Source of the DNA: Kaistia geumhonensis
Lineage (GTDB): Bacteria > Pseudomonadota > Alphaproteobacteria > Rhizobiales > Kaistiaceae
NCBI RefSeq assembly: GCF_030815145.1
Contig: NZ_JAUSWJ010000001.1
Location: forward strand, 4,020,501 to 4,084,500
Length of the DNA: 64,000 nucleotides
Direction: 5' to 3'
Each line of letters begins with the position of its first letter. Position 1 is the stretch's first letter. Shown here piece by piece: positions 1-64,000 of this stretch. The position numbers were made by a program, and so were the translations under genes. The notes under the pieces are model-generated. The model was not told where the DNA came from. It made no database searches and was given only the letters and a program-made list of their open reading frames with translations.

Positions 1-1
1 C

Positions 2-688
2 GTGCATCATCTCTCCGGCCGCTTCGCGCCGGGCTCCTTCACCGCCGTCGTCGGCCCGAACGGCGCCGGCAAGTCGACGCTGCTGAAGGGCATCGTCGGG
101 CTGATCCGGCCCGACAGCGGCACGATCGAGATCAGCGGCATCCAGCGCACCGAAATCGGCTATCTGCCGCAGCAGAGCGCGCTTGACCGCGGCTTCCCGA
201 TGCGGGTGCTCGATCTTGCCGCGATGGGGCTCTGGCGCCGGACCGGCGCCTTCGGCCGCATCAGCGGCGCGATGCTGGCGCGGGCCGAGGCGGCGCTCGA
301 CGCGGTCGGCCTGTCCGGCTTCGAGAACCGCACGGTCGGCAGCCTTTCCGGCGGCCAGTTCCAGCGCGCCCTGTTCGCGCGCCTGCTCCTGCAGGATTCG
401 CGGCTCATCCTGCTCGACGAGCCCTTCGCCGCCATCGATGCCCGCACGGCCGAGGCGCTGCTGGCGCTGGTCGGCCGCTGGCATGCCGAGGGGCGGACGA
501 TCATCGCCGTGCTGCACGACATGGACGCCGTCCGCCGGGCCATTCCGGAGACGCTGCTCATCGCCCGCGATCCGATCGCCTGGGGTCCGACAGCGGATGT
601 GCTGACGGAGGCGAATATCGACCGCTCGCGCCGCCTCACCGAAGCCTTCGACGATGGCGCCGAAGCCTGCGAGCGGCCGGCAGCATGA
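2..688 (+). CDS. aztA: Zinc/manganese ABC importer ATP-binding subunit, 5' partial
   Basis: ATPase that powers metal uptake through the permease encoded next. The fragment shows Walker A GPNGAGKST (residues 18-26), Q-loop LPQQ (about 54), signature LSGGQ (about 115), Walker B LILLDEP (about 135) and the H-loop histidine in VLHD (about 170). The window edge removes the true start: the frame is open from base 2 and the first beta strands before Walker A are missing. Its stop overlaps the permease start in an ATGA, so translation is coupled. The closest recognised type is AztA (zinc); a manganese system of the SitB/MntB kind cannot be excluded from sequence alone. Confidence 0.85.
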   Translation: MHHLSGRFAPGSFTAVVGPNGAGKSTLLKGIVGLIRPDSGTIEISGIQRTEIGYLPQQSALDRGFPMRVLDLAAMGLWRRTGAFGRISGAMLARAEAALDAVGLSGFENRTVGSLSGGQFQRALFARLLLQDSRLILLDEPFAAIDARTAEALLALVGRWHAEGRTIIAVLHDMDAVRRAIPETLLIARDPIAWGPTADVLTEANIDRSRRLTEAFDDGAEACERPAA

Positions 689-1557
689 CCCTTCTCGATT
701 TCGTGGCGGGGCCGTTCATCGAGTTCGGCTTCATGAGGCGCGCCCTGATCGGCTGCGTCGCCCTCTCGCTTTCGGGCGCGCCGATCGGCGTGTTCCTCGT
801 GCTGCGGCGGATGAGCCTGATGGGCGACGTGATGGCGCATGCCATCCTGCCCGGCGCGGCCGTCGGCTTCCTGCTGTCGGGCTTCTCGCTCTTCGCGATG
901 ACCTTCGGCGGTGTCGTGGCCGGGCTGACGGTGGCGCTCGCCGCCGGCGCGATCTCCCGGGCGACCGCGCTCAAGGAGGATGCGAGCTTCGCCTCCTTCT
1001 ATCTCGTCTCGCTCGGGCTCGGCGTCCTGATCGTCTCGCTCAAGGGCTCCAACATCGACCTGCTGCACGTGCTGTTCGGCAATGTGCTCGCGCTGGACGA
1101 TGCCGCGCTGATCCTGATCGCCTCGATCGCGACGGCGACCTTCCTCGCTTTCGCGGTGATCTACCGGCTTCTCGTCGCCGAGTGCTTCGATCCCGGCTTC
1201 CTGCGCACGATCGGCGGCGCGGGCGGGGCGGTGCATTTCGTCTTTCTCGTCCTGGTCGTGCTCAACCTCGTCGGCGGCTTCAACGCGCTCGGCACGCTGA
1301 TGGTGGTGGGACTGATCGTGCTGCCCGCGGCCTCGAGCCGCTTCTGGGGCGAGGGCATCGGCCTGCAGATCGTCGCGGCTTCGATCATCGGCATCGTCTC
1401 GTCGGTGGTCGGGCTCGTCGTCTCCTACCATTTCGGCCTGCCCACCTCGCCTGCCATCATCCTCACGGCCGGCGCCATCCATGCCGTCTCGATCCTTGCC
1501 GGACCGAACGGCAGCATCCTGAGTCAGGCGCTGCGTGCGCAGCATCTGAGGGGCTGA
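685..1557 (+). CDS. aztB: Zinc/manganese ABC importer permease
   Basis: Integral membrane permease of the ABC-3 family (ZnuB/AztB/MntB), 290 residues, the usual length. The sequence is almost entirely hydrophobic helices separated by short loops. It has the family's conserved early segment LVLRRMSLMGDVMAHAILPG (about residues 33-52) and a late segment GTLMVVGLIVLPAASS. The start overlaps the ATPase stop by four bases, and the binding protein follows 26 bases downstream, giving an A-B-C operon. The metal specificity is inferred from the binding protein, not from this gene. Confidence 0.88.
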   Translation: MTLLDFVAGPFIEFGFMRRALIGCVALSLSGAPIGVFLVLRRMSLMGDVMAHAILPGAAVGFLLSGFSLFAMTFGGVVAGLTVALAAGAISRATALKEDASFASFYLVSLGLGVLIVSLKGSNIDLLHVLFGNVLALDDAALILIASIATATFLAFAVIYRLLVAECFDPGFLRTIGGAGGAVHFVFLVLVVLNLVGGFNALGTLMVVGLIVLPAASSRFWGEGIGLQIVAASIIGIVSSVVGLVVSYHFGLPTSPAIILTAGAIHAVSILAGPNGSILSQALRAQHLRG

Positions 1558-1583
1558 TCCTTCCTCAACCGACGGAGACTTCC

Positions 1584-2507
1584 ATGCGGATAAACCGTTT
1601 CCTGATCACCGCCGCCCTCGCGACGGTGCTCTCCAGTCCTGCCTTTGCGGCCGAGCCGCTCAAGGTGGTGGCGAGCTTCTCCATCCTCGGCGATCTCGCC
1701 GCGGAAGTGGGCGGCGACCACGTCAAGGTCACGACCCTCGTCGGCCCGAATGGCGACGCCCACACCTTCGAGCCCTCTCCGACCGACGCCAAGGCGCTGT
1801 CCGAGGCGAAGGTGCTGGTCGAGAACGGCCTCGGCCTCGAGAACTGGATGGAACGCCTCGTCGCCGCCTCGGGCTTCAAGGGCGAGACGGTCGTCGCCTC
1901 CAAGGGCGTGAAGCCGCGGGAGTGGGAGGGCGATGCCGAGGAGGCGCACGAGCTCTCGCATGACGACCATGGCCATGCGCTCGATCCGCATGCCTGGCAG
2001 GACCCGAAGAACGGTGTCCTCTATGTGAAGAACATCGTCGCCGGCTTCGTCGCCGCCGATCCGGCGAACAAGGCCGACTACGAGGCGAACGGCAAGAAGC
2101 TCGAGGACGAACTCGTCGCGATCGACGCCAATCTCAAGGCGGCCTTCGCCAAGGTTCCGGCCAGCCACCGCCGCATCGTCACCAGCCATGACGCGTTCGG
2201 CTATCTCGGCGCCGCCTACGACATCCAGTTCATCGCGCCGGAGGGCATCTCGACCGAGGCTGACGTCTCGGCCGCCGACGTCGCCAAGATCGTCCGGCAG
2301 ATCAAGGACGAGAAGATCCAGGCGATGTTCGTCGAGAACATCAGCGACCCGCGCCTCATCGAGCAGATCTCGCGCGAGACGGGCGTGAAGGTCGGCGGCG
2401 AGCTGTTCTCGGACGCGCTCTCCCAGCCCGACGGTCCGGCGCCGACCTATATCAAGATGTTCAAGAACAACGAGAGCCAGCTGCTCGCCGCGATCGGCGG
2501 CAGCTGA
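1584..2507 (+). CDS. aztC: Zinc/manganese ABC importer periplasmic binding protein
   Basis: Cluster A-I (ZnuA/AztC-like) metal-binding lipocalin-independent receptor of 307 residues. It begins with a Sec signal peptide ending near SSPAFAA (about residue 23). Likely metal ligands are His in GDAHTFEP, His in LDPHAWQDP, His in TSHDAFGYL and Asp in ELFSDALS. A short His/Asp-rich loop (HELSHDDHGH) precedes the second ligand, shorter than the loop of ZnuA, which favours the AztC type. The ATG at 1584 is preceded by a GGAG-like site. The gene ends two bases from the convergent kinase gene, with no room for a separate terminator. An AztD chaperone gene, often found with this family, is not present. 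Confidence 0.85.
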   Translation: MRINRFLITAALATVLSSPAFAAEPLKVVASFSILGDLAAEVGGDHVKVTTLVGPNGDAHTFEPSPTDAKALSEAKVLVENGLGLENWMERLVAASGFKGETVVASKGVKPREWEGDAEEAHELSHDDHGHALDPHAWQDPKNGVLYVKNIVAGFVAADPANKADYEANGKKLEDELVAIDANLKAAFAKVPASHRRIVTSHDAFGYLGAAYDIQFIAPEGISTEADVSAADVAKIVRQIKDEKIQAMFVENISDPRLIEQISRETGVKVGGELFSDALSQPDGPAPTYIKMFKNNESQLLAAIGGS

Positions 2508-2509
2508 CC

Positions 2510-3427
2510 CTAGAGCCGCGCGAGCGCCGCCTCGACGGCGGCGCGACGCGGCATCGGCGCCACGGCGCCATAGCCTTCGGTCGCGAGCCCGGCCGCCGCG
2601 TTCGCATAGAGCGCGGCGGCGAACGGGTCCCCGTGCTTCAGATATTCGGCGAGGAACGCGCCGTCGAAGGTGTCGCCGGCGCCGGTCGCGTCGACGGGCT
2701 TCACCTTGATGGCGTCGATCTGGCGGTGCTTCTCGTGCGTCGCGACCAGCGTGCCGGCGCCGCCCTGCGTCACGATGGCGATCCGCGCGCCGAGATGCAG
2801 GTAGAAGTTCGCGATCCTGAGCGGATCGGTGAGGCCGGTCAGCGCCGTCGCATCCTCGATGCTCGTCTTCAGGATATGCGCGAGACCCGCCGAGGCGTGG
2901 ATGATCGCCCGCGCCCGGTCGATCGGCCAGAGCCGCGCCCGCAGGTTCGTATCATACGAGACGAGGCCGCCCGCCGCCCGCACCGTGTGCATGGCGAGGA
3001 AGACGGCGTCCGCCGCCGCCGCGGAGATGGCCTGGCTGATGCCGGAAGCGTGCAGGATGCGCGCGCCGCGCACATAGTCGAGCGGGATTTCGCCAGGGCC
3101 GAGAAGGCTCGCCGCCGATCCGGCGCGGCGATAGGAGAACTGGTGCCCCTCCGGGCCATGCGTCACGAAATAGAGGCCGGTGGGTGCGTTCGGGTCGCGC
3201 TTCACGGCGCTCGTATCCACGCCTTCCGACCGCCAGAGTTCGAGGAACGAGTCGCCGAAGGCGTCGGTGCCGATCGCGGTCAGCATGCCGACCGAAGCAT
3301 CCTGGCGCGCCGCGGCGATCGCCGCGTTGGAGGCATCACCGCCATGGCCCGGATGAAAGTCCGTTTCGCCCTCGGGCTGGTTCAACTCGAACATCGGCTC
3401 GCCGATGCAAATGATGTCGGGGCTCAA
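2510..3427 (-). CDS. PfkB-family sugar kinase, possibly 2-keto-3-deoxygluconate kinase
   Basis: Ribokinase-fold ATP-dependent kinase, 305 residues. The N-terminal substrate-binding signature is GHGGDASNAAIAAARQ (about residues 28-43). The C-terminal signature DATGAGDTFDGAFLAEYL (about 246-263) carries the catalytic base Asp. The opening IICIGEPMFEL and the Y-R-x-G-S-A stretch resemble KdgK-type kinases, which phosphorylate 2-keto-3-deoxygluconate, but no aldolase or dehydratase partner is nearby, so the substrate is uncertain. It is convergent with the metal importer and separated from the upstream aldo/keto reductase (same strand) by 120 bases. Confidence 0.8.
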   Translation of the reverse strand: MSPDIICIGEPMFELNQPEGETDFHPGHGGDASNAAIAAARQDASVGMLTAIGTDAFGDSFLELWRSEGVDTSAVKRDPNAPTGLYFVTHGPEGHQFSYRRAGSAASLLGPGEIPLDYVRGARILHASGISQAISAAAADAVFLAMHTVRAAGGLVSYDTNLRARLWPIDRARAIIHASAGLAHILKTSIEDATALTGLTDPLRIANFYLHLGARIAIVTQGGAGTLVATHEKHRQIDAIKVKPVDATGAGDTFDGAFLAEYLKHGDPFAAALYANAAAGLATEGYGAVAPMPRRAAVEAALARL

Positions 3428-3547
3428 CGCGGCTCCTCCCAGAGCGGACAGCGATGCGGCGGCGCGCCGGGAAGGCGCGTCGCCGCAAAGGGATAGAGCA
3501 ATTTGCCCGAGGCGCGAAGACCGGAATTGCCCGCCCTTCGCCTTGCG

Positions 3548-4441
3548 TCAGCCTGCCGGTGTGTTCCCGATCGCGTCGAGCTCGGCGAGCGCATCCTCGG
3601 GAAGCGCCAGCGCGCCGGCCGCGAGATTCTGCTCGAGATGGGTGACCGACGAGGTGCCGGGGATGAGCAGGATGTTCGGCGAGCGCCGCAGCAGCCAGGC
3701 GAGCGCCACCTGCATCGGGGTCGCGCCGAGGCGCGCCGCGACGCCGTTCAGCGCCGCCGATTGAAGCGGCGAGAAGCCGCCGAGCGGGAAGAAGGGCACA
3801 TAGGCGATGCCGTCCTTCGCGAGCGCGTCGATCAGTGCGTCGTCAGCGCGATGGGCGATGTTGTAGAGGTTCTGCACGCAGACGATGTCGGTGATCGCGC
3901 GGGCCGCCGCGACCTGCGCCGGCGTCGCGTTGCTGATGCCGATATGGCCGATCACGCCCCGCCGCTTGATGTCGGCGAGCGCCTCGACGGCCTCCTCGAC
4001 CGGCCCTTCGGCCGGTCCCAGCGTATCGAACATCAGGCGAAGATTGACGACCTCGAGCCGGTCGAGCCCGAGATTGGCGCGGTTCTCGTCGACCTGGATG
4101 GCGAGTTCGGCCGGCGAGGCGGCGCGGTTCCACGATCCGTCGGCTCCACGACGCGCACCGACCTTCGTGACGATGGTGAGGTTGTCCGGATAGGGGTGCA
4201 GCGCCTCCTTGATGAGGCGATTGGTGATGTGCGGGCCGTAGATGTCGGCGGTGTCGATATGGTCGACGCCGCGCTCCACGGCGGCGCGCAGCACGGCGAG
4301 CGCTGCCTGATGATCGCGCGGCGGGCCGAAGACGCCGGGGCCGGCGAGCTGCATCGCGCCATAGCCGACGCGCTTCACGGTGCGATCTCCGAGCGTGAAC
4401 GTCGGGGAGGCGAGGGGTGACTGGGTGGATGTCGAAGCCAT
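3548..4441 (-). CDS. Aldo/keto reductase
   Basis: NADPH-dependent oxidoreductase with a TIM-barrel fold, 297 residues. The catalytic tetrad is visible: Asp and Tyr in DTADIYGP, Lys in IVTKVG and His in GHIGISN. The C-terminal cofactor-binding stretch NILLIPGTSSVTHLEQNL is the AKR version of the usual IPG-S/T segment. The gene is divergent from a LysR-type regulator 94 bases away, which suggests control by that regulator. Physiological substrate unknown. Confidence 0.85.
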   Translation of the reverse strand: MASTSTQSPLASPTFTLGDRTVKRVGYGAMQLAGPGVFGPPRDHQAALAVLRAAVERGVDHIDTADIYGPHITNRLIKEALHPYPDNLTIVTKVGARRGADGSWNRAASPAELAIQVDENRANLGLDRLEVVNLRLMFDTLGPAEGPVEEAVEALADIKRRGVIGHIGISNATPAQVAAARAITDIVCVQNLYNIAHRADDALIDALAKDGIAYVPFFPLGGFSPLQSAALNGVAARLGATPMQVALAWLLRRSPNILLIPGTSSVTHLEQNLAAGALALPEDALAELDAIGNTPAG

Positions 4442-4492
4442 CGGTGATCTCCTTCGAGGACAGGCGATAGCTAGGACCTCAACGGCTGCTCA

Positions 4493-4507
4493 ATAATCTG
4501 CCATTAT
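4493..4507. promoter_or_regulatory. Candidate LysR operator (T-N11-A palindrome)
   Basis: In the 94-base gap between the divergent reductase and LysR genes there is a perfect inverted repeat ATAAT-CTGCC-ATTAT. It contains T-N11-A (T at 4494, A at 4506), the classic LysR-type recognition pattern, and it is the only AT-rich dyad in an otherwise GC-rich gap. Position and form fit an autoregulatory and activator site; binding is inferred. Confidence 0.5.
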
Positions 4508-4535
4508 CGGAACGGGCTGTGCGGAGTAGCGAACA

Positions 4536-5450
4536 ATGAAGCCGGACCTCGGTGATCTTTCGGCGTTTCTCGCCGTGGCGCGCGCCGGCGGCTTTCGCGG
4601 CGCCGCCAAGACGCTCGGTGCCAGTCCCTCGGGCGTCAGCGAGGCCGTGCGCCGCCTCGAGGAAGGGCTCGGGCTGCGGCTGTTCAACCGCACGACGCGC
4701 AGTGTCGTTCCGACCGAGGCCGGACGGCGGCTGCTTGAGCGGCTGCAGCCCGCGCTCGGGGAGGTCGAGGCGGCGCTCGATGCCGTGAACAGCCTCCGCG
4801 ACCGGCCGGCTGGCCCGCTGAGGCTCAACGTGCCGTTCAGCGCCGCGCGGCTGGTGCTGCCCTCGATCGTGGCGCCGTTCCTGGCCGCCTATCCGGAGAT
4901 CCGGCTCGATATCGTCGCGGAGGACGCCTATGTCGATCTCGTCGCCGTCGGGTGCGATGCCGGCATCCGCTATGACGAGCGATTGCCGCAGGACATGATC
5001 GCGGTGCCGATCGGCCCGCGCCGCCAGCGTTTCGCCTGCGCCGCCGCGCCGGCCTATCTGGCGGAGTTCGGGCGTCCCGAGCATCCGCGCGACCTCGTCG
5101 CCCATCGCTGCATCACGGCGCGGCTCGCCAGCGGCGCCATGCATGACTGGGAGTTCGAGCGCGAGGGCCGGATCGAGCTGGTGCGGGTCAGTGGCCCCCT
5201 GGTCATCCAGCCCGGCGCGGCCTTCGATCTCGCGATCGAGTCCGCCGCGCGCGGGCTCGGCGTCGTGATGATCTTCGAGGACTGGCTGCGTCCGCATTTC
5301 GAGAGCGGCGCGCTGGTGCCCATCCTCGAAGAGTGGTGGCAGTCCTTTTCCGGACCGTTCCTCTATTATCCCGGCCGCCGTCTCGTGCCCGCGCCGCTCA
5401 GGGCCTTCATCGATTTCATCCGCCGGGATGCGTCTTCAGCCACTGCGTGA
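4536..5450 (+). CDS. LysR-family transcriptional regulator
   Basis: DNA-binding regulator of 304 residues. An N-terminal winged helix-turn-helix spans about residues 1-60 (FLAVARAGGFRGAAKTLG, then SGVSEAVRRLEEGLGLRLF). A LysR substrate-binding domain follows from about residue 88 (GPLRLNVPFSAARLVLPSIV). The subgroup with RTTRSVVPTEAG is the one that commonly sits divergent from oxidoreductase genes. It probably controls the aldo/keto reductase on the other strand. It is convergent with the iron alcohol dehydrogenase gene, 68 bases away, with no clear terminator hairpin between them. Confidence 0.88.
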   Translation: MKPDLGDLSAFLAVARAGGFRGAAKTLGASPSGVSEAVRRLEEGLGLRLFNRTTRSVVPTEAGRRLLERLQPALGEVEAALDAVNSLRDRPAGPLRLNVPFSAARLVLPSIVAPFLAAYPEIRLDIVAEDAYVDLVAVGCDAGIRYDERLPQDMIAVPIGPRRQRFACAAAPAYLAEFGRPEHPRDLVAHRCITARLASGAMHDWEFEREGRIELVRVSGPLVIQPGAAFDLAIESAARGLGVVMIFEDWLRPHFESGALVPILEEWWQSFSGPFLYYPGRRLVPAPLRAFIDFIRRDASSATA

Positions 5451-5518
5451 AGTGGGGCCGGATCGGCGAGTCGGATCAGGGGCTTCCGCGACTTTCCTCG
5501 GCTATCGATTCCGCTGCT

Positions 5519-6694
5519 CTACACCGTCCCCTCGATGGCGCGGCGGAACAGCGTCTCGTATTCGGCGACGCCGACCTTCACCGGATTGCCGCCGGTCGAG
5601 GGATCGTGCTCGGCCATCTTCGCCGCTTCCGGGAGCACGCTGTCGTCGACGCCGATCTCCTTCAGCGTATGCGGGATGCCGAGTTCGGCGCGGAGCGCCA
5701 GCACCCAGTCGATGACGCTCGAGGCCGAGTGGCCGGGAAGGTCCAGATAGCGGGCGAGCGCAGCGAGCTTCTCCGAAATGGCCGGCGCGTTGAAGGCCAG
5801 CACATAGGGCATGACGACCGCATTGGTGAGCCCGTGATGCGTGCCGCGCAGACTGGAGCAGGGATGGCTCATGGCATGCATCGCGCCGAGCCCCTTCTGG
5901 AAGGCGACGGCGCCCATCGACGAGGCGATGAGCATGTAGGCGCGGGCCTCGATCCGGCTGCCGTCCGTCACGGCGACCGGCAGCCATTCCTTGACGAGCC
6001 GCATGCCTTCCAGCGCGATGCCCTGCGACATCGGGTGGAAGAACGGGCTCGACCACGCCTCCAGCGAATGGCTGAGCGCGTCCATGCCCGTCCAGGCGGT
6101 GATCTTCGGCGGCAGGCCGACCGTGAGCTCGGGATCCTCGATGACGAGCCTCGGCTGCATCTTCGGATGGAAGATGATCTTCTTGGTATGGTCGGCCGGA
6201 TCGGTGATGACAGCGGCGCGGCCGACCTCCGACCCCGTGCCGGCGGTGGTCGGCACGGCGACGATCGGCGCGATGCCGTTGGCGTCGGCCCGCGTCCACC
6301 AGTCCTCGCGATCCTCGAAGTCCCAGACCGGGCGCGTCTGGCCGGCGATGAAGGCGATCGTCTTGCCGATATCCATCGCCGATCCGCCGCCGAAGGCGAC
6401 GACGCCATCGTGATTGCCGGCGCGATAGGCGGCGAGGCCGTCGTCGAGATTGGCGAGGGTCGGGTTGCCGTCGACCTTGGAGAAGACCGTGTAGGGCACG
6501 CCGGCGCCGTCGAGCACCGCCAGCGCCTTCGCGACGATCGGCAGGCCCGCGATGCCCGGATCGGTCACGAAGAGCGGCCGCGTGATCCCCGCCGCGTTGA
6601 CCGCTTCGGCCAGCTCGCCGATGCGACCGGCCCCGAAGCGGATCGCGGTCGGATAGGACCAGTTGGCGGTGAGCGAGGCGTAGCTGTCGAGCAT
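5519..6694 (-). CDS. Iron-containing alcohol dehydrogenase
   Basis: NAD-dependent type III alcohol dehydrogenase, 391 residues. The nucleotide-binding motif is GGGSAMDIGKTIAF (about residues 100-113). Metal ligands are expected in the segments HSLEAWSSPFFHPMSQGIAL and AMSHPCSSLRGTHHG, where the conserved histidines are present. It is the last gene of the minus-strand run permease, ligase, aldehyde dehydrogenase, and lies 25 bases after the aldehyde dehydrogenase. In that setting it probably oxidises the hydroxyl of a gamma-glutamylated amino alcohol to the aldehyde used by its neighbour; this role is inferred from context. Confidence 0.88.
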   Translation of the reverse strand: MLDSYASLTANWSYPTAIRFGAGRIGELAEAVNAAGITRPLFVTDPGIAGLPIVAKALAVLDGAGVPYTVFSKVDGNPTLANLDDGLAAYRAGNHDGVVAFGGGSAMDIGKTIAFIAGQTRPVWDFEDREDWWTRADANGIAPIVAVPTTAGTGSEVGRAAVITDPADHTKKIIFHPKMQPRLVIEDPELTVGLPPKITAWTGMDALSHSLEAWSSPFFHPMSQGIALEGMRLVKEWLPVAVTDGSRIEARAYMLIASSMGAVAFQKGLGAMHAMSHPCSSLRGTHHGLTNAVVMPYVLAFNAPAISEKLAALARYLDLPGHSASSVIDWVLALRAELGIPHTLKEIGVDDSVLPEAAKMAEHDPSTGGNPVKVGVAEYETLFRRAIEGTV

Positions 6695-6719
6695 GGGTGT
6701 CTCCGGGATCGAAACGGTC

Positions 6720-8123
6720 TTACTTGGCGCTGAGACGCAGATGGAAGGCCTTCGGCCGGGTCAGATGCTCGTAGCCGACGCGCGAGAGCGTCGCGCCGCG
6801 GCCGGTCTGCTTGACGCCGACCCAGGGCAAAGCGGGATCGAGGAAGTCGCAGCGGTTCATGTAGACGGTGCCGGTCTCGATGCGGTCGCCGATGCTCTCG
6901 GCCGCTTCGAGGTCCTCGGTCCAGATCGCGGCGGTGAGGCCGAAGGGCGAATCGTTCATGAGCGCGATCGCCTCCTCGTCGCTCGACACCTTCATGATGC
7001 CGAAGGCCGGTCCGAAGGTCTCCTCCATCATGAAGCGCATCGAATGGTCGACATCGACGAGCACCTGCGGCGCCAGATAGGCGGTGCCCTCGGCGGCTTC
7101 CGGGAAGCGCGAGGGATCGATCAGCGGCTTCGCGCCGGCATGGACGGCCTCGTCGACCTGATCCCTGATGAACTTCGCCGCCGAGGCGCGGACGACCGGG
7201 CCGAGCGTCGTCGCCGGGTCGGTCGGGCTGCCGAGCTTGTAGGCGTTCACCGTCGCCACCGCGCCCTCGACGAAGGCGTCGTAGACGCTTTCGTGGACAT
7301 AGACGCGCTCCATGGCGCAGCAGGACTGGCCGGAATTGAAGAAGCCGCCATCGACGATGTTCTCGATCGCGAAGGGGAGGTTCGCGTCGGCGCGCACATA
7401 GGCCGGATCCTTGCCGCCGAGCTCCAGCGTCGTCGCCGGGAAGTTCGGCGCGCCGGCGACCGAGGCCATGATGTGGCGGCCGCCGGCCGTCGAGCCGGTG
7501 AAGCCGACCTGGTCGACGAGGCCGGAGCGGATGACGCGGTCGGTCACCTCATGCGACATGTTCACGAACTGGAACACGTCCTGCCAGAGCCCGGCCTTGG
7601 CGAAGGCGGCCGCGAAATGCTCCGCGACCAGCGCCGTCTGGCTCGAATGCTTCATGACGACGGTGTTGCCGGAGAGGATCGCCGGCAGCACGGCGTTGAG
7701 CGCCGTCATGTAGGGATAGTTCCAGGCCGGCAGGTTGAGGCAGACGCCGAACGGCTCGCGGCGGATATAGCGCTTGAAGTTCTCCTTCGGCCCGACATCG
7801 ATGTCGGCGAGGGCGGAGGGCGCGATCTCGATCATGTAGCGCGCGCGCTCCTCGAAGCCGCGCATCTCGCCATGGCCGTAGCGGATCGGCCGGCCCATCT
7901 GCCAGGCGAGCAGCTCGGCGACGCGGTCCTTCTCGGCCACCATGGCGTCCGTGAACCCGGTGGCGATCGCCTGCCGCTCGGCCATGCTCGAGGTGCGCCA
8001 TGCGCGCTGCGCCGTGCGGGCCCGCTCCAGCACGGCGAGCACCTCGCTTTCGCTGGCAAGCGGCCGCTCGGCATAGACGGAGCCGTCGACGGGCGTGACG
8101 ATCTTAAAGACGGGTGCGTTCAT
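6720..8123 (-). CDS. Aldehyde dehydrogenase
   Basis: NAD(P)-dependent aldehyde dehydrogenase, 467 residues. The general-base Glu is in TLELGGKDP and the catalytic Cys in NSGQSCCAMERVYVHE. PWNYPYMTALNAVLPAILSG is the usual N-terminal cofactor-binding segment (here LPAWNYPY). The ATG at 8123 gives MNAPVFK; upstream frame extension has no family similarity. It sits between the ligase and iron alcohol dehydrogenase genes on the same strand and would oxidise the aldehyde to the acid in the proposed gamma-glutamyl route. Confidence 0.88.
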   Translation of the reverse strand: MNAPVFKIVTPVDGSVYAERPLASESEVLAVLERARTAQRAWRTSSMAERQAIATGFTDAMVAEKDRVAELLAWQMGRPIRYGHGEMRGFEERARYMIEIAPSALADIDVGPKENFKRYIRREPFGVCLNLPAWNYPYMTALNAVLPAILSGNTVVMKHSSQTALVAEHFAAAFAKAGLWQDVFQFVNMSHEVTDRVIRSGLVDQVGFTGSTAGGRHIMASVAGAPNFPATTLELGGKDPAYVRADANLPFAIENIVDGGFFNSGQSCCAMERVYVHESVYDAFVEGAVATVNAYKLGSPTDPATTLGPVVRASAAKFIRDQVDEAVHAGAKPLIDPSRFPEAAEGTAYLAPQVLVDVDHSMRFMMEETFGPAFGIMKVSSDEEAIALMNDSPFGLTAAIWTEDLEAAESIGDRIETGTVYMNRCDFLDPALPWVGVKQTGRGATLSRVGYEHLTRPKAFHLRLSAK

Positions 8124-8179
8124 GATGTTGGTTCTCGATCCGTGCGGGCGTCCGAGCGGGCCGGGCGCGATGCCGGCAA

Positions 8180-9544
8180 TCAATACCTCTCGAACCCTCT
8201 CTGCAACTCCCAGTCCGTGACGCGGCGGTCGTATTCGAACTGCTCCCAGCGTCCGGTGTGCAGATAGTGATCGACGACGCCGTCGCCGAGGGCGGCGCGC
8301 ATGACGGCCGAGCCGTCGAGCGCCACGATCGCGTCGCGCAGCGTCTTCGGCACTTCGCGGACGCCGGACGCGCCATAGGCGTCGCCGGAGAAGGCCGCCT
8401 CCAGCGCGAGCTTCTCGTCCATGCCGTGCAGGCCGGCGGCGATCAGGGCGGAGAAGGCGAGGTAGGGATTGAGATCGGCGCCGCCGATGCGGCATTCGGT
8501 GCGCACCGACTTGCCCTCGCCGACGACGCGGAAGCCGGCGGTGCGGTTGTCGACCGACCAGACGGCCTTGGTCGGCGCGAAGGTGCCGACCTGGAAGCGC
8601 TTGTAGGAGTTGATGTAGGGCGCGAGGAAATAGGTGAAGTCGGGCGCCAGCGTCAGATGGCCGGCGAGCCAGGACTTCATCGTCGCCGACATGCCGAGCG
8701 GGTCCTTCTCGTCCATGAACAGCGGCTTCTTCGCCTTGTGGTCCCAGAGCGAGGAATGGATGTGCGACGACGAGCCGGCGAGGTCGTAGCGCCACTTGGC
8801 CATGAAGGTGACCGAGCGGTTCTGGAGATGGGCGATCTCCTTGATGCCGTTCTTCATGACGACGTGCCAGTCGGCCATCGTCAGCGCCTCGGCATAGCGG
8901 ATGTTCACCTCTTCCTGTCCCGGCCCCCATTCGCCCTTGGAGTTCTCGATCGGAATGCCGGCGCCCATCAGCCCGTTGCGGATCGCGCGCAGCAGCGGCT
9001 CGTTCTTGGTCGTCTGGAGGATGTGATAGTCCTCGATGTAGTTCCCCATCGTCTTCAGGTCGCGCCAGCGCTTGCCCGAGGCGCTCTCGAAGGTCTCGTC
9101 GAAGACGTAGAATTCGAGCTCGGAGGCGAAGAAGGCCGACATGCCCCGATCGGCGAGGCGCTTCAGTTGCGCCTTCAGCATCGCGCGCGGGCTGTGCGGC
9201 AGGTCCTCGCCGTGATGGTCGCAGACATCGGCGAGCATCAGCGCCGTGCCTTCGAGCCAGGGGATGCGCCTCAGCGTCGTGATGTCCGGCTTCAGGACGA
9301 AGTCGCCATAGCCCTTCTCCCAGCTCGCCGCCTGGTAGCCGGGCACCGGCTCCATGTCGATGTCGACGGTGAGCAGGTAGTTGCAGGCATGCGTCTCGTG
9401 GATGGCGCTGTCGAGGAAGAAGGCGCCAGTGAAGCGCTTGCCGACGAGGCGTCCCTGCATATCGGGGAAGGCCACGATCACCGTGTCGATCGTGCCGGCG
9501 TCGATCGCCGCCTCGAGTTCCTTCAGCGTCATCGTGCCGGTCAT
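8180..9544 (-). CDS. Glutamine-synthetase-family gamma-glutamyl-amine ligase
   Basis: ATP-dependent ligase of the glutamine synthetase fold, 454 residues. Recognisable are the metal-binding Glu in ASELEFYVF, GEWGPGQEEVNI, the His loop GSSSHIHSSLWD, and the C-terminal GKSVRTECRIGGADLNPYL. The lineage is that of PuuA/GlnA4-type enzymes that join glutamate to an amine instead of ammonia. The adenylylation-site region of housekeeping GlnA is not apparent. I chose ATG 9544 (MTGTMTLKE) because AAGGA lies 7 bases upstream; an in-frame ATG at 9580 has no such site and overlaps a strong hairpin. Substrate is not proven; the neighbouring alcohol and aldehyde dehydrogenases favour an amino alcohol. Confidence 0.85.
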   Translation of the reverse strand: MTGTMTLKELEAAIDAGTIDTVIVAFPDMQGRLVGKRFTGAFFLDSAIHETHACNYLLTVDIDMEPVPGYQAASWEKGYGDFVLKPDITTLRRIPWLEGTALMLADVCDHHGEDLPHSPRAMLKAQLKRLADRGMSAFFASELEFYVFDETFESASGKRWRDLKTMGNYIEDYHILQTTKNEPLLRAIRNGLMGAGIPIENSKGEWGPGQEEVNIRYAEALTMADWHVVMKNGIKEIAHLQNRSVTFMAKWRYDLAGSSSHIHSSLWDHKAKKPLFMDEKDPLGMSATMKSWLAGHLTLAPDFTYFLAPYINSYKRFQVGTFAPTKAVWSVDNRTAGFRVVGEGKSVRTECRIGGADLNPYLAFSALIAAGLHGMDEKLALEAAFSGDAYGASGVREVPKTLRDAIVALDGSAVMRAALGDGVVDHYLHTGRWEQFEYDRRVTDWELQRGFERY

Positions 9545-9580
9545 GGTCGTTCCTTCGGGTATCGCGGGAGGTGGGTTCAT

Positions 9581-9640
9581 GCCGCCCCGGCCGGTGTGGG
9601 AACGGCCGGGGCGGCAATCGGGGCGGCCCCGGGGGGCCGC
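9581..9640 (-). promoter_or_regulatory. Two strong GC hairpins between permease and ligase genes
   Basis: The first dyad pairs 9581-9593 with 9603-9615, a perfect 13-bp stem with a 9-base loop. The second pairs 9623-9630 with 9633-9640. Neither is followed by a U-run on the minus strand, so they look less like a terminator than like an mRNA-stabilising or processing element that could set different levels of permease and ligase. Confidence 0.5.
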
Positions 9641-9680
9641 GCCTTGGCTGGGGGAGCGGTTCTTCCGTCCCCGACGATGG

Positions 9681-11234
9681 TCAGGCCTCGCCGACGGCCT
9701 TTTCGGCGGCCTCGATGGCCGCCTTGCGCCGCGCGATCATGTCGCCGATCGGCGGGCCCTGGAAGCGGCGATTCTCGAACGCGACCCAGATGACCGCCGT
9801 CACCACCACGAAGCCGACCGTGATGTAAAGGGCCCACTGGTTCGGCGGCTGGATGCCGATCACGAAAATCAGGATCATCGACACCACCGACAGCACCGCG
9901 AACAGCGTGAACAGCCCGCGGCCCATGTTCCAGGGTCCCATTTTCGGCCATTTCGCGGTGCCGTAGGCGAAGAGCCCGAGCACGATCGGAATGACGAAGG
10001 AGAAGAACAGGAAGATGACGGTGCAGGACACGACGATCGTATAGACCGGCGTATCGCCGATCGAGACGAGCGAGGAGCCCCAGACGAAGAGGACCGCCAG
10101 GATGGCGCCGGTCCAGATCGCGGCGACCGGGGTGCGGAATTTCCGGCTGACGCTCGACAATGCGCCGGAGGCCGGCAGGCCGCCGTCGCGCGAGAAGGCG
10201 AAGATCATGCGCGAGACCGAAGTCACCGTCGCGAGGCCGCAGAGGAACTGCGACACGAAGATCGCAAGATAGAGCACATATTTGACCGTCGGGTTCACCT
10301 GGGCGTCCATGGCCCAGAAGAAGACGTTCCAGCCCTGCTTCGCCGCATCGTCCATGTTCGGGATCATGAGCACGAACGAGCACAGCATGATGTAGCCGAA
10401 CACCGCCGACCAGACGACCGACATGACCATGCCGCGCGGCACGGAATGGGCCGCCTTCACCGTCTCCTCGGAGGTGTGCGCCGAGGCGTCGTAGCCGGTG
10501 ATCGTGTAGATCGGCAGCAGGAGGCCGAGCAGGAACACCCACCATTCCGACACCTGCGGCCAGACATTGCCGCCGGCCTCGCCGGAATAGTTGGCGAAGG
10601 TGAAGAGCCGCGCGAAGTCGTAGGAGGGCGCCGAGGCGAGGCAGACGAGCGCCAGCACCACCGCCGTTGCGAAGATGAGATAGCCCGAGAAGTCGGTGAG
10701 CCTGGCGGTGAGGCCGATGCCCATGTGGTTGATCAGCGCCTGCAGGCCCGTGAGCACCGCGAGGAAGAGCACGCGGCTGGTGATCGTGTCTTCCCAGCCG
10801 AGCAGCGGCCCGAACGCGCCGACGAAGAAGTAGTAGGTGCCGACATTGATGGCGCCGAGCACGGTCACGAGGCCGAGCAGGTTGAACCAGGCCGTCACCC
10901 AGCCGGTGAAGCGGTTCCCGAGGATCGAGCCCCAGTGATAGAGGCCGCCGGCAGTCGGATAGGCCGAGGAGATCTGCGCCATCGCGAGCGCGAACACGCC
11001 CGAGATGAGGCAGCCGAGCGGCCAGCCGATGCCGATCGCGGCGCCGCCCGCGCCCGATGTCGCCTGTGCGAGCGAATTGATGCCGCCCGAAAGGATGCAG
11101 ATGATCGAGAAGGAGATCGCGAAGTTCGAGAAGCGGCTCATCCGCCGTTCCAGTTCCTGGGCGTAGCCCATGGAATGGAGGACATGGATGTCCGCCTTCT
11201 TGTCGGCCTCCGAATAGGAATCGCGCACGCTCAT
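9681..11234 (-). CDS. APC-superfamily amino acid/amine permease (ACT family)
   Basis: Inner-membrane secondary transporter of 517 residues with about 12 hydrophobic helices. The N-terminus YAQELERRMSRFSNFAISFS and the following SLAQATSGAGGAAIGIGWP are typical of the amino acid-choline transporter (ACT) branch, which includes GABA, choline and ethanolamine carriers. Start ATG 11234 (MSVRDSYSE) is preceded by GGGAGC; the frame extension upstream is not conserved. It is the second gene of the minus-strand cluster, 136 bases before the ligase, and is the likely importer of the amine that the ligase glutamylates. Confidence 0.85.
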   Translation of the reverse strand: MSVRDSYSEADKKADIHVLHSMGYAQELERRMSRFSNFAISFSIICILSGGINSLAQATSGAGGAAIGIGWPLGCLISGVFALAMAQISSAYPTAGGLYHWGSILGNRFTGWVTAWFNLLGLVTVLGAINVGTYYFFVGAFGPLLGWEDTITSRVLFLAVLTGLQALINHMGIGLTARLTDFSGYLIFATAVVLALVCLASAPSYDFARLFTFANYSGEAGGNVWPQVSEWWVFLLGLLLPIYTITGYDASAHTSEETVKAAHSVPRGMVMSVVWSAVFGYIMLCSFVLMIPNMDDAAKQGWNVFFWAMDAQVNPTVKYVLYLAIFVSQFLCGLATVTSVSRMIFAFSRDGGLPASGALSSVSRKFRTPVAAIWTGAILAVLFVWGSSLVSIGDTPVYTIVVSCTVIFLFFSFVIPIVLGLFAYGTAKWPKMGPWNMGRGLFTLFAVLSVVSMILIFVIGIQPPNQWALYITVGFVVVTAVIWVAFENRRFQGPPIGDMIARRKAAIEAAEKAVGEA

Positions 11235-11404
11235 GCCATGCTCCCGTCGCTGACCCGGGGCGGTCGGCCCTCGCCGGACCACCCGATCGGGCGATGCCCC
11301 GTCACTGTTCCCGCGGCGGTTGATCCGCCGTATCCTTTCGGGGCCCGTGGTCTTGCGCCATGTCGGCCCTGCATGCTGGCGAGCGCCGTTTCGCGCCGCT
11401 CTCC

Positions 11405-12235
11405 CTAGTCCTTCGCCGCCGGCAACCCGATGCGCGCCGCCGTCTCCGCCAGCGCAGCCGCCAGACGGTCCGTCCAGCCAGCCACCGCGGCGGTGTCGGC
11501 GAGGAGGTCGTTGCGCACCTCGATCATCACATGCGGAATGCCGCGCGCCCGTCCGTGCCGGCGGATCGTGTAGTCGACATTGTCCTTGGCCGAATAAGGC
11601 TGGTCGTCGCCGACGACGAGACCGGCTTCCCGTCCGAGCGCCGCCAGCATCGGATCGGCCATCCGGCGGTCGCCGGTCTGGATGATGCCGACATGCCAGG
11701 GGCGGGCGATGCCGCGCCAGACGGGCGTGTAGGAGTGGATGGTGACCAGCGCCGTCGGCCGGCCTTCGGCGAGGCGTGCTCCGAACAGCGCGTCGAGCGC
11801 GGCGTGGAAAGGCGTCCAGACCGCGGCGATCCGCGCCTCGCGGGCAGGACCGTCGAGCCCGGCATTGCCGGGGATCTCGGTATCCTCCGAGAAGGGGGTG
11901 ATCGCGTCGGGAAGGGTCGGTTCGCGGTTGCAGTCGATCACGAGGCGCGAATAGGCCTGCAGCACCGCCGCGCCGCCGAAGCGGGCCGCAAGGCCGCGGG
12001 TCAGCGCCTCGGCGCCGGGATCGTAGGCGATATGGCGCCGGAAGGCCTCGCGCGGCAGGCCGAGATCGCCGAGCGCGCGCGGCATGCGGTTCGAGGCATG
12101 CTCGCAGACGAAGACGAACGGGTCCCGCCGCGCGGCGATATGTTCGACCGGAAGAGGCTCGTCCGTTGCCAGAAGCGGCGCCGGAGTTCCCTCCGCCCCC
12201 TTCCGATGCGTTTGACCGATCGCCGATCTCGCCAT
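11405..12235 (-). CDS. N-formylglutamate amidohydrolase-family protein
   Basis: Zinc-dependent amidohydrolase of the HutG/FGase family, 276 residues. Motifs seen are FVFVCEHASNRMP, HIAYDPGAEALTRGLA, SRLVIDCNRE, ALVTIHSYTPVWRG and VMIEVRNDLL, which together carry the family's acidic and His ligands. No histidine-utilisation genes (hutH, hutU, hutI) are nearby. It is the first gene of the minus-strand run and faces an RpiR regulator. Known members cleave N-formyl- or N-acyl-type amides of acidic amino acids; here a role in cleaving a gamma-glutamyl amide is proposed from context. Confidence 0.83.
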   Translation of the reverse strand: MARSAIGQTHRKGAEGTPAPLLATDEPLPVEHIAARRDPFVFVCEHASNRMPRALGDLGLPREAFRRHIAYDPGAEALTRGLAARFGGAAVLQAYSRLVIDCNREPTLPDAITPFSEDTEIPGNAGLDGPAREARIAAVWTPFHAALDALFGARLAEGRPTALVTIHSYTPVWRGIARPWHVGIIQTGDRRMADPMLAALGREAGLVVGDDQPYSAKDNVDYTIRRHGRARGIPHVMIEVRNDLLADTAAVAGWTDRLAAALAETAARIGLPAAKD

Positions 12236-12285
12236 GCCGTGCCGCCCCCGGCGCCCGAGCGCTGGACTTCGCGGCGCTCTGAACG

Positions 12286-12335
12286 ATACGTTACAGCAGC
12301 GTATGAAAGCGTCAATTCTGAAATGATGGCGTCAA
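12286..12335. promoter_or_regulatory. Candidate operator region between amidohydrolase and RpiR genes
   Basis: The 155-base divergent gap holds an inverted repeat ATACG-N9-CGTAT (12286-12304) and two direct copies of GCGTCAA (12309-12315 and 12329-12335) exactly 20 bases apart, close to two helical turns. The region is AT-richer than its flanks. It is the natural place for the RpiR protein to bind and control both directions. Confidence 0.4.
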
Positions 12336-12390
12336 CTGCCTGCGATTGCGGCAAAGAGGCAGTCCAGGCGAAGAAGGGAGCGGGGCGGGC

Positions 12391-13233
12391 ATGGCGGATG
12401 GCGACGCGTCGGTCGGCGAGAGGCTCAGGCGCGATCTCGGCCGCCTGACACCCAACGAGAAGCGCGCGGCGCAGCGGCTCCTGGCCGATTATCCGATGGC
12501 GGGGCTCGACAGCGCCGCCCGGCTCGGCGAGTCGGCCGGCGTCAGCGCGCCGACCGTGCTGAGGATGATCGCCAAGATCGGCTATGCGAGCTATGGCAGC
12601 TTCCAGGACGATCTCAAGGCCGAGCTGGCGGCGCGGCGGGCGACGCCGCTGACCAAGGGGCTGCGCGGAGCGGCCGATGACCCGCTCGCCGCCTTCGCCC
12701 TCGCGGCGATCGACAATCTCCGCGCCACCGCTGCCAACGTGCCGCGCGACGAATTCAACGCGGTGGTCAGGCTGCTGGCCGATCCGGCGCGCACCGCGTT
12801 CCTTCTCGGCGGCCGCTTCACGGACGCCATCGCCGACTATATGGCCGCGCATCTGCGCGTTCTGCGGCCCAATTGCCGGCGCATCACCGGCCAGCCCGCC
12901 GCCTGGCTCGACCAGTTGCTCGACATCGACCGCCGATCGGTGCTGCTGCTGTTCGATATCCGCCGCTATTCGGCCGATCTCGCCGATTTCGCCGAACGCG
13001 CGAACGGGCGCGGCGCGACGGTGGTGCTCGTCACGGACCAGTGGCTGTCGCCGATCTCGCGGGTCGCGCGGCATGTGCTGCCGGCCCATGTCGCGGCGCC
13101 GTCGGTCTGGGATTCCGGCGTCGGCCTCATCGCCATCGTCGAGGCGCTGCTTGCCGCCGTCGCCACCGACCGCGGCGACCAGGGCCGCCAGCGCCTCGAG
13201 GCCCTCGAAGCCATCCGCAGGGAGCGCGAGTGA
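12391..13233 (+). CDS. MurR/RpiR-family transcriptional regulator
   Basis: Regulator of 280 residues with an N-terminal helix-turn-helix of the RpiR type (about residues 1-75; LGESAGVSAPTVLRMIAKIG). A C-terminal SIS domain follows (about 125-255) that normally binds a phosphosugar or related ligand. ATG 12391 (MADGDAS) is preceded by AAGGGAG. It is divergent from the amidohydrolase and the rest of the amine cluster, so it is the likely local regulator. In this family a ligand bound to the SIS domain relieves or activates control; which ligand applies here is unknown. Confidence 0.88.
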   Translation: MADGDASVGERLRRDLGRLTPNEKRAAQRLLADYPMAGLDSAARLGESAGVSAPTVLRMIAKIGYASYGSFQDDLKAELAARRATPLTKGLRGAADDPLAAFALAAIDNLRATAANVPRDEFNAVVRLLADPARTAFLLGGRFTDAIADYMAAHLRVLRPNCRRITGQPAAWLDQLLDIDRRSVLLLFDIRRYSADLADFAERANGRGATVVLVTDQWLSPISRVARHVLPAHVAAPSVWDSGVGLIAIVEALLAAVATDRGDQGRQRLEALEAIRRERE

Positions 13234-13249
13234 GCGGCGATTCTCGCGC

Positions 13250-13278
13250 TTGACGTGCATTCGGCGTGGTTCTAGCTT
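13250..13278 (+). promoter_or_regulatory. Candidate sigma-70-type promoter for the GYF/TM2 gene
   Basis: TTGACG (13250-13255) is separated by 17 bases from TAGCTT (13273-13278), 25 bases upstream of the ATG at 13304. The -35 matches consensus at five of six positions and the -10 at three, in a GC-rich background where such boxes are uncommon. Confidence 0.4.
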
Positions 13279-13303
13279 GCTACCATTGCGTGTGGGGGCA
13301 GGC

Positions 13304-13945
13304 ATGGTCGATCAGGGGGGAGTTGATCCCGCGCGCGGGATTGCGCCGACGAGAGGCGTCGAGAACGCCCGGCTTCGTCCGCCGCACCCGCTGGACGCGG
13401 AATGGTGGGTGCACAGCGACGGCGAGGTGCTCGGCCCGTTCACCGGGCATCAGCTGCGCGCGTTCATCGGGGAAGGGCGCATCACCCGATCCACCGATAT
13501 CGTGAAGGTGGGGTCCGAGACCTGGTCGCTGGCCGGGGACGACCCGGTGATCGGGAGGCTGTTCCCCCGATCCGCACCGGCGATCCCGGCGCGCGAGCCA
13601 GTGGCCGTCTCAGGTCCGGTATCCGCCGCGCCGGGAGCGACCGTCGTTCAGGTCACCAACACCATCACGTCGGAAGCGCCGCGGCCGATCCTCGTGGGCA
13701 TGGGGGAGGCGAAGCCCAAATCCGCGGGAACCGCCTTGCTGCTGTCGATCCTCATCTGCGGTGCCGGCCAGATGTACAATGGCCAGATCGGCAAGGGCAT
13801 CGGGATGCTGGTCCTTTGCGTGCTGCTCTGGTTCGTCTTCCTGGGCTGGATCATCAATATCTGGTCGTGGATCGACGCCTACCGCACTGCCAAGGCCATG
13901 AACGAACGCTATTACCGCCTCCTCGCGGCCGGGGCCGTCATCTGA
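13304..13945 (+). CDS. GYF_2 domain / TM2-like membrane protein
   Basis: Protein of 213 residues with two recognisable parts. Residues about 33-85 form a GYF_2-type domain (WWVHSDGEVLGPFTGHQLRA...TWSLAGDDP). Residues about 140-205 form a TM2-like pair of membrane helices around ILICGAGQMYNGQIGKG, ending WSWIDAYRTAKAMNERYY, the usual TM2 close. The linker between them is proline- and alanine-rich. Such proteins probably present a cytoplasmic peptide-binding GYF module at the membrane; the function is not known. A zinc-ribbon membrane protein follows eight bases after its stop. Confidence 0.75.
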   Translation: MVDQGGVDPARGIAPTRGVENARLRPPHPLDAEWWVHSDGEVLGPFTGHQLRAFIGEGRITRSTDIVKVGSETWSLAGDDPVIGRLFPRSAPAIPAREPVAVSGPVSAAPGATVVQVTNTITSEAPRPILVGMGEAKPKSAGTALLLSILICGAGQMYNGQIGKGIGMLVLCVLLWFVFLGWIINIWSWIDAYRTAKAMNERYYRLLAAGAVI

Positions 13946-13953
13946 GGTCCACC

Positions 13954-14370
13954 ATGGCTCGGGACGTCAGCCTGCCCCGCGTCTGCTTTCGCTGCGGTTC
14001 GCCGGCTGCGCCGAGGTCGGACTATTGCCCCGCGTGCCTCGTGGCGATGCGACGCCCGGGCCTCCACCACGCCGAACTCAACTGGGAGCGGATCGCCCGT
14101 CTTCTCTCGCTCATCCCGATCCTGCTCGGGCCTCCCGTTGCCGCCTTGCTGATCAGCTTTCGACGGATGAAGAGCACCCGCCCCGGTTCGGTCGGCCGCG
14201 AGGTCTGGCAGACGACCATCGTCATCGCCGTGGCCAATATCGTCCTCAGCCTTCTCGTCTGGCACGTCGCCGCGGGTCATGCCGAAGCGCTGGCCATCGA
14301 AGCCTTTGCGTGGCTCCGCGCGCTCATGGGCGTGGGCGCGCAAACACCCTCCGGCGTGATCGGAGCCTGA
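13954..14370 (+). CDS. Small zinc-ribbon membrane protein, function unknown
   Basis: Protein of 138 residues. An N-terminal CxxC...CxxC pair (VCFRCGSPAAPRSDYCPACL, about residues 10-29) looks like a zinc ribbon. Two hydrophobic helices follow (LLSLIPILLGPPVAALLIS and IVIAVANIVLSLLVWHVAA). It is eight bases downstream of the GYF/TM2 gene and is probably co-transcribed with it. I do not recognise a named family. Confidence 0.6.
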   Translation: MARDVSLPRVCFRCGSPAAPRSDYCPACLVAMRRPGLHHAELNWERIARLLSLIPILLGPPVAALLISFRRMKSTRPGSVGREVWQTTIVIAVANIVLSLLVWHVAAGHAEALAIEAFAWLRALMGVGAQTPSGVIGA

Positions 14371-14376
14371 AGGGGC

Positions 14377-14784
14377 TCAGCGCTTTCCCTGCCGGCCGAG
14401 ATGGGTGTGTCCGAATGCGTCGGGGTATTTGAGGCCGTAGCCCAGCATGCGGTCGAAGCCGATATGACCGGCGAGGATCACGGCCGCCGCCACAGCCATC
14501 GGCGCGCTGGCGAGGAGGCCGATCGCGCCGATCAGCGCTGCGGCTGCGTAGGTGTGCACGAGATTGTAGGCGATCGCCCCGGCGCGTGGGCCGGCGAGAT
14601 ACCCGAGCATCGCCAGATCGGGCGTCAAGAAGAAGAGGCCGAAGACCAGCCAGCTGCCGCCCGTCAGATGCCAGGCATAGAGCGCAGCCGCCAGCATCAC
14701 TGCTCCCTCGATCCGGAGCAGCAGGAGAGGCATGCCGGTGACAGGGGAGGTGGTGCCGGCCCCGGACGTTGAATTTTGCCGCAT
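14377..14784 (-). CDS. DUF4260 family membrane protein
   Basis: Small inner-membrane protein of 135 residues with about four hydrophobic segments. It shows the DUF4260 pattern: LRIEGAVMLAAALYAW, FFLTPDLAMLGYLAG, NLVHTYAAAALIG and HIGFDRMLGYGLKYPDAFGHTHLG near the end. I chose the ATG at 14784 (MRQNSTSG). A TTG-initiated form from 14844 is possible, but its extra residues show no family likeness. Function unknown. It is convergent with the zinc-ribbon gene. Confidence 0.75.
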   Translation of the reverse strand: MRQNSTSGAGTTSPVTGMPLLLLRIEGAVMLAAALYAWHLTGGSWLVFGLFFLTPDLAMLGYLAGPRAGAIAYNLVHTYAAAALIGAIGLLASAPMAVAAAVILAGHIGFDRMLGYGLKYPDAFGHTHLGRQGKR

Positions 14785-15000
14785 GATGTCGATTTCTCGC
14801 GAATTTTGTTGACGAACATCAATCTGGCGGCGGATGCCTTTCAAAGGAATTGTCTAGAGTTCTTGCTCGGCCATGCGAAAATGTATGGCCTCGCCATCGC
14901 TCGATCAGAACCGGATGGCCGGGTCTGACCTCGGGGGGCGACCGGCCGCGAGGCGGCCCGGCAACCGATTTCGTGATCTCGGCCGGGCGAAATCAGACGA

Positions 15001-16551
15001 TCATTCGGCCCGCTTCAGCGTGCCGAAGCCGAGGTCGTCCAGGCTTTCGATCGTCACCTGCTCCGCCTTGCCGCCGAGACCGATGGTGAAGGTGACGGCG
15101 CTCGGCATCTCCGGCATTTCCTCGGCCGGATGCATGACGAAGAGATCGCGGTCGTAATGGACGAGCGGAAAACGGCGTTCGCCCTTCGGTCCGAGACGGA
15201 GGACCAGCGAGCCGTTCTCTTCAGAAATCAAAGCGTTGCCGAGATAGTCGTTGGCATAGCGGCCGAGATAGGCGGCATTCGCCAGCGCCGGGCGAGGCTC
15301 GGCGGGAGGATTGGCGAAGCGCGCTTTCGCGGCCTCGACGGCCGGTCCGAACAGGCCGGCATAGGCGTTGTCCCAGGCGCCGATCCAGTCCTTGCCGACC
15401 TTGCCCGTGAAGACGAGGTCGAAGAGCGAATCGGCGAGACCTTCGGGCAGGCCCGTTGGGAAGGCGTTGGTCAGCACGACTATGCCGATGCCCCGCTCCG
15501 GCAGGATGCTGACCAGCGTCCGCGCGCCGTTTGAGAACGCGCCGGCATGGCCCCATTGCACGCCGTAGCGGCCGAATTCCACATTCCAGCCGCGCCCATA
15601 AAAGGAGGCGCCGCCGGTAACCGGATTGCTGCCGCGCTCCATCAGGGGGACATGGGTCGCGGCGAGTGCCGCTGGATCGATCATCGGCTTTCCGCCGAGG
15701 CTGCCATTGCCGAGCTCGAGCCGCAGCCAGGTCGCGAGGTCGCGGGCGCTTGAGGAAACGCCGCCGGCCGGAGCCTGCGCGTCGGGCTTCCTGAGCGGAC
15801 CGGGCTTCCAGGCTCCGGTGCCGCCGATATGAAGGACGGCGCGGTCGGGACGCGACAGGAAATCGGCGTAGCGGGCGCTGGTCTGTGTCATGCCGAGCGG
15901 CTTGAAGAGCCGCTCCTCCGCGAGGTCGGCCCAGTCCTTCCCTTCGCCCTTGGCCACGGCGTCGGCGCCTTCGGTGATGCCGAAGTTCGAATAGGAGTAG
16001 GTGGCGCGGAAGGGCGCGAGCGGCACCTCGGCGAGACGCTGCATGATCGTCGCGCGGTCGAAGCCGAGATCCTCGAGTTCGTTGCCGGCATTGCCGGGCA
16101 GGCCGCTGCGATGGGCGAAGAGGTCGGTGACGGTGAGGTTCGCCGTCGGCCACGCTTCCTTCAGATGGAAGGACGGGTCGAGATCGGAGATGAGCGAATC
16201 CCAGCCGATGCCGTGCTGATTGTCGCCGACGACGGCCGCGACCACGGTTGCCGAGATCGGCTTCGAGAAGGATGCGAGCTGGAACACAGTATCGGGGCCG
16301 ACGGGCGCGTCCTTGCCGGCCTCGCGGGAGCCGAAGCCCTTGAGATAGACGACCTCGTCGCCGGCCACGATCGCGACGGAGAGCCCCGGCACCTCGCCGT
16401 CGGCGATCGCCTTGGCGACCATGGCCTCGAAGGTCGGGAGTACGGCCTCGACCTCGGCGCGGGTCACGTTGGCGGCTTCGGCCGCGCCCGCATTCGCCAG
16501 AGCCACGCCGAAAGCGGCGGTGGCCAGCAGACCGACACGCTTCATCATCAT
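15001..16551 (-). CDS. Secreted serine hydrolase, class C beta-lactamase fold
   Basis: Periplasmic or surface hydrolase of about 516 residues. It has a signal peptide (VGLLATAAFGVALANAGAAEA), then a beta-lactamase/esterase domain with the SxxK motif in LASFSKPIS, the YxN motif in TYSYSNFG, and HAG in WGHAGAFSNG replacing KTG. A C-terminal lipocalin-like extension (about 400-516) follows. Three ATGs in a row (16551, 16548, 16545) follow a GGGGGGA site; 16545 has the best spacing. It is on the same strand as the sugar kinase genes, 53 bases beyond the first, so it may be co-transcribed. This family includes esterases and D-peptidases; substrate unknown. Confidence 0.8.
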   Translation of the reverse strand: MMMKRVGLLATAAFGVALANAGAAEAANVTRAEVEAVLPTFEAMVAKAIADGEVPGLSVAIVAGDEVVYLKGFGSREAGKDAPVGPDTVFQLASFSKPISATVVAAVVGDNQHGIGWDSLISDLDPSFHLKEAWPTANLTVTDLFAHRSGLPGNAGNELEDLGFDRATIMQRLAEVPLAPFRATYSYSNFGITEGADAVAKGEGKDWADLAEERLFKPLGMTQTSARYADFLSRPDRAVLHIGGTGAWKPGPLRKPDAQAPAGGVSSSARDLATWLRLELGNGSLGGKPMIDPAALAATHVPLMERGSNPVTGGASFYGRGWNVEFGRYGVQWGHAGAFSNGARTLVSILPERGIGIVVLTNAFPTGLPEGLADSLFDLVFTGKVGKDWIGAWDNAYAGLFGPAVEAAKARFANPPAEPRPALANAAYLGRYANDYLGNALISEENGSLVLRLGPKGERRFPLVHYDRDLFVMHPAEEMPEMPSAVTFTIGLGGKAEQVTIESLDDLGFGTLKRAE

Positions 16552-16604
16552 TCCCCCCACCGGATCGTCGTCAGATCGAGCGTGAGCCTATCATGGTCCG
16601 TGCG

Positions 16605-17978
16605 TCAGTCGAGCGCAGCGCGCCAGGCCGCCGTATAGGTGGAGAGATCGATCGGCAGAGGGGCAGACGGCGCCGCGTCGGGAGCGCCGGGGCCCGCGCC
16701 CTTCGGCCCGTCCGCGAGCAGCGCGGCGCCCTCGGTCGTGCCCGTCGCATCTGCGCGGGCGGTCACCGGGCGGCCGGCAATCGCCGCGAGCGCGCCGAGG
16801 AACAGCGTGTTCCGCGACAACGGCCCCTCGACGATGATCGGGCCGGCCGAACTCGTCAGCTGCATGCAGGTGGTCGCGACGAGCGCGCAGTAGAGACTGG
16901 CGGCAGCGACGCGCTGGCCCGCGGTGAGCGTCTCGGGATCGACCGTCCAGTGGCCGTCGAGGAAGGCGTAGGGGCCGGTGCCCGGCGCAAACGAGGGCAT
17001 CGCCATGATGCCCTTCTCCACGACCGAGAGGATGTCGGCGTCGGTCGGCTCGGCCTTGGTGCCTTCCGTGAGCCGCTCGAACTCGCGGCCGGCCATGAAG
17101 CGGGCCGAGGGAACGGGGCGTCCGAAGGCATCGACATTGGCGAGGCAGTCGCGGGCCGGGTCGAGATTGGACATCGAGCCGCCGATGGCGAATGTGATCA
17201 GCCATGTGCCCGTCGAAAGCACCGTGAAAGGCGACTTCCGCCGCAGGATATGCGGCAGCAGGCTGGCATTCGAATCGTGGATGCCGGCGACGACGCGGCA
17301 GTCCTCGGGAAGGCCGGTCTTCGCCGCGAGCGCAGGTCGGATCGTGCCGGCGGTCTCCCATGGCTGCGTCACGGGCGGGATGAGCTTCGCCCAGCCGCGA
17401 TCCTCTGCGAGGCGCGAGAAGGTGCCGGCCTCGGGGTTCCAGAGATCGCTGTGGCAGCCGAGCGAGGTCGGCTCGGCCGCGAGCGCGCCGGTGAGCCGCC
17501 AGACCCAGTATTGCGGATACATGAGGATCGCCGTCGCCCGGCCGAAGGCGGAGGGGAACGTCTCCTCGAGCCAGTAGATCTGCCGGCCGGCGTTGAGACC
17601 GGCCGGAAGGTCGGGCGACAGGGTCTCCCAGAAGGCGCCGCGTAGCGGCCGGTAGGCCTCGGCGACGGAGTCGGGTCCGGTGTATTCATAGTCGAGGATC
17701 GGGAGGACGAGGCCGTCGGGGCCGAGAATGGCGACGGCCGCGCCATGGGTCGTCGTCGAGATGCAGCCGATGCTGCCCTTCGCGGCATAGTCCTTGAGGC
17801 CGGCGACGATCCAGCTCCACAGGCGGTCGGTGTCGAAATGCGGATAGAGACCCTCGCGCAGGACCTCGTTGGCCGTCGTGCGGATCTCGACGATCGCGCG
17901 CGATCCGGCGTCGACCAGCGCCAGCTTGGCGTTTGTCTTTCCGATATCGAGCACGACGGTGCAGGCGGGAAGCGACAT
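16605..17978 (-). CDS. FGGY-family sugar kinase (RhaK-like copy 1)
   Basis: ATP-dependent carbohydrate kinase of 457 residues with two actin-like domains. Signatures are the N-terminal phosphate loop VVLDIGKTNAKLALVD, THGAA, PQYWVWRLTG, GIHDSNASLLPHIL, STGTWLITFA and the C-terminal IIVEGPLSRN. It is of the type that phosphorylates L-rhamnulose in rhizobial rhamnose loci. ATG 17978 (MSLPAC) follows AAGGAG at 11 bases. A second, clearly homologous kinase lies directly upstream on the same strand, with an 81-base gap. Which copy acts on rhamnulose is unknown. Confidence 0.85.
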   Translation of the reverse strand: MSLPACTVVLDIGKTNAKLALVDAGSRAIVEIRTTANEVLREGLYPHFDTDRLWSWIVAGLKDYAAKGSIGCISTTTHGAAVAILGPDGLVLPILDYEYTGPDSVAEAYRPLRGAFWETLSPDLPAGLNAGRQIYWLEETFPSAFGRATAILMYPQYWVWRLTGALAAEPTSLGCHSDLWNPEAGTFSRLAEDRGWAKLIPPVTQPWETAGTIRPALAAKTGLPEDCRVVAGIHDSNASLLPHILRRKSPFTVLSTGTWLITFAIGGSMSNLDPARDCLANVDAFGRPVPSARFMAGREFERLTEGTKAEPTDADILSVVEKGIMAMPSFAPGTGPYAFLDGHWTVDPETLTAGQRVAAASLYCALVATTCMQLTSSAGPIIVEGPLSRNTLFLGALAAIAGRPVTARADATGTTEGAALLADGPKGAGPGAPDAAPSAPLPIDLSTYTAAWRAALD

Positions 17979-18059
17979 GGACGATCCGGCTCCTTGGGGT
18001 CGCGGCTCCTTGCGGTGGCCGGACAATAGCCGAACCCGCCGCCGCGGTCGCGCTCCGCG

Positions 18060-19436
18060 TTATGCGCCGGTCGCGGACCGCCAGTCGGCGGCATAGTCGG
18101 CGAAGCCGGCGCCGAGCGAGGGTGCGGGCGGCGGGTCGGCGAGGGCGAGGGCGCCGTCCGGTCCATCGGCGAGAAGGGCGGCGCCTTCGGTGGTGCCGGT
18201 CGCATCAGGGCGGCCGATGACCGGCCGCGGCACCAGCGCCGCCAGGGCAGAGAGAAACAGGCGATTGCGCGCGAGCGGCCCCTCGATCAGCACCGGACCC
18301 TCCGCTCCGGCGAGCGTCAGCGACACCTCTGCGACGAGCGCGGCATAGAGCGTCGCGGCGGCCGTCCGCTCGCCCGGCGTGAGCTTGGCGGCGTCGTGCG
18401 ACCAGGAGCCTTTTCGGCTGCCGAACGGCCCGGAACCCGGAACGAAGCCCGGCAGCGCCATGATGCGTCGCTCGATGACGGTGGCGATGTCGGCATCGGT
18501 CGGCTCGACCGCGGCGCCTTCGGTCAGGATCTCGAACTCGCGGCCGGTCATGGACATGGTCGAGGAGACCGGCCGACCGAAGGCGTCGACATAGGCGAGG
18601 CCGCCGCGCGCGGGATCGAGCCGGTCGAGGCTGCCGCCAGCGGCGAAGGTGATCATCCAGGTACCGGTCGAGATGACGGCGAAGGGAAGCGGCCGGTTCA
18701 GGATATGCGGCAGCAGGCTGGCATTCGAGTCGTGGATGCCGGCGACGACGCGGCAATCCTCCGGCAGGCCGGCCGCGGCGGCGAGCTCCGGCAAGATGGC
18801 CCCCGCGATGCCCCAGGGCGCTATTCGGGGCGGAAAGAGCGAGGCCCATCCTTCGCGGTGGGCAAGGGCCGAATAATCGCCGGCGCCGGCGTTCCAGAGG
18901 TCGGTGTGCGCCCCGAAGGCGGTCGGCTCGGCGACGCGCGTTCCCGTGAGCCGCCAGACCCAGTATTGCGGATAAGGCAGGATGGCCGACGCCCGAGCGA
19001 AATCGTGCGGGAAGCGCCGCGCCAACCAGAACAGCTGGCGGCCGGCATTGAGCCCGCCCGGCAGGTCCGGCGACAGGATCTCCCCGAAGGCGCCGCGAGC
19101 GCGGCGATAGTCATCGGCAAGTTCGTCCGGCCCGGGGTGCTCGTAGTCGAGCACCGGCAGGACGAGGCCGCCCTCGTCGATCAGCGTGATCGCCGCGCCA
19201 TGCGTCGTCACCGCGATGACCTCGATTCGCGCGCGCGGCGCCGCTTCTGCGAGACCGGCGAGGAACCAGGCCCAGATCGCCTCGACGTCGAAATGCGGAT
19301 AGGGCGGGGCGGGAAGAACGGCGCTGCGCATGCTGCGCATCGCGATGACGGCGCGGCTGGCGCGGTCGATCACGGCGAGCTTGGTGTTCGACTTGCCTAT
19401 ATCGAGAACGGCGACGGCGGCGGGGCGTGTCGTCAT
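18060..19436 (-). CDS. rhaK: FGGY-family sugar kinase (RhaK-like copy 2)
   Basis: Paralogue of the downstream kinase, 458 residues, with the same motif order: VLDIGKSNTKLAVID, THGAA, PQYWVWRLTG, GIHDSNASLLPHIL, STGTWMITFAAGGS and VLIEGPLARN. Its position between the free-standing aldolase and the other kinase makes it part of the minus-strand sugar operon. In Rhizobium leguminosarum a single RhaK ends the rhamnose transport operon and is also needed for uptake. Here two copies may share or split this role. Assignment of the symbol to this copy is tentative. Confidence 0.82.
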   Translation of the reverse strand: MTTRPAAVAVLDIGKSNTKLAVIDRASRAVIAMRSMRSAVLPAPPYPHFDVEAIWAWFLAGLAEAAPRARIEVIAVTTHGAAITLIDEGGLVLPVLDYEHPGPDELADDYRRARGAFGEILSPDLPGGLNAGRQLFWLARRFPHDFARASAILPYPQYWVWRLTGTRVAEPTAFGAHTDLWNAGAGDYSALAHREGWASLFPPRIAPWGIAGAILPELAAAAGLPEDCRVVAGIHDSNASLLPHILNRPLPFAVISTGTWMITFAAGGSLDRLDPARGGLAYVDAFGRPVSSTMSMTGREFEILTEGAAVEPTDADIATVIERRIMALPGFVPGSGPFGSRKGSWSHDAAKLTPGERTAAATLYAALVAEVSLTLAGAEGPVLIEGPLARNRLFLSALAALVPRPVIGRPDATGTTEGAALLADGPDGALALADPPPAPSLGAGFADYAADWRSATGA

Positions 19437-19459
19437 GGCTGGCTCGTCATGGGGTGTCG

Positions 19460-20506
19460 TCAGGAGCGGGCGGCTTTGGCCAAGGCGCGGCGATAGATCT
19501 CGGCGTCCCAGTTGACGAGCTCGCTTTCTTCCGAAGCCGTGAGAAGGCGGAGGTCGGCGGCTGGATCGATGCGGCCGGTGACGTCGGCGATCGCCCGCGC
19601 CAGCGCATCGGCACCGTTCAGCGCGGCGCGATGGACGAGCACGCCGAGGCCGGGCAACGCGAGCAGCATCTGCGGCACCGTCGCGTCGGATTCGAAGGTC
19701 GCCGGCATCTCTCCGTCGGGAAGGACGGCCACGGCGCTGCCCAGGAACACGACATGATCGGGATAGAGCGTGCCGCGCCGGGCGACGGCGAGGCGCTCCG
19801 GATCGGTCGCCGTGTCATGGGCGACCGGATCTGCTGGAAGGCGCCAGTCCGAACCTTCGGCGAGGCGTTCCAACGCTCCGATATCGGCCGGCGGCGCCGG
19901 ACGGGCGGGCGTCGCGAGTGCGGCCGAGACACGGCGCAGCAGCGCCCCCGCCTCGTCCACCGTTTCGGCTGCGACGATGAGGCCGTGATTGCCGAGCGTC
20001 ACGACATTGGTGCCCGATTTGGCTTCGGCCGAGATGGCGCGGGCGAGTGGCAGGCCGGGCTTCAGATAGGGAATATGGCAATGGACGACGCCATCGAGGC
20101 CGGCGAGGCAGGTGTCGATCGCGGCAGCGGCATCGCTTCGGGCGGCGAGCGCGACCGTCTCGATGCAATGGACATGCAGGACCACCGCCTGCGGAAAGAC
20201 GGCATGAACCGAGGTCTCGACCGACGGCCTCAGTCCGTGGGGATTAGCCTCGGCGATGACGAAATCGGTCGCCTTGGCGGCGCGTTCGTCGCCGGCCGCG
20301 ATCGCGGCGCGCAGCGGGTCGAGCGCAACGGGCAGAAAGATGTCGCGGCGATCGGCTTCGGCGAGCCAGGTGCCGGAGGCCTTGATCCAGAGCCGGCCGC
20401 CCTCCTTCACCGACGTGTTGCCGCCGGCCGCTTGGGTAACCAGCGGATCGCGCCCGATGTGGGCCGAGAGGGCGGCGAGTGCCGAGAGCGCCTGTGATAC
20501 GGCCAT
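19460..20506 (-). CDS. Class II aldolase, free-standing
   Basis: Zinc-dependent class II aldolase/adducin-family protein of 348 residues. AAGGNTSVK and LWIKASGTWL form the substrate and phosphate-binding start, and VLHVHCIETVAL, VHCHIPY and TLGNHGLIVA carry the metal-binding His and acidic residues. The last 130 residues (from YPDHVVFLG to WDAEIYRRALAK) resemble the linker region of the aldolase half of the bifunctional RhaD in this locus. It lies 23 bases upstream of a kinase gene and downstream of a terminator after the binding-protein gene. It probably cleaves a sugar 1-phosphate to DHAP and an aldehyde. Confidence 0.8.
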   Translation of the reverse strand: MAVSQALSALAALSAHIGRDPLVTQAAGGNTSVKEGGRLWIKASGTWLAEADRRDIFLPVALDPLRAAIAAGDERAAKATDFVIAEANPHGLRPSVETSVHAVFPQAVVLHVHCIETVALAARSDAAAAIDTCLAGLDGVVHCHIPYLKPGLPLARAISAEAKSGTNVVTLGNHGLIVAAETVDEAGALLRRVSAALATPARPAPPADIGALERLAEGSDWRLPADPVAHDTATDPERLAVARRGTLYPDHVVFLGSAVAVLPDGEMPATFESDATVPQMLLALPGLGVLVHRAALNGADALARAIADVTGRIDPAADLRLLTASEESELVNWDAEIYRRALAKAARS

Positions 20507-20527
20507 GATGCCATCGCGCGAAATGTG

Positions 20528-20565
20528 GAAACGAAAACGCGAGGCATGGTCGCCCATGCCTCGCG
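20528..20565 (-). terminator. Intrinsic terminator after the sugar-binding-protein gene
   Basis: A perfect 12-bp stem (20538-20549 with 20554-20565, TCGC-type loop) is followed on the minus strand by TTTTCGTTTCC. It lies just after the binding-protein stop and before the aldolase start, so it would limit transcription of the aldolase and kinase genes or make them read-through dependent. Confidence 0.75.
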
Positions 20566-20581
20566 CCGATGATGGGCCGGA

Positions 20582-21685
20582 TCAGAAGTCGAACTGGCCG
20601 ATATTGCTCTTGTCGAAGACGAAGGGCGCGCCGAGCAGGATCTCGGAGCCGTTAACGACCTTGAGGTCGCCGAGCTTGCCGGCCTTGACCGAGGTGTCGC
20701 CCGGCTTCAGCGTGCCGTCGGCGGCGGCGCGGAGCACGTACATCGCGGCATAGCCGAGATCCACGGGGTTCCACAGGACGACCGACTTCACGCAGTCCTT
20801 CTCGACATAGGGCTTCATCGCGTTCGGCGTGGCGAGGCCGACGACAGCGACCTTGCCGCAGAGACCCGACTGGGTCACCGCTTCGGCGGCCGCGGGGGTC
20901 GCGACCGAGGTCATGCCGACGATGCCCTTGAGCTTGTCGCCATGCTTGTTAATCAGGGTCGTCGCCTGGTTGAACGACAGGACGTTGTCCTCCTGCGCTT
21001 CAACGGTCTCGAGGAATTCGAGCTTCGGATGGCACTTCGCGGCGTAGGCGGCCATTTCGGCGATCCAGCGCGCCTGGTTCGGCGTGGTGAAGGTCGAGGT
21101 GACGATCGCGAACGCGGAATCCTCGCCGATTTCCTTGGCGAGATTGTCGACGAGCGACTTTGCCACGCCGTTGAACTCGGCCTGGTTCACGAACCACTGG
21201 CGAGCGTCCGGCGTCGAGTTGGCGTCATAGCCGACGACGTTGATTCCGGCGGCGAGCGCCTTCTTCAGTACCGGGGCGATGGCGACCGGATCGTTGGCGG
21301 CAAACAGGATGCCATCAACGCCGGAGGTGACGTAGTTGTCGATGAAGGTAATCTGCTCGTCGATATTCGCCTTGGTCGGGCCGTCGGTCTTGACGTCGAC
21401 ATTGCCCAGTTCCTTGGCGGCTTCGGCCTGACCCTTGGTCGTGGCGCTGAAGTAACCGACGCCGATCAGCTTCGGCACGTCGACGACGGTGATCTTCTTG
21501 CCGTTGCGGTCGGGCGCATTGGTCGGAACGCCGCCGTCATAGGGCTTCGCCGCGACTTCACCGGCGGTGCCGTCGCAGGCGAGCGGGTTCGTCGGCAGGT
21601 CGTCGCCGCCGGTCCAGCTGGCCGCATAGGCCGCCGAGCTCGCCAGCACCAGGCCGGCCGCCATCAGGATGGTCTTGGTCTTCAT
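20582..21685 (-). CDS. rhaS: Rhamnose ABC transporter substrate-binding protein
   Basis: Periplasmic type-I (ribose/RhaS-like) sugar receptor of 367 residues. A Sec signal peptide (TILMAAGLVLASSAAYA) is followed by the two-lobed sugar-binding domain; KITVVDVPKLIGVGYFSAT, NDPVAIAPVLKKALAAGINVVGYD and GLATPNAMKPYV are visible landmarks. ATG 21685 has a strong GAGGAGAAGG site. It ends the importer run: ATPase, permease, permease, receptor. The order differs from the rhizobial reference locus, where the receptor comes first. Rhamnose specificity is inferred from the linked catabolic genes. Confidence 0.83.
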   Translation of the reverse strand: MKTKTILMAAGLVLASSAAYAASWTGGDDLPTNPLACDGTAGEVAAKPYDGGVPTNAPDRNGKKITVVDVPKLIGVGYFSATTKGQAEAAKELGNVDVKTDGPTKANIDEQITFIDNYVTSGVDGILFAANDPVAIAPVLKKALAAGINVVGYDANSTPDARQWFVNQAEFNGVAKSLVDNLAKEIGEDSAFAIVTSTFTTPNQARWIAEMAAYAAKCHPKLEFLETVEAQEDNVLSFNQATTLINKHGDKLKGIVGMTSVATPAAAEAVTQSGLCGKVAVVGLATPNAMKPYVEKDCVKSVVLWNPVDLGYAAMYVLRAAADGTLKPGDTSVKAGKLGDLKVVNGSEILLGAPFVFDKSNIGQFDF

Positions 21686-21760
21686 GTCCTTCTCCTCCTC
21701 GAACATGTTCGCGCGGGCGCCGTTTTCGGCGATAGCGTCCGCAGTTCTTCTTCTATCGTC

Positions 21761-22720
21761 TCAGCCGTCGCCGCTGCGGCTGAAGAGGTTGCTCGCCAGG
21801 ATGGCGAAGATGAGCACGACGCCGATGACGACGATCGTGCCGTCGCCCTTCACGCCCGAGAGCGCGAGGCCGTTCTTGAGGGCCTGCACCAGGATGAGGC
21901 CCACGACGGTGCCGATGATGGTGCCGCGGCCGCCGAAGATCGACGTTCCGCCGAGCACCACCGCCGTGATCACGTCGAGTTCGACGCCGGTGCCCATGTC
22001 GGAGCGCGTCGTCGAGACGCGCGAGACGAAGATCACCGCCGCGATACCAGAGACGAGGCCGGACGCCGTGTAGATCAGCAGCTTGGTGCGGTCGACATTG
22101 ATGCCCGAGAAGCGCGCGGCCGTCTCGTTGGCACCGACCGCATAGGTCGCGCGGCCGAAGGTGGTGAGGCCGAGGATCGCTGCTGCGCCGATCGCGAATA
22201 CGATCAGGATCCAGAGCTGCGTCGGAACGCCGAGCACCTCGCCCTGGCCGAGCACGAAGAACCACTCCGGATAGCCCCGCACCGAACGCGCCTGGCTGAT
22301 GCCTTCGGCGAGGCCGCGATAGAGCGCGAGCGTCGCCAGCGTCGCGATCAGCGGCGGCACCTTGAAGCGGGTGATGATGAGGCCGTTCACCAGCCCGGCG
22401 AGAGCGCCGACGCAGACGGCGAGCGCCATCGCGGCCGGCAGCGGCAGGCCGAGATTCTGCCAGAAGACGCCGAGCAGGATGGCGCAGAGGCCGAGGATCG
22501 AGCCGACCGAGAGATCGATGCCGCCGGTGATGATGACGAAGGTCATCGGCAGCGCGATCAGGCCGATCTCCGTCATCAGGCGGCCCTGGTTCAGGATGTT
22601 GGCCGTCGTGAAGAACTTGTCGGACTGCTGCGCCAAGATGAAGAGCACGAGCACGAGCAGGATGCCGAGCACGGCTTCGTGACGCATGAAGGATCGGAGC
22701 GAGAGCGTCATGTCGGTCAT
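21761..22720 (-). CDS. rhaQ: Sugar ABC transporter permease (second)
   Basis: Membrane permease of the RbsC/RhaP-RhaQ family, 319 residues, with about 8-10 helices. Landmarks are IGLIALPMTFVIITGGIDLSVGS (about residues 50-72) and the cytoplasmic EAA-like loop GANETAARFSGINVDRTK. The C-terminal GGTSIFGGRGTIIGT segment is typical of the family. Its ATG overlaps the stop of the other permease by four bases, showing tight coupling into a heterodimeric channel with RhaP. Confidence 0.87.
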   Translation of the reverse strand: MTDMTLSLRSFMRHEAVLGILLVLVLFILAQQSDKFFTTANILNQGRLMTEIGLIALPMTFVIITGGIDLSVGSILGLCAILLGVFWQNLGLPLPAAMALAVCVGALAGLVNGLIITRFKVPPLIATLATLALYRGLAEGISQARSVRGYPEWFFVLGQGEVLGVPTQLWILIVFAIGAAAILGLTTFGRATYAVGANETAARFSGINVDRTKLLIYTASGLVSGIAAVIFVSRVSTTRSDMGTGVELDVITAVVLGGTSIFGGRGTIIGTVVGLILVQALKNGLALSGVKGDGTIVVIGVVLIFAILASNLFSRSGDG

Positions 22721-23703
22721 CCGATCCGGTGGCGGCGGGCCATGTCGGCGAGCACGGTGGCGAGGATCAGGAGACCCTGCACGGCGCGCAGCCAGTAGGC
22801 CGAGACGTTGAGGAAGATCAGCGAGGAGCCGATCGCGGCGAAGAGGATCGCGGCGAGGGTCGAGCCGACGACCGTTCCGGTGCCGCCGAGGATGGAGACG
22901 CCGCCCACCACGGAGGCGGTGATGACGGTGAGCTCCAGATTGGGTGGCACGGTCGACTGGATGACCTGCAGCTGCGTTGCGAAGAGTACGGCGGCAATGC
23001 CGGCGAAGAGGCCGTGGATCGCGAAGATCATGACGGTGGTCCGCTCCACCGGGATGCCGGCAACGCGCGCCGCCTCGCCATTGCCGCCGATCGCGTAGAT
23101 CGAACGGCCAAAGGCGGTGTAGCGCATGAACATCGCCGCGAGGCCCGTGAGGATGATCATGAACCAGACCGGCGAGGGGATGCCGAACAGGCGGAACTGC
23201 GCGATCAGATAGTCTGGCGGCAGGTTGGTGATCCATGCGCCGCCCGTCACCGAGATGAGGCCGCCCTTCAGGATCGAGAGCATGCCGAGCGTGACGACGA
23301 TGGAGGGGATGCGGACATAGGCGACAAGCACGCCGATGAAGGACGTGACCACCATGCCGACCACGACCGGCGCCAGCCAGGCGAACCAGACCGGATAGCC
23401 CGAGACGGCCAGAGTGCCGGAAATCGTGGCGAGCACGCCGATCAGCGAGCCGACCGAAACGTCGATATGGCCGGAGATGATGACCATCGACATGCCGATC
23501 GCGGCGACCGCGATATAGGCGTTGCCGACGAAGATGGTTGTGAGGTTGGTCGGGCTGACGAAGCGCGGCGCGATCAGGCCAACGGCGACGAACAGCACGA
23601 CGATGCAGGCGAGGATGATGAACTCCTGGCCGTAGGTCGCGAAGGTGCGTGCTGCGAAGCCCGTCGTCGCCGAGCGGCGGATGGTGGCGGTTTCGAGGCT
23701 CAT
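22717..23703 (-). CDS. rhaP: Sugar ABC transporter permease (first)
   Basis: RbsC-type permease of 328 residues. It contains AAIGMSMVIISGHIDVSVGS, the cytoplasmic coupling loop GNGEAARVAGIPVERTT, and GGVSILGGTGTVVGS. It is related to, but clearly different from, the neighbouring permease, as expected for a heterodimer. The start overlaps the ATPase stop (ATGA) and the stop overlaps the next permease start (ATGA), so three genes form one coupled unit. Confidence 0.87.
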   Translation of the reverse strand: MSLETATIRRSATTGFAARTFATYGQEFIILACIVVLFVAVGLIAPRFVSPTNLTTIFVGNAYIAVAAIGMSMVIISGHIDVSVGSLIGVLATISGTLAVSGYPVWFAWLAPVVVGMVVTSFIGVLVAYVRIPSIVVTLGMLSILKGGLISVTGGAWITNLPPDYLIAQFRLFGIPSPVWFMIILTGLAAMFMRYTAFGRSIYAIGGNGEAARVAGIPVERTTVMIFAIHGLFAGIAAVLFATQLQVIQSTVPPNLELTVITASVVGGVSILGGTGTVVGSTLAAILFAAIGSSLIFLNVSAYWLRAVQGLLILATVLADMARRHRIG

Positions 23704-25250
23704 GCCGCGCCTCCCGCGTTGCTGGCGCCGGCATGGGTCATGGCCGCGCCGACCACGTCTGGCGTCGCCTCGCTGCGATCGAAGGTGCGCACCATGCGGC
23801 CGCCGTTCATCACCATGATCCGGTCGCTCATGCCGAGCACTTCGGGGAGTTCGCTCGAGATCATGATCACGGCGAGTCCCTCGCCGGCGAGCTTGCACAT
23901 CAGCGCGTGAATCTCCGATTTGGCGCCGACGTCGATACCGCGCGTCGGCTCGTCCATGATGAGGACCTTGGGGTTGGTAAAGACCCACTTGGCCAGCACG
24001 ACCTTCTGCTGGTTGCCGCCGGAAAGCTGTCCGGCGCGCTGCTCGGGGCCGCGGGCGCGGATGCCGAAGCGTGCGATGGCGTCGCGAGCGAGCGCCGACT
24101 CCTTCACGCGGTCGACGATCGAGCCCTTCGAGATGCGGTCGAGCAACGCCATCGACACGTTCTCGCGAATGGTCTGCGGCTTCACGAGGCCCTGCAGGCC
24201 GCGGTCCTCCGGCACATAGGCGATGCCGAGGTCGCGCGCCTGCTGCGGGCTGCGAATCGTGACCGGCCGGCCGTTCAGCAGGATCTCGCCTGAGGTTGCC
24301 GGCGTGATGCCGAAGATCGTCAGCGCGAGTTCGGTACGGCCCGAGCCGACCAACCCGGCGATGCCGAGGATCTCGCCGGCGCGCAGCGTCAGGGAGATGT
24401 CCTGGACCTCGTCCTTGAAGGAGACGTTCCGCAATTCGAGCACCGGCTCCCCGATCGGCACGACCACCTTCGGGAACAGCTGGTCGATCGACCGGCCCAC
24501 CATCATTGAAACGAGCGAGGCGTCGTCGACCTCTTCGATATCCTTGGTGCCGATCAGCGAGCCATCGCGCAGGACCGTGACACGATCGGCGAGGGCGAAG
24601 ATCTCGGGCATGCGATGGCTGATATAGATGATGGCGACGCCGCGTTCGCGGAGGCGGCGGACGACGTCGAGCAGGCGGCGGACATCGGCGTCGGCCAGCG
24701 AGGCCGTCGGCTCGTCCATGATCAGGAGGCGCGCGTCCTGCGACAGGGCCTTGGCGATCTCGACGCGCTGGCGATTGGCGACCGAGAGGCCTCCGACCCG
24801 CGAATCCACATCGAGATCGTGGCTGTCGAGATCGTCGAGGAGTTCCCGGGCGCGGCGGCGCATCTCGTTCCAGTCGAGCGCGCCCATGCCGGCGCGCGGC
24901 GCGTGGCCGATGAAGATGTTCTCCGCGACCGTCATGTCGGGGAAGAGCAGCAGTTCCTGATACACCGTCGAGATGCCGGCCTTGCGGGCGTCGCGGGGCG
25001 AGGAGAACGAGACCGGGCGTCCGTTGACGAGGATCTCGCCGCCCTCGTCCGGCGTGTGGAACCCGGAGAGGATCTTGATCAGCGTCGACTTGCCGGCGCC
25101 GTTCTCGCCGAGAAGCGCGTGGACCTCGCCCGGCCGCACGTCGAAGCCGACATTCTTCAGCACCTTGATGCCGCCGAAGGTCTTGGAGGTGTTCTTGAGC
25201 TCGACGAGCGGCGTCGCCGCGTCGGTCGAGGTCGCGGTCGTCGCTGTCAT
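23700..25250 (-). CDS. rhaT: Sugar ABC transporter ATP-binding protein, two nucleotide-binding domains
   Basis: Duplicated ATPase of the RbsA/RhaT type, 516 residues. The N-terminal half has Walker A GENGAGKST (48-56), signature LSVANRQ and Walker B LLIMDEPTASL. The C-terminal half has a degenerate P-loop GLVGSGRTEL, signature LSGGNQQK and Walker B VLIMDEPTRGIDVGAK. I chose ATG 25250, with GGAAGGA upstream. A GTG at 25280 overlaps the DeoR stop (GTGA) and could give a longer, coupled form; the extra ten residues are not informative. Confidence 0.87.
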   Translation of the reverse strand: MTATTATSTDAATPLVELKNTSKTFGGIKVLKNVGFDVRPGEVHALLGENGAGKSTLIKILSGFHTPDEGGEILVNGRPVSFSSPRDARKAGISTVYQELLLFPDMTVAENIFIGHAPRAGMGALDWNEMRRRARELLDDLDSHDLDVDSRVGGLSVANRQRVEIAKALSQDARLLIMDEPTASLADADVRRLLDVVRRLRERGVAIIYISHRMPEIFALADRVTVLRDGSLIGTKDIEEVDDASLVSMMVGRSIDQLFPKVVVPIGEPVLELRNVSFKDEVQDISLTLRAGEILGIAGLVGSGRTELALTIFGITPATSGEILLNGRPVTIRSPQQARDLGIAYVPEDRGLQGLVKPQTIRENVSMALLDRISKGSIVDRVKESALARDAIARFGIRARGPEQRAGQLSGGNQQKVVLAKWVFTNPKVLIMDEPTRGIDVGAKSEIHALMCKLAGEGLAVIMISSELPEVLGMSDRIMVMNGGRMVRTFDRSEATPDVVGAAMTHAGASNAGGAA

Positions 25251-25276
25251 GGGTTTGGCAGTCCTTCCGGTGGCGG

Positions 25277-26086
25277 TCACGGCGTCCCCACGGCCTCCGT
25301 GCTGTCCTGGGAGTCGGGCTCGACGACGAGGAGGCGAATGCCGGCCTCGTCGATCATTTTGGCATGGGCGGGCGAGAGGCCGCTGTCGGTGATGATCATG
25401 GTCACGCGGTCGAGCGGGCAGAGGATCAGCGGCGAGCGGCGCTCGAATTTCGAGGAATCGGCGAGGAGGATCAGCTCGTCCGCCTGATTGATCAGCTTTT
25501 GCTCCGCCTGGATCAGCAGCGGATCGCCCTCCATGACGCCGCTCGGGCTGATCCCCTTGGCGCTCATGAACATCCGCCGCGCATAGAAATTGCGCGTCAC
25601 GTCGTTCTCGAAGGGCGAGAGAACGAGGCTCTGTTCGCGATAGACGGCGCCGCCCGGCAGCACGATCGTGTTCTTCGAGGTGCGGACCAGCGTCTCGGCG
25701 ATGGCGAAGGAGTTCGTCAGGATCTGCATCCGCCGCCGCGCCAGATGATCGACCATCTGGTAGGTGGTGGTGCCGCCATTGATGATGATGGAGTCGCCGT
25801 CGGCGCAGAGATCGACCGCGGCCCGCGCGATGGCCCGCTTCTCGGCGAGGTTCATCTGCTCGCTGGCCGCGAAGTGGCGTCCGCCGATGCCCACGAGCTG
25901 GGGTGGATGCAGCGCCTCGGCGCCGCCGCGCACCTTGTTGAGCTTGCCGTCCTGATGCAGCGCGTTGATGTCGCGCCGGATCGTCGCCTCGGAGGCGCCG
26001 GTCAGCTCAACCAGCTGCGCGACCGTCACGACCGGACGGTCGGCGATCTCGCTGAGGATGATCCTCTGGCGCTCGATTTCGTGCAT
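25277..26086 (-). CDS. rhaR: DeoR-family repressor of the rhamnose locus
   Basis: DNA-binding regulator of 269 residues. The N-terminal DeoR helix-turn-helix (about residues 1-58) contains VAQLVELTGASEATIRRDIN and is followed by KVRGGAEAL. A sugar-phosphate sensor domain with IIINGGTTTYQMVDHL and LADSSKFERRSPL follows. It is the first gene of the transporter operon and is divergent from the rhamnose catabolic genes, as RhaR is in Rhizobium leguminosarum. A GGGAGGAG site precedes ATG 26086. It most likely represses both directions until a pathway intermediate binds. Confidence 0.87.
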   Translation of the reverse strand: MHEIERQRIILSEIADRPVVTVAQLVELTGASEATIRRDINALHQDGKLNKVRGGAEALHPPQLVGIGGRHFAASEQMNLAEKRAIARAAVDLCADGDSIIINGGTTTYQMVDHLARRRMQILTNSFAIAETLVRTSKNTIVLPGGAVYREQSLVLSPFENDVTRNFYARRMFMSAKGISPSGVMEGDPLLIQAEQKLINQADELILLADSSKFERRSPLILCPLDRVTMIITDSGLSPAHAKMIDEAGIRLLVVEPDSQDSTEAVGTP

Positions 26087-26107
26087 GTCTCCTCCCAGAC
26101 GTTGCCG

Positions 26108-26135
26108 ATCTTGCCGGCGAAACGCGCCATGTCAA
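26108..26135 (-). promoter_or_regulatory. Candidate promoter of the rhamnose transport operon
   Basis: On the minus strand TTGACA (26135-26130) is followed after 16 bases by CAAGAT (26113-26108), about 22 bases before the DeoR start codon at 26086. The -35 is a full consensus match; the -10 is weak. The AT-rich dyad at 26138-26152 lies immediately upstream. Confidence 0.45.
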
Positions 26136-26137
26136 TC

Positions 26138-26229
26138 ATTTTCGATCAAAATGCGTTATATTGCGTCGCAACAGCGCGGTTTTGCAGCGCAATCTGACGA
26201 TCTTGCTCGATATTGCATCGCGATATGAT
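26138..26229. promoter_or_regulatory. Cluster of dyads, candidate DeoR operators of the rhamnose locus
   Basis: Four dyads lie in the divergent gap. ATTTT-CGATC-AAAAT is at 26138-26152. TTGCG-T-CGCAA is at 26161-26171, TTGC-AGC-GCAA at 26182-26192 and TTGCATCGCGA at 26213-26223. The last three begin 21 and 31 bases apart, near two and three helical turns. The first and third of these TTGC copies share the longer context ATATTGC-R-TCGC. A possible -10 TATGAT (26224-26229) for the plus-strand genes abuts the last copy. Confidence 0.5.
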
Positions 26230-26377
26230 CATTTATGACGGTGGATGATTGACAAAGCCGCCGGGCGCTGGGAAAGCTTGGCCGACCCGTCGCCCGGCCT
26301 TCGTCGTGGCGTGCCTTACCGTGCCGGCCGGCCCGCCGCCGGACGGTCCAGCTCTCAAAAAGCGGACAAATCCGATC

Positions 26378-28474
<2,097 letters not shown>

Positions 28475-28523
28475 GTCCGCGGCGCGCGCCGATGGACGAC
28501 CGATATCCGGGGGGACCCGCATC

Positions 28524-29816
28524 ATGACCGATCTACCGATCTCGGAGGCGATCGTCGCCGAGAACAACAAGGCCGCCGAGGCGGCGCTCGCCAACGACTA
28601 TTCGGCGCTTGGCGAGCAGCTCGACCGGCGCGGTATCGACATCGACGCCGTGACGCGCAAGGTTGCGTCGTTCGGCGTCGCCATTCCCTCCTGGGGCGTC
28701 GGAACGGGCGGCACGCGTTTCGCACGCTTTGCCGGCCCGGGCGAGCCGCGCGGCATCTTCGACAAGCTGGACGACTGCGCCGTCATCCAGCAGCTGACTC
28801 GCGCAACGCCGACCGTCTCGCTGCATATCCCGTGGGACAAGGCGGATCCGGTGGCGATCAAGGCGAAGGGCGACGCGCTCGGCCTCGGCTTCGACGCGAT
28901 GAACTCCAACACCTTCTCGGACGCGAAGGACCAGGCTCTCAGCTATAAGTTCGGCTCGCTGTCGCACACCGACAAGGCCGTCCGCCAGCAGGCGATCGAG
29001 CACAATATCGAGACGATCGAGATCGGCCGCGTGCTGGGCTCGAAGGCGCTGACCGTGTGGATCGGCGACGGCTCGAACTTCCCCGGCCAGTCCAATTTCA
29101 CGCGCGCCTTCGAGCGCTATCTCGATGCCATGAAGGCGGTCTATGCGGCGCTGCCGGACGACTGGCGGGTCTTCACCGAGCACAAGCTCTACGAGCCGGC
29201 CTTCTACTCGACCATCGTGCAGGACTGGGGCACCAATTACCTCATCGCTCAGGAACTCGGTCCCAAGGCCTTCTGCCTCGTCGACCTCGGCCATCATGCG
29301 CCGAACGTCAATATCGAGATGATCGTCGCGCGGCTCATCCAGTTCAGGAAGCTCGCGGGATTCCACTTCAACGATTCCAAATATGGCGACGACGACCTCG
29401 ACGCCGGCTCGATCAACCCGTTCCAGCTGTTCCTCGTCTTCAACGAGCTGGTGGACGCCGAGTATCGCAAGGCGGAGGCCTTCGATCCGGCCTACATGAT
29501 CGACCAGTCGCACAACGTCACCGATCCGATCGAGAGCCTGATGGCGAGCGCGATCGAGATCCAGCGCGCCTATGCGCAGGCGCTCCTCGTCGACCGGCCG
29601 GTGCTCGAGGCATTCCAGGAGGCCAACGACGTGCTGATGGCGCGCGAGACGCTGAAGCGCGCCTTCAACACCGATGTCTCGCCCATCATCGCCAAAGCGC
29701 GGCTCGCCAAGGGCGGCGCGATCGATCCGATCGCCGCCTATCGCGCGTCGGCCTACCGCGCCCGCGTCACGGCCGAGCGGCCGGCGACGGGGGGCAGCTC
29801 GAGCGGCATCGTCTGA
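28524..29816 (+). CDS. rhaI: L-rhamnose isomerase of the rhizobial type
   Basis: Converts L-rhamnose to L-rhamnulose. The 430-residue protein has the xylose-isomerase-like TIM-barrel pattern: WIGDGSNFPGQSNF, EHKLYEPAFYST, DLGHHAPNVNIEMIVARL, and the metal-binding HFNDSKYGDDDLDAGS. This family is distinct from E. coli RhaA. ATG 28524 is preceded by GGGGGAC. It forms a two-gene operon with rhaD, divergent from the regulator and transporter genes. Confidence 0.9.
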   Translation: MTDLPISEAIVAENNKAAEAALANDYSALGEQLDRRGIDIDAVTRKVASFGVAIPSWGVGTGGTRFARFAGPGEPRGIFDKLDDCAVIQQLTRATPTVSLHIPWDKADPVAIKAKGDALGLGFDAMNSNTFSDAKDQALSYKFGSLSHTDKAVRQQAIEHNIETIEIGRVLGSKALTVWIGDGSNFPGQSNFTRAFERYLDAMKAVYAALPDDWRVFTEHKLYEPAFYSTIVQDWGTNYLIAQELGPKAFCLVDLGHHAPNVNIEMIVARLIQFRKLAGFHFNDSKYGDDDLDAGSINPFQLFLVFNELVDAEYRKAEAFDPAYMIDQSHNVTDPIESLMASAIEIQRAYAQALLVDRPVLEAFQEANDVLMARETLKRAFNTDVSPIIAKARLAKGGAIDPIAAYRASAYRARVTAERPATGGSSSGIV

Positions 29817-29823
29817 TTCCCTC

Positions 29824-29839
29824 TGTGATGCCTGTCACA
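29824..29839. promoter_or_regulatory. CRP-type site TGTGA-N6-TCACA
   Basis: A perfect TGTGA-TGCCTG-TCACA dyad starts eight bases after the rhaI stop. A possible promoter lies downstream: TTGCGA (29868-29873), 16 bases, TAGGCT (29890-29895). The dyad centre would then be about 70 bases upstream of the start site, a spacing used by CRP at class I promoters. The next gene is the lipoprotein at 30028. The rest of this 211-base gap holds only a weak 6-bp hairpin (29849-29867). Confidence 0.4.
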
Positions 29840-30027
29840 ACCGGCGGGAGAGGCTCAGCCTGCCTCTTTGCGACAGGCGAGGGAACGGCTAGGCTCACGC
29901 TCGAGCCCGGACCCCGCGGGGGGACGGTGCGGAACGCTGCGTTTGCTCGTTCCGTGCCTGGGCGTTCCGATGCGGCCAGAAGGCCCGGAGCCGGCCATGC
30001 CGGCTCGCGTCACAAGGAGAGTTCGAA

Positions 30028-30300
30028 ATGAAGAAGGCCACGATCCTCGTTTCCGTCGCGCTGCTCGGCGCGCTGGCAGCCGGTTGCTCGACCCCGACCA
30101 CCGGCTCGCGCGCCGGCGACGGCGCGGTGGTGGGCGGTCTCGCCGGCGCCGCCGTTGGCGGTCTGGCGACCGGCACCTGGGGCGGTGCGGCGATCGGCGC
30201 CGGCGTCGGTGCGATCGGCGGCGCGATCATCGCCGATGCCACCGGCAAGTGCTACTGGGTCGATAAGAACGGCCAGAAGCACTACACGTCCTGCCGCTGA
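30028..30300 (+). CDS. Glycine-zipper lipoprotein, copy 1
   Basis: Small outer-membrane-type lipoprotein of 90 residues. The signal peptide ends in a lipobox LAAGC (Cys 20). The middle is a run of glycine-zipper repeats (GAVVGGLAGAAVGGL, AAIGAGVGAIGGAI) that can insert in or span a membrane. The C-terminus CYWVDKNGQKHYTSCR has two cysteines that could form a disulfide. An AAGGAGAG site precedes the ATG. The next gene encodes a close paralogue. Function unknown; such proteins often belong to cell-envelope stress responses. Confidence 0.8.
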   Translation: MKKATILVSVALLGALAAGCSTPTTGSRAGDGAVVGGLAGAAVGGLATGTWGGAAIGAGVGAIGGAIIADATGKCYWVDKNGQKHYTSCR

Positions 30301-30328
30301 TCGCGCGCAGACGTCCAGACAGCATGAG

Positions 30329-30356
30329 GACGGCCGGGCTTGCCCGGCCGTCTTGC
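30329..30356 (+). terminator. Terminator after lipoprotein copy 1
   Basis: GACGGCCGGGC (30329-30339) pairs with GCCCGGCCGTC (30342-30352) in a stem of 10-11 bp, followed by TTGCTTTG. The stop codon of the lipoprotein gene is 29 bases upstream. Confidence 0.65.
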
Positions 30357-30521
30357 TTTGCGGGCCGTCTTGCTTTTCGCAGCATTCCCGTCGTCTGGTC
30401 GTCGATGCGGGCATCAGACGCCCGGCCTACCGACGCTCTCGGGAACGGAACGGCCGCTTCGGCATTTCACCTCCGACAAATGACGCGCCGGCATTGGGCC
30501 GGGCCGACAGGAGGTAGCGAG

Positions 30522-30788
30522 ATGAAGGCATCCTTTTTGATCGTGGCGGTTTCGCTCGCCGGTGCGGCGATGGCCGGTTGCTCGACTGGCTCGGCGGCTG
30601 GTGACGGCGCCGTGGTCGGAGGCCTCGCGGGCGCCGCTGTTGGCGGCATCGCCGGCGGCAATGTCCAGAGCGCGGCGATCGGTGCCGGTGTCGGCGCCAT
30701 CGGCGGCGCGGTCATCGCCGATGCGGCGAGCAAGCGCTGCTACTGGGTCGACGCCTATGGCCGGCGCAACTACGTGCCCTGCCGCTGA
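30522..30788 (+). CDS. Glycine-zipper lipoprotein, copy 2
   Basis: Paralogue of the preceding lipoprotein, 88 residues. The lipobox is AMAGC (Cys 20), the zipper repeats GAVVGGLAGAAVGGIAGG and GAGVGAIGGAVIADA are nearly the same, and the tail CYWVDAYGRRNYVPCR keeps both cysteines and the YWVD motif. An excellent AGGAGG site precedes the ATG. Separate terminators follow each copy, so they are probably transcribed independently despite lying in tandem. Confidence 0.8.
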   Translation: MKASFLIVAVSLAGAAMAGCSTGSAAGDGAVVGGLAGAAVGGIAGGNVQSAAIGAGVGAIGGAVIADAASKRCYWVDAYGRRNYVPCR

Positions 30789-30816
30789 TCGGCGCAGTCA
30801 CTGACAAAATTCAACG

Positions 30817-30846
30817 AAAGCCCCGGTTCGCCGGGGCTTTCTTCTT
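30817..30846 (+). terminator. Terminator after lipoprotein copy 2
   Basis: AAAGCCCCGG (30817-30826) pairs perfectly with CCGGGGCTTT (30831-30840) around a TTCG tetraloop and is followed by CTTCTT. The convergent binding-protein gene ends three bases further on. Confidence 0.85.
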
Positions 30847-30848
30847 GT

Positions 30849-32426
30849 TCAGTCAACAATCGTCAACGTCCGGCTCGGATGCTGGTCGAGCGGGTTCGCA
30901 TCCCACCCTCCGACCTTGGGGGAGACGATCGACAGCGAGGCATAGGAGAGGAGGGGGATGACGACCGCATCCGTCTCCAGCATCTGCCGCGCCTTCTCGA
31001 TGTCCGTCGCTCGTTTGGCGGCGTCGGTCCCGCTCTCCGCCGCCGCGATCAGCGCGTCGAAGGCCGGGTTGGCGTAGCGGGCATAGTTGAAGCGCCCCCC
31101 GCTGCGCAGGATCTCCAGAAAGTCGAGTGCGTTGGGCTCGTCCGCGATCCAGCCCGCCCTCGCGACATCGAAATCGGCCTTGTCGCGCAGCGCCGCGAAA
31201 TGGCGGTCGGGATGGCTCGTGTCGAGTCGGCCCTCGACCCCCACCGCCTTCCAGTCGGCGATCACCTTGGCCGCCGTTGCCTCGTTGGCGATGCCGCTGC
31301 CGGTCCGGATCGCCACCGTGAGCGGCTTTTTCGCTCCAAAGCCGGCGGCGGAGAGGAGCGAACGGGCTTCCTCGCGCCGCGCTTCGATCGGCTCCTCGGA
31401 TGCGGGCGGCTGCGTCAGGAGGGAGGCCGGGACGAGGCTTGATGCCGGCAGCATGCCGCCCGACCAGACCGCAGCCGCGAGCGCCTCGCGATCGATCGCC
31501 AGCGACAGCGCGCGGCGGACCCGCGCATCATCGAAGGGCGCGCGCGTCGTGTTGATCGCGTAGAAATAGGTGCCGGCATAGGGCTCGATGCGCAGAGCCG
31601 GCCCGAGCTCGGCCTTGAGGTCCGCGAGCGCCTCGGTGGGGGCATCCGGGCAGATGTCGACTTCGCCGCTGCGGAAGGCGGCGAGGCAGTCGGCCGCCGT
31701 TTCGAAGCGCCGATAGGTGACGGTATCGATCGAGGCCGCGGCATCGCCGCTGCGCCTGGCGTCGCGGGCGAGGGTGTAGACGCCCTTGCCGCTATTCGAC
31801 AGGCCATAGGCGCCATTGGTCACCAGCTTGGCGCCGGTCCTGAAGTCGCTGCCGAGCTTGCGGCTCGCCGAGACATTGACCGGCAGGGCGGCGGGAGCGG
31901 CGAGGCGGTCGAGAAAGGTCGGCGTCGGTCGGTCGAGCCGGATCACCAGCGTGCGGTCGTCGGTCGCCGAGACGCCGAGCGTGTCGCTCTTGGCGAAGCC
32001 CGACTTGATCGCGCCGGCATTGGCGATGACCTGCAGCGGCCCGTCTTCGGTCGCGTCCGTCGCCGGATCGAACAGGCGACGGAAGGACGCGACGAAGTCG
32101 CCCGCCTTCACCGCCTCGCCATTCGACCAGCGGGCGCCCTCCCGCAGCGTGAAGCTGTAGAGGAGCCCGTCCGGCGATATCTCCCAGCCGCTTGCCGCGC
32201 CCGGAACGAGGCGTCCCTCACCGTCGCGGCGGACCAGCCCCTCGAAGAGATCGAGCGCCAGCATCGTCTCGGCTACCGTCGCCGCCTTTTGCGGGTCCAG
32301 CGTCTCGACAGGGCCGACGAGGCCTCGCCGCAGCATCGTCGCCGCCTCGCCCGCCGCCGGCTGAACGAGAGCCGCGATCGAAGCCAGGGTCAGGGCGAGC
32401 ACACCGCGCGACAGGAAGGAATGCAT
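30849..32426 (-). CDS. Peptide-type ABC transporter substrate-binding protein (SBP_bac_5), orphan
   Basis: Periplasmic receptor of the oligopeptide/OppA family, 525 residues. The signal peptide covers about residues 1-27 (GVLALTLASIAALVQPAAGEA). The domain start GPVETLDPQKAATVAETMLALDLFEGLV and the segment YFYAINTTRAPFDDARVRRALSLAIDREAL are diagnostic. No permease or ATPase genes adjoin it, so it either serves a transporter encoded elsewhere or acts alone. ATG 32426 gives MHSFLSRG with AGGAAGGA-like sequence absent; the longer open frame to 32549 lacks a signal peptide at its start. Confidence 0.83.
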   Translation of the reverse strand: MHSFLSRGVLALTLASIAALVQPAAGEAATMLRRGLVGPVETLDPQKAATVAETMLALDLFEGLVRRDGEGRLVPGAASGWEISPDGLLYSFTLREGARWSNGEAVKAGDFVASFRRLFDPATDATEDGPLQVIANAGAIKSGFAKSDTLGVSATDDRTLVIRLDRPTPTFLDRLAAPAALPVNVSASRKLGSDFRTGAKLVTNGAYGLSNSGKGVYTLARDARRSGDAAASIDTVTYRRFETAADCLAAFRSGEVDICPDAPTEALADLKAELGPALRIEPYAGTYFYAINTTRAPFDDARVRRALSLAIDREALAAAVWSGGMLPASSLVPASLLTQPPASEEPIEARREEARSLLSAAGFGAKKPLTVAIRTGSGIANEATAAKVIADWKAVGVEGRLDTSHPDRHFAALRDKADFDVARAGWIADEPNALDFLEILRSGGRFNYARYANPAFDALIAAAESGTDAAKRATDIEKARQMLETDAVVIPLLSYASLSIVSPKVGGWDANPLDQHPSRTLTIVD

Positions 32427-32555
32427 GTTGGAATGGACCCGGGTGGCGAGGAAGAAGCGCCTCAGAAATGACAATAGAGGCGGGCGGGAGATATGACAGC
32501 CGTCACGCTGGACGAGAGGGGGCCAAGCCTCCTCAGCCCCAGGCGACAAGGCTCC

Positions 32556-33032
32556 TCAGCCCATGGCGATGGTCGTCGCGCCGATTGCCGCGGCGAGGCG
32601 CTTCGGATCGACGGCGAACACGGCGTTCGGCGTGCCGGCTGCCGCCCATACGGTGTCATGGACGAGGAGATCGCGGTCGATATAGGTCGGCAGCGGCGTC
32701 GCATGGCCGAGCGGGGGAATGCCGCCGATGGCGAATCCCGTCAGCGCGCGAACAAAGGCCGCGTCCGGGCGTTCGATCTCCTGCCCGACGAGTGCGCCGA
32801 CCTTCGCCTCGTCGACGCGGTTCGAGCCGGAGACGAGCAGGAGGATCCCGTCACCGGTCTCCTTGCCGCGAAAGACGAGCGACTTGACGATTTCGCCCAC
32901 AGAACAGCCGCAGGCCGCCGCAGCCTCTTCCGCAGTGCGGGTCTTCTCGGGCATAATCCTCGGAATCACGGATAAGCCGAAGGATTCGGCGGCATCGCGA
33001 ACGCGCGAGGCGGGTCCTGTGAACTCGGTCAT
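32556..33032 (-). CDS. YbaK/EbsC-family aminoacyl-tRNA deacylase
   Basis: Trans-editing hydrolase of 158 residues that removes wrongly attached amino acids from tRNA in this family. Landmarks are EEAAAACGCSVGEIVKSLVFRG, with the conserved Lys of the active site, and IGGIPPLGHATPLPTYIDRDLL near the C-terminus. The Cys-Pro, Ala-Pro and other substrate types cannot be told apart by eye. It is divergent from the membrane protein gene at 33141. Confidence 0.83.
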   Translation of the reverse strand: MTEFTGPASRVRDAAESFGLSVIPRIMPEKTRTAEEAAAACGCSVGEIVKSLVFRGKETGDGILLLVSGSNRVDEAKVGALVGQEIERPDAAFVRALTGFAIGGIPPLGHATPLPTYIDRDLLVHDTVWAAAGTPNAVFAVDPKRLAAAIGATTIAMG

Positions 33033-33140
33033 CGTCGGAAATGAACCTCCTCTGCCGCCGGGCGGTGGATGGATGATGCGTGATGTGACCAGATTTGCTA
33101 AACGGAGTCTAAAGACTTCGCCTTAATTCGGAGCAGCTTG

Positions 33141-33776
33141 ATGAGCGAAACCAACGGTCGGAGCGGCACGTCCAACGTGCGCAGCCTCACCGATGCGATC
33201 CGCAAGGCTCGCGTCGCGGAATCGGAGCGCACCGATGTCGTCGTCGAGCTGCGCGAGGCGGAGCGGGCGCGGCTGGACATGCTGGCCGACGAACTGCGCA
33301 ACGTCTTCGCCGAGGTGCCGGACGGCGACGAGCAGTTCATCTTCCAGATCTCCGGCGGGACGCAGCCGCGGCTGTGGATCGACATGACCTCGCTGGTCAT
33401 GATGGCGCGCGACCGGCGCACCTATCGGTTCGTGAAGGATACCCGCTTCGGGCGCACCGTCATCCTCGAGACGGCCGATCTCGACGACATGGCCGATTGC
33501 GTGACGCAATATGTGGCCGAGCGCATCATCGAGCGCGAGCGCGCGCTGGAGGCGGACTGGCTGGCCGAGCGCATCCTGCGCGCCGACGAGCCGCAGAAGG
33601 CCGAGAAGCCGGCGAGCGAGCGCCGGGCGGCGATGCTGCGGAAGGTCAGGGACGGAAGCGTCCAGCCGGCCGGCCAGCCGCGCAGCAGCGCGACCATGGC
33701 CGCGGTGTCGTTCCTCGGCGGCCTGCTCGTCGGCATCGCGGCGCTCCTCGCCTATGCCTGGTTCAAGATCGGCTGA
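33141..33776 (+). CDS. Conserved hypothetical protein with C-terminal membrane anchor
   Basis: Protein of 211 residues that I do not recognise beyond its likeness to unnamed alphaproteobacterial proteins. It is rich in Arg and Glu. The N-terminal half carries a heptad-like region (VVELREAERARLDMLADELR), then a beta-rich segment with QFIFQISGGTQPRLWIDM. A single transmembrane helix (MAAVSFLGGLLVGIAALLAYAWF) ends the chain, so the bulk probably faces the cytoplasm as a tail-anchored protein. ATG 33141 is preferred to the TTG at 33138. A small dyad AGTCT-AA-AGACT lies at 33106-33117 upstream. Confidence 0.65.
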   Translation: MSETNGRSGTSNVRSLTDAIRKARVAESERTDVVVELREAERARLDMLADELRNVFAEVPDGDEQFIFQISGGTQPRLWIDMTSLVMMARDRRTYRFVKDTRFGRTVILETADLDDMADCVTQYVAERIIERERALEADWLAERILRADEPQKAEKPASERRAAMLRKVRDGSVQPAGQPRSSATMAAVSFLGGLLVGIAALLAYAWFKIG

Positions 33777-33779
33777 CGG

Positions 33780-34676
33780 TCAGCGCAGGCGACGCTCGCG
33801 GATGACGCCGATCGCCGCGCCGGGCCCCGCATAGCCGCGCTCGGTCATGTGGCAGCGCCAGGCGCCTGCCTCCCCCTCGATCGAGAAGAGATTGTAGCGC
33901 CCGGCCGGCTTCTCGCCGCCGGGAGCATTCGACGCGCTCGGCACGCCGATGACCGGCACCGGCCCGTCGCGCCCCTCGATCTCGACATGGCTGTCGACAT
34001 GGGTGTGGCCATGGATGACGAGTTCGGCGCCCGCATCGCGGATGACGGCGCGGACACGGCCCGAGCCGACCAGCCGCTTGTGCCAGAGCGTCGCATTCGG
34101 CGAGGGCGGGTGGTGGATCATGACGACGCGGAACAGTCCCTGACGCCGCGCGCGGTCGAGTTCGTCATGCAGCGCCGGCAGCGTCGCGGTGTCGACATGG
34201 CCGGTCGCCATGAAAGGCGCCGAGGCGCGTGCGCTCGACATGCCGATGAGCGCGACCGGCCCGCGCCGCCGCACATAGGGAAAGCGCGCCGCGCCGGGAT
34301 GGGCGGTGCCGTCCCCGACCACATAGGGATGCCAGGCGGCGAGCGCCTTCGCGAGCACGCCGGGCACGTAGGCATCGTGATTGCCGGGCACGACCGAGAT
34401 GTCATGCGGCGGGCCGAAAGCCTCCAGCCAGTCGCGCGCCGCGATGATCTCGCCCGGCAGGCCGATATTGACGAGATCGCCCGTCACCGCGACATGGTCC
34501 GGCTTCCGCAGCGCCAGATCGTCGAGCAGGCCGGAAAGCACCGGCCCCGCCAGCGCATGCATGCGGCCGCGGCGCCAGTTCACGAAGCCGATCATTCGCT
34601 TGGAGGCGAGTTCGCGCACCCGCGCGCGCGGCAAGGGGCCGAGATGGGGATCGGAGAGATGGGCGAGGACGAACAT
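33780..34676 (-). CDS. Calcineurin-like metallophosphoesterase
   Basis: Dinuclear metal phosphoesterase of 298 residues. All five metal-binding blocks are seen in order: LSDPHLG, TGDLVNIG, PGNHD, MIHHPP and HGHTHVD. The TTG at 34688 could add four residues, but ATG 34676 (MFVLAHLSDPHLG) fits the family start. The substrate is not shown by sequence; this branch includes cyclic nucleotide and UDP-diacylglucosamine-type enzymes. It is convergent with the gene at 33141, three bases apart. Confidence 0.85.
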   Translation of the reverse strand: MFVLAHLSDPHLGPLPRARVRELASKRMIGFVNWRRGRMHALAGPVLSGLLDDLALRKPDHVAVTGDLVNIGLPGEIIAARDWLEAFGPPHDISVVPGNHDAYVPGVLAKALAAWHPYVVGDGTAHPGAARFPYVRRRGPVALIGMSSARASAPFMATGHVDTATLPALHDELDRARRQGLFRVVMIHHPPSPNATLWHKRLVGSGRVRAVIRDAGAELVIHGHTHVDSHVEIEGRDGPVPVIGVPSASNAPGGEKPAGRYNLFSIEGEAGAWRCHMTERGYAGPGAAIGVIRERRLR

Positions 34677-34763
34677 CGCCTCAGCCAATAGGGGTTTTTG
34701 CCCCCGGGCGAAAGGCGCCCTGCGCGACTCGGCACCTTGCTGCCGCCGCGATTCTGGCCCCGA

Positions 34764-35255
34764 ATGCCGGCTGACAACCGAGGATTCGGGACGGTGCCGA
34801 TACCATCCATCATTTCATGGCTCGCCGGTTCGATCGCGCCGCTGACACGCGGCATGACGCTCGGTGTGCGCTGCGCCTGCTTCGACCGCGGAAATCGGGT
34901 GTTCCTCGTGCGTCACAGCTACATGCCGGGCTGGTATCTCCCCGGCGGCGGCGTGGAGCGGGGCGAGACCGTTCATGACGCCCTCGTCCGCGAGGTCGCG
35001 GAGGAGGGCGGGATCGTGCTCCGCGACGAGCCGGCGCTGTTCGGCGTCTATCACAATCGCCGCCGCATGCGCGATCATGTCCTCGTCTATGTCAGCCGCG
35101 CCTTCGAGCGTCCGAACCCGCCGGCCTATCCGAACCGCGAGATCGCCGAGGTCGGGCTGTTCGCGCCCGATGCGCTGCCCGACGACATCTCGCCCGCGAC
35201 GCGGCGGCGCCTCGCGGAGATCGTGGACGGCGTCCCCAGGGAACCAATCTGGTGA
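34764..35255 (+). CDS. Nudix hydrolase
   Basis: Protein of about 163 residues with a complete Nudix box, GGGVERGETVHDALVREV followed by AEEGG (roughly residues 58-80), preceded by RVFLVRHSYMPGWYLP. The core resembles DNA-mismatch or nucleoside-diphosphate hydrolases of alphaproteobacteria, but substrate is unknown. The start is uncertain: ATG 34764 gives an N-terminal helix found in relatives, and ATG 34851 (MTLGVRC) gives only the core domain. It is divergent from the phosphoesterase. Confidence 0.8.
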   Translation: MPADNRGFGTVPIPSIISWLAGSIAPLTRGMTLGVRCACFDRGNRVFLVRHSYMPGWYLPGGGVERGETVHDALVREVAEEGGIVLRDEPALFGVYHNRRRMRDHVLVYVSRAFERPNPPAYPNREIAEVGLFAPDALPDDISPATRRRLAEIVDGVPREPIW

Positions 35256-35469
35256 TTGCCGCTTTACGCCCGACCGGAACGCATGATATGCGCCGATCTG
35301 GCTGGAACACGGATAGAGCGATGCCCGCGCGGCTCTCCCTGCGACGACGAACCGACGGCCGCGACCCCTCGTCGCGCGATGCCGCTCGTCCTCTCGTCCG
35401 CCGGTCCGCGCAAGCCTGAAGCGTGGCCATCCGTCGGACGATCACCCTTCCGACGTGAGCCAGCCTTCC

Positions 35470-35970
35470 ATGATGATCGACAGTTTCACCGTCCAGGCCG
35501 AGCGGCCTGAGCATGCGGATGCCATCGAGGCCCTGCACGAGGCCTCGTTCGGCCCCGGCCGCTTCGCCCGCGCCGCCTCGCTGCTGCGCGAGGGCGTTCC
35601 CCACGATCCGGCTCTCTCCTTCGTCGCGACGGCGGGGCTCCAGCTCATCGGCTCGGTGCGGCTGACGCCGATCGTCATCGGCGATCGCCCCGCGATCCTG
35701 CTCGGACCGCTGGCGGTGGTCGAGGGCTGGAAGGGGCGCGGCGCCGGAAAATCGCTGATGCGCACCGCGCTCGCTGCCGCCGCGGAGGCCGGCCATTCCG
35801 TCGTGCTGCTGGTCGGCGACGAGCCCTATTATGGCCCGTTCGGCTTCGTGCGGCTGGAGCCCTACCGGATCACGTTGCCGGCTCCCGCCGATCCGGCCCG
35901 CGTCCTCGTCTGTCCGCTCGCGGACGGTGCGCTGGACGGGCTCGGCGGCGCGGCACGGCGGGCCGCCTGA
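35470..35970 (+). CDS. GNAT-family N-acetyltransferase
   Basis: Acetyl-CoA-dependent acetyltransferase of 166 residues (YhbS-like). The acetyl-CoA-binding segment LLGPLAVVEGWKGRGAGKSL (about residues 72-91) has the R/Q-x-x-G-x-G pattern, and DEPYYGPFGF is typical of this branch. ATG 35470 is chosen; a GTG at 35455 would add five residues, and neither has a clear ribosome site. The 214-base gap upstream shows no convincing signal. Substrate unknown. Confidence 0.8.
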   Translation: MMIDSFTVQAERPEHADAIEALHEASFGPGRFARAASLLREGVPHDPALSFVATAGLQLIGSVRLTPIVIGDRPAILLGPLAVVEGWKGRGAGKSLMRTALAAAAEAGHSVVLLVGDEPYYGPFGFVRLEPYRITLPAPADPARVLVCPLADGALDGLGGAARRAA

Positions 35971-38049
35971 TCAGCGGCCCTCGCGATACCAGGTGGCGGC
36001 TGCGAGGCCGAGAAGGATCGCAAGGCCGAGGAAGCCCGAGAAGAGCGGCAGGCGCTCGACGCCGGTGAGCAGCGAAGCTTCCGTCATGCGCACGCCGATC
36101 CAGTCGCGGCCGGAAACGGTGCGGCCGGAATGGACGGGCACGATGCGCGGCACGTCGGGCGTCCCGGCGGTCGTCTCCATGCGCGCGATGCGGCCGCCCG
36201 AGGCGTCGATGACCGGCTGAAGCTTTCCGAAGGTCGAGCGCACATCCTGGAACTCGCGCGGATTTGCGGGACCGACCAGCGCGAAGGCGCGCCGCTCGCC
36301 ATCCTCGACCCGCCAGAGGCCGATCTCGTTCGCCGGGATCTCGGCGCGGAAACGACCCGGCCCGTCGGGGGCGAGCGTCGCAGTGCTGCGGGCGCCCGAC
36401 GGCGCGATCACCGTCACCGGATCGATGGCGTCGCGCATGGTCTGGCGCTCGATGGTGACCGTCGCGCCCTTGGCGCTGGCCCGCAGCGCCTCCTCCTCGA
36501 GGTCGGGCTCCTTCATCAGCCAGTGGGCGAGGCGGCGCAGCAGGTCGACATGCGGGCCGCCACCCTCGAAATTGCGCGCCCAGAGCCAGACCTGGTCCGA
36601 GAGCAGCAGCGCGACGCGCCCCTTGTCCTCGCGCTCCAGCACGAGCAGTGGCTCGCCATCGGCGCCCTTCATCACGACCTCGCCGCCCGGCTGGTCGGTC
36701 TCGATCTGGCGGAACCAGCGGCTCCAGTGCGGCGGGCTGCTGTCGCCCCCTTCGAGGCCGCGCGTCACGGGGTGGCGCTTGCCGAGATCGGTGACCTCGG
36801 GGAAGAAGGGCTTCTCGATCACCCGGCCGGTCGGTGCGGCGGGCAGGACATCGGCGAGCGGCGTCGTGTAGAGGCTGGCCTCGGAGGCATAGTCCGGCCC
36901 CGAGGCGACGAGCAGCGCGCCGCCATTGCGCACATATTGCGCGATGTTGTCGAAGTAGAGGATCGGCAGCACGCCCTGCTGCGCATAGCGATCGAAGATG
37001 ATCAGGTCGAACTGGTTGATCTTGACCGAGAACAGCTCGCGCGTCGGGAAGGCGATCAGCGACAATTCGTCGATCGGCGTGCCGTCCTGCTTCTCCGGCG
37101 GGCGCAGGATGGTGAAATGGACGAGATCGACCGAGGCGTCGGATTTGAGGAGGTTGCGCCAGATGCGCTCGCCGGCATGCGGCTCGCCCGAGACGAGCAG
37201 GACGCGGAGATTCTCGCGGATGCCGTCGATCACGACCGCGGCGCGGTTGTTGACGGTCGTCAGCTCGTCCGCCAGCGGCTCGGCCTCGAACTCGTAGATG
37301 TTCTGCCCGGCATGGGCGATCTCGATCTCGAAGCGGTTGTCGACGCCGGGCGTCACGATCTCGGTGGCGATCGGGTCGCCGTCGCGCGAGATGGTGACCT
37401 TCACCGGACCCGACTGCGCCGGTCCGCTGTCGTCGACGCTGTAGGTGATCGTCTGCTTCTCGCCGACGATGCCGAAGCGCGGCGCCTGGCGGATGACGAG
37501 GCGGCGGTCGATCTCGTCGTCGCGCCCCGAGACGAGCGCGTGAAGCGGCGCGCTGCCGAGCACTTCCGACGGATTGGCCGGCACATCGTGCACCTCGCCG
37601 TCGGTGAGCATGACGACGGCGCCGATCCGCTCGGGCGCGACATCGGCGAGTTCGGCCGAGACGGCCTTGAACAGCTCGGTGCCGTCGACCGGCGCGCCGT
37701 TGGCGGTCGGGCCGACCTCGACGGTGCGCAATTCGATGTCGCGCAGATCACCGAAGCGCCTGGCCAGAGCCTCCCGCATGCGCTCGGTCGCGGCCGCGCG
37801 GTCCGAAAAGGACTGGCTGGCGCTCTTGTCGACCACCATCGCGACCACTGTTGGCAGCGCCTGGCGCTGTTCGTCGAGGAGCACCGGGCCGAGAAGGGCG
37901 AAGACGAGCGCGGCCAGCGCGGCAAGCCGCAGAAGGGCGCCGCGCGTCCGGCGCAGCACGAGCGGCGCGATGGCGGCGAGACCGAGGATGCCGAGCGTGG
38001 CGATCAGCCAGAGCGGCAGCAGCGGCGCGAAGGTGAGCGACCAGTTCAC
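35971..38049 (-). CDS. Membrane-anchored VWA-like / glutamine-amidotransferase-like protein
   Basis: Protein of 692 residues, last gene of the MoxR operon. Two N-terminal helices (about 10-60) lead to a von Willebrand A-like domain with the metal site DKSASQS (DxSxS) and VVMLTDGEVHD. A middle part resembles a class I glutamine-amidotransferase fold (LRVLLVSGEPHAGERIWRNLL; GGALLVASGPDYASE). A final helix (LFSGFLGLAILLGLAAATWY) anchors the C-terminus. The start overlaps the stop of the DUF4159 gene by four bases. Such operons are widespread but their function is still unclear. Confidence 0.78.
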   Translation of the reverse strand: MNWSLTFAPLLPLWLIATLGILGLAAIAPLVLRRTRGALLRLAALAALVFALLGPVLLDEQRQALPTVVAMVVDKSASQSFSDRAAATERMREALARRFGDLRDIELRTVEVGPTANGAPVDGTELFKAVSAELADVAPERIGAVVMLTDGEVHDVPANPSEVLGSAPLHALVSGRDDEIDRRLVIRQAPRFGIVGEKQTITYSVDDSGPAQSGPVKVTISRDGDPIATEIVTPGVDNRFEIEIAHAGQNIYEFEAEPLADELTTVNNRAAVVIDGIRENLRVLLVSGEPHAGERIWRNLLKSDASVDLVHFTILRPPEKQDGTPIDELSLIAFPTRELFSVKINQFDLIIFDRYAQQGVLPILYFDNIAQYVRNGGALLVASGPDYASEASLYTTPLADVLPAAPTGRVIEKPFFPEVTDLGKRHPVTRGLEGGDSSPPHWSRWFRQIETDQPGGEVVMKGADGEPLLVLEREDKGRVALLLSDQVWLWARNFEGGGPHVDLLRRLAHWLMKEPDLEEEALRASAKGATVTIERQTMRDAIDPVTVIAPSGARSTATLAPDGPGRFRAEIPANEIGLWRVEDGERRAFALVGPANPREFQDVRSTFGKLQPVIDASGGRIARMETTAGTPDVPRIVPVHSGRTVSGRDWIGVRMTEASLLTGVERLPLFSGFLGLAILLGLAAATWYREGR

Positions 38050-40865
38050 TGACCGAGCCTCTCGAGCAGCGCCGGGACATGCACCTGGTCGGCCTTGTAG
38101 TTGCCCGTCAGCGTGTACATCACGATGTTGATGCCGGTCCGGTAGGCCATCTCGCGCTGGCGCGGATCGGGCGGGACGGTGGGATAGAGAAAGCGCCCGT
38201 CGGGATCGGTCGCCCAGGCTCCGGCGAGATCGTTGGCGGTGATCAGGATCGAGGAAACGCCGTCGCCCGGCCGAACCGGCCTGTCGCCGGCCGCCTCGTC
38301 ATCGACGGCCGAGGTCTCGACCCAGAGCGGGCTGCCGGAATAGCGGCCGGGATAATCGGCGAGCAGGTAGAAGGCCTTGGTCAGCACATGGTTGCTCGGC
38401 ACCGGCTCGAGCGGCGGGATGTCGAGGCCGGTGAGCATCGCCCGCAGCCGCTCCGCCTCCGGCGTCCCGGCGAAGCCGTCGCTGCCGGGCGGCCGGTCGA
38501 GCTCGTCGCGGGTGTCGAAGAGGATCGTGCCGCCCTGCTTCATATAGGCGTCGATGCGGGCAAGCGTCTCGGAGCTCGGCATCGGCGAGGACGCATCGAT
38601 CGGCCAGTAGAGCAGCGGGAAAAAGGAAAGATCGTCCTTGGCGACATCGACGCCGATCGGATCGCTCGGCTCCAGCGCCGTGCGATTGGCGAGCTCGCGC
38701 GAGAGACCGGCGAGGCCCTCGCGGCTCACCTCGTCGATCGACGCGTTGCCGGTGACGACATAGGCGAGCCGCGTCGCGTTGACGGCGTCCATCGCGAACT
38801 GGTCCGACGCCGCATCGGCATGGGCGGGCCGCGGCGCCAGCGCCGCGATCAGCGCCAGCGCGAGGACGGCCACGGGTGCCGCGCGGCGAAGGCGCAGGCC
38901 GCCATTCAGCCAGAGCACGGCGAGCGCATCGGCGACGAGACAGGCGAGCGCGACGACGAGCAGCCAGGGCGAGAGATCGGTCGGCGCCGTCGTCGGATAG
39001 GCGGCGACGCTGGCGCCGTTCACGAGCTTCGCGTCGAAGGGCGGCAGCGTCGCATCGGCGCCGAGGAGGTTCACGGCGCGGAAGGCGTCGTCATTGCCGT
39101 AGAGCCCCGGCGGATGCTCGCGGGTCGGCGCGACGCCCTCGGCCGCGGCCGGCAGCGGGCGCGCCAGCGGATCGGCGGTCACGGTGCGGCCGAAACCGTC
39201 CAGCAGACGCCAGGGCGGCAGCATGACGCCGCCGGCCGTGCCCTCGACGGCGCCGGCCTTCGCCGCGGTGGCGGGAACGGCGGAGAAGGCCGCGATCCGG
39301 CGCAGCATGTCGACGAAGCTCCCCGAAAGCGGCAGGTTGGACCAGCTCGTATCGGCGGTGACGTGGAAGAGCACCAGCCAACCCTTGCCGAGCCGGGCGC
39401 CGGTGACGAGCGGCGTGCCGTCGGCGAGCGCCGCCCAGGTGCGGGCCTGGAGGTTCGCGTCGGGCTCGGCGAGCACCTGCCGGCTGACCGTCACGTCGCC
39501 CGGAACCGCCATGCCGGCGAAGGGGCCGCCCGGCGCAAAGGAGGCCAGCGGCTGCGGGCTCGACCAGGACAGGCTTCCGCCAAGGGTTCGCCCGCCTTCG
39601 CGAAGGCGCACGGGAACGAGCGTGTTCTCGCCCGCCGTCGCGGCGGCGAGGCGCGGGCCGGCGAAGCGCAGCAGCGTGCCGCCGTCCTCGACCCATTTCG
39701 AAAGCCGCTCCTCGATCTCGGGCGTCAGCGTGCCGATATCGGCCAGCACGATCACCGCCGCGCCACCGTCGATGAGCTGCGGGATCGCGGTCGCGGCATT
39801 GGCGTCGCCGGCATTGATGACGTCGGCGAAGGGCTGCACGGCGCGGGTCAGGTAGTAGCGCGGCGAGAGCAGCGGCTGGGCGTTGCTGTCGTTCGAGCCG
39901 CCCGACACGATGCCGATGCGGCGGCGCTTGAAGCGGTCGTCCAGAAGCTGCACCGCGCCGGCATTGGCGCTGCCGGCGATCTCGACGCGCACGATCTCGT
40001 TGCGCAGTTCGGTCGGAAGGTCGAAGACCGCCTCGGCCTTGGTCTCGCCCGCCTTGAAGGCGAAGGGCGCGACGCCGACCGAACGGCCCTTCAGATCGCG
40101 GGCCTCGATCAGGCCGGCGTCGACGAGCCGGCCGTCGCTGCGGACGACCGAGAGGGTCAGCGCGTCCGAGCCGGCGGCAGGCGGCAGCAGGCCTTCCAGC
40201 GTGGTCCCGTCGCCGTCATAGAGGCCGACCGGCGCCTTCACGCTCTCGTTGAGGAACCGCGCGAAGGCCTCGGCATCGTCGCCGCCGAGCCCGCTCGCGA
40301 GCCAGGCGACGCCGCCGAACGGCCGCGCGGCGACGGCGGGAGCCATGGCGGCGGCGATCGCGGTGCGATCTGCGGGATAGGGGCGCGGCTGCAGCGCATC
40401 GATCCGGGCGATGGCGGTGGCGGCATCCGACGGGGCGTATTCCTGCGCCGGCGCCTCAGCCGTGGCGACGAGCGTCACGGGACGACCGCTCCGCTCGGCG
40501 AGTGCGACGATGCGCTTGGCCGTCTCGACGCGGGCTGGCCAGTTGCGCGCCGCCGCCCAGTCATTGTCGAGCACGACGAGCAGCGGGCCGTCGCCCGGCG
40601 CGGTCTCGCCGGCCGGCCGCCAGACCGGTCCCGCCAGCGCCAGGATGATCAGCGCCGCGAGCAGGAGGCGGAGCGCGGTGAGCCACCAGGGGCTGCGCGC
40701 CGGCTGCTCGTCCTTCGGCACGATCTCGGCGAGGATGCGCGTCGGCGGGAAGGTTTCGATGCGCGGGCGCGGCGGCGTCAGCTTCAACAGCCACCAGATG
40801 GCCGGCAGCAGGACGAGCGCCGAAAGGACGAGGGGTGTCGCGAAGGCGAGGGGAAGGCCGCCCAT
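38046..40865 (-). CDS. BatA / DUF4159 domain membrane protein
   Basis: Large protein of 939 residues. The N-terminus is a BatA-type membrane domain (LPLAFATPLVLSALVLLPAIWWLLKL, then a second helix LLLAALIILALAGPVW). A long periplasmic or cytoplasmic middle region follows. About residues 640-690 hold further helices. The C-terminal 200 residues are DUF4159 (FFPLLYWPIDASSPMPS; GGTILFDTRDE; SNHVLTKAFYLL; YRTGINIVMYTLTGNYKADQ). It sits between the DUF58 and VWA-like genes with overlapping starts and stops, which shows one transcript. Confidence 0.85.
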   Translation of the reverse strand: MGGLPLAFATPLVLSALVLLPAIWWLLKLTPPRPRIETFPPTRILAEIVPKDEQPARSPWWLTALRLLLAALIILALAGPVWRPAGETAPGDGPLLVVLDNDWAAARNWPARVETAKRIVALAERSGRPVTLVATAEAPAQEYAPSDAATAIARIDALQPRPYPADRTAIAAAMAPAVAARPFGGVAWLASGLGGDDAEAFARFLNESVKAPVGLYDGDGTTLEGLLPPAAGSDALTLSVVRSDGRLVDAGLIEARDLKGRSVGVAPFAFKAGETKAEAVFDLPTELRNEIVRVEIAGSANAGAVQLLDDRFKRRRIGIVSGGSNDSNAQPLLSPRYYLTRAVQPFADVINAGDANAATAIPQLIDGGAAVIVLADIGTLTPEIEERLSKWVEDGGTLLRFAGPRLAAATAGENTLVPVRLREGGRTLGGSLSWSSPQPLASFAPGGPFAGMAVPGDVTVSRQVLAEPDANLQARTWAALADGTPLVTGARLGKGWLVLFHVTADTSWSNLPLSGSFVDMLRRIAAFSAVPATAAKAGAVEGTAGGVMLPPWRLLDGFGRTVTADPLARPLPAAAEGVAPTREHPPGLYGNDDAFRAVNLLGADATLPPFDAKLVNGASVAAYPTTAPTDLSPWLLVVALACLVADALAVLWLNGGLRLRRAAPVAVLALALIAALAPRPAHADAASDQFAMDAVNATRLAYVVTGNASIDEVSREGLAGLSRELANRTALEPSDPIGVDVAKDDLSFFPLLYWPIDASSPMPSSETLARIDAYMKQGGTILFDTRDELDRPPGSDGFAGTPEAERLRAMLTGLDIPPLEPVPSNHVLTKAFYLLADYPGRYSGSPLWVETSAVDDEAAGDRPVRPGDGVSSILITANDLAGAWATDPDGRFLYPTVPPDPRQREMAYRTGINIVMYTLTGNYKADQVHVPALLERLGQ

Positions 40866-41782
40866 CAGATCGCGCCTCCGGCGAGGCTGCGATCGGAGAG
40901 CCGGGCATGGAGGGCCAGCAGAGGTTCGGTCGCCGGACGGTCGGTGCGGTGGACGAGATAGCTCCAGCCGAGGCGTCGGCAGGTGGAGGCGAGATGATCG
41001 CGCCGGGCCGCGAGATGGCGGCGATAATCATCCGCGATCTGCTCGGCGCGGCCGGCGACATAGACCGTTCCGCTTTCCGGATCGCGGAACTCGGCCCGGC
41101 CGGCATAGGGGAAGGTCTCCTCGACCGGGTCGCGGATCTCGATCAGATGCACGGTCGCGCCGGCGCGGGCGCAGTCGGCGAGCTTGGCGTCGATCTCGCC
41201 GAGCGGATCGAGAAGATCGCCGATCATCACGAGATCGGCGAAGCGCGTGAGGCGGCGGGTGTCGGGCAGTCCGACGGAATCGCGACCGCGATGCAGCAGC
41301 GTCTCGGCGAGCCGTTCGGCTGCGTTTCGCGCCAGCACCGGGTCGGAGAGGCCGATGAGGCCGATGCGCTCGCCGGCGCCGGCCAGAAGCTCGGCGACCG
41401 CCAGCAGCAGAACCACGGCGCGGTCGCGCTTCGAGGCGGTGGCGAGAGGCGAGCGGAACTCCATGGAGCGCGACAGATCGGCGGCGAGCCAGATCGTATG
41501 GGCGGCTTCCCACTCCCGCTCTCGGACATAGAGATGATCGTCGCGCGCCGAGCGCCGCCAGTCGATCCGGCCGGGCGCCTCGCCGGCGAGGAAGGGCCGG
41601 AACTGCCAGAAGGTCTCACCGGGGCCCGCGCGCCGCCGTCCGTGCCATCCCGCGAGGACGGTGGTCGCGATGCGCCGTGCCTCGACCAGTAGGCCGGGGA
41701 GGCTGTCCGCGAGCGTCTTCGCCTCGGCGAGGGGGCGATCCGCGCCGGGAGGGGAGGGGGCGGGAGAGGCCGCTTCCGTCAC
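40865..41782 (-). CDS. DUF58 domain protein
   Basis: VWA-like protein of 305 residues found next to MoxR ATPases. The DUF58 hallmark is GRIDWRRSARDDHLYVRE (about residues 72-89), and a DxSxS-like metal site ADLSRSMEF follows. Members are thought to be clients of the MoxR chaperone and to take part in assembling metal or envelope complexes. The start lies five bases after the MoxR stop and its stop overlaps the DUF4159 start. Confidence 0.88.
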   Translation of the reverse strand: MTEAASPAPSPPGADRPLAEAKTLADSLPGLLVEARRIATTVLAGWHGRRRAGPGETFWQFRPFLAGEAPGRIDWRRSARDDHLYVREREWEAAHTIWLAADLSRSMEFRSPLATASKRDRAVVLLLAVAELLAGAGERIGLIGLSDPVLARNAAERLAETLLHRGRDSVGLPDTRRLTRFADLVMIGDLLDPLGEIDAKLADCARAGATVHLIEIRDPVEETFPYAGRAEFRDPESGTVYVAGRAEQIADDYRRHLAARRDHLASTCRRLGWSYLVHRTDRPATEPLLALHARLSDRSLAGGAI

Positions 41783-41786
41783 GCCG

Positions 41787-42803
41787 TCAACCGATCCGTG
41801 CCTTGAGGCGTCCGATCACCCCCCGCACCGTTTCGCCATCGGCGCGCGCGGCGAAGGAAAGGCTCATGCGATGCTGAAGCACCGGCTCCGCCAGCGCCAG
41901 CACGTCGTCGATCGACGGCGCATAGCGCCCGTCGATGAGCGCCCGGGCGCGCACCGCGAGCATCAGGGCCTGGCTGGCGCGCGGGCCGGGGCCCCAGGCG
42001 ATGGCTTCGGCCAGCTTGCGATCGCCGGCCGCGCCGGGGCGGGCCGAGCGCACGAGTTCGAGGATCGCCTCGACGACGCTCTCGCCCACCGGAAGGCGGC
42101 GCACCAGCTGCTGGAGCGCGCGAAGCCCGGCGGCATCCATGACCCGCGTCGCGGTGGCATCGCCGGAACCCGTCGTCTCGAACAGCATGCGCCGCTCGGC
42201 CTCGATGTCGGGATAGAGCACGTCGATCTGCAGCATGAAGCGGTCGAGCTGCGCCTCGGGGAGCGGGTAGGTGCCTTCCTGCTCCAGCGGATTCTGCGTG
42301 GCGAGGACATGGAACGGCGCCGGCAGGTCGTAGCGCTGGCCGGCGATGGTGACGTGATACTCCTGCATCGCCTGCAGCAGCGCGGACTGCGTGCGCGGGC
42401 TGGCGCGGTTGATCTCGTCCGCCATCAGGAGCTGCGCGAAGATCGGTCCCTTCACGAATCGGAACGCGCGGCGACCTTCCGCGTCCTGGTCCATCACCTC
42501 GGAGCCGAGGATGTCGGAGGGCATCAGGTCCGGCGTGAACTGCACGCGGCGTTCGTCGAGCCCGAGCACGGTGCCGAGGGTCTCGACAAGCTTGGTCTTG
42601 GCAAGGCCGGGCACGCCGACGAGGAGGCCGTGGCCGCCGGACAGCAGCGTCACGAGCACGCGCTCGATCACCTGTTCCTGGCCATAGATGAGCTGGCCGA
42701 TGGCGGCGCGAGCCGAGCCGATCGTCACCACCGCGGCATCGGCCTCGGCGACCAGCGATTGCGGGTCGGCCGCGGCGAGGGATGTCTGATTGAACGCGCT
42801 CAT
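41787..42803 (-). CDS. MoxR-family AAA+ ATPase
   Basis: Chaperone-like AAA+ ATPase of 338 residues. Walker A is GVPGLAKTKLVETLG (about residues 52-66), Walker B LLMADEINRASPRTQSALL (about 110), sensor ATQNPLEQEGTYPLPEAQLD, and the lid domain ends with VLQHRMSLSFAARADG. ATG 42803 (MSAFNQT) is used; the open frame further upstream is unconserved. It heads the four-gene operon and is divergent from the DUF1285 gene. It probably uses ATP to remodel the VWA-type proteins encoded next. Confidence 0.9.
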   Translation of the reverse strand: MSAFNQTSLAAADPQSLVAEADAAVVTIGSARAAIGQLIYGQEQVIERVLVTLLSGGHGLLVGVPGLAKTKLVETLGTVLGLDERRVQFTPDLMPSDILGSEVMDQDAEGRRAFRFVKGPIFAQLLMADEINRASPRTQSALLQAMQEYHVTIAGQRYDLPAPFHVLATQNPLEQEGTYPLPEAQLDRFMLQIDVLYPDIEAERRMLFETTGSGDATATRVMDAAGLRALQQLVRRLPVGESVVEAILELVRSARPGAAGDRKLAEAIAWGPGPRASQALMLAVRARALIDGRYAPSIDDVLALAEPVLQHRMSLSFAARADGETVRGVIGRLKARIG

Positions 42804-42918
42804 GTCGGCCCATATAGTTTCAGGGGACGGATCGGCGAGATGTTTCAGCCGCGCCGCTCCTTCATCTTGGCAGATCGGACCGGCGGCGCCAGTCGCCGGG
42901 CCACGGATTTCCTCAGGC

Positions 42919-43503
42919 ATGGCAAGGTCAAAGCAAGGCGAAACGAAGGCCGCGACGAAAGGCGGTCCGCCGCAGGACCTCGCCGAACGGATCGCAGGCT
43001 CGCTGCCGCCCTTCCGCCCGGCGCCGGTCGCGCTGTGGAATCCACCCCTGTCGGGCTCCATCGATATCCGCATCGACCGCGAGGGCCGCTGGCATCACGA
43101 GGGCGAGCCGATCCTGCGCGAAGGGCTCGTCCGGCTCTTCGCCAGCGTTCTGCGGCGCGAGGCCGATGGCAGCTATGTGCTGGTCACGCCGGTGGAAAAA
43201 TACGTGATCGAGGTCGTGGACGTGCCGTTTCTGGCCGTCGACCTCCGTGCGGCTGCCGATCCCCCGGTGCTGGTCTTCGTCACCAATCTCGGCGAGGAGG
43301 TGCCGCTCGACAGCGAGCATCCGCTCAGGATCGACGACGCGGACAAGGGCGCCTTCATGCCCTATGTGACCGTTCGGCCCGGCCTCGAGGCGCGGCTGAC
43401 GCGCGCGGTCGCCGAGGATCTCGCCGGCCATGCGGTCGCGAAGGGCGATCGGCTCGTCGTCGAATCGGCCGGTCAATTCTTCGTCATCGGACCGCTGCCA
43501 TGA
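42919..43503 (+). CDS. DUF1285 family protein
   Basis: Soluble protein of 194 residues with the DUF1285 pattern: PALWNPPLSGSIDIRIDREGRWHHEGEPI is represented here by SGSIDIRIDREGRW and LFASVLRREADG. VTPVEKYVIEVVDVPFLAVD and MPYVTVRPGLEARLTRAV follow. ATG 42919 (MARSKQGE) is chosen. The stop overlaps the Nudix start by four bases. Function unknown; the gene is conserved at this place opposite moxR in Hyphomicrobiales. Confidence 0.85.
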   Translation: MARSKQGETKAATKGGPPQDLAERIAGSLPPFRPAPVALWNPPLSGSIDIRIDREGRWHHEGEPILREGLVRLFASVLRREADGSYVLVTPVEKYVIEVVDVPFLAVDLRAAADPPVLVFVTNLGEEVPLDSEHPLRIDDADKGAFMPYVTVRPGLEARLTRAVAEDLAGHAVAKGDRLVVESAGQFFVIGPLP

Positions 43504-44135
43504 CGATCCTGGCCGACGACGATCGATTCCTGCCCGACCGGGTCTTTGCCGTGGCGAAGCGGCGGCTGCTGCCCGTCTCGGAGGCGGAGGGGGGCGCGAG
43601 CGAGCCGGTCATCAATGCCGACTTCAAGCCGCCGCGAGGCTTCCGGGCGCGGCCGGCGGCGGTGCTGATCCCGATCGTCGCCCGCGATCACCCGACGGTC
43701 CTGATGACGCGGCGCACGGCGCGGCTGCGCCAGCATGCCGGGCAGATCGCCTTTCCCGGCGGCGCCGTCGACCCCGGGGATGCCGATGCGGCCGCCGCCG
43801 CCCTTCGCGAAGCCGAAGAGGAGATCGGCCTCGATCCGCGCCTCGTGCAGCCGCTCGGCCGGCTCGGCCCCTATATCGCCGGCACGGGCTATCACATCAC
43901 GCCGGTCGTGGCGCGCGTCGAGCCCTCGTTCCGGCTCCTCCTCAACCCGGATGAGGTCGAGTCGGCCTTCGAGGTGCCGCTCTCGTTCCTCATGACCCCT
44001 GAGAACCACCGGCAGGGCAGCCGCGAATGGGACGGCACCCGGCATTTCTTTTACGAAATGCCGTATGACGAGCACTATATCTGGGGGATCACGGCCGGGA
44101 TCATCCGCGGCCTCTATGAACGGCTCTTTGCCTGA
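43500..44135 (+). CDS. CoA-type Nudix pyrophosphatase
   Basis: Nudix hydrolase of 211 residues of the CoA pyrophosphatase (YeaB/NudL) type. The CoA-specific segment VLMTRRTARLRQHAGQIAFP precedes GGAVDPGDAD and the Nudix helix AAALREAEEEIGLDP. It probably splits CoA or acyl-CoA to phosphopantetheine and 3',5'-ADP. It is coupled to DUF1285 by ATGA and followed two bases later by the DUF6111 gene. Confidence 0.88.
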   Translation: MTILADDDRFLPDRVFAVAKRRLLPVSEAEGGASEPVINADFKPPRGFRARPAAVLIPIVARDHPTVLMTRRTARLRQHAGQIAFPGGAVDPGDADAAAAALREAEEEIGLDPRLVQPLGRLGPYIAGTGYHITPVVARVEPSFRLLLNPDEVESAFEVPLSFLMTPENHRQGSREWDGTRHFFYEMPYDEHYIWGITAGIIRGLYERLFA

Positions 44136-44137
44136 CC

Positions 44138-44401
44138 ATGGTTCGGTTCCTCGCCTTCACGTTTCTCTTCTTCCTGCTTCCCTTCGCGCTCTACGCGGCG
44201 TGGCGCTTCTTCAAGGCCGGCGTCAGGCCGGGCGAGGAGCGCTGGCCGATGATCGTGTGGTTGCGGCTCGCCGTTGTCGGAATCGTTGCAATGCTCGCCT
44301 CGCTCCTGGTCATCCTCGCCTATCCCGCCGATGAAGCGGGCGGCATCTACCGGCCCGCGCATATGGAGAACGGGAAGATCGTGCCGGGCCGGTTCGAATG
44401 A
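44138..44401 (+). CDS. DUF6111 family small membrane protein
   Basis: Protein of 87 residues with two transmembrane helices (FLAFTFLFFLLPFALYAAWR and LRLAVVGIVAMLASLLVILA) and a short tail IYRPAHMENGKIVPGRFE. This matches the DUF6111 pattern of alphaproteobacteria. Its stop overlaps the cca start by four bases, so it is translated with the tRNA enzyme. Function unknown. Confidence 0.8.
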   Translation: MVRFLAFTFLFFLLPFALYAAWRFFKAGVRPGEERWPMIVWLRLAVVGIVAMLASLLVILAYPADEAGGIYRPAHMENGKIVPGRFE

Positions 44402-45624
44402 CGGACGCGAGGCTCGCCGGCGCGGACTTCCTCGCCGACCCGCTTGTCGTCGACGTGCTCCGCATCCTCTCGGCCGAGGGCGGCGCGGCGCGCGTCGTCG
44501 GCGGCGCTGTGCGCAACGCGCTGATGGGGCTTCCCGCCTCCGGCGATATCGACATTGCGACGACGCTTCTGCCCGACGAGGTCATGGCGCGCGCGGCCGC
44601 GGCGGGGCTTCAATCGGTGCCGACGGGCATCGAGCACGGCACCGTGACGGTGATCGGTCGCCACCGGGTCGTCGAGGTGACGACGCTGCGCGAGGATGTC
44701 GAGACGAATGGCCGCCACGCCGTGGTACGGTTCGGCACCGACTGGGCGGCCGACGCCGCGCGTCGCGACTTCACCATGAACGCGCTCTTCGCCGATGCGC
44801 AGGGCCGTATCTTCGATCTCGTCGGCGGGCTCGACGATCTCGCCGCGCGGCGTGTCCGCTTCATCGGCTCGGCCGACCAGCGCATCGCCGAGGATCGGCT
44901 GCGGGTGCTCCGCTTCTTCCGCTTCCATGCGCGCTATGGTCATGGCGCGCCCGATGCCGAGGGCCTCGCGGCAGCCATCCGCGCCCGCCATGCGCTGGGC
45001 GATCTCTCGGCCGAGCGGATCGGTCAGGAGATGCGGCGTCTGGTAATCGCGCCGGGCGCTGCCGCGACGCTCGCCGTGATGCAGGACAGCGGCATCCTGC
45101 CGCTCATCGCCGCCGGCGTCGGGCGGGTCGGCGTCTTTCAGCGGCTCGCCGCGGACGCGGGCGCGCCGGATGATCCGGCCCTGCGCTTCGCGGCGCTGTT
45201 CGGCTTCGTGCAGGAGGATATCGACCGCATCGTGCGCCGCTTCCGCCTCGCCAATCGCGAGCGCGACCGCATGACCGAGGCGCTCGCCGCGCGACCGGCG
45301 CTGATGGGCGGCGGCCCCGCCTCGGACCGCGTGGCGCTCTACCGGCGCGGGCGCGAGGCGGTGACGGGCGCGCTGGCGCTGCTCGCCGCCGAGGGCCGGC
45401 TGCCCGCCGCCGAGGCCGCGGCGCGGCGATCGGCGATCGAGGCTTTCCAGCCGGCGGTCTTCCCGCTCTCGGGACGTGACGTGGTGGAGGCGGGAATCGG
45501 ACGCGGGCCGGCCGTCGGCGTGATCCTGCGCCATCTCGAGGACTGGTGGCTGCGCGAGGACTTCAGGCCCGATGCGGCGATGCTCCGCCGGCGCCTGCAG
45601 GAGATCGTCGCCGCTCAGCAGTAG
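44398..45624 (+). CDS. cca: CCA tRNA nucleotidyltransferase
   Basis: Adds or repairs the 3' CCA of tRNAs. The 408-residue class II enzyme shows the head motif VVGGAVRNALMG, the catalytic GDIDIATTLLP (two Asp), RRDFTMNALF and DRLRVLRFFRFHARYG. It is the last gene of the plus-strand unit DUF1285, Nudix, DUF6111, cca. The convergent petC operon ends 95 bases away, with a shared hairpin between them. Confidence 0.92.
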   Translation: MTDARLAGADFLADPLVVDVLRILSAEGGAARVVGGAVRNALMGLPASGDIDIATTLLPDEVMARAAAAGLQSVPTGIEHGTVTVIGRHRVVEVTTLREDVETNGRHAVVRFGTDWAADAARRDFTMNALFADAQGRIFDLVGGLDDLAARRVRFIGSADQRIAEDRLRVLRFFRFHARYGHGAPDAEGLAAAIRARHALGDLSAERIGQEMRRLVIAPGAAATLAVMQDSGILPLIAAGVGRVGVFQRLAADAGAPDDPALRFAALFGFVQEDIDRIVRRFRLANRERDRMTEALAARPALMGGGPASDRVALYRRGREAVTGALALLAAEGRLPAAEAAARRSAIEAFQPAVFPLSGRDVVEAGIGRGPAVGVILRHLEDWWLREDFRPDAAMLRRRLQEIVAAQQ

Positions 45625-45631
45625 CGCAGTC

Positions 45632-45667
45632 CAGAAACGAAAATGGCCGGGACGAGCCCGGCCATTT
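45632..45667 (-). terminator. Bidirectional terminator between cca and petC
   Basis: AAATGGCCGGG (45641-45651) pairs with CCCGGCCATTT (45657-45667). On the minus strand it is followed by TCGTTTCTGG after a TTT arm, a good U-run for petC. On the plus strand only TTTCG follows, so termination of cca is weaker. Confidence 0.7.
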
Positions 45668-45696
45668 CGCATGTCAAACGTCCGTGTGGCGCGCCC

Positions 45697-45735
45697 GTGC
45701 GCGACCTCGGTGCGCGAACCTAGTGCGCGACCTTG
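45697..45735. repeat. Three tandem 13-bp repeats spanning the petC stop
   Basis: GTGCGCGA begins at 45697, 45710 and 45723, an exact 13-base period, with similar C/T-rich pentamers after it. The third copy includes the last codons of petC and the second contains its stop codon. Confidence 0.75.
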
Positions 45736-46610
45736 GACCAGATCTTCTTCTTGGTCACATAGAGCAGGCCGGCGAAGACGATCAGGAAGATGATCACCTG
45801 GAAGCCGGCGCGCTTGCGCGCGTCGAGATGCGGCTCGGCGGTCCACATCAGGAAGGCCGACACGTCGCGCGAATACTGGTCGACCGTCTGCGGCGTGCCG
45901 TCGGTATAGGTGACCTGACCGTCCGAGAGCGGCGGCGGCATGGCGATGGCCGGGCCGCTGACGAAATGCGGGTTGTAGTGCAGTCCCGGGGGGATCTGCA
46001 TGCCGGCCGGCGCTTCCTTGTAGCCCGTCAGGAGGCCGTGGATGTAGTCCGGGCCGCCTTCCTCATACTGCGTGAACAGGTCGAGGATGAACCAGGGGAA
46101 GCCGCGCTCCACGGCGCGGGCCTTGGCCATCAGCGACAGGTCCGGGGGCGCCTTGCCATTGTTGGCGGCGGCGGCCGCCTCCGGGTTCGGGAAGGGCGAG
46201 GGGAAGCGGTCGGAGAGGCGGCCGGGACGCTCGAACATGTCGCCGGCGTCGTTCGGGCCGTCCTGCACCTGGTAGCTGGCCGCGACGCTGCGCGCCTGTG
46301 CCTCGGTGAAATGCGGCCCGCCTTCCTGCGCCAGGTTGCGGAACGACATCAGGCTCATCGAATGACAGGAGGCGCAGACCTCCTTGTACACCTGATAGCC
46401 GCGCTGCAGCTGCGCCGTGTCGAAGCGGCCGAACAGGCCGGCGAAGGACCAGGGCTCCAGCGTCGGCTTGATGATCGGGAAATGCGTCGGCTGGGCTTCC
46501 TCGCCGCCACCCTCGGCGGCGAGCGCCGCGCCGGCGCCGATCGCGCCGATGCCGAGCATCACGCCGAGGCCGAGGCCGGCAAGCTTCGTGGACAAGCTCT
46601 TCATGGTCAT
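45720..46610 (-). CDS. petC: Cytochrome c1 of the bc1 complex
   Basis: Heme-carrying subunit of ubiquinol-cytochrome c reductase, 296 residues. A signal peptide (GLGLGVMLGIGAIGAGAALA) is followed by the c-type heme site CASCH (about residues 79-83) and the axial Met region in MQIPPGLHYNP. The C-terminal helix VIIFLIVFAGLLYVTKKKIW anchors it in the inner membrane. ATG 46610 (MTMKSL) has AGGAA 8 bases upstream. Last gene of petABC. Three 13-bp repeats overlap its 3' end. Confidence 0.93.
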   Translation of the reverse strand: MTMKSLSTKLAGLGLGVMLGIGAIGAGAALAAEGGGEEAQPTHFPIIKPTLEPWSFAGLFGRFDTAQLQRGYQVYKEVCASCHSMSLMSFRNLAQEGGPHFTEAQARSVAASYQVQDGPNDAGDMFERPGRLSDRFPSPFPNPEAAAAANNGKAPPDLSLMAKARAVERGFPWFILDLFTQYEEGGPDYIHGLLTGYKEAPAGMQIPPGLHYNPHFVSGPAIAMPPPLSDGQVTYTDGTPQTVDQYSRDVSAFLMWTAEPHLDARKRAGFQVIIFLIVFAGLLYVTKKKIWSKVAH

Positions 46611-46633
46611 CGATCCGTTTCCTGTCCCACGGC

Positions 46634-47899
46634 TCACTTGGTCTGCGGTCCGGACGGAGCACCCGCCGTGACGGGCGCACCACCGCCGAGCACTGCCTCC
46701 GTGATCGAGGCCGGGAGCGGCCTCGGCTTCTCGAACAGGCCGAGCAGCGGCAGGATGATCAGGAAGTGGGCGAAGTAGTAGACCGTCAGGATGCGGCCGA
46801 CGATCAGGTAGCCACCCTCGGGCGGCATGGCGCCGATATAGCCGAGGCCGACCGCGGCGACCGCCCAGATCCAGAAGAACTGGCGATAGAGCGGGCGGAA
46901 ATTCGCGGAGCGGACCTTCGACGTATCGAGCCACGGCACCACGAACAGCACCGCGATGGCGCCGAACATGGCGATGACGCCGAGCAGCTTGTCCGGGATC
47001 GAGCGCAGGATCGCGTAGAAGGGCAGGAAGTACCATTCCGGCACGATATGCGCAGGCGTCACCAGCGGATTCGCCTCGATGTAGTTGTCGGCGTGGCCGA
47101 GATAGTTCGGCACGTAGAAGACGAAGTAGCAGTAGAAAATCAGGAAGACGACGAGGCCGAGCGCATCCTTGACGGTGAAATAGGGATGGAAGGGCAGGGT
47201 GTCCTGCTTGTCCTTCACCGAGACGCCGGTCGGGTTGTTGGAGCCGGGAATGTGCAGCGCCCAGATATGCAGAACCACGACGCCCGCGATGATGAAGGGC
47301 AGCAGGTAATGCAGGGCGAAGAAGCGGTTCAGCGTCGGGTTGTCGACCGAGAAGCCGCCCCACAGCCAGGTCACGATCGTCTGGCCGACGAGCGGGATGG
47401 CGCCGAACAGGTTGGTGATCACGGTAGCGCCCCAGAAGGACATCTGGCCCCAGGGCAGCACATAGCCCATGAAGCCGGTCGCCATCATGAGCAGGAAGAT
47501 GATCATGCCGAGGATCCACAGGACCTCGCGCGGGGCCTTGTAGGACCCGTAATAGAGGCCGCGGAAGATGTGGATGTAGACGGCGATGAAGAACATCGAC
47601 GCGCCGTTGGCATGCAGGTAGCGGAGCATCCAGCCGGAGTTCACGTCGCGCATGATGCCTTCGACCGAGTTGAAGGCGAGCGTGACATGCGGCGTGTAGT
47701 GCATCGCGAGCACCACGCCGGTCGCGATCTGCGCGACCAGCATGAAGGCGAGGATGCCGCCGAAGGTCCAGAAGTAGTTCAGGTTCCGCGGGTTGGGGAA
47801 CACGATGAAGGACGAGTGCACCAGGCCGATGATCGGCAGGCGCGTCTCGAGCCACTTCAGCGCAGGATGCTGGGGCTGATAGGTCGAAGGTCCGGACAT
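46634..47899 (-). CDS. petB: Cytochrome b of the bc1 complex
   Basis: Diheme quinol-oxidising core subunit, 421 residues with eight helices. The four heme-binding histidines lie in [12 protein letters not shown] and [12 protein letters not shown] (helix B), and ALHYLLPF and VVLHIWALH (helix D). The quinol-oxidation loop [14 protein letters not shown] is intact. It is a complete cytochrome b, not a cytochrome b-c1 fusion as in some rhizobia. It lies between the Rieske and c1 genes. Confidence 0.95.
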
Positions 47900-47917
47900 G
47901 GTTGCGTCTTTCTCCCG

Positions 47918-48484
47918 TCAGCCGATCTTGATCTTGGTGTCGGTCATGAATGAATAGACCGGAATGGCCATGTTCTCCGGCGCCGGTCCCTGACGGATGC
48001 GGCCCGCGGTATCGTAGACCGAGCCGTGGCAGGGGCAGAACCAGCCGCCGAAAGACCCTTCCTGGCCGAGCGGGATGCAGCCGAGATGGGTGCAGACATT
48101 GACCATGACGAACCAGTTCTCCTTGCCTTCCGCGGCGCGGTTGGCATCGGTGGCGGGTGCGTCGGCCGGAAGATTGGCGTTGCGGGCGATCGGGTCCTTG
48201 AGGTCGGAAAGGGCAGCGGCCTTTGCCTCTTCCACTTCCTTGGCGGTGCGGTTGCGCACGACCACCGGCTTGCCGCGCCACTTCACGGTCACCGACTCGC
48301 CTTCCTTGATCGACGAGATGTCGACCTCGGACGAGGCGAGGGCGAGCGCCGAGGCGTCGGGATTCATCTGGTTGATGAAGGGCCAGACGGTCGCCGCGAC
48401 GCCGACCGCGCCGACCGCGCCTGTCGCGATGAAGAGAAAGTCGCGTCGGGTCGGCTCTGTCGCAGCGCTGTGTGCCAAGATCAT
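47918..48484 (-). CDS. petA: Rieske iron-sulfur subunit of the bc1 complex
   Basis: Electron-carrying subunit of 188 residues. A twin-arginine start (TRRDFLFIATGAVGAVG) serves as signal and membrane anchor. The 2Fe-2S ligands are in CTHLGC and CPCHGS. First gene of petABC. A GAGGGGA site precedes the ATG. The 224 bases upstream hold no clear promoter, only a small GGCGTA-GGC-TACGCC hairpin at 48585-48599. Confidence 0.94.
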   Translation of the reverse strand: MILAHSAATEPTRRDFLFIATGAVGAVGVAATVWPFINQMNPDASALALASSEVDISSIKEGESVTVKWRGKPVVVRNRTAKEVEEAKAAALSDLKDPIARNANLPADAPATDANRAAEGKENWFVMVNVCTHLGCIPLGQEGSFGGWFCPCHGSVYDTAGRIRQGPAPENMAIPVYSFMTDTKIKIG

Positions 48485-48708
48485 TCCCCTCTCAATCCTC
48501 CGCCCCGGCCGTTCCGCCCTGCCGGATCCCTGCCGGGTCCCCAGGGCGAAATGTCCAATCGCGCGACCGGACAGCCGAAGCCAAGGCGTAGGCTACGCCC
48601 ATTTCGTTTGAAGCTGTTTAGCCATCGCCGCCCGCCGATGTCCAGAGACGGCAGGGCCTATGCGCACATTGTCGCGGCAGCCGTGAGGCAGGAATGTGCC
48701 CGCCGGCC

Positions 48709-49203
48709 TCAACCCCGCGCGATGGCGGAAAACCGCGCGAGGAGATCGGCGAAAGCGGCGACATCGGCATCGGACCAGTCGTCCATCTGCCCGCGAAGGA
48801 GGCGGCGCTTCGCCTTCCGCGTCGCCGCAATCAGCTCGCGCCCGGAATCAGTGAGCTCGAGCAGGCTGCGCCGCCCGTCCGCCTGAGAGGCGAGCCGCTC
48901 GACGAACCCGGCCCGGACGGCCTCGGCGACCAGGCGGCTGGCCTGCGAGGGGTCGACGACGAGCCGCTCGGCGACGGTCGCCACCGAGACGCCGTCCGCC
49001 TCGCCGCGACCCGCTTCGTCGATGACGTCGACCACCTCGACAAGGGCGGGCTCGATGGCCAGCCCGAGCTCGTCGAGCACGCGGCGACCGAGGCCGCGAC
49101 GGATCATGCTGCGGCGCAGTCGGCCGAGCGCGACATCGATCCGCGCGACCGCGCCGTCGCGATCAGCCGGCAATCCGTCGTCCCTGTCCTCGGAGCGTTC
49201 CAT
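48709..49203 (-). CDS. MarR-family transcriptional regulator
   Basis: Winged-helix regulator of 164 residues. The recognition region is VATVAERLVVDPSQASRLVAEAV, followed by the wing FVERLASQADGRRSLLELTDSG. ATG 49203 (MERSEDR) is preferred to a GTG at 49212. It is divergent from a small monooxygenase-like gene; a perfect dyad in the gap between them is the likely operator. Ligand unknown. Confidence 0.87.
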   Translation of the reverse strand: MERSEDRDDGLPADRDGAVARIDVALGRLRRSMIRRGLGRRVLDELGLAIEPALVEVVDVIDEAGRGEADGVSVATVAERLVVDPSQASRLVAEAVRAGFVERLASQADGRRSLLELTDSGRELIAATRKAKRRLLRGQMDDWSDADVAAFADLLARFSAIARG

Positions 49204-49257
49204 GCCAGCCACTTAGCACGCCGGACGGCCGCCTCGCATCGGGCGAAATGAGTGCGA

Positions 49258-49290
49258 TTTACAATTAAATGCGTGACGCACGCATATTTA
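49258..49290 (+). promoter_or_regulatory. MarR operator within a candidate promoter
   Basis: ATGCGTG-ACG-CACGCAT (49269-49285) is a perfect 7-bp inverted repeat. It lies just after TTTACA (49258-49263), a good -35, and overlaps the AT-rich stretch CATATTTA where the -10 would be. Binding there would block transcription of the gene at 49325. Confidence 0.55.
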
Positions 49291-49324
49291 TGGGTCATGC
49301 TGGCCGTGTGGTGCTCAGGAAGGG

Positions 49325-49675
49325 ATGTCCATCATGAATTCCAGAATCGTCTGGCCCGAGGGGGCCATCTATCGCATCGACCTGTTCTGCGTGCCCGATG
49401 CGGCGCGAGCGGCCTTCGCGGAGCGGGCGGAAGCAACGCAGGCGGTGCTGCGCCGTCAGGGCGGGCTGGTGGGCGAGCAGGGTTTCGAGCGGATCGGCGG
49501 GCCGGGGCGTTTCAACATCGCGACGCTGGCGGCCTGGGAAAACGCGGCGGCGATCGAAGCCGCCTCGAAGGCGGTGGCCGACATGCATGCGGCGACCGGA
49601 TTCGATCGGCAGAGCTTCGTCGTCCAGCGCGGCATCGCCGCCGAGATCGCGACATTCCGCGCCTTCACGCTCTGA
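49325..49675 (+). CDS. Antibiotic biosynthesis monooxygenase (ABM) family protein
   Basis: Small ferredoxin-like-fold protein of 116 residues. It has the ABM pattern: YRIDLFCVPDAARAAFAERAE, then RFNIATLAAWENAAAIEAA. Such enzymes act on quinones, heme or small aromatics without cofactor. The start may instead be ATG 49334 (MNSRIV), which has a better-spaced AGGAAGG. It is divergent from the MarR gene and is probably its target. Confidence 0.72.
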   Translation: MSIMNSRIVWPEGAIYRIDLFCVPDAARAAFAERAEATQAVLRRQGGLVGEQGFERIGGPGRFNIATLAAWENAAAIEAASKAVADMHAATGFDRQSFVVQRGIAAEIATFRAFTL

Positions 49676-49713
49676 TGCGGGACGGGCGGGGACATGCCCC
49701 GCCCGTCTTCTCG

Positions 49714-51543
49714 TCACGCCGCGTCGAGGAAGCCGCCGGATTGGCGGCGCCACAGGCTGGCATAGAGGCCGCCATGGCGGAGCAGTTCCTCGTGGCTGCC
49801 GGTCTCCACGATCGCGCCCTTGTCGAGCACGATTAGCCGGTCCATCGCCGCGATGGTGGAGAGTCGGTGCGCGATCGCGATCACCGTCTTGCCGGCCATC
49901 AGCTCGAAGAAGCTCTCCTGGATCGCCGCCTCGACCTCCGAATCGAGCGCCGAGGTGGCCTCGTCGAGGATGAGGATCGGCGCGTCCTTGAGGAGCACGC
50001 GCGCGATGGCGATGCGCTGCCGCTGGCCGCCCGAGAGCTTCACGCCGCGCTCGCCGACATGCGCCTCGAACCCCGTGCGGCCACGCGGATCGCTGAGATG
50101 GGCGATGAAGTCGAGCGCATGCGCCTTGCGCGCCGCCTCGACGACATCCTCCATCGTCGCTTCCGGCTTGCCGTAGCGGATGTTGTCGATGACCGAACGG
50201 TGCAGCAGCGAGGTGTCCTGCGTCACCAGCCCGATCTGCTGGCGAAGCGTCTCCTGCTTCGCGCCGGCGATATCCTGCCCGTCGATGCGGATCGTGCCCT
50301 TCTCCACATCGTAGAAGCGCAGCAGGAGGTTGACGAGCGTTGACTTGCCGGCGCCGGAGCGGCCGACCAGACCGACCTTCTCGCCCGGCGCGATGGTCAT
50401 CGACAGGTTCTCGATGATGCCGCCCTTCTTGCCATAGTGGAAGGTGACGTCCTCGAAGCGGATCTCGCCGCGCGGGACGGCGAGCACCGGCGCCGCCGGT
50501 TTGTCGAGCAGCGAATAAGGCCGCGCGATCGTCTCGAGACCTTCCTGCACCGTGCCCATCTGCTCGAAGATCCCGATCGCCACCCACATGATCCAGCCGG
50601 ACATGTTGGAGATGCGGATCGAGAGACCCGAGGCGACCGCGATGGCGCCGAGCGAGATCGACGACACCGACCAGAGCCAGATCGCCAGCGCGCCGGTGGA
50701 GACGATCAGGATGCCGTTGAGGCACGAGACCGTCGCGTTCATCGCCGTGATGAGCCGCGTCTCGCTGCGGAACGTCTCGGTATGCTCCTTCAGGATCTCC
50801 TGCGCGTAGTCGTCCTCGCGGTCGGCATGGGCGAAGAGCTTCACCGTCTGGATGTTGGTGTAGCTGTCGACGATGCGGCCGGTCAGCGCCGAGCGCACCT
50901 CCGACATCGCCGTCGCCCGGTCGCGGATGCGGGGCACGAACCAGGCGAGCGTCACCACGTAGCAGACGATCCAGATCGACAGCGGCACCGTCAGCCGCCA
51001 GTCCGCCTCGGCGAAGATGACCAGCGCCGAGATCGCGAAGATGGCGACAAACCAGATCGCGTCGATGAGCTGCGTCACCGATTCGCGCAGCGCCGGTCCC
51101 GTCTGGACGATCTTCGAGGCGATGCGGCCGGCGAAGTCGTTGGCGAAGAAGGTGACCGACTGGCGCAGCACGTAGCGATGCGTCTGCCAGCGGACGAGAT
51201 TGGTCAGCGACGGCGCGATCGCCTGCTGGTTCAGGAGATCGTGCAGAATATGGGAGATCGGCGCCGCGACGGCGATGACGAAGCCCATCCAGAGGAAGGT
51301 GGGCCCGTAGTCGACGAAGACCTGCTCGGGCGAGGTCGTCTTCAGGAGGTCAACGATCGAGCCGATGTAGCGCATCATCGAGACCTCGATGAGCGACACA
51401 ACGAGACCGACGACCATCAGCGCGACCAGCCACGGCCAGACCTGACGGCAATAGCGCCAATAGAAGGCGATGAGCGTCGGCGGCGGCATGCTGTCGTCAT
51501 GCGGGCGAAAGGGGTCGATGAGCGTTTCGAATTTGCGGAACAT
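49714..51543 (-). CDS. ABC exporter, fused membrane and ATPase domains (copy A)
   Basis: Half-transporter of 609 residues: six helices in about 1-330, then an ATPase domain with Walker A GRSGAGKST, Q-loop VTQDTSLLH, signature LSGGQ, Walker B ILILDEATSALD and His in AIAHRLSTI. It is a close relative of the next gene upstream; both begin with F-x-x-LIDPF. The two probably form a heterodimer or related drug/lipid exporters. It starts after a 373-base gap carrying two small reading frames. Confidence 0.88.
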   Translation of the reverse strand: MFRKFETLIDPFRPHDDSMPPPTLIAFYWRYCRQVWPWLVALMVVGLVVSLIEVSMMRYIGSIVDLLKTTSPEQVFVDYGPTFLWMGFVIAVAAPISHILHDLLNQQAIAPSLTNLVRWQTHRYVLRQSVTFFANDFAGRIASKIVQTGPALRESVTQLIDAIWFVAIFAISALVIFAEADWRLTVPLSIWIVCYVVTLAWFVPRIRDRATAMSEVRSALTGRIVDSYTNIQTVKLFAHADREDDYAQEILKEHTETFRSETRLITAMNATVSCLNGILIVSTGALAIWLWSVSSISLGAIAVASGLSIRISNMSGWIMWVAIGIFEQMGTVQEGLETIARPYSLLDKPAAPVLAVPRGEIRFEDVTFHYGKKGGIIENLSMTIAPGEKVGLVGRSGAGKSTLVNLLLRFYDVEKGTIRIDGQDIAGAKQETLRQQIGLVTQDTSLLHRSVIDNIRYGKPEATMEDVVEAARKAHALDFIAHLSDPRGRTGFEAHVGERGVKLSGGQRQRIAIARVLLKDAPILILDEATSALDSEVEAAIQESFFELMAGKTVIAIAHRLSTIAAMDRLIVLDKGAIVETGSHEELLRHGGLYASLWRRQSGGFLDAA

Positions 51544-51916
51544 GGCGTGCGTCTGCGGCGAGAAGGAAGGGGAGCGCAGTCGGGGCGCACGGGCGCCGTC
51601 GACGGCAGAGAAAGGCGTGGGGATCGGGCGACGACGACGCGGCCGCGTCAGGCGCGGCGGGGGTCGTCAGGTTCGGCCAAAGATGGAGTCAGAGGGCCCG
51701 GAAGCCCGCACCGGGACGCATCTGGGGCCGAATGTGCGAAAGCATATGCTCCATGCAGCCCTCCTCGTCAGCGGTTGCGTGGGCGACGCCATGATCGGCG
51801 TGCCCTCCTGAGGACCGCACTCTTGTCGCAGGCGCAGCGCGGCGCAAGGGGGCGCCGATCATTTGTTCGATCTGTTGCAGGCGGGAGACAGCGCTACCTT
51901 CGGCTGCGGTCGCCGG
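51544..51916 (-). other. 373-base gap between two exporter genes, with two overlapping small frames
   Basis: On the minus strand two nested short frames have good ribosome sites. One runs 51792-51667 (41 codons, ATG preceded by AGGAGG). The other runs 51754-51689 (21 codons, MEHMLSHIRPQ..., ATG six bases after GAGGAGGG). They could be leader peptides for copy A of the exporter. No repeats or strong terminator are seen in the gap, and no protein family is recognised for either peptide. Confidence 0.35.
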
Positions 51917-53767
<1,851 letters not shown>

Positions 53768-53862
53768 GGTTATGTCCGGAGCGCCGGCCGCCTTCCTTGT
53801 CCTGAGCGTCCGGATGTCTTCAACGTCCGAGCGCTCCCATTTCCGTTCCGAACGGCCCTTCC

Positions 53863-54351
53863 TTGCCGAGCATCGTCCTCTACCAGCCCGATATTCCGCA
53901 CAATACCGGCGCGATCCTGCGATTCGCCGCCTGTGTCGGGCTGCCGGTGGAGATCGTCGAGCCGGCGGGCTTCGATCTCTCCGATCGCGGGCTGAAGCGG
54001 GCCGGCATGGACTATCTGGAGCGCGCGACCCTCACGCGCCACCCTTCATTCGCGGCATTCGACGACATTCGCCGCCAACGAGGCGGGCGGCTTCTGCTGC
54101 TGACGACCAGGGCCGAGCGCTCCTATCTCGATTTCGACTATGCCGCCGGCGATCTCCTGATGTTCGGGCGCGAGAGCGCCGGCGTCCCGGACGCGGTGCA
54201 TGCGATCGCCGACGAGCGCCTCGTGGTGCCGATGCGCCCCGGGCTGCGGTCGATCAATCTCGCCATGACCGTGGCGATGGTGGCCGGGGAGGTGCTGCGG
54301 CAGCTCGGCGGCCCGCCTGTCGTCGCGACGATGGAAGACCAGGGAGGATGA
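53863..54351 (+). CDS. trmL: tRNA (cytidine(34)-2'-O)-methyltransferase
   Basis: SPOUT-class methyltransferase of 162 residues that modifies the wobble base of certain leucine tRNAs. The start [19 protein letters not shown], the knot motif [12 protein letters not shown] and the SAM-binding [16 protein letters not shown] are diagnostic. The initiator appears to be TTG at 53863, which places the conserved first strand correctly; no in-frame ATG fits. The hemF start is five bases after its stop. Confidence 0.9.
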
Positions 54352-54355
54352 GCCG

Positions 54356-55243
54356 ATGACCCTGCCCGACGGGCTCGACGAGAAGAAGGCCCGCGCCGCC
54401 CACTGGTTCCTCGAGCTCCAGACGCGCATCACCGCCGCCTTCGAGGCGCTGGAGCGCGAGGCTGCGGACGATCGTTATCCCGGCGCGCCGGGCCGTTTCG
54501 AGCGCAAGCCCTGGAAGCGAACCGACCATACCGGCACTGACGGCGGCGGCGGTACCATGGCGATGCTGCGGGGCCGGCTGTTCGAGAAGGCGGGCGTGCA
54601 TGTCTCGGCGGTGCATGGCAGCTTCGCCCCGGAATTCGCCAAGGACATCCCAGGCGCCGACGAGGATCCCCGTTTCTGGGCCGGCGGCATCTCGCTGATC
54701 GTGCATCCGAGGAGCCCCAACGTGCCGGCCGTGCACATGAACACGCGCATGGTGGTCACGACGCGGCAGTGGTTCGGCGGCGGCGCCGACCTGACGCCGG
54801 TGCTCGATCGCCGCCGCACGCAGGACGACGCCGACAGCATCGCCTTCCACGCCGCGATGCGCGGGGCCTGCGAGCGTCACGCCGTCGCCGATTACGGCCG
54901 CTACAAGGAGTGGTGCGACACCTATTTCTTCCTGAAGCACCGGGGCGAGCCGCGCGGCATCGGCGGCATCTTCTATGACGGGTTGCACTCCGGCGACTGG
55001 GAGGCGGATTTCGCCTTCACGCGGGATGTCGGCGCAAGCTTCCTCGACATCTATCCGAGGATCGTCCGCGCCAATCTCGCCGCGCCCTGGACGGAGGCGG
55101 ACCGCGAGGAGCAGCTCGTGCGCCGCGGCCGCTATGTCGAGTTCAACCTCCTCTATGACCGCGGCACGATCTTCGGGCTGAGGACCGGCGGCAATGTCGA
55201 TTCCATTCTTTCCTCGATGCCGCCCGAGGTGAAATGGCCATGA
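54356..55243 (+). CDS. hemF: Oxygen-dependent coproporphyrinogen III oxidase
   Basis: Aerobic heme-biosynthesis enzyme of 295 residues that oxidatively decarboxylates coproporphyrinogen III. The family signature region [12 protein letters not shown] (about residues 139-150) is preceded by [10 protein letters not shown], and [21 protein letters not shown] is typical of HemF. It follows trmL by four bases. It is distinct from the radical-SAM HemN used without oxygen. Confidence 0.93.
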
Positions 55244-55268
55244 CGGACAGGACGCGGGAACGCACGAC

Positions 55269-56144
<876 letters not shown>

Positions 56145-56240
56145 TCACATGCCGCGGCTTTACGCCGGGCTGCTGCTCGGGCAAGGCTGTGGCTCAACCG
56201 CCCGCGGCCACGCCGCGCCCGAACGATTCGACGTGCCGAG

Positions 56241-56783
56241 ATGACATCAGAACCTTTCGACTACGCCGCCGCCATCCGCACCATCCCGGACTATCCCGCC
56301 AAGGGCGTGATGTTCCGCGACATCACCACGCTGCTCGGCAATCCGCGCGCTTTCCGCCGCACGATCGACGACCTCGTGCAGCCCTGGGCCGGCTCCAAGG
56401 TGGACAAGGTGGCCGGCATCGAGGCGCGCGGCTTCATCATCGGCGGGGCGGTGGCGCACCAGCTCTCGGCCGGCTTCGTCCCGATCCGCAAGAAGGGCAA
56501 GCTGCCCTGGGAAACCATCGGCGAGGACTATGCGCTCGAATACGGGCACGACCGGATCGAGATCCATGTCGACGCAGTGGCCAAGGGCGAGCGCGTGATT
56601 CTCGTCGACGACCTGATCGCCACCGGCGGCACGGCCGAGGCGGCGATCAAGCTGCTGCGGCAGACCGGCGCCGTCGTCGAGGCAGCCTGCTTCATCGTCG
56701 ACCTGCCGGCGCTGGGCGGCGCCGACAAGCTGCGCGCGCTCGACGTGCCGGTTCGCACGCTGATCGCCTTCGACGGCCACTGA
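56241..56783 (+). CDS. apt: Adenine phosphoribosyltransferase
   Basis: Converts adenine and PRPP to AMP. The 180-residue protein has the family start [33 protein letters not shown], and the PRPP-binding loop [17 protein letters not shown] (about residues 120-136). It is placed after mtnP, whose reaction makes adenine. Length is normal. Confidence 0.93.
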
Positions 56784-56803
56784 ACGGGCAAGGGGTGGCG
56801 AGG

Positions 56804-57442
56804 ATGGCCGATTTCACGCTCCATGTCGGGACACGGATCTGGTCGAGCTGGTCGTTGCGCCCCTTCATGGCGCTCGCCGCCACCGGCGCCTCATTCGAAA
56901 CCGTGGTGACGGCCCTGCGCGCGCCGGGTACGCGGGCCGCGATCGGCGGCTTCAGCCCCTCAGGGCTGGTTCCCGTTCTCGTCGACCACCGCGACGGCCG
57001 TGACGTCACCGTCTGGGATTCGCTGGCGATCTGCGAATATCTCGCTGAGAGCTGGCCCCACCTCTGGCCGGCCGATGCCGCCGCGCGTGCCGTCGCGCGA
57101 TCGGTTTCGGCGGAAATGCATTCCGGCTTCCGTCCGATGCGGATGGCGATGCCGATGGACCTCTTCGCCGAGCACCCCGGCGAGGGCCTCGACGCCGACG
57201 GGGTCGAAGCCGATATTCGCCGCATCGACGCGATCTTCAGCGATTGCCGGAATCGATTCGGTGCGGGCGGGCCCTATCTCTTCGGGACATTTACGATCGC
57301 CGATGCCATGTATGCGCCGGTGGCGAGCCGTTTCCGAACCTATCGCCCCGAACTCAGCGCGCCGGCCGCCGACTATGTCGCGACGCTGCTGGCCGATCCG
57401 GGGTTCACGGCTTGGGAAGCGGCGGCCCTGAAGGAAATGTGA
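56804..57442 (+). CDS. Glutathione S-transferase family protein
   Basis: Cytosolic GST of 212 residues. The N-terminal thioredoxin-like domain contains GTRIWSSWSLRPFMAL, SPSGLVPVLVD and the glutathione-binding WDSLAICEYLAE. The C-terminal helical domain includes LFGTFTIADAMYAPVASRF. ATG 56804 (MADFTLHVG) follows GCGAGG and is 20 bases after the apt stop. Substrate unknown. Confidence 0.87.
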   Translation: MADFTLHVGTRIWSSWSLRPFMALAATGASFETVVTALRAPGTRAAIGGFSPSGLVPVLVDHRDGRDVTVWDSLAICEYLAESWPHLWPADAAARAVARSVSAEMHSGFRPMRMAMPMDLFAEHPGEGLDADGVEADIRRIDAIFSDCRNRFGAGGPYLFGTFTIADAMYAPVASRFRTYRPELSAPAADYVATLLADPGFTAWEAAALKEM

Positions 57443-57532
57443 CGGCGGCCGGGCGACTTGCCGCCTTGACCGCCGAGACGCATCGGCCCAGCCTCGGGGT
57501 GGGGTAGACGCGGCGCCTGCCGGGATGACGGT

Positions 57533-58951
57533 ATGAATTCGTTCTTCGATGTCTTCAAATGGGACCGCTTCGTCGCCCCGTCCGCGATGGAGCTGCTGTT
57601 CTGGCTCGTTTCGGCGATCGCCGTCCTCTTCGGCGTCTGGGGCCTGTCCTCGGGCATCGCCATGGTCGAGACGGCGCCCGTGCCGGGGCTCGTGCTGATC
57701 TCGGTCTCGATCATCGGGACGCTGGCCGGCATCGTCGCGGCGCGCATCGCCTGCGAGGCCGTGGTCATCCTGTTCCGCGTCAACGAGAACCTCATGGATA
57801 TCGCCGAGCGCGGCTTCACGGCCATGCCGGCGCCGATCGTGGAAAGCGCCGCTGTCCGCCTCGAGCACCGGGCCCCCGAGCCCCGGGAAGAGCCCCTGCC
57901 GGCCCGGAGGCAGCCCGAGCGAAGCGCCACGATCATCGAGGACCTCCCGCCCGTCTTCGATGCCGAGGAGGAAGAGGAGGACGATGCGGCCGATCCGTTC
58001 GCTCCGGATCAGGGTCGCGTCGAGCCGAGGGCCTGGGACGTCAAGCCGGTCCAGCCGAAGTCGGCTTCGACCGACGTCGCGGCGTCGGAGCCGCATCAGC
58101 GCATGCGGGACGTGACGCCGGCCTCCGCGAGAGACCGGTCAACGCCTCCGGAGGCACGGGCGAGGGTCGAGCGTGCCGCAGAGGCAAGATCTGATCGTCG
58201 TGAGCCCGACCGGCGCGAGCCGGAGGCGCGGGCGGCCGAGACGAGGGTTCCGCCCTCGAGGTCGGCGGGATCCGCGAACGAGGTTCGCGGCGAGACCCGC
58301 GCCGAGCGTTCCCCGCCGGCCGTCGTGGAGCATGAGACGCCCGCACAGCAGGAACGCGAGAAGCGCGAAGCCTCGCGCCGGCGCGCGGCGTCGGACGAGC
58401 CGGCGATCGAGCATGCGCTGAAGCGGCTTTCGCAGCCCGCATCCGCCAACCCTCCCTCCGACCCGCCGCCGTCGCGAGAGCGGCGCATGCCGGCCGCGCG
58501 CATCGAGGACGGCGACTTCATCAGTTCCGCGGCGCCCGATCCGGTCCGCCGTGAGACGCGCCGGCCCGGGGGCGCAACGCCCGAGGCCGTGCCGCAGGAC
58601 GGCGCGCGGGCCGGTCAGCAGAAGCCTGCCGCGCCGCGTCGCAGACCCGTTGCCGACGAGGAGGCTACACCTCTGCCGGCCTTCCTGGCGAATCGCGTCG
58701 AGCCCGAGGCGCCGATCGACCTGCCGCCGGTGCTGTCGCGCCAGGACGCGGCCAGCCGCGAGTCTTCGGCCGAGCCGAAGGCGGCGCCGCGCATGGTGCG
58801 GGAAAAGACCGTTCAGGTTGCCGCTCGCGAGACTGCTCCGGAACGTCAGCCGGAGCCGCGGCGCGACGAGGCCTCGCGATCGCAGAAGCCGAAGGGGGGG
58901 CAGGCTCCCCTGAAGCGCCGCCGGCCCCGCCGCGATCGCGACGAGGCCTGA
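57533..58951 (+). CDS. DUF4282 membrane protein with long disordered tail
   Basis: Protein of 472 residues. The N-terminal 90 residues form a DUF4282 domain: MNSFFDVFKWDRFVAP, two helices (LLFWLVSAIAVLFGVWGLSSG and LISVSIIGTLAGIVAARIAC), then LFRVNENLMDIA. The remaining 380 residues are charged and low in complexity, rich in Arg, Glu, Pro and Ala, ending in a basic RRRPRRDRDEA. The tail probably binds nucleic acid or acidic partners. It is convergent with ychF, nine bases apart. Confidence 0.75.
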   Translation: MNSFFDVFKWDRFVAPSAMELLFWLVSAIAVLFGVWGLSSGIAMVETAPVPGLVLISVSIIGTLAGIVAARIACEAVVILFRVNENLMDIAERGFTAMPAPIVESAAVRLEHRAPEPREEPLPARRQPERSATIIEDLPPVFDAEEEEEDDAADPFAPDQGRVEPRAWDVKPVQPKSASTDVAASEPHQRMRDVTPASARDRSTPPEARARVERAAEARSDRREPDRREPEARAAETRVPPSRSAGSANEVRGETRAERSPPAVVEHETPAQQEREKREASRRRAASDEPAIEHALKRLSQPASANPPSDPPPSRERRMPAARIEDGDFISSAAPDPVRRETRRPGGATPEAVPQDGARAGQQKPAAPRRRPVADEEATPLPAFLANRVEPEAPIDLPPVLSRQDAASRESSAEPKAAPRMVREKTVQVAARETAPERQPEPRRDEASRSQKPKGGQAPLKRRRPRRDRDEA

Positions 58952-58960
58952 CGGCCGAAC

Positions 58961-60055
58961 TCAGGTGTTGAAGCGGAACAGCATGACGTCGCCATCGGCT
59001 ACGACATAGTCCTTGCCTTCGTCGCGGGCGCGTCCCGCTTCCTTGGCGCCGGCTTCGCCGTTGTAGCGCACGTAATCCTCGAAGCCGATCGTCTGGGCGC
59101 GGATGAAGCCGCGCTCGAAATCGGTATGGATCACGCCGGCGGCCTGCGGTGCGCGGGTTCCGACCGGAATGGTCCAGGCGCGGGCTTCCTTGGGGCCGAC
59201 GGTGAAATAGGTGATGAGACCGAGCAGGGCGTAGCCGGCGCGGATCAGCCGGTCGAGGCCCGGCTCTTCGAGGCCGAGCGTCTCGAGGAAGTCCTTCTGC
59301 TCGGCGGCATCGAGCTGGGCGATCTCGGATTCGATCGCCGCCGAGATGACGACGCAGCCCGCGCCCTCGGCCTTGGCCATTTCCTCGACGCGCTTCGAAT
59401 AGGCATTGCCGGTCGCGGCCGAGGCTTCCTCGACATTGCATACATACAGCACGGGCTTCGAGGTCAGGAGATTCAGGGCATCGAAGGCGGCGCGATCCTC
59501 GGCGGAGACCTTGAGCTGGCGGGCCGGCTTGCCCTCGCGGAGCAGAGCGAGGGCGGCGTCCATCAGGTCGGCCTGATGCTTGGCTTCCTTGTCGTTGGCC
59601 GCCCGCTTCCTGAGCGGGACGACGCGCCGCTCGAGGCTGTCGAGATCGGCGAGCATCAGCTCCGTCTCGACCGTCTCGGCATCGGCGACCGGGTCGATGC
59701 GGTTCTCGACATGGGTGATGTCGCCGTCCTCGAAGCAGCGCAGCACATGCGCGATCGCGTCGACCTCACGGATATTGGCGAGGAACTGGTTGCCGAGACC
59801 CTCGCCCTTCGAGGCGCCGCGCACGAGGCCGGCGATGTCGACGAAGGTAAGGCGCGTCGGCACGATCTCGTGCGACTTGCCAACCCGCGCCAGCGTGTCG
59901 AGCCGCGGGTCCGGCACCGCCACCTCGCCGGTGTTCGGCTCGATGGTGCAGAAGGGATAGTTGGCCGCCTGCGCCGCTGCCGTCTTGGTCAGAGCGTTGA
60001 ACAAGGTCGACTTGCCGACATTCGGCAGGCCGACGATCCCGCATTTGAAGCCCAT
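58961..60055 (-). CDS. ychF: Obg-like ATPase YchF
   Basis: Ribosome-linked P-loop ATPase of 364 residues. The G1 loop is [15 protein letters not shown] (about residues 8-22), G3 is [16 protein letters not shown], and the altered G4 of this family is present in place of NKxD. The C-terminal TGS-like domain ends [18 protein letters not shown], the canonical YchF tail. A PIN-domain remnant and pth lie upstream. Confidence 0.94.
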
Positions 60056-60064
60056 GGTGTTCTT

Positions 60065-60199
60065 TCAGTTCAGGAGAGTGTCGAGATTGGTATCGCTTCG
60101 GAACAGTTCGAGGATCCTCATGTCGTCGACGACCCGCCCGCGGGCGAGATCCTCCGAGAAGAAAAGGCCGCAGCCGGCGCGCGCTGCCGATGCGAGCAT
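60065..60199 (-). pseudogene. C-terminal remnant of a PIN-domain protein
   Basis: A 44-codon frame whose first 30 residues (ASAARAGCGLFFSEDLARGR, then VVDDMRILELF) match the C-terminal part of VapC-type PIN nucleases, where G-C-x-x-L-x-S/T-E-D carries a catalytic acid. The N-terminal two thirds, with the first catalytic Asp, are absent; pth sequence lies there instead. Its ATG overlaps the pth stop. It has no obvious antitoxin gene nearby. It is read as a decayed fragment, though a small expressed protein cannot be excluded. Confidence 0.6.
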
Positions 60200-60903
60200 C
60201 AGTCGCCCTTGCCGAACAGCCGCTTGAGCCCCGCCGCGAAAGGACCGTCGGCGGGCTTCGGCTCAGACGACGACGTGGCCTTGGCCGACGGGGGAGGGGG
60301 GGCATCGGGCCCCGCTTCGGGCTTGGCCGGCTTCGGCGGCTCCGTCGCTCGGTGCAGACGGTTGGCGAAGGTCGAATCCTTGCCGTCGGCGAGGAGATTG
60401 GCGCTGTCGGCGATCGCATCGAGCAGCGGGTTCACCCATGCGCCGTCCGCCTTGGCGAAATCGTGAAGCACATAGCCCGCCACGAGTTCCCTGGCGCCGG
60501 GGTGGCCGATGCCGAGGCGCAGGCGCCGGTAGTCGTCGCCGAGATGGGCGGTGATCGAACGCAGGCCATTATGGCCGCCATGGCCGCCGCCGACCTTCAT
60601 CCGCGTCTTGCCGGGCGGCAGGTCGAGTTCGTCGTGCATAACGACGATGTCGGCGTTCGGGATCTTGAGGAAGCGGGCAGCCTCGGCAACCGCGCGGCCG
60701 CTCTCGTTCATATAGGTCTGCGGCTTCATGAGCAGCGTGCGCCGCCCCGAAAGCGTGCCCTCGGCGACATCCGCATGGAAGCGGCTGCGCCAGGGTCCGA
60801 AGCCATGGCGGCGGTGGATCGCATCCGCCGCCATGAAGCCGATATTGTGCCGGTTCAGGGCATATTGGCCGCCGGGATTGCCGAGGCCGACGATGAGGAG
60901 CAT
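60199..60903 (-). CDS. pth: Peptidyl-tRNA hydrolase
   Basis: Releases peptides from peptidyl-tRNA dropped by ribosomes. The 234-residue protein has [21 protein letters not shown] (catalytic His about 20, conserved Asn 10), [19 protein letters not shown] (catalytic Asp) and [11 protein letters not shown]. The core ends near residue 187. A Pro/Ala/Lys-rich tail ending LKRLFGKGD follows, a form common in Hyphomicrobiales. It is 29 bases downstream of rplY on the same strand. Confidence 0.93.
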
Positions 60904-60932
60904 CGCTGCGCGTCCCGAACCGGTCAGCCGGA

Positions 60933-61550
60933 TCAGGCCTTGGGAGCCTCGGCCGCCGCAGCTTCCGCCGCCTCTTCCGAGGTCAGCGCCGCCGGGGCGA
61001 CGATGGTCGCCAGCGTCACGTCGTCCGCCGCGGTCGCCTTGACGCCTTCCGGCAGCGAGACGCCGGACAGATGCACGGACGAGCCGATCTCGAGGCCGGT
61101 CAGGTCGACGACGATGTGATCGGGGATCGCATCGGCCGGCGCCGTGACGTCGAGTTCGTGCGAGACGATGTTCAGCACGCCGCCATTCTTGAGGCCGGGC
61201 GCCTTGTCCTCGTTCACGAACTGGACCGGAACCTTGACGTGCAGCGAGGCGCCGACGGTCACGCGCAGGAAGTCGACGTGGATCGGCTGGTCGCTCACGG
61301 GGTGGAGCGCGTAGTCACGCGGAATGACGCGGATCTTCTGGCCGTCGACATTGATCGTGGCCACGGTGGTCAGGAAGCCGCCACCATGCAGCTTCATGTA
61401 CACGTCCTTGTGCGACAGCTCGATCGCGAGGGGCGGCTGCTTGTCGCCATAGATGACGGCCGGAATCTTGCCTTCGCGACGCGACGCCCGGGCGGCCCCC
61501 TTGCCCACGCGGTTGCGCACGGAGGCCGTGAGCTCGTAGGAAGTGCTCAT
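60933..61550 (-). CDS. rplY: Ribosomal protein bL25 (CTC form)
   Basis: 5S rRNA-binding protein of 205 residues in the long form. The L25 domain (about 1-95) contains [24 protein letters not shown]. The TL5/CTC C-terminal domain (about 100-190) contains [22 protein letters not shown] and [15 protein letters not shown]. The tail is Ala/Glu-rich. An AAGGAGAA site precedes the ATG. A terminator lies between it and the upstream prs gene, so it has its own promoter or depends on read-through. Confidence 0.93.
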
Positions 61551-61569
61551 CGGAATTCTCCTTGTCCAA

Positions 61570-61610
61570 ACGAAAAAGGCCGCGGTGCCTCCAGGGGTGT
61601 CGGCGCGGCC
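61570..61610 (-). terminator. Terminator after prs
   Basis: GGCCGCG (61578-61584) pairs with CGCGGCC (61604-61610) over a 19-base loop. On the minus strand it is followed by TTTTTCGTTT just upstream of the rplY ribosome site. Confidence 0.65.
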
Positions 61611-61661
61611 GCGCGCCTTATAGACGAGGCGCCGGCGAAGGACAAGGAAAGAAGGTCCGCC

Positions 61662-62594
61662 TCAGATGAAGAGGCTCGACACCGACTTCTCGCTGGCGGT
61701 GCGGTTGATCGCCTCGCCGATCAGCGTCGCGATCGAGGTGACGCGGATATTGGGCGCGCCCTGCACGGCCTCGGTCGGCTGGATCGAATCGGTGATCACC
61801 AGTTCCTTGAGCATCGACGAGGCGATGCGCGCGACGGCGCCGCCCGAGAGAACGCCATGGGTGATGTAGGCGACGACCGACTTCGCGCCCTTGGCGAGCA
61901 GCGCCTCGGCGGCGTTGCACAGCGTGCCGCCCGAATCGACGATGTCGTCGAAGAGGATGCAGTCGCGTCCCTCGACATTGCCGATGATGTTCATGACCTC
62001 GGATTCGCCGGGCCGCTCGCGCCGCTTGTCGACGATGGCCAGCGGAGCGTCGATGCGCTTGGCGAGCGCACGGGCGCGCACCACGCCGCCAACGTCCGGC
62101 GACACGACCATGATGTTCTGCAGTTCGTAGTGCTCGCGGATATCGCGGGTGATCACCGGCACCGAGAAGAGGTTGTCGGTCGGGATATCGAAGAAACCTT
62201 GGATCTGCCCGGCATGCAGGTCGAGCGTCAGAACGCGGTCGGCACCGGCATGGGTGATGAGATTGGCGACGAGCTTGGCCGAGATCGGCGTGCGCGGGCC
62301 GGCCTTCCGGTCCTGCCTCGCATAGCCGAAATAGGGGAGGACCGCCGTGATGCGGCGCGCCGAGGAGCGGCGCAGCGCATCGATGATGATCAGGAGCTCC
62401 ATCAAGTGGTCGTTGGCCGGATAGCTCGTCGACTGGATGACGAACACGTCCTCGCCGCGGACATTTTCCTGGATCTCAACGAAGATCTCCTGGTCAGCAA
62501 ACCGCTTGACGAGACACTTGGCCAGCGGGATCTCGAGATAGGTGGCGATCGCCTCGGCGAGCACCCGGTTGGAGTTTCCGGCAACCAGCTTCAA
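61662..62594 (-). CDS. prs: Ribose-phosphate pyrophosphokinase
   Basis: Makes PRPP from ribose-5-phosphate and ATP. The 310-residue protein shows [29 protein letters not shown], the catalytic-flexible-loop Lys region [10 protein letters not shown] and the PRPP loop [16 protein letters not shown]. The best start is a TTG at 62594 giving [16 protein letters not shown], which matches the family N-terminus exactly. A GTG form from 62693 would add 33 residues with no family similarity. A terminator follows. Confidence 0.93.
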
Positions 62595-62721
62595 GGTGTG
62601 GGGTCCCGTTGGTCCTGCTTCGCGAGTTGCGATCGATTCCGGGGCGGCATCGTTGGGCGGAGCGGCGGCGTTGTAGCAAGTCCACTTCCGCACTGCAAAC
62701 GCGATTGCGTCGCGGCGCGGT

Positions 62722-63390
62722 TCAGTTCGCCGGTATGGTGGATGACGGCAGCGGCGGCAGAGCCGTCGTGGCCGGCAGTGTCTGGGTCTCGGTGGCGCTC
62801 ACGGGCGTTGCCGTGACGGCCGCCGGGGCGGGCGCGATCGGCGCGCTGGCGACCGCCCCTGCATTCGCCGGGCCGCTCCGTCCCCAGGCGACGATGGCGC
62901 TGATCGTCTGCCGCGCGACATCCATAGCCGTCGACCGGTCGACGCCGCGCCACGGGTCGACGCCGGCGCCGGGCGCCGTTTCCTGGCCGGAAATGCGATG
63001 CACGCGCTTGCCGCTGCGGTCGAAAACGTCCCAGACATAGACGACGATGGTGCCCGAGGCGTCGCCGACCGCCGAGAGATAGCCCTTCACGATATAGGTC
63101 GCCGCCGGATCGTCGACCGGGACGAGGCTCACCTGCTGGGCGAAGGCCTCCTTGCCGAGCTCGGCCGAAATGTTGGTCAGAACCGTCGCGGGGGCGCCCG
63201 TCACCGGCGCGAAGGCGAACTTCGCCTGCGACAGCGGTACGGAAGGCGGGGTCGCGGAGATCGGCGGGATGGCCGCATTGGCCATGGACTGGGCCGCGCC
63301 GCTGATGCCTTCGCCGCTGCCACAGGCGGAAAGCCCCAGCGCAGCCATGGCAAGGAGGGCCCAGACCGGCCGATATGCCTTCACCGTCAT
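62722..63390 (-). CDS. Putative lipoprotein, function unknown
   Basis: Secreted protein of 222 residues. A signal peptide ends in a lipobox LSAC (Cys about 23). The core (about 50-165) has repeated beta segments ([28 protein letters not shown]) and a conserved-looking [17 protein letters not shown]. The last 45 residues are Ala/Pro/Thr-rich. It lies between pgeF and prs on the same strand. I do not recognise a named family beyond alphaproteobacterial lipoproteins of this kind. Confidence 0.7.
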
Positions 63391-63502
63391 TCCATCGTCC
63401 CGCCGGTCCGCAACCGGAGCCCCCGGACCCTTCCTAGCGGCAAATGCCGGACCGGTCCAGAATTCGGCCGGTCATCCGATCAAATCCGCTCACTTGTCCC
63501 GA

Positions 63503-64000
63503 TCACGTTTCCTCATCGGCGAGTGCGATGGCGTGAAGCAGCCGCCCATAGTCCGCTTCGCCCTGATGGGTCATGCGGCGATAGGAATAAAAGCGGGCCG
63601 GATCGGCATAGGTGCAGAGGCCGAGATCGACGAAGCGGCCGGCGCCGGCGGCGGCGGCGCGATGGCCGAGATAGGCCGGAAGATCGAACTGCCGATGCCT
63701 CTCGCGCTCCGACGGCGCGAAGAAGCGCTGATTGGTGGTGTCGGCCTCCAGGAAGCGGGCGACGAATTCCGGCCCCACCTCGTAGGAGGCGGCGGAGATG
63801 GTCGGACCGAGCACGACCGTGATGCGCCCGCGATCGGCGCCGAGCCCCTCCATCGCGGCGAGCGTTGCTTCCAGAACGCCGGTGAAGGCGCCGCGCCAGC
63901 CGGCATGGGCCGCGCCGACGACGCGCGCCTCGGCATCGGCGAAGAGCAGCGGACCGCAGTCCGCCGTACCGACGCCAACGGCGAGGCCGGGCCGGGCCGT
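63503..64000 (-). CDS. pgeF: PgeF/YfiH-type multicopper polyphenol oxidase or purine nucleosidase, 5' partial
   Basis: C-terminal 165 residues of the YfiH (laccase domain) family. Ligand motifs GTADCGPLLFAD and GAAHAGWRGA are present, with VLGPTISAASYEVGPEF and LGLCTYADPARFYSYRR. The N-terminal part lies beyond the right edge; the frame is open to base 64000. Members act in peptidoglycan or purine nucleoside metabolism; the biochemical role varies in reports. Confidence 0.88.
   Translation of the reverse strand, partial: TARPGLAVGVGTADCGPLLFADAEARVVGAAHAGWRGAFTGVLEATLAAMEGLGADRGRITVVLGPTISAASYEVGPEFVARFLEADTTNQRFFAPSERERHRQFDLPAYLGHRAAAAGAGRFVDLGLCTYADPARFYSYRRMTHQGEADYGRLLHAIALADEET

Follow-up and report, generated by a model that had tools for sequence, protein, structure and literature searches.

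The L-rhamnose locus described here lies in Kaistia geumhonensis, the genome of which consists of one contig of 4.59 Mb, within a stretch of 64,000 nucleotides that was analysed as a whole (the window, 64 kb). It is of the Rhizobium type, with rhaR ahead of ABC transporter genes and two FGGY kinase genes, divergent from rhaD and rhaI (Table 1). Among the best 80 of a larger number of named contigs, the closest RhaR proteins came from a Bosea-labelled MAG (98%), a Mesorhizobium-labelled strain (87%), and Kaistia soli (86%). At positions 19460–20557 on the minus strand, between a binding-protein gene and the kinase genes, a further gene encodes a 365-residue protein with a class II aldolase domain, in addition to the bifunctional rhaD on the opposite side.

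Table 1. Genes and candidate regulatory features of the rhamnose locus (positions in the window).
Feature	Position	Strand	Remarks
Two tandem FGGY-family carbohydrate kinase genes	16605–18026, 18060–19436	-	Pfam FGGY_N and FGGY_C_2 in both
rhaR, DeoR-family regulator	25277–26086	-	HTH_DeoR and DeoRC domains
TTGACA, likely -35 of the rhaR operon	26130–26135	-	box conserved; overlaps the outermost left half-site
Left arm, candidate RhaR half-sites 10 bp apart	26131–26148	-	GTCAATCA box plus CGATCA; the minus strand reads TGATCG-N4-TGATTGAC
Dyad 1, candidate PhaR-type site	26161–26171 (21-mer 26156–26176)		12.5 bits, rank 1 in the 64-kb window
Dyad 2, weaker candidate PhaR-type site, flanked by dyads 1 and 3	26182–26192		7.6 bits, rank 5
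Dyad 3, candidate PhaR-type site	26213–26223		9.6 bits, rank 3
Right arm, candidate RhaR half-sites	26226–26253	+	TGATCA, TGACGG, TGATTG(AC), in 10-bp steps
TTGACA, likely -35 of rhaDI	26249–26254	+	box conserved; overlaps the outermost right half-site
rhaD, bifunctional rhamnulose-1-phosphate aldolase / short-chain dehydrogenase	26378–28474	+	TIGR02632 above cut-off
rhaI, L-rhamnose isomerase, rhizobial type	28524–29816	+	TIGR02629 above cut-off

For the divergent promoter, the initial annotation had proposed three TTGC-type dyads, spaced by 21 and 31 bases on one face of the DNA and bound by a cooperative DeoR repressor, next to an AT-rich dyad and two candidate promoters. Positions and spacings of the three dyads were reproduced. 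Dyad 1 (TTGCGTCGCAA) and dyad 2 (TTGCAGCGCAA) have perfect arms, dyad 3 (TTGCATCGCGA) is imperfect with a single arm base deviating, and the two spacings correspond to about 2.0 and 2.95 helical turns at 10.5 bp per turn. Counted plainly, the pattern stands out only slightly: five strand matches to TTGCRNYGCRA are present in the window where 1.93 would be expected, at least five were reached in 6 of 100 shuffles, and TTGCRNYGCAA occurs at 16 places genome-wide compared with 12 for the reversed letters. Since such counts say little, the argument against a chance origin of the dyads rests on their fit to a binding-site matrix and on the orthologous regions. Taken by these measures, the clustering of dyads that fit the matrix, together with their conservation, is above chance.

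The matrix is that of PhaR (AniA), the PHB-binding regulator of Sinorhizobium meliloti, for which the motif WNWD2NYGCRNYGCRNH2WNW was reported, most commonly among PhaR-repressed genes (PMC12542648). Its 18 training sites are published PhaR/AniA sites of S. meliloti from efficiently bound promoters, and the rha rows were left out (PMC12542648). The core YGCRNYGCR with AT-leaning arms is present in all three dyads; training sites score 11.9–28.1 bits, and two of the three dyads fall below that range. A fourth dyad at 26203 was considered and rejected, being a bare TTGC with a matrix score of -17.88.

PhaR is encoded in the K. geumhonensis genome (TIGR01848, 152.5 bits at a cut-off of 109.45) and shares 59% identity with PhaR of S. 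meliloti. Strong PhaR-type sites were found upstream of two of the three Phasin_2 genes, with 21.9 bits at one gene and with 12.4 and 19.2 bits, 18 bp apart, at the other, while the match upstream of phaR itself has the core and scores below 9 bits. Several copies of the palindrome, 18 and 28 bp apart, were likewise reported for the S. meliloti phasin promoters phaP1 and phaP2. There, the PhaR sites flank the -35, whereas the dyads of the rhamnose promoter lie upstream of both -35s and between candidate repressor arms (PMC12542648).

Binding of PhaR at rhaD-rhaR is already published for S. meliloti, where purified His6-PhaR shifted the intergenic region in vitro (PMC12542648). That site agrees with the present one in motif core, promoter, and left-box offset. 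Measured from the rhaR start, the left box and the site of S. meliloti 4H41 (L091) lie at the offsets found here for the left box and dyad 1. Dyad 1, centred at 26166 and 35 bp inward of the left box, thus matches the S. meliloti site in position. S. meliloti has one such site, whereas K. geumhonensis has three candidates, 21 and 31 bp apart. The consulted parts of the S. meliloti report (PMC12542648) yielded no description of RhaR arms, symmetry, or helical phase. A further strong PhaR-type site of 21.8 bits was noted elsewhere in the K. geumhonensis genome (L106:1496-1516; about position 1314959 of C1), between the gene of a LacI-family regulator and a divergent solute-binding protein gene, and PhaR may therefore reach other sugar systems.

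On both sides of the dyads, TGATYG-like half-sites follow one another in 10-bp steps. Operators of DeoR-type RhaR regulators were predicted as imperfect direct repeats with a period of 10–11 bp (PMC3870299), and both arms show this arrangement, unlike the dyads, which form inverted repeats at spacings of 21 and 31 bp. The likeness extends to the predicted Rhizobiales RhaR operator (PMC3870299) and to rhaRSTPQUK / rhaDI of Rhizobium leguminosarum, where imperfect direct repeats with a 10–11 bp period, a DeoR repressor gene, and divergent rhaDI are found as here. The Rhizobiales operator was predicted and not footprinted, and the consulted parts of that report do not mention a PhaR site. TGAYYR-N4-TGATTGAC occurs once in the whole genome, at the left arm, whereas the arm repeat with one mismatch was found twice in the window against 2.21 expected, which is not an unusual count. 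From the sequence, RhaR more likely uses these flanking 10-bp repeats, which overlap an outward-facing TTGAC on each side, and it is on the arms that RhaR would sit in this genome. The AT-rich dyad proposed beside the TTGC dyads is real (CATTTTCGATCAAAATG, 26137–26153), but it overlaps two half-sites of the flanking repeat. Regarding the two candidate promoters, both TTGACA hexamers are exact, but neither of these conserved boxes was listed by a generic promoter scan, the one listed site of which lies elsewhere.

The region was then compared with orthologous ones. The first set of RhaR orthologues came from 18 of the 28 genomes of the family and from the best 80 of a larger number of named contigs, and rhaD was divergent from rhaR in 97 of these 98 loci. 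After removal of one locus with no divergent rhaD (L016) and of three from the same genomes as others (L025-L027, same as L008-L010), 94 regions remained. PhaR-type sites scoring 7 bits or more were present in 79 of these 94 rhaR-rhaD regions (best-80 contigs included) compared with 12.2% of dinucleotide-shuffled regions, so that the motif proposed for the K. geumhonensis divergent promoter is indeed conserved in related rhamnose loci. The commonest orthologous form is a palindrome of 71 bp, consisting of a RhaR arm, a PhaR-type dyad at the exact centre, and a second RhaR arm. With phaR-less regions counted, 106 of the 139 exact-box regions have a box-to-box distance of 63 bp. Exact boxes and a core dyad occur together in 83 phaR-bearing regions. 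In 72 of them, the centre of the first dyad lies 35 bp from the start of the left box, and in 61 the centre of the last dyad lies 35 bp from the end of the right box. Dyads 1 and 3 of the window keep this distance, each to its own arm (the centre of dyad 3, 26218, being 35 bp inward of the right box end), with dyad 2 in between; the counterparts of dyad 2 in L008-L010 score below 6 bits.

For a relation to PhaR itself, the presence of phaR was compared with that of the dyad. In the first set, best-80 contigs included, 91 of the 92 genomes checked have phaR, as does that of the window, and in the sole phaR-less genome (L072) the dyad is absent. In the genus of L072, phaR is present in 0 of 35 genomes and rhaR in 25. 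In all 25 rhaR loci, rhaD is divergent and both boxes are present (with a single mismatch in one right box). None has the dyad, even if matches off the core give two regions 8.4 and 7.8 bits. An order-wide sample contained a RhaR orthologue in 93 of 397 genomes; among the 79 outside the family of the window, phaR was present in 60 and absent in 19 from two families. These order-level regions (L149-L227) were included on the basis of the two boxes and not of a divergent rhaD. In 12 of the 13 genomes with a RhaR orthologue from one genus (g103; L202-L208, L210-L212, L214, L227), the two boxes were unrecognised upstream, and the arrangement there looks different.

Pooling gave 197 regions, or 194 after removal of three sequence duplicates. 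Both boxes were recognisable in 135 of 150 phaR-bearing and 43 of 44 phaR-less regions, and the remaining 15 (of which L222 and L223 had misplaced starts) and 1 were left out for missing boxes. Two further regions (L034, L041), for which phaR was uncheckable, were excluded from the comparison, leaving 133 phaR-bearing ones. The YGCR-N1-YGCR dyad was found in 110 of these 133 phaR-bearing and in 0 of the 43 phaR-less two-box regions, counts that reflect only three changes of phaR on the RhaR tree. None of the eight other spacers tried (0, 2–8) exceeded 9 of the 133 or 4 of the 43 regions, respectively, and the reversed-letter control matched none of the 133 and one of the 43. Among the 23 phaR-bearing regions lacking the dyad, the spacer is one base longer in four (L054, L077, L087, L102). 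These carry a TGC-N4-GCA palindrome in roughly the usual position, which may be a PhaR site with a longer spacer. Where the boxes are exact and 63 bp apart, the nine central columns hold 0.89 bit in 68 phaR-bearing regions versus 0.45 bit in 37 phaR-less ones, and the inner half-site columns of the same two groups 1.47 versus 1.27 bit.

As the genomes are related, no significance of a joint loss is claimed from these counts. On the RhaR tree (174 rows), the dyad changes 19 times and phaR just three times, and the joint loss is therefore not significant. Two independent pairs were available (three with unsupported branches), which all agree when differing (1.7 of 2 on average), and a level of 0.05 is unreachable with such numbers.

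The proposal that the dyads share one helical face gained support from the spacings within arrays and from the distances between the outer boxes, both of which favour whole turns. Two or three core dyads are present in 16 regions, 15 from the family of the window and 1 from elsewhere, with spacings of 20, 21, 30, 31, or 32 bp and one of 13 bp (L024). Where the box-to-box distance is not 63 bp, it mostly lies near 63 plus whole turns (73–74, 84, 92–95, 106, 115), whereas 34, 44, and 144 bp fit more poorly. The 139 exact-box regions formed 45 clusters at 70% identity. Without the distances of 62–64 bp, the remaining 16 cluster values gave an R of 0.70 for a period of 10.5 bp (Rayleigh p of about 1e-4) and of 0.81 for periods of 10.0–10.25 bp. 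This is taken as support and not as proof of helical phasing because the clusters are not fully independent, some distances misfit, and the repeats have a 10-bp period of their own.

Taken together, these observations are best explained, and we hold this with fair confidence, by a two-input operator in which the three dyads are candidate PhaR (AniA) sites between RhaR arms. PhaR would thus occupy the dyads in K. geumhonensis. Among other explanations, the one that survives best accepts that PhaR can bind the dyads and assumes that rha transcription is hardly affected by it, the site being a weak member of a broad regulon. This would agree with S. meliloti, where binding was rated weak and rhaD is given as NR in the proteome (PMC12542648). 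However, it is unlikely in view of the distance of the first dyad from the left box, kept in 72 of 83 regions, the information retained in the central columns when phaR is present, and the multiplication of the site in the relatives of the window.

The original view, in which the TTGC dyads are operators of RhaR itself with cooperative binding on one face of the DNA, draws on their location between rhaR and rhaD, their conservation, and their phasing, and a footprint of RhaR was not found in the literature consulted. It is no longer the leading one and appears improbable, as the dyads fit the PhaR matrix, the motif recurs upstream of phasin genes, and the dyad is absent from all 43 arm-bearing phaR-less regions and present in just 110 of the 133 phaR-bearing ones, although rhaR and the repeats are kept. 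Moreover, the direct repeats predicted for DeoR-type RhaR regulators (PMC3870299) stand on either side of the dyads. For the motif match, the absence in phaR-less regions, and the prediction of RhaR on direct repeats, the dyads were not assigned to RhaR and are probably not the operator of this DeoR protein. An assignment of the dyads to a third regulator that recognises a comparable TGC-N3-GCA palindrome, such as a carbon regulator lost together with phaR, is very improbable, since the matrix was built from PhaR sites alone and the S. meliloti region is a reported target of PhaR (PMC12542648), even if short GC palindromes are not restricted to one family and phaR-less lineages may be without other carbon-storage genes.

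With PhaR on the dyads and RhaR on the arms, the following mechanism may be proposed. RhaR, a negative regulator according to Rhizobium genetics (PMC9025865, PMC3870299), would bind the outer tandem TGATYG repeats, cover both outward -35s, and repress both operons until released by a rhamnose intermediate; RhaR of Chloroflexus was released in vitro by L-rhamnulose (PMC3870299). PhaR on the central dyads would add a carbon-storage (PHB) gate to rhamnose uptake and breakdown. As the dyads lie upstream of both -35s, PhaR is likelier to help or hinder the assembly of RhaR between the arms than to simply cover a promoter. A contact between PhaR and RhaR is presumed here, and the effect of PhaR could be of either sign. 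More tentatively, the rha promoter of PHB-making Alphaproteobacteria could be one stereospecific assembly with two outward RhaR arms and one or more central PhaR dimers on the same face, in which sugar repressor and carbon sensor are read as a unit. In the relatives of the window, this unit would then have been lengthened by whole turns with extra PhaR sites, and in phaR-less lineages the centre would have decayed with the spacing of the arms mostly preserved. In the literature searched, neither a symmetric RhaR-PhaR-RhaR layout nor multi-dyad arrays nor the joint absence of dyad and phaR was found described.

Sugar use thus appears to be wired to carbon stores (PHB) by candidate PhaR sites in the rhamnose promoter, and the use of rhamnose, a trait of importance for nodule competition among rhizobia (PMC9025865), should depend on the PHB state through PhaR, a prediction that can be stated at the level of single bases. 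The analysis also tells apart the sites of two regulators that a promoter motif search could merge. Furthermore, the expansions that keep the phase and the loss of the centre in regions without phaR would provide a natural series for the coupling of two DNA-binding proteins via helical phase.
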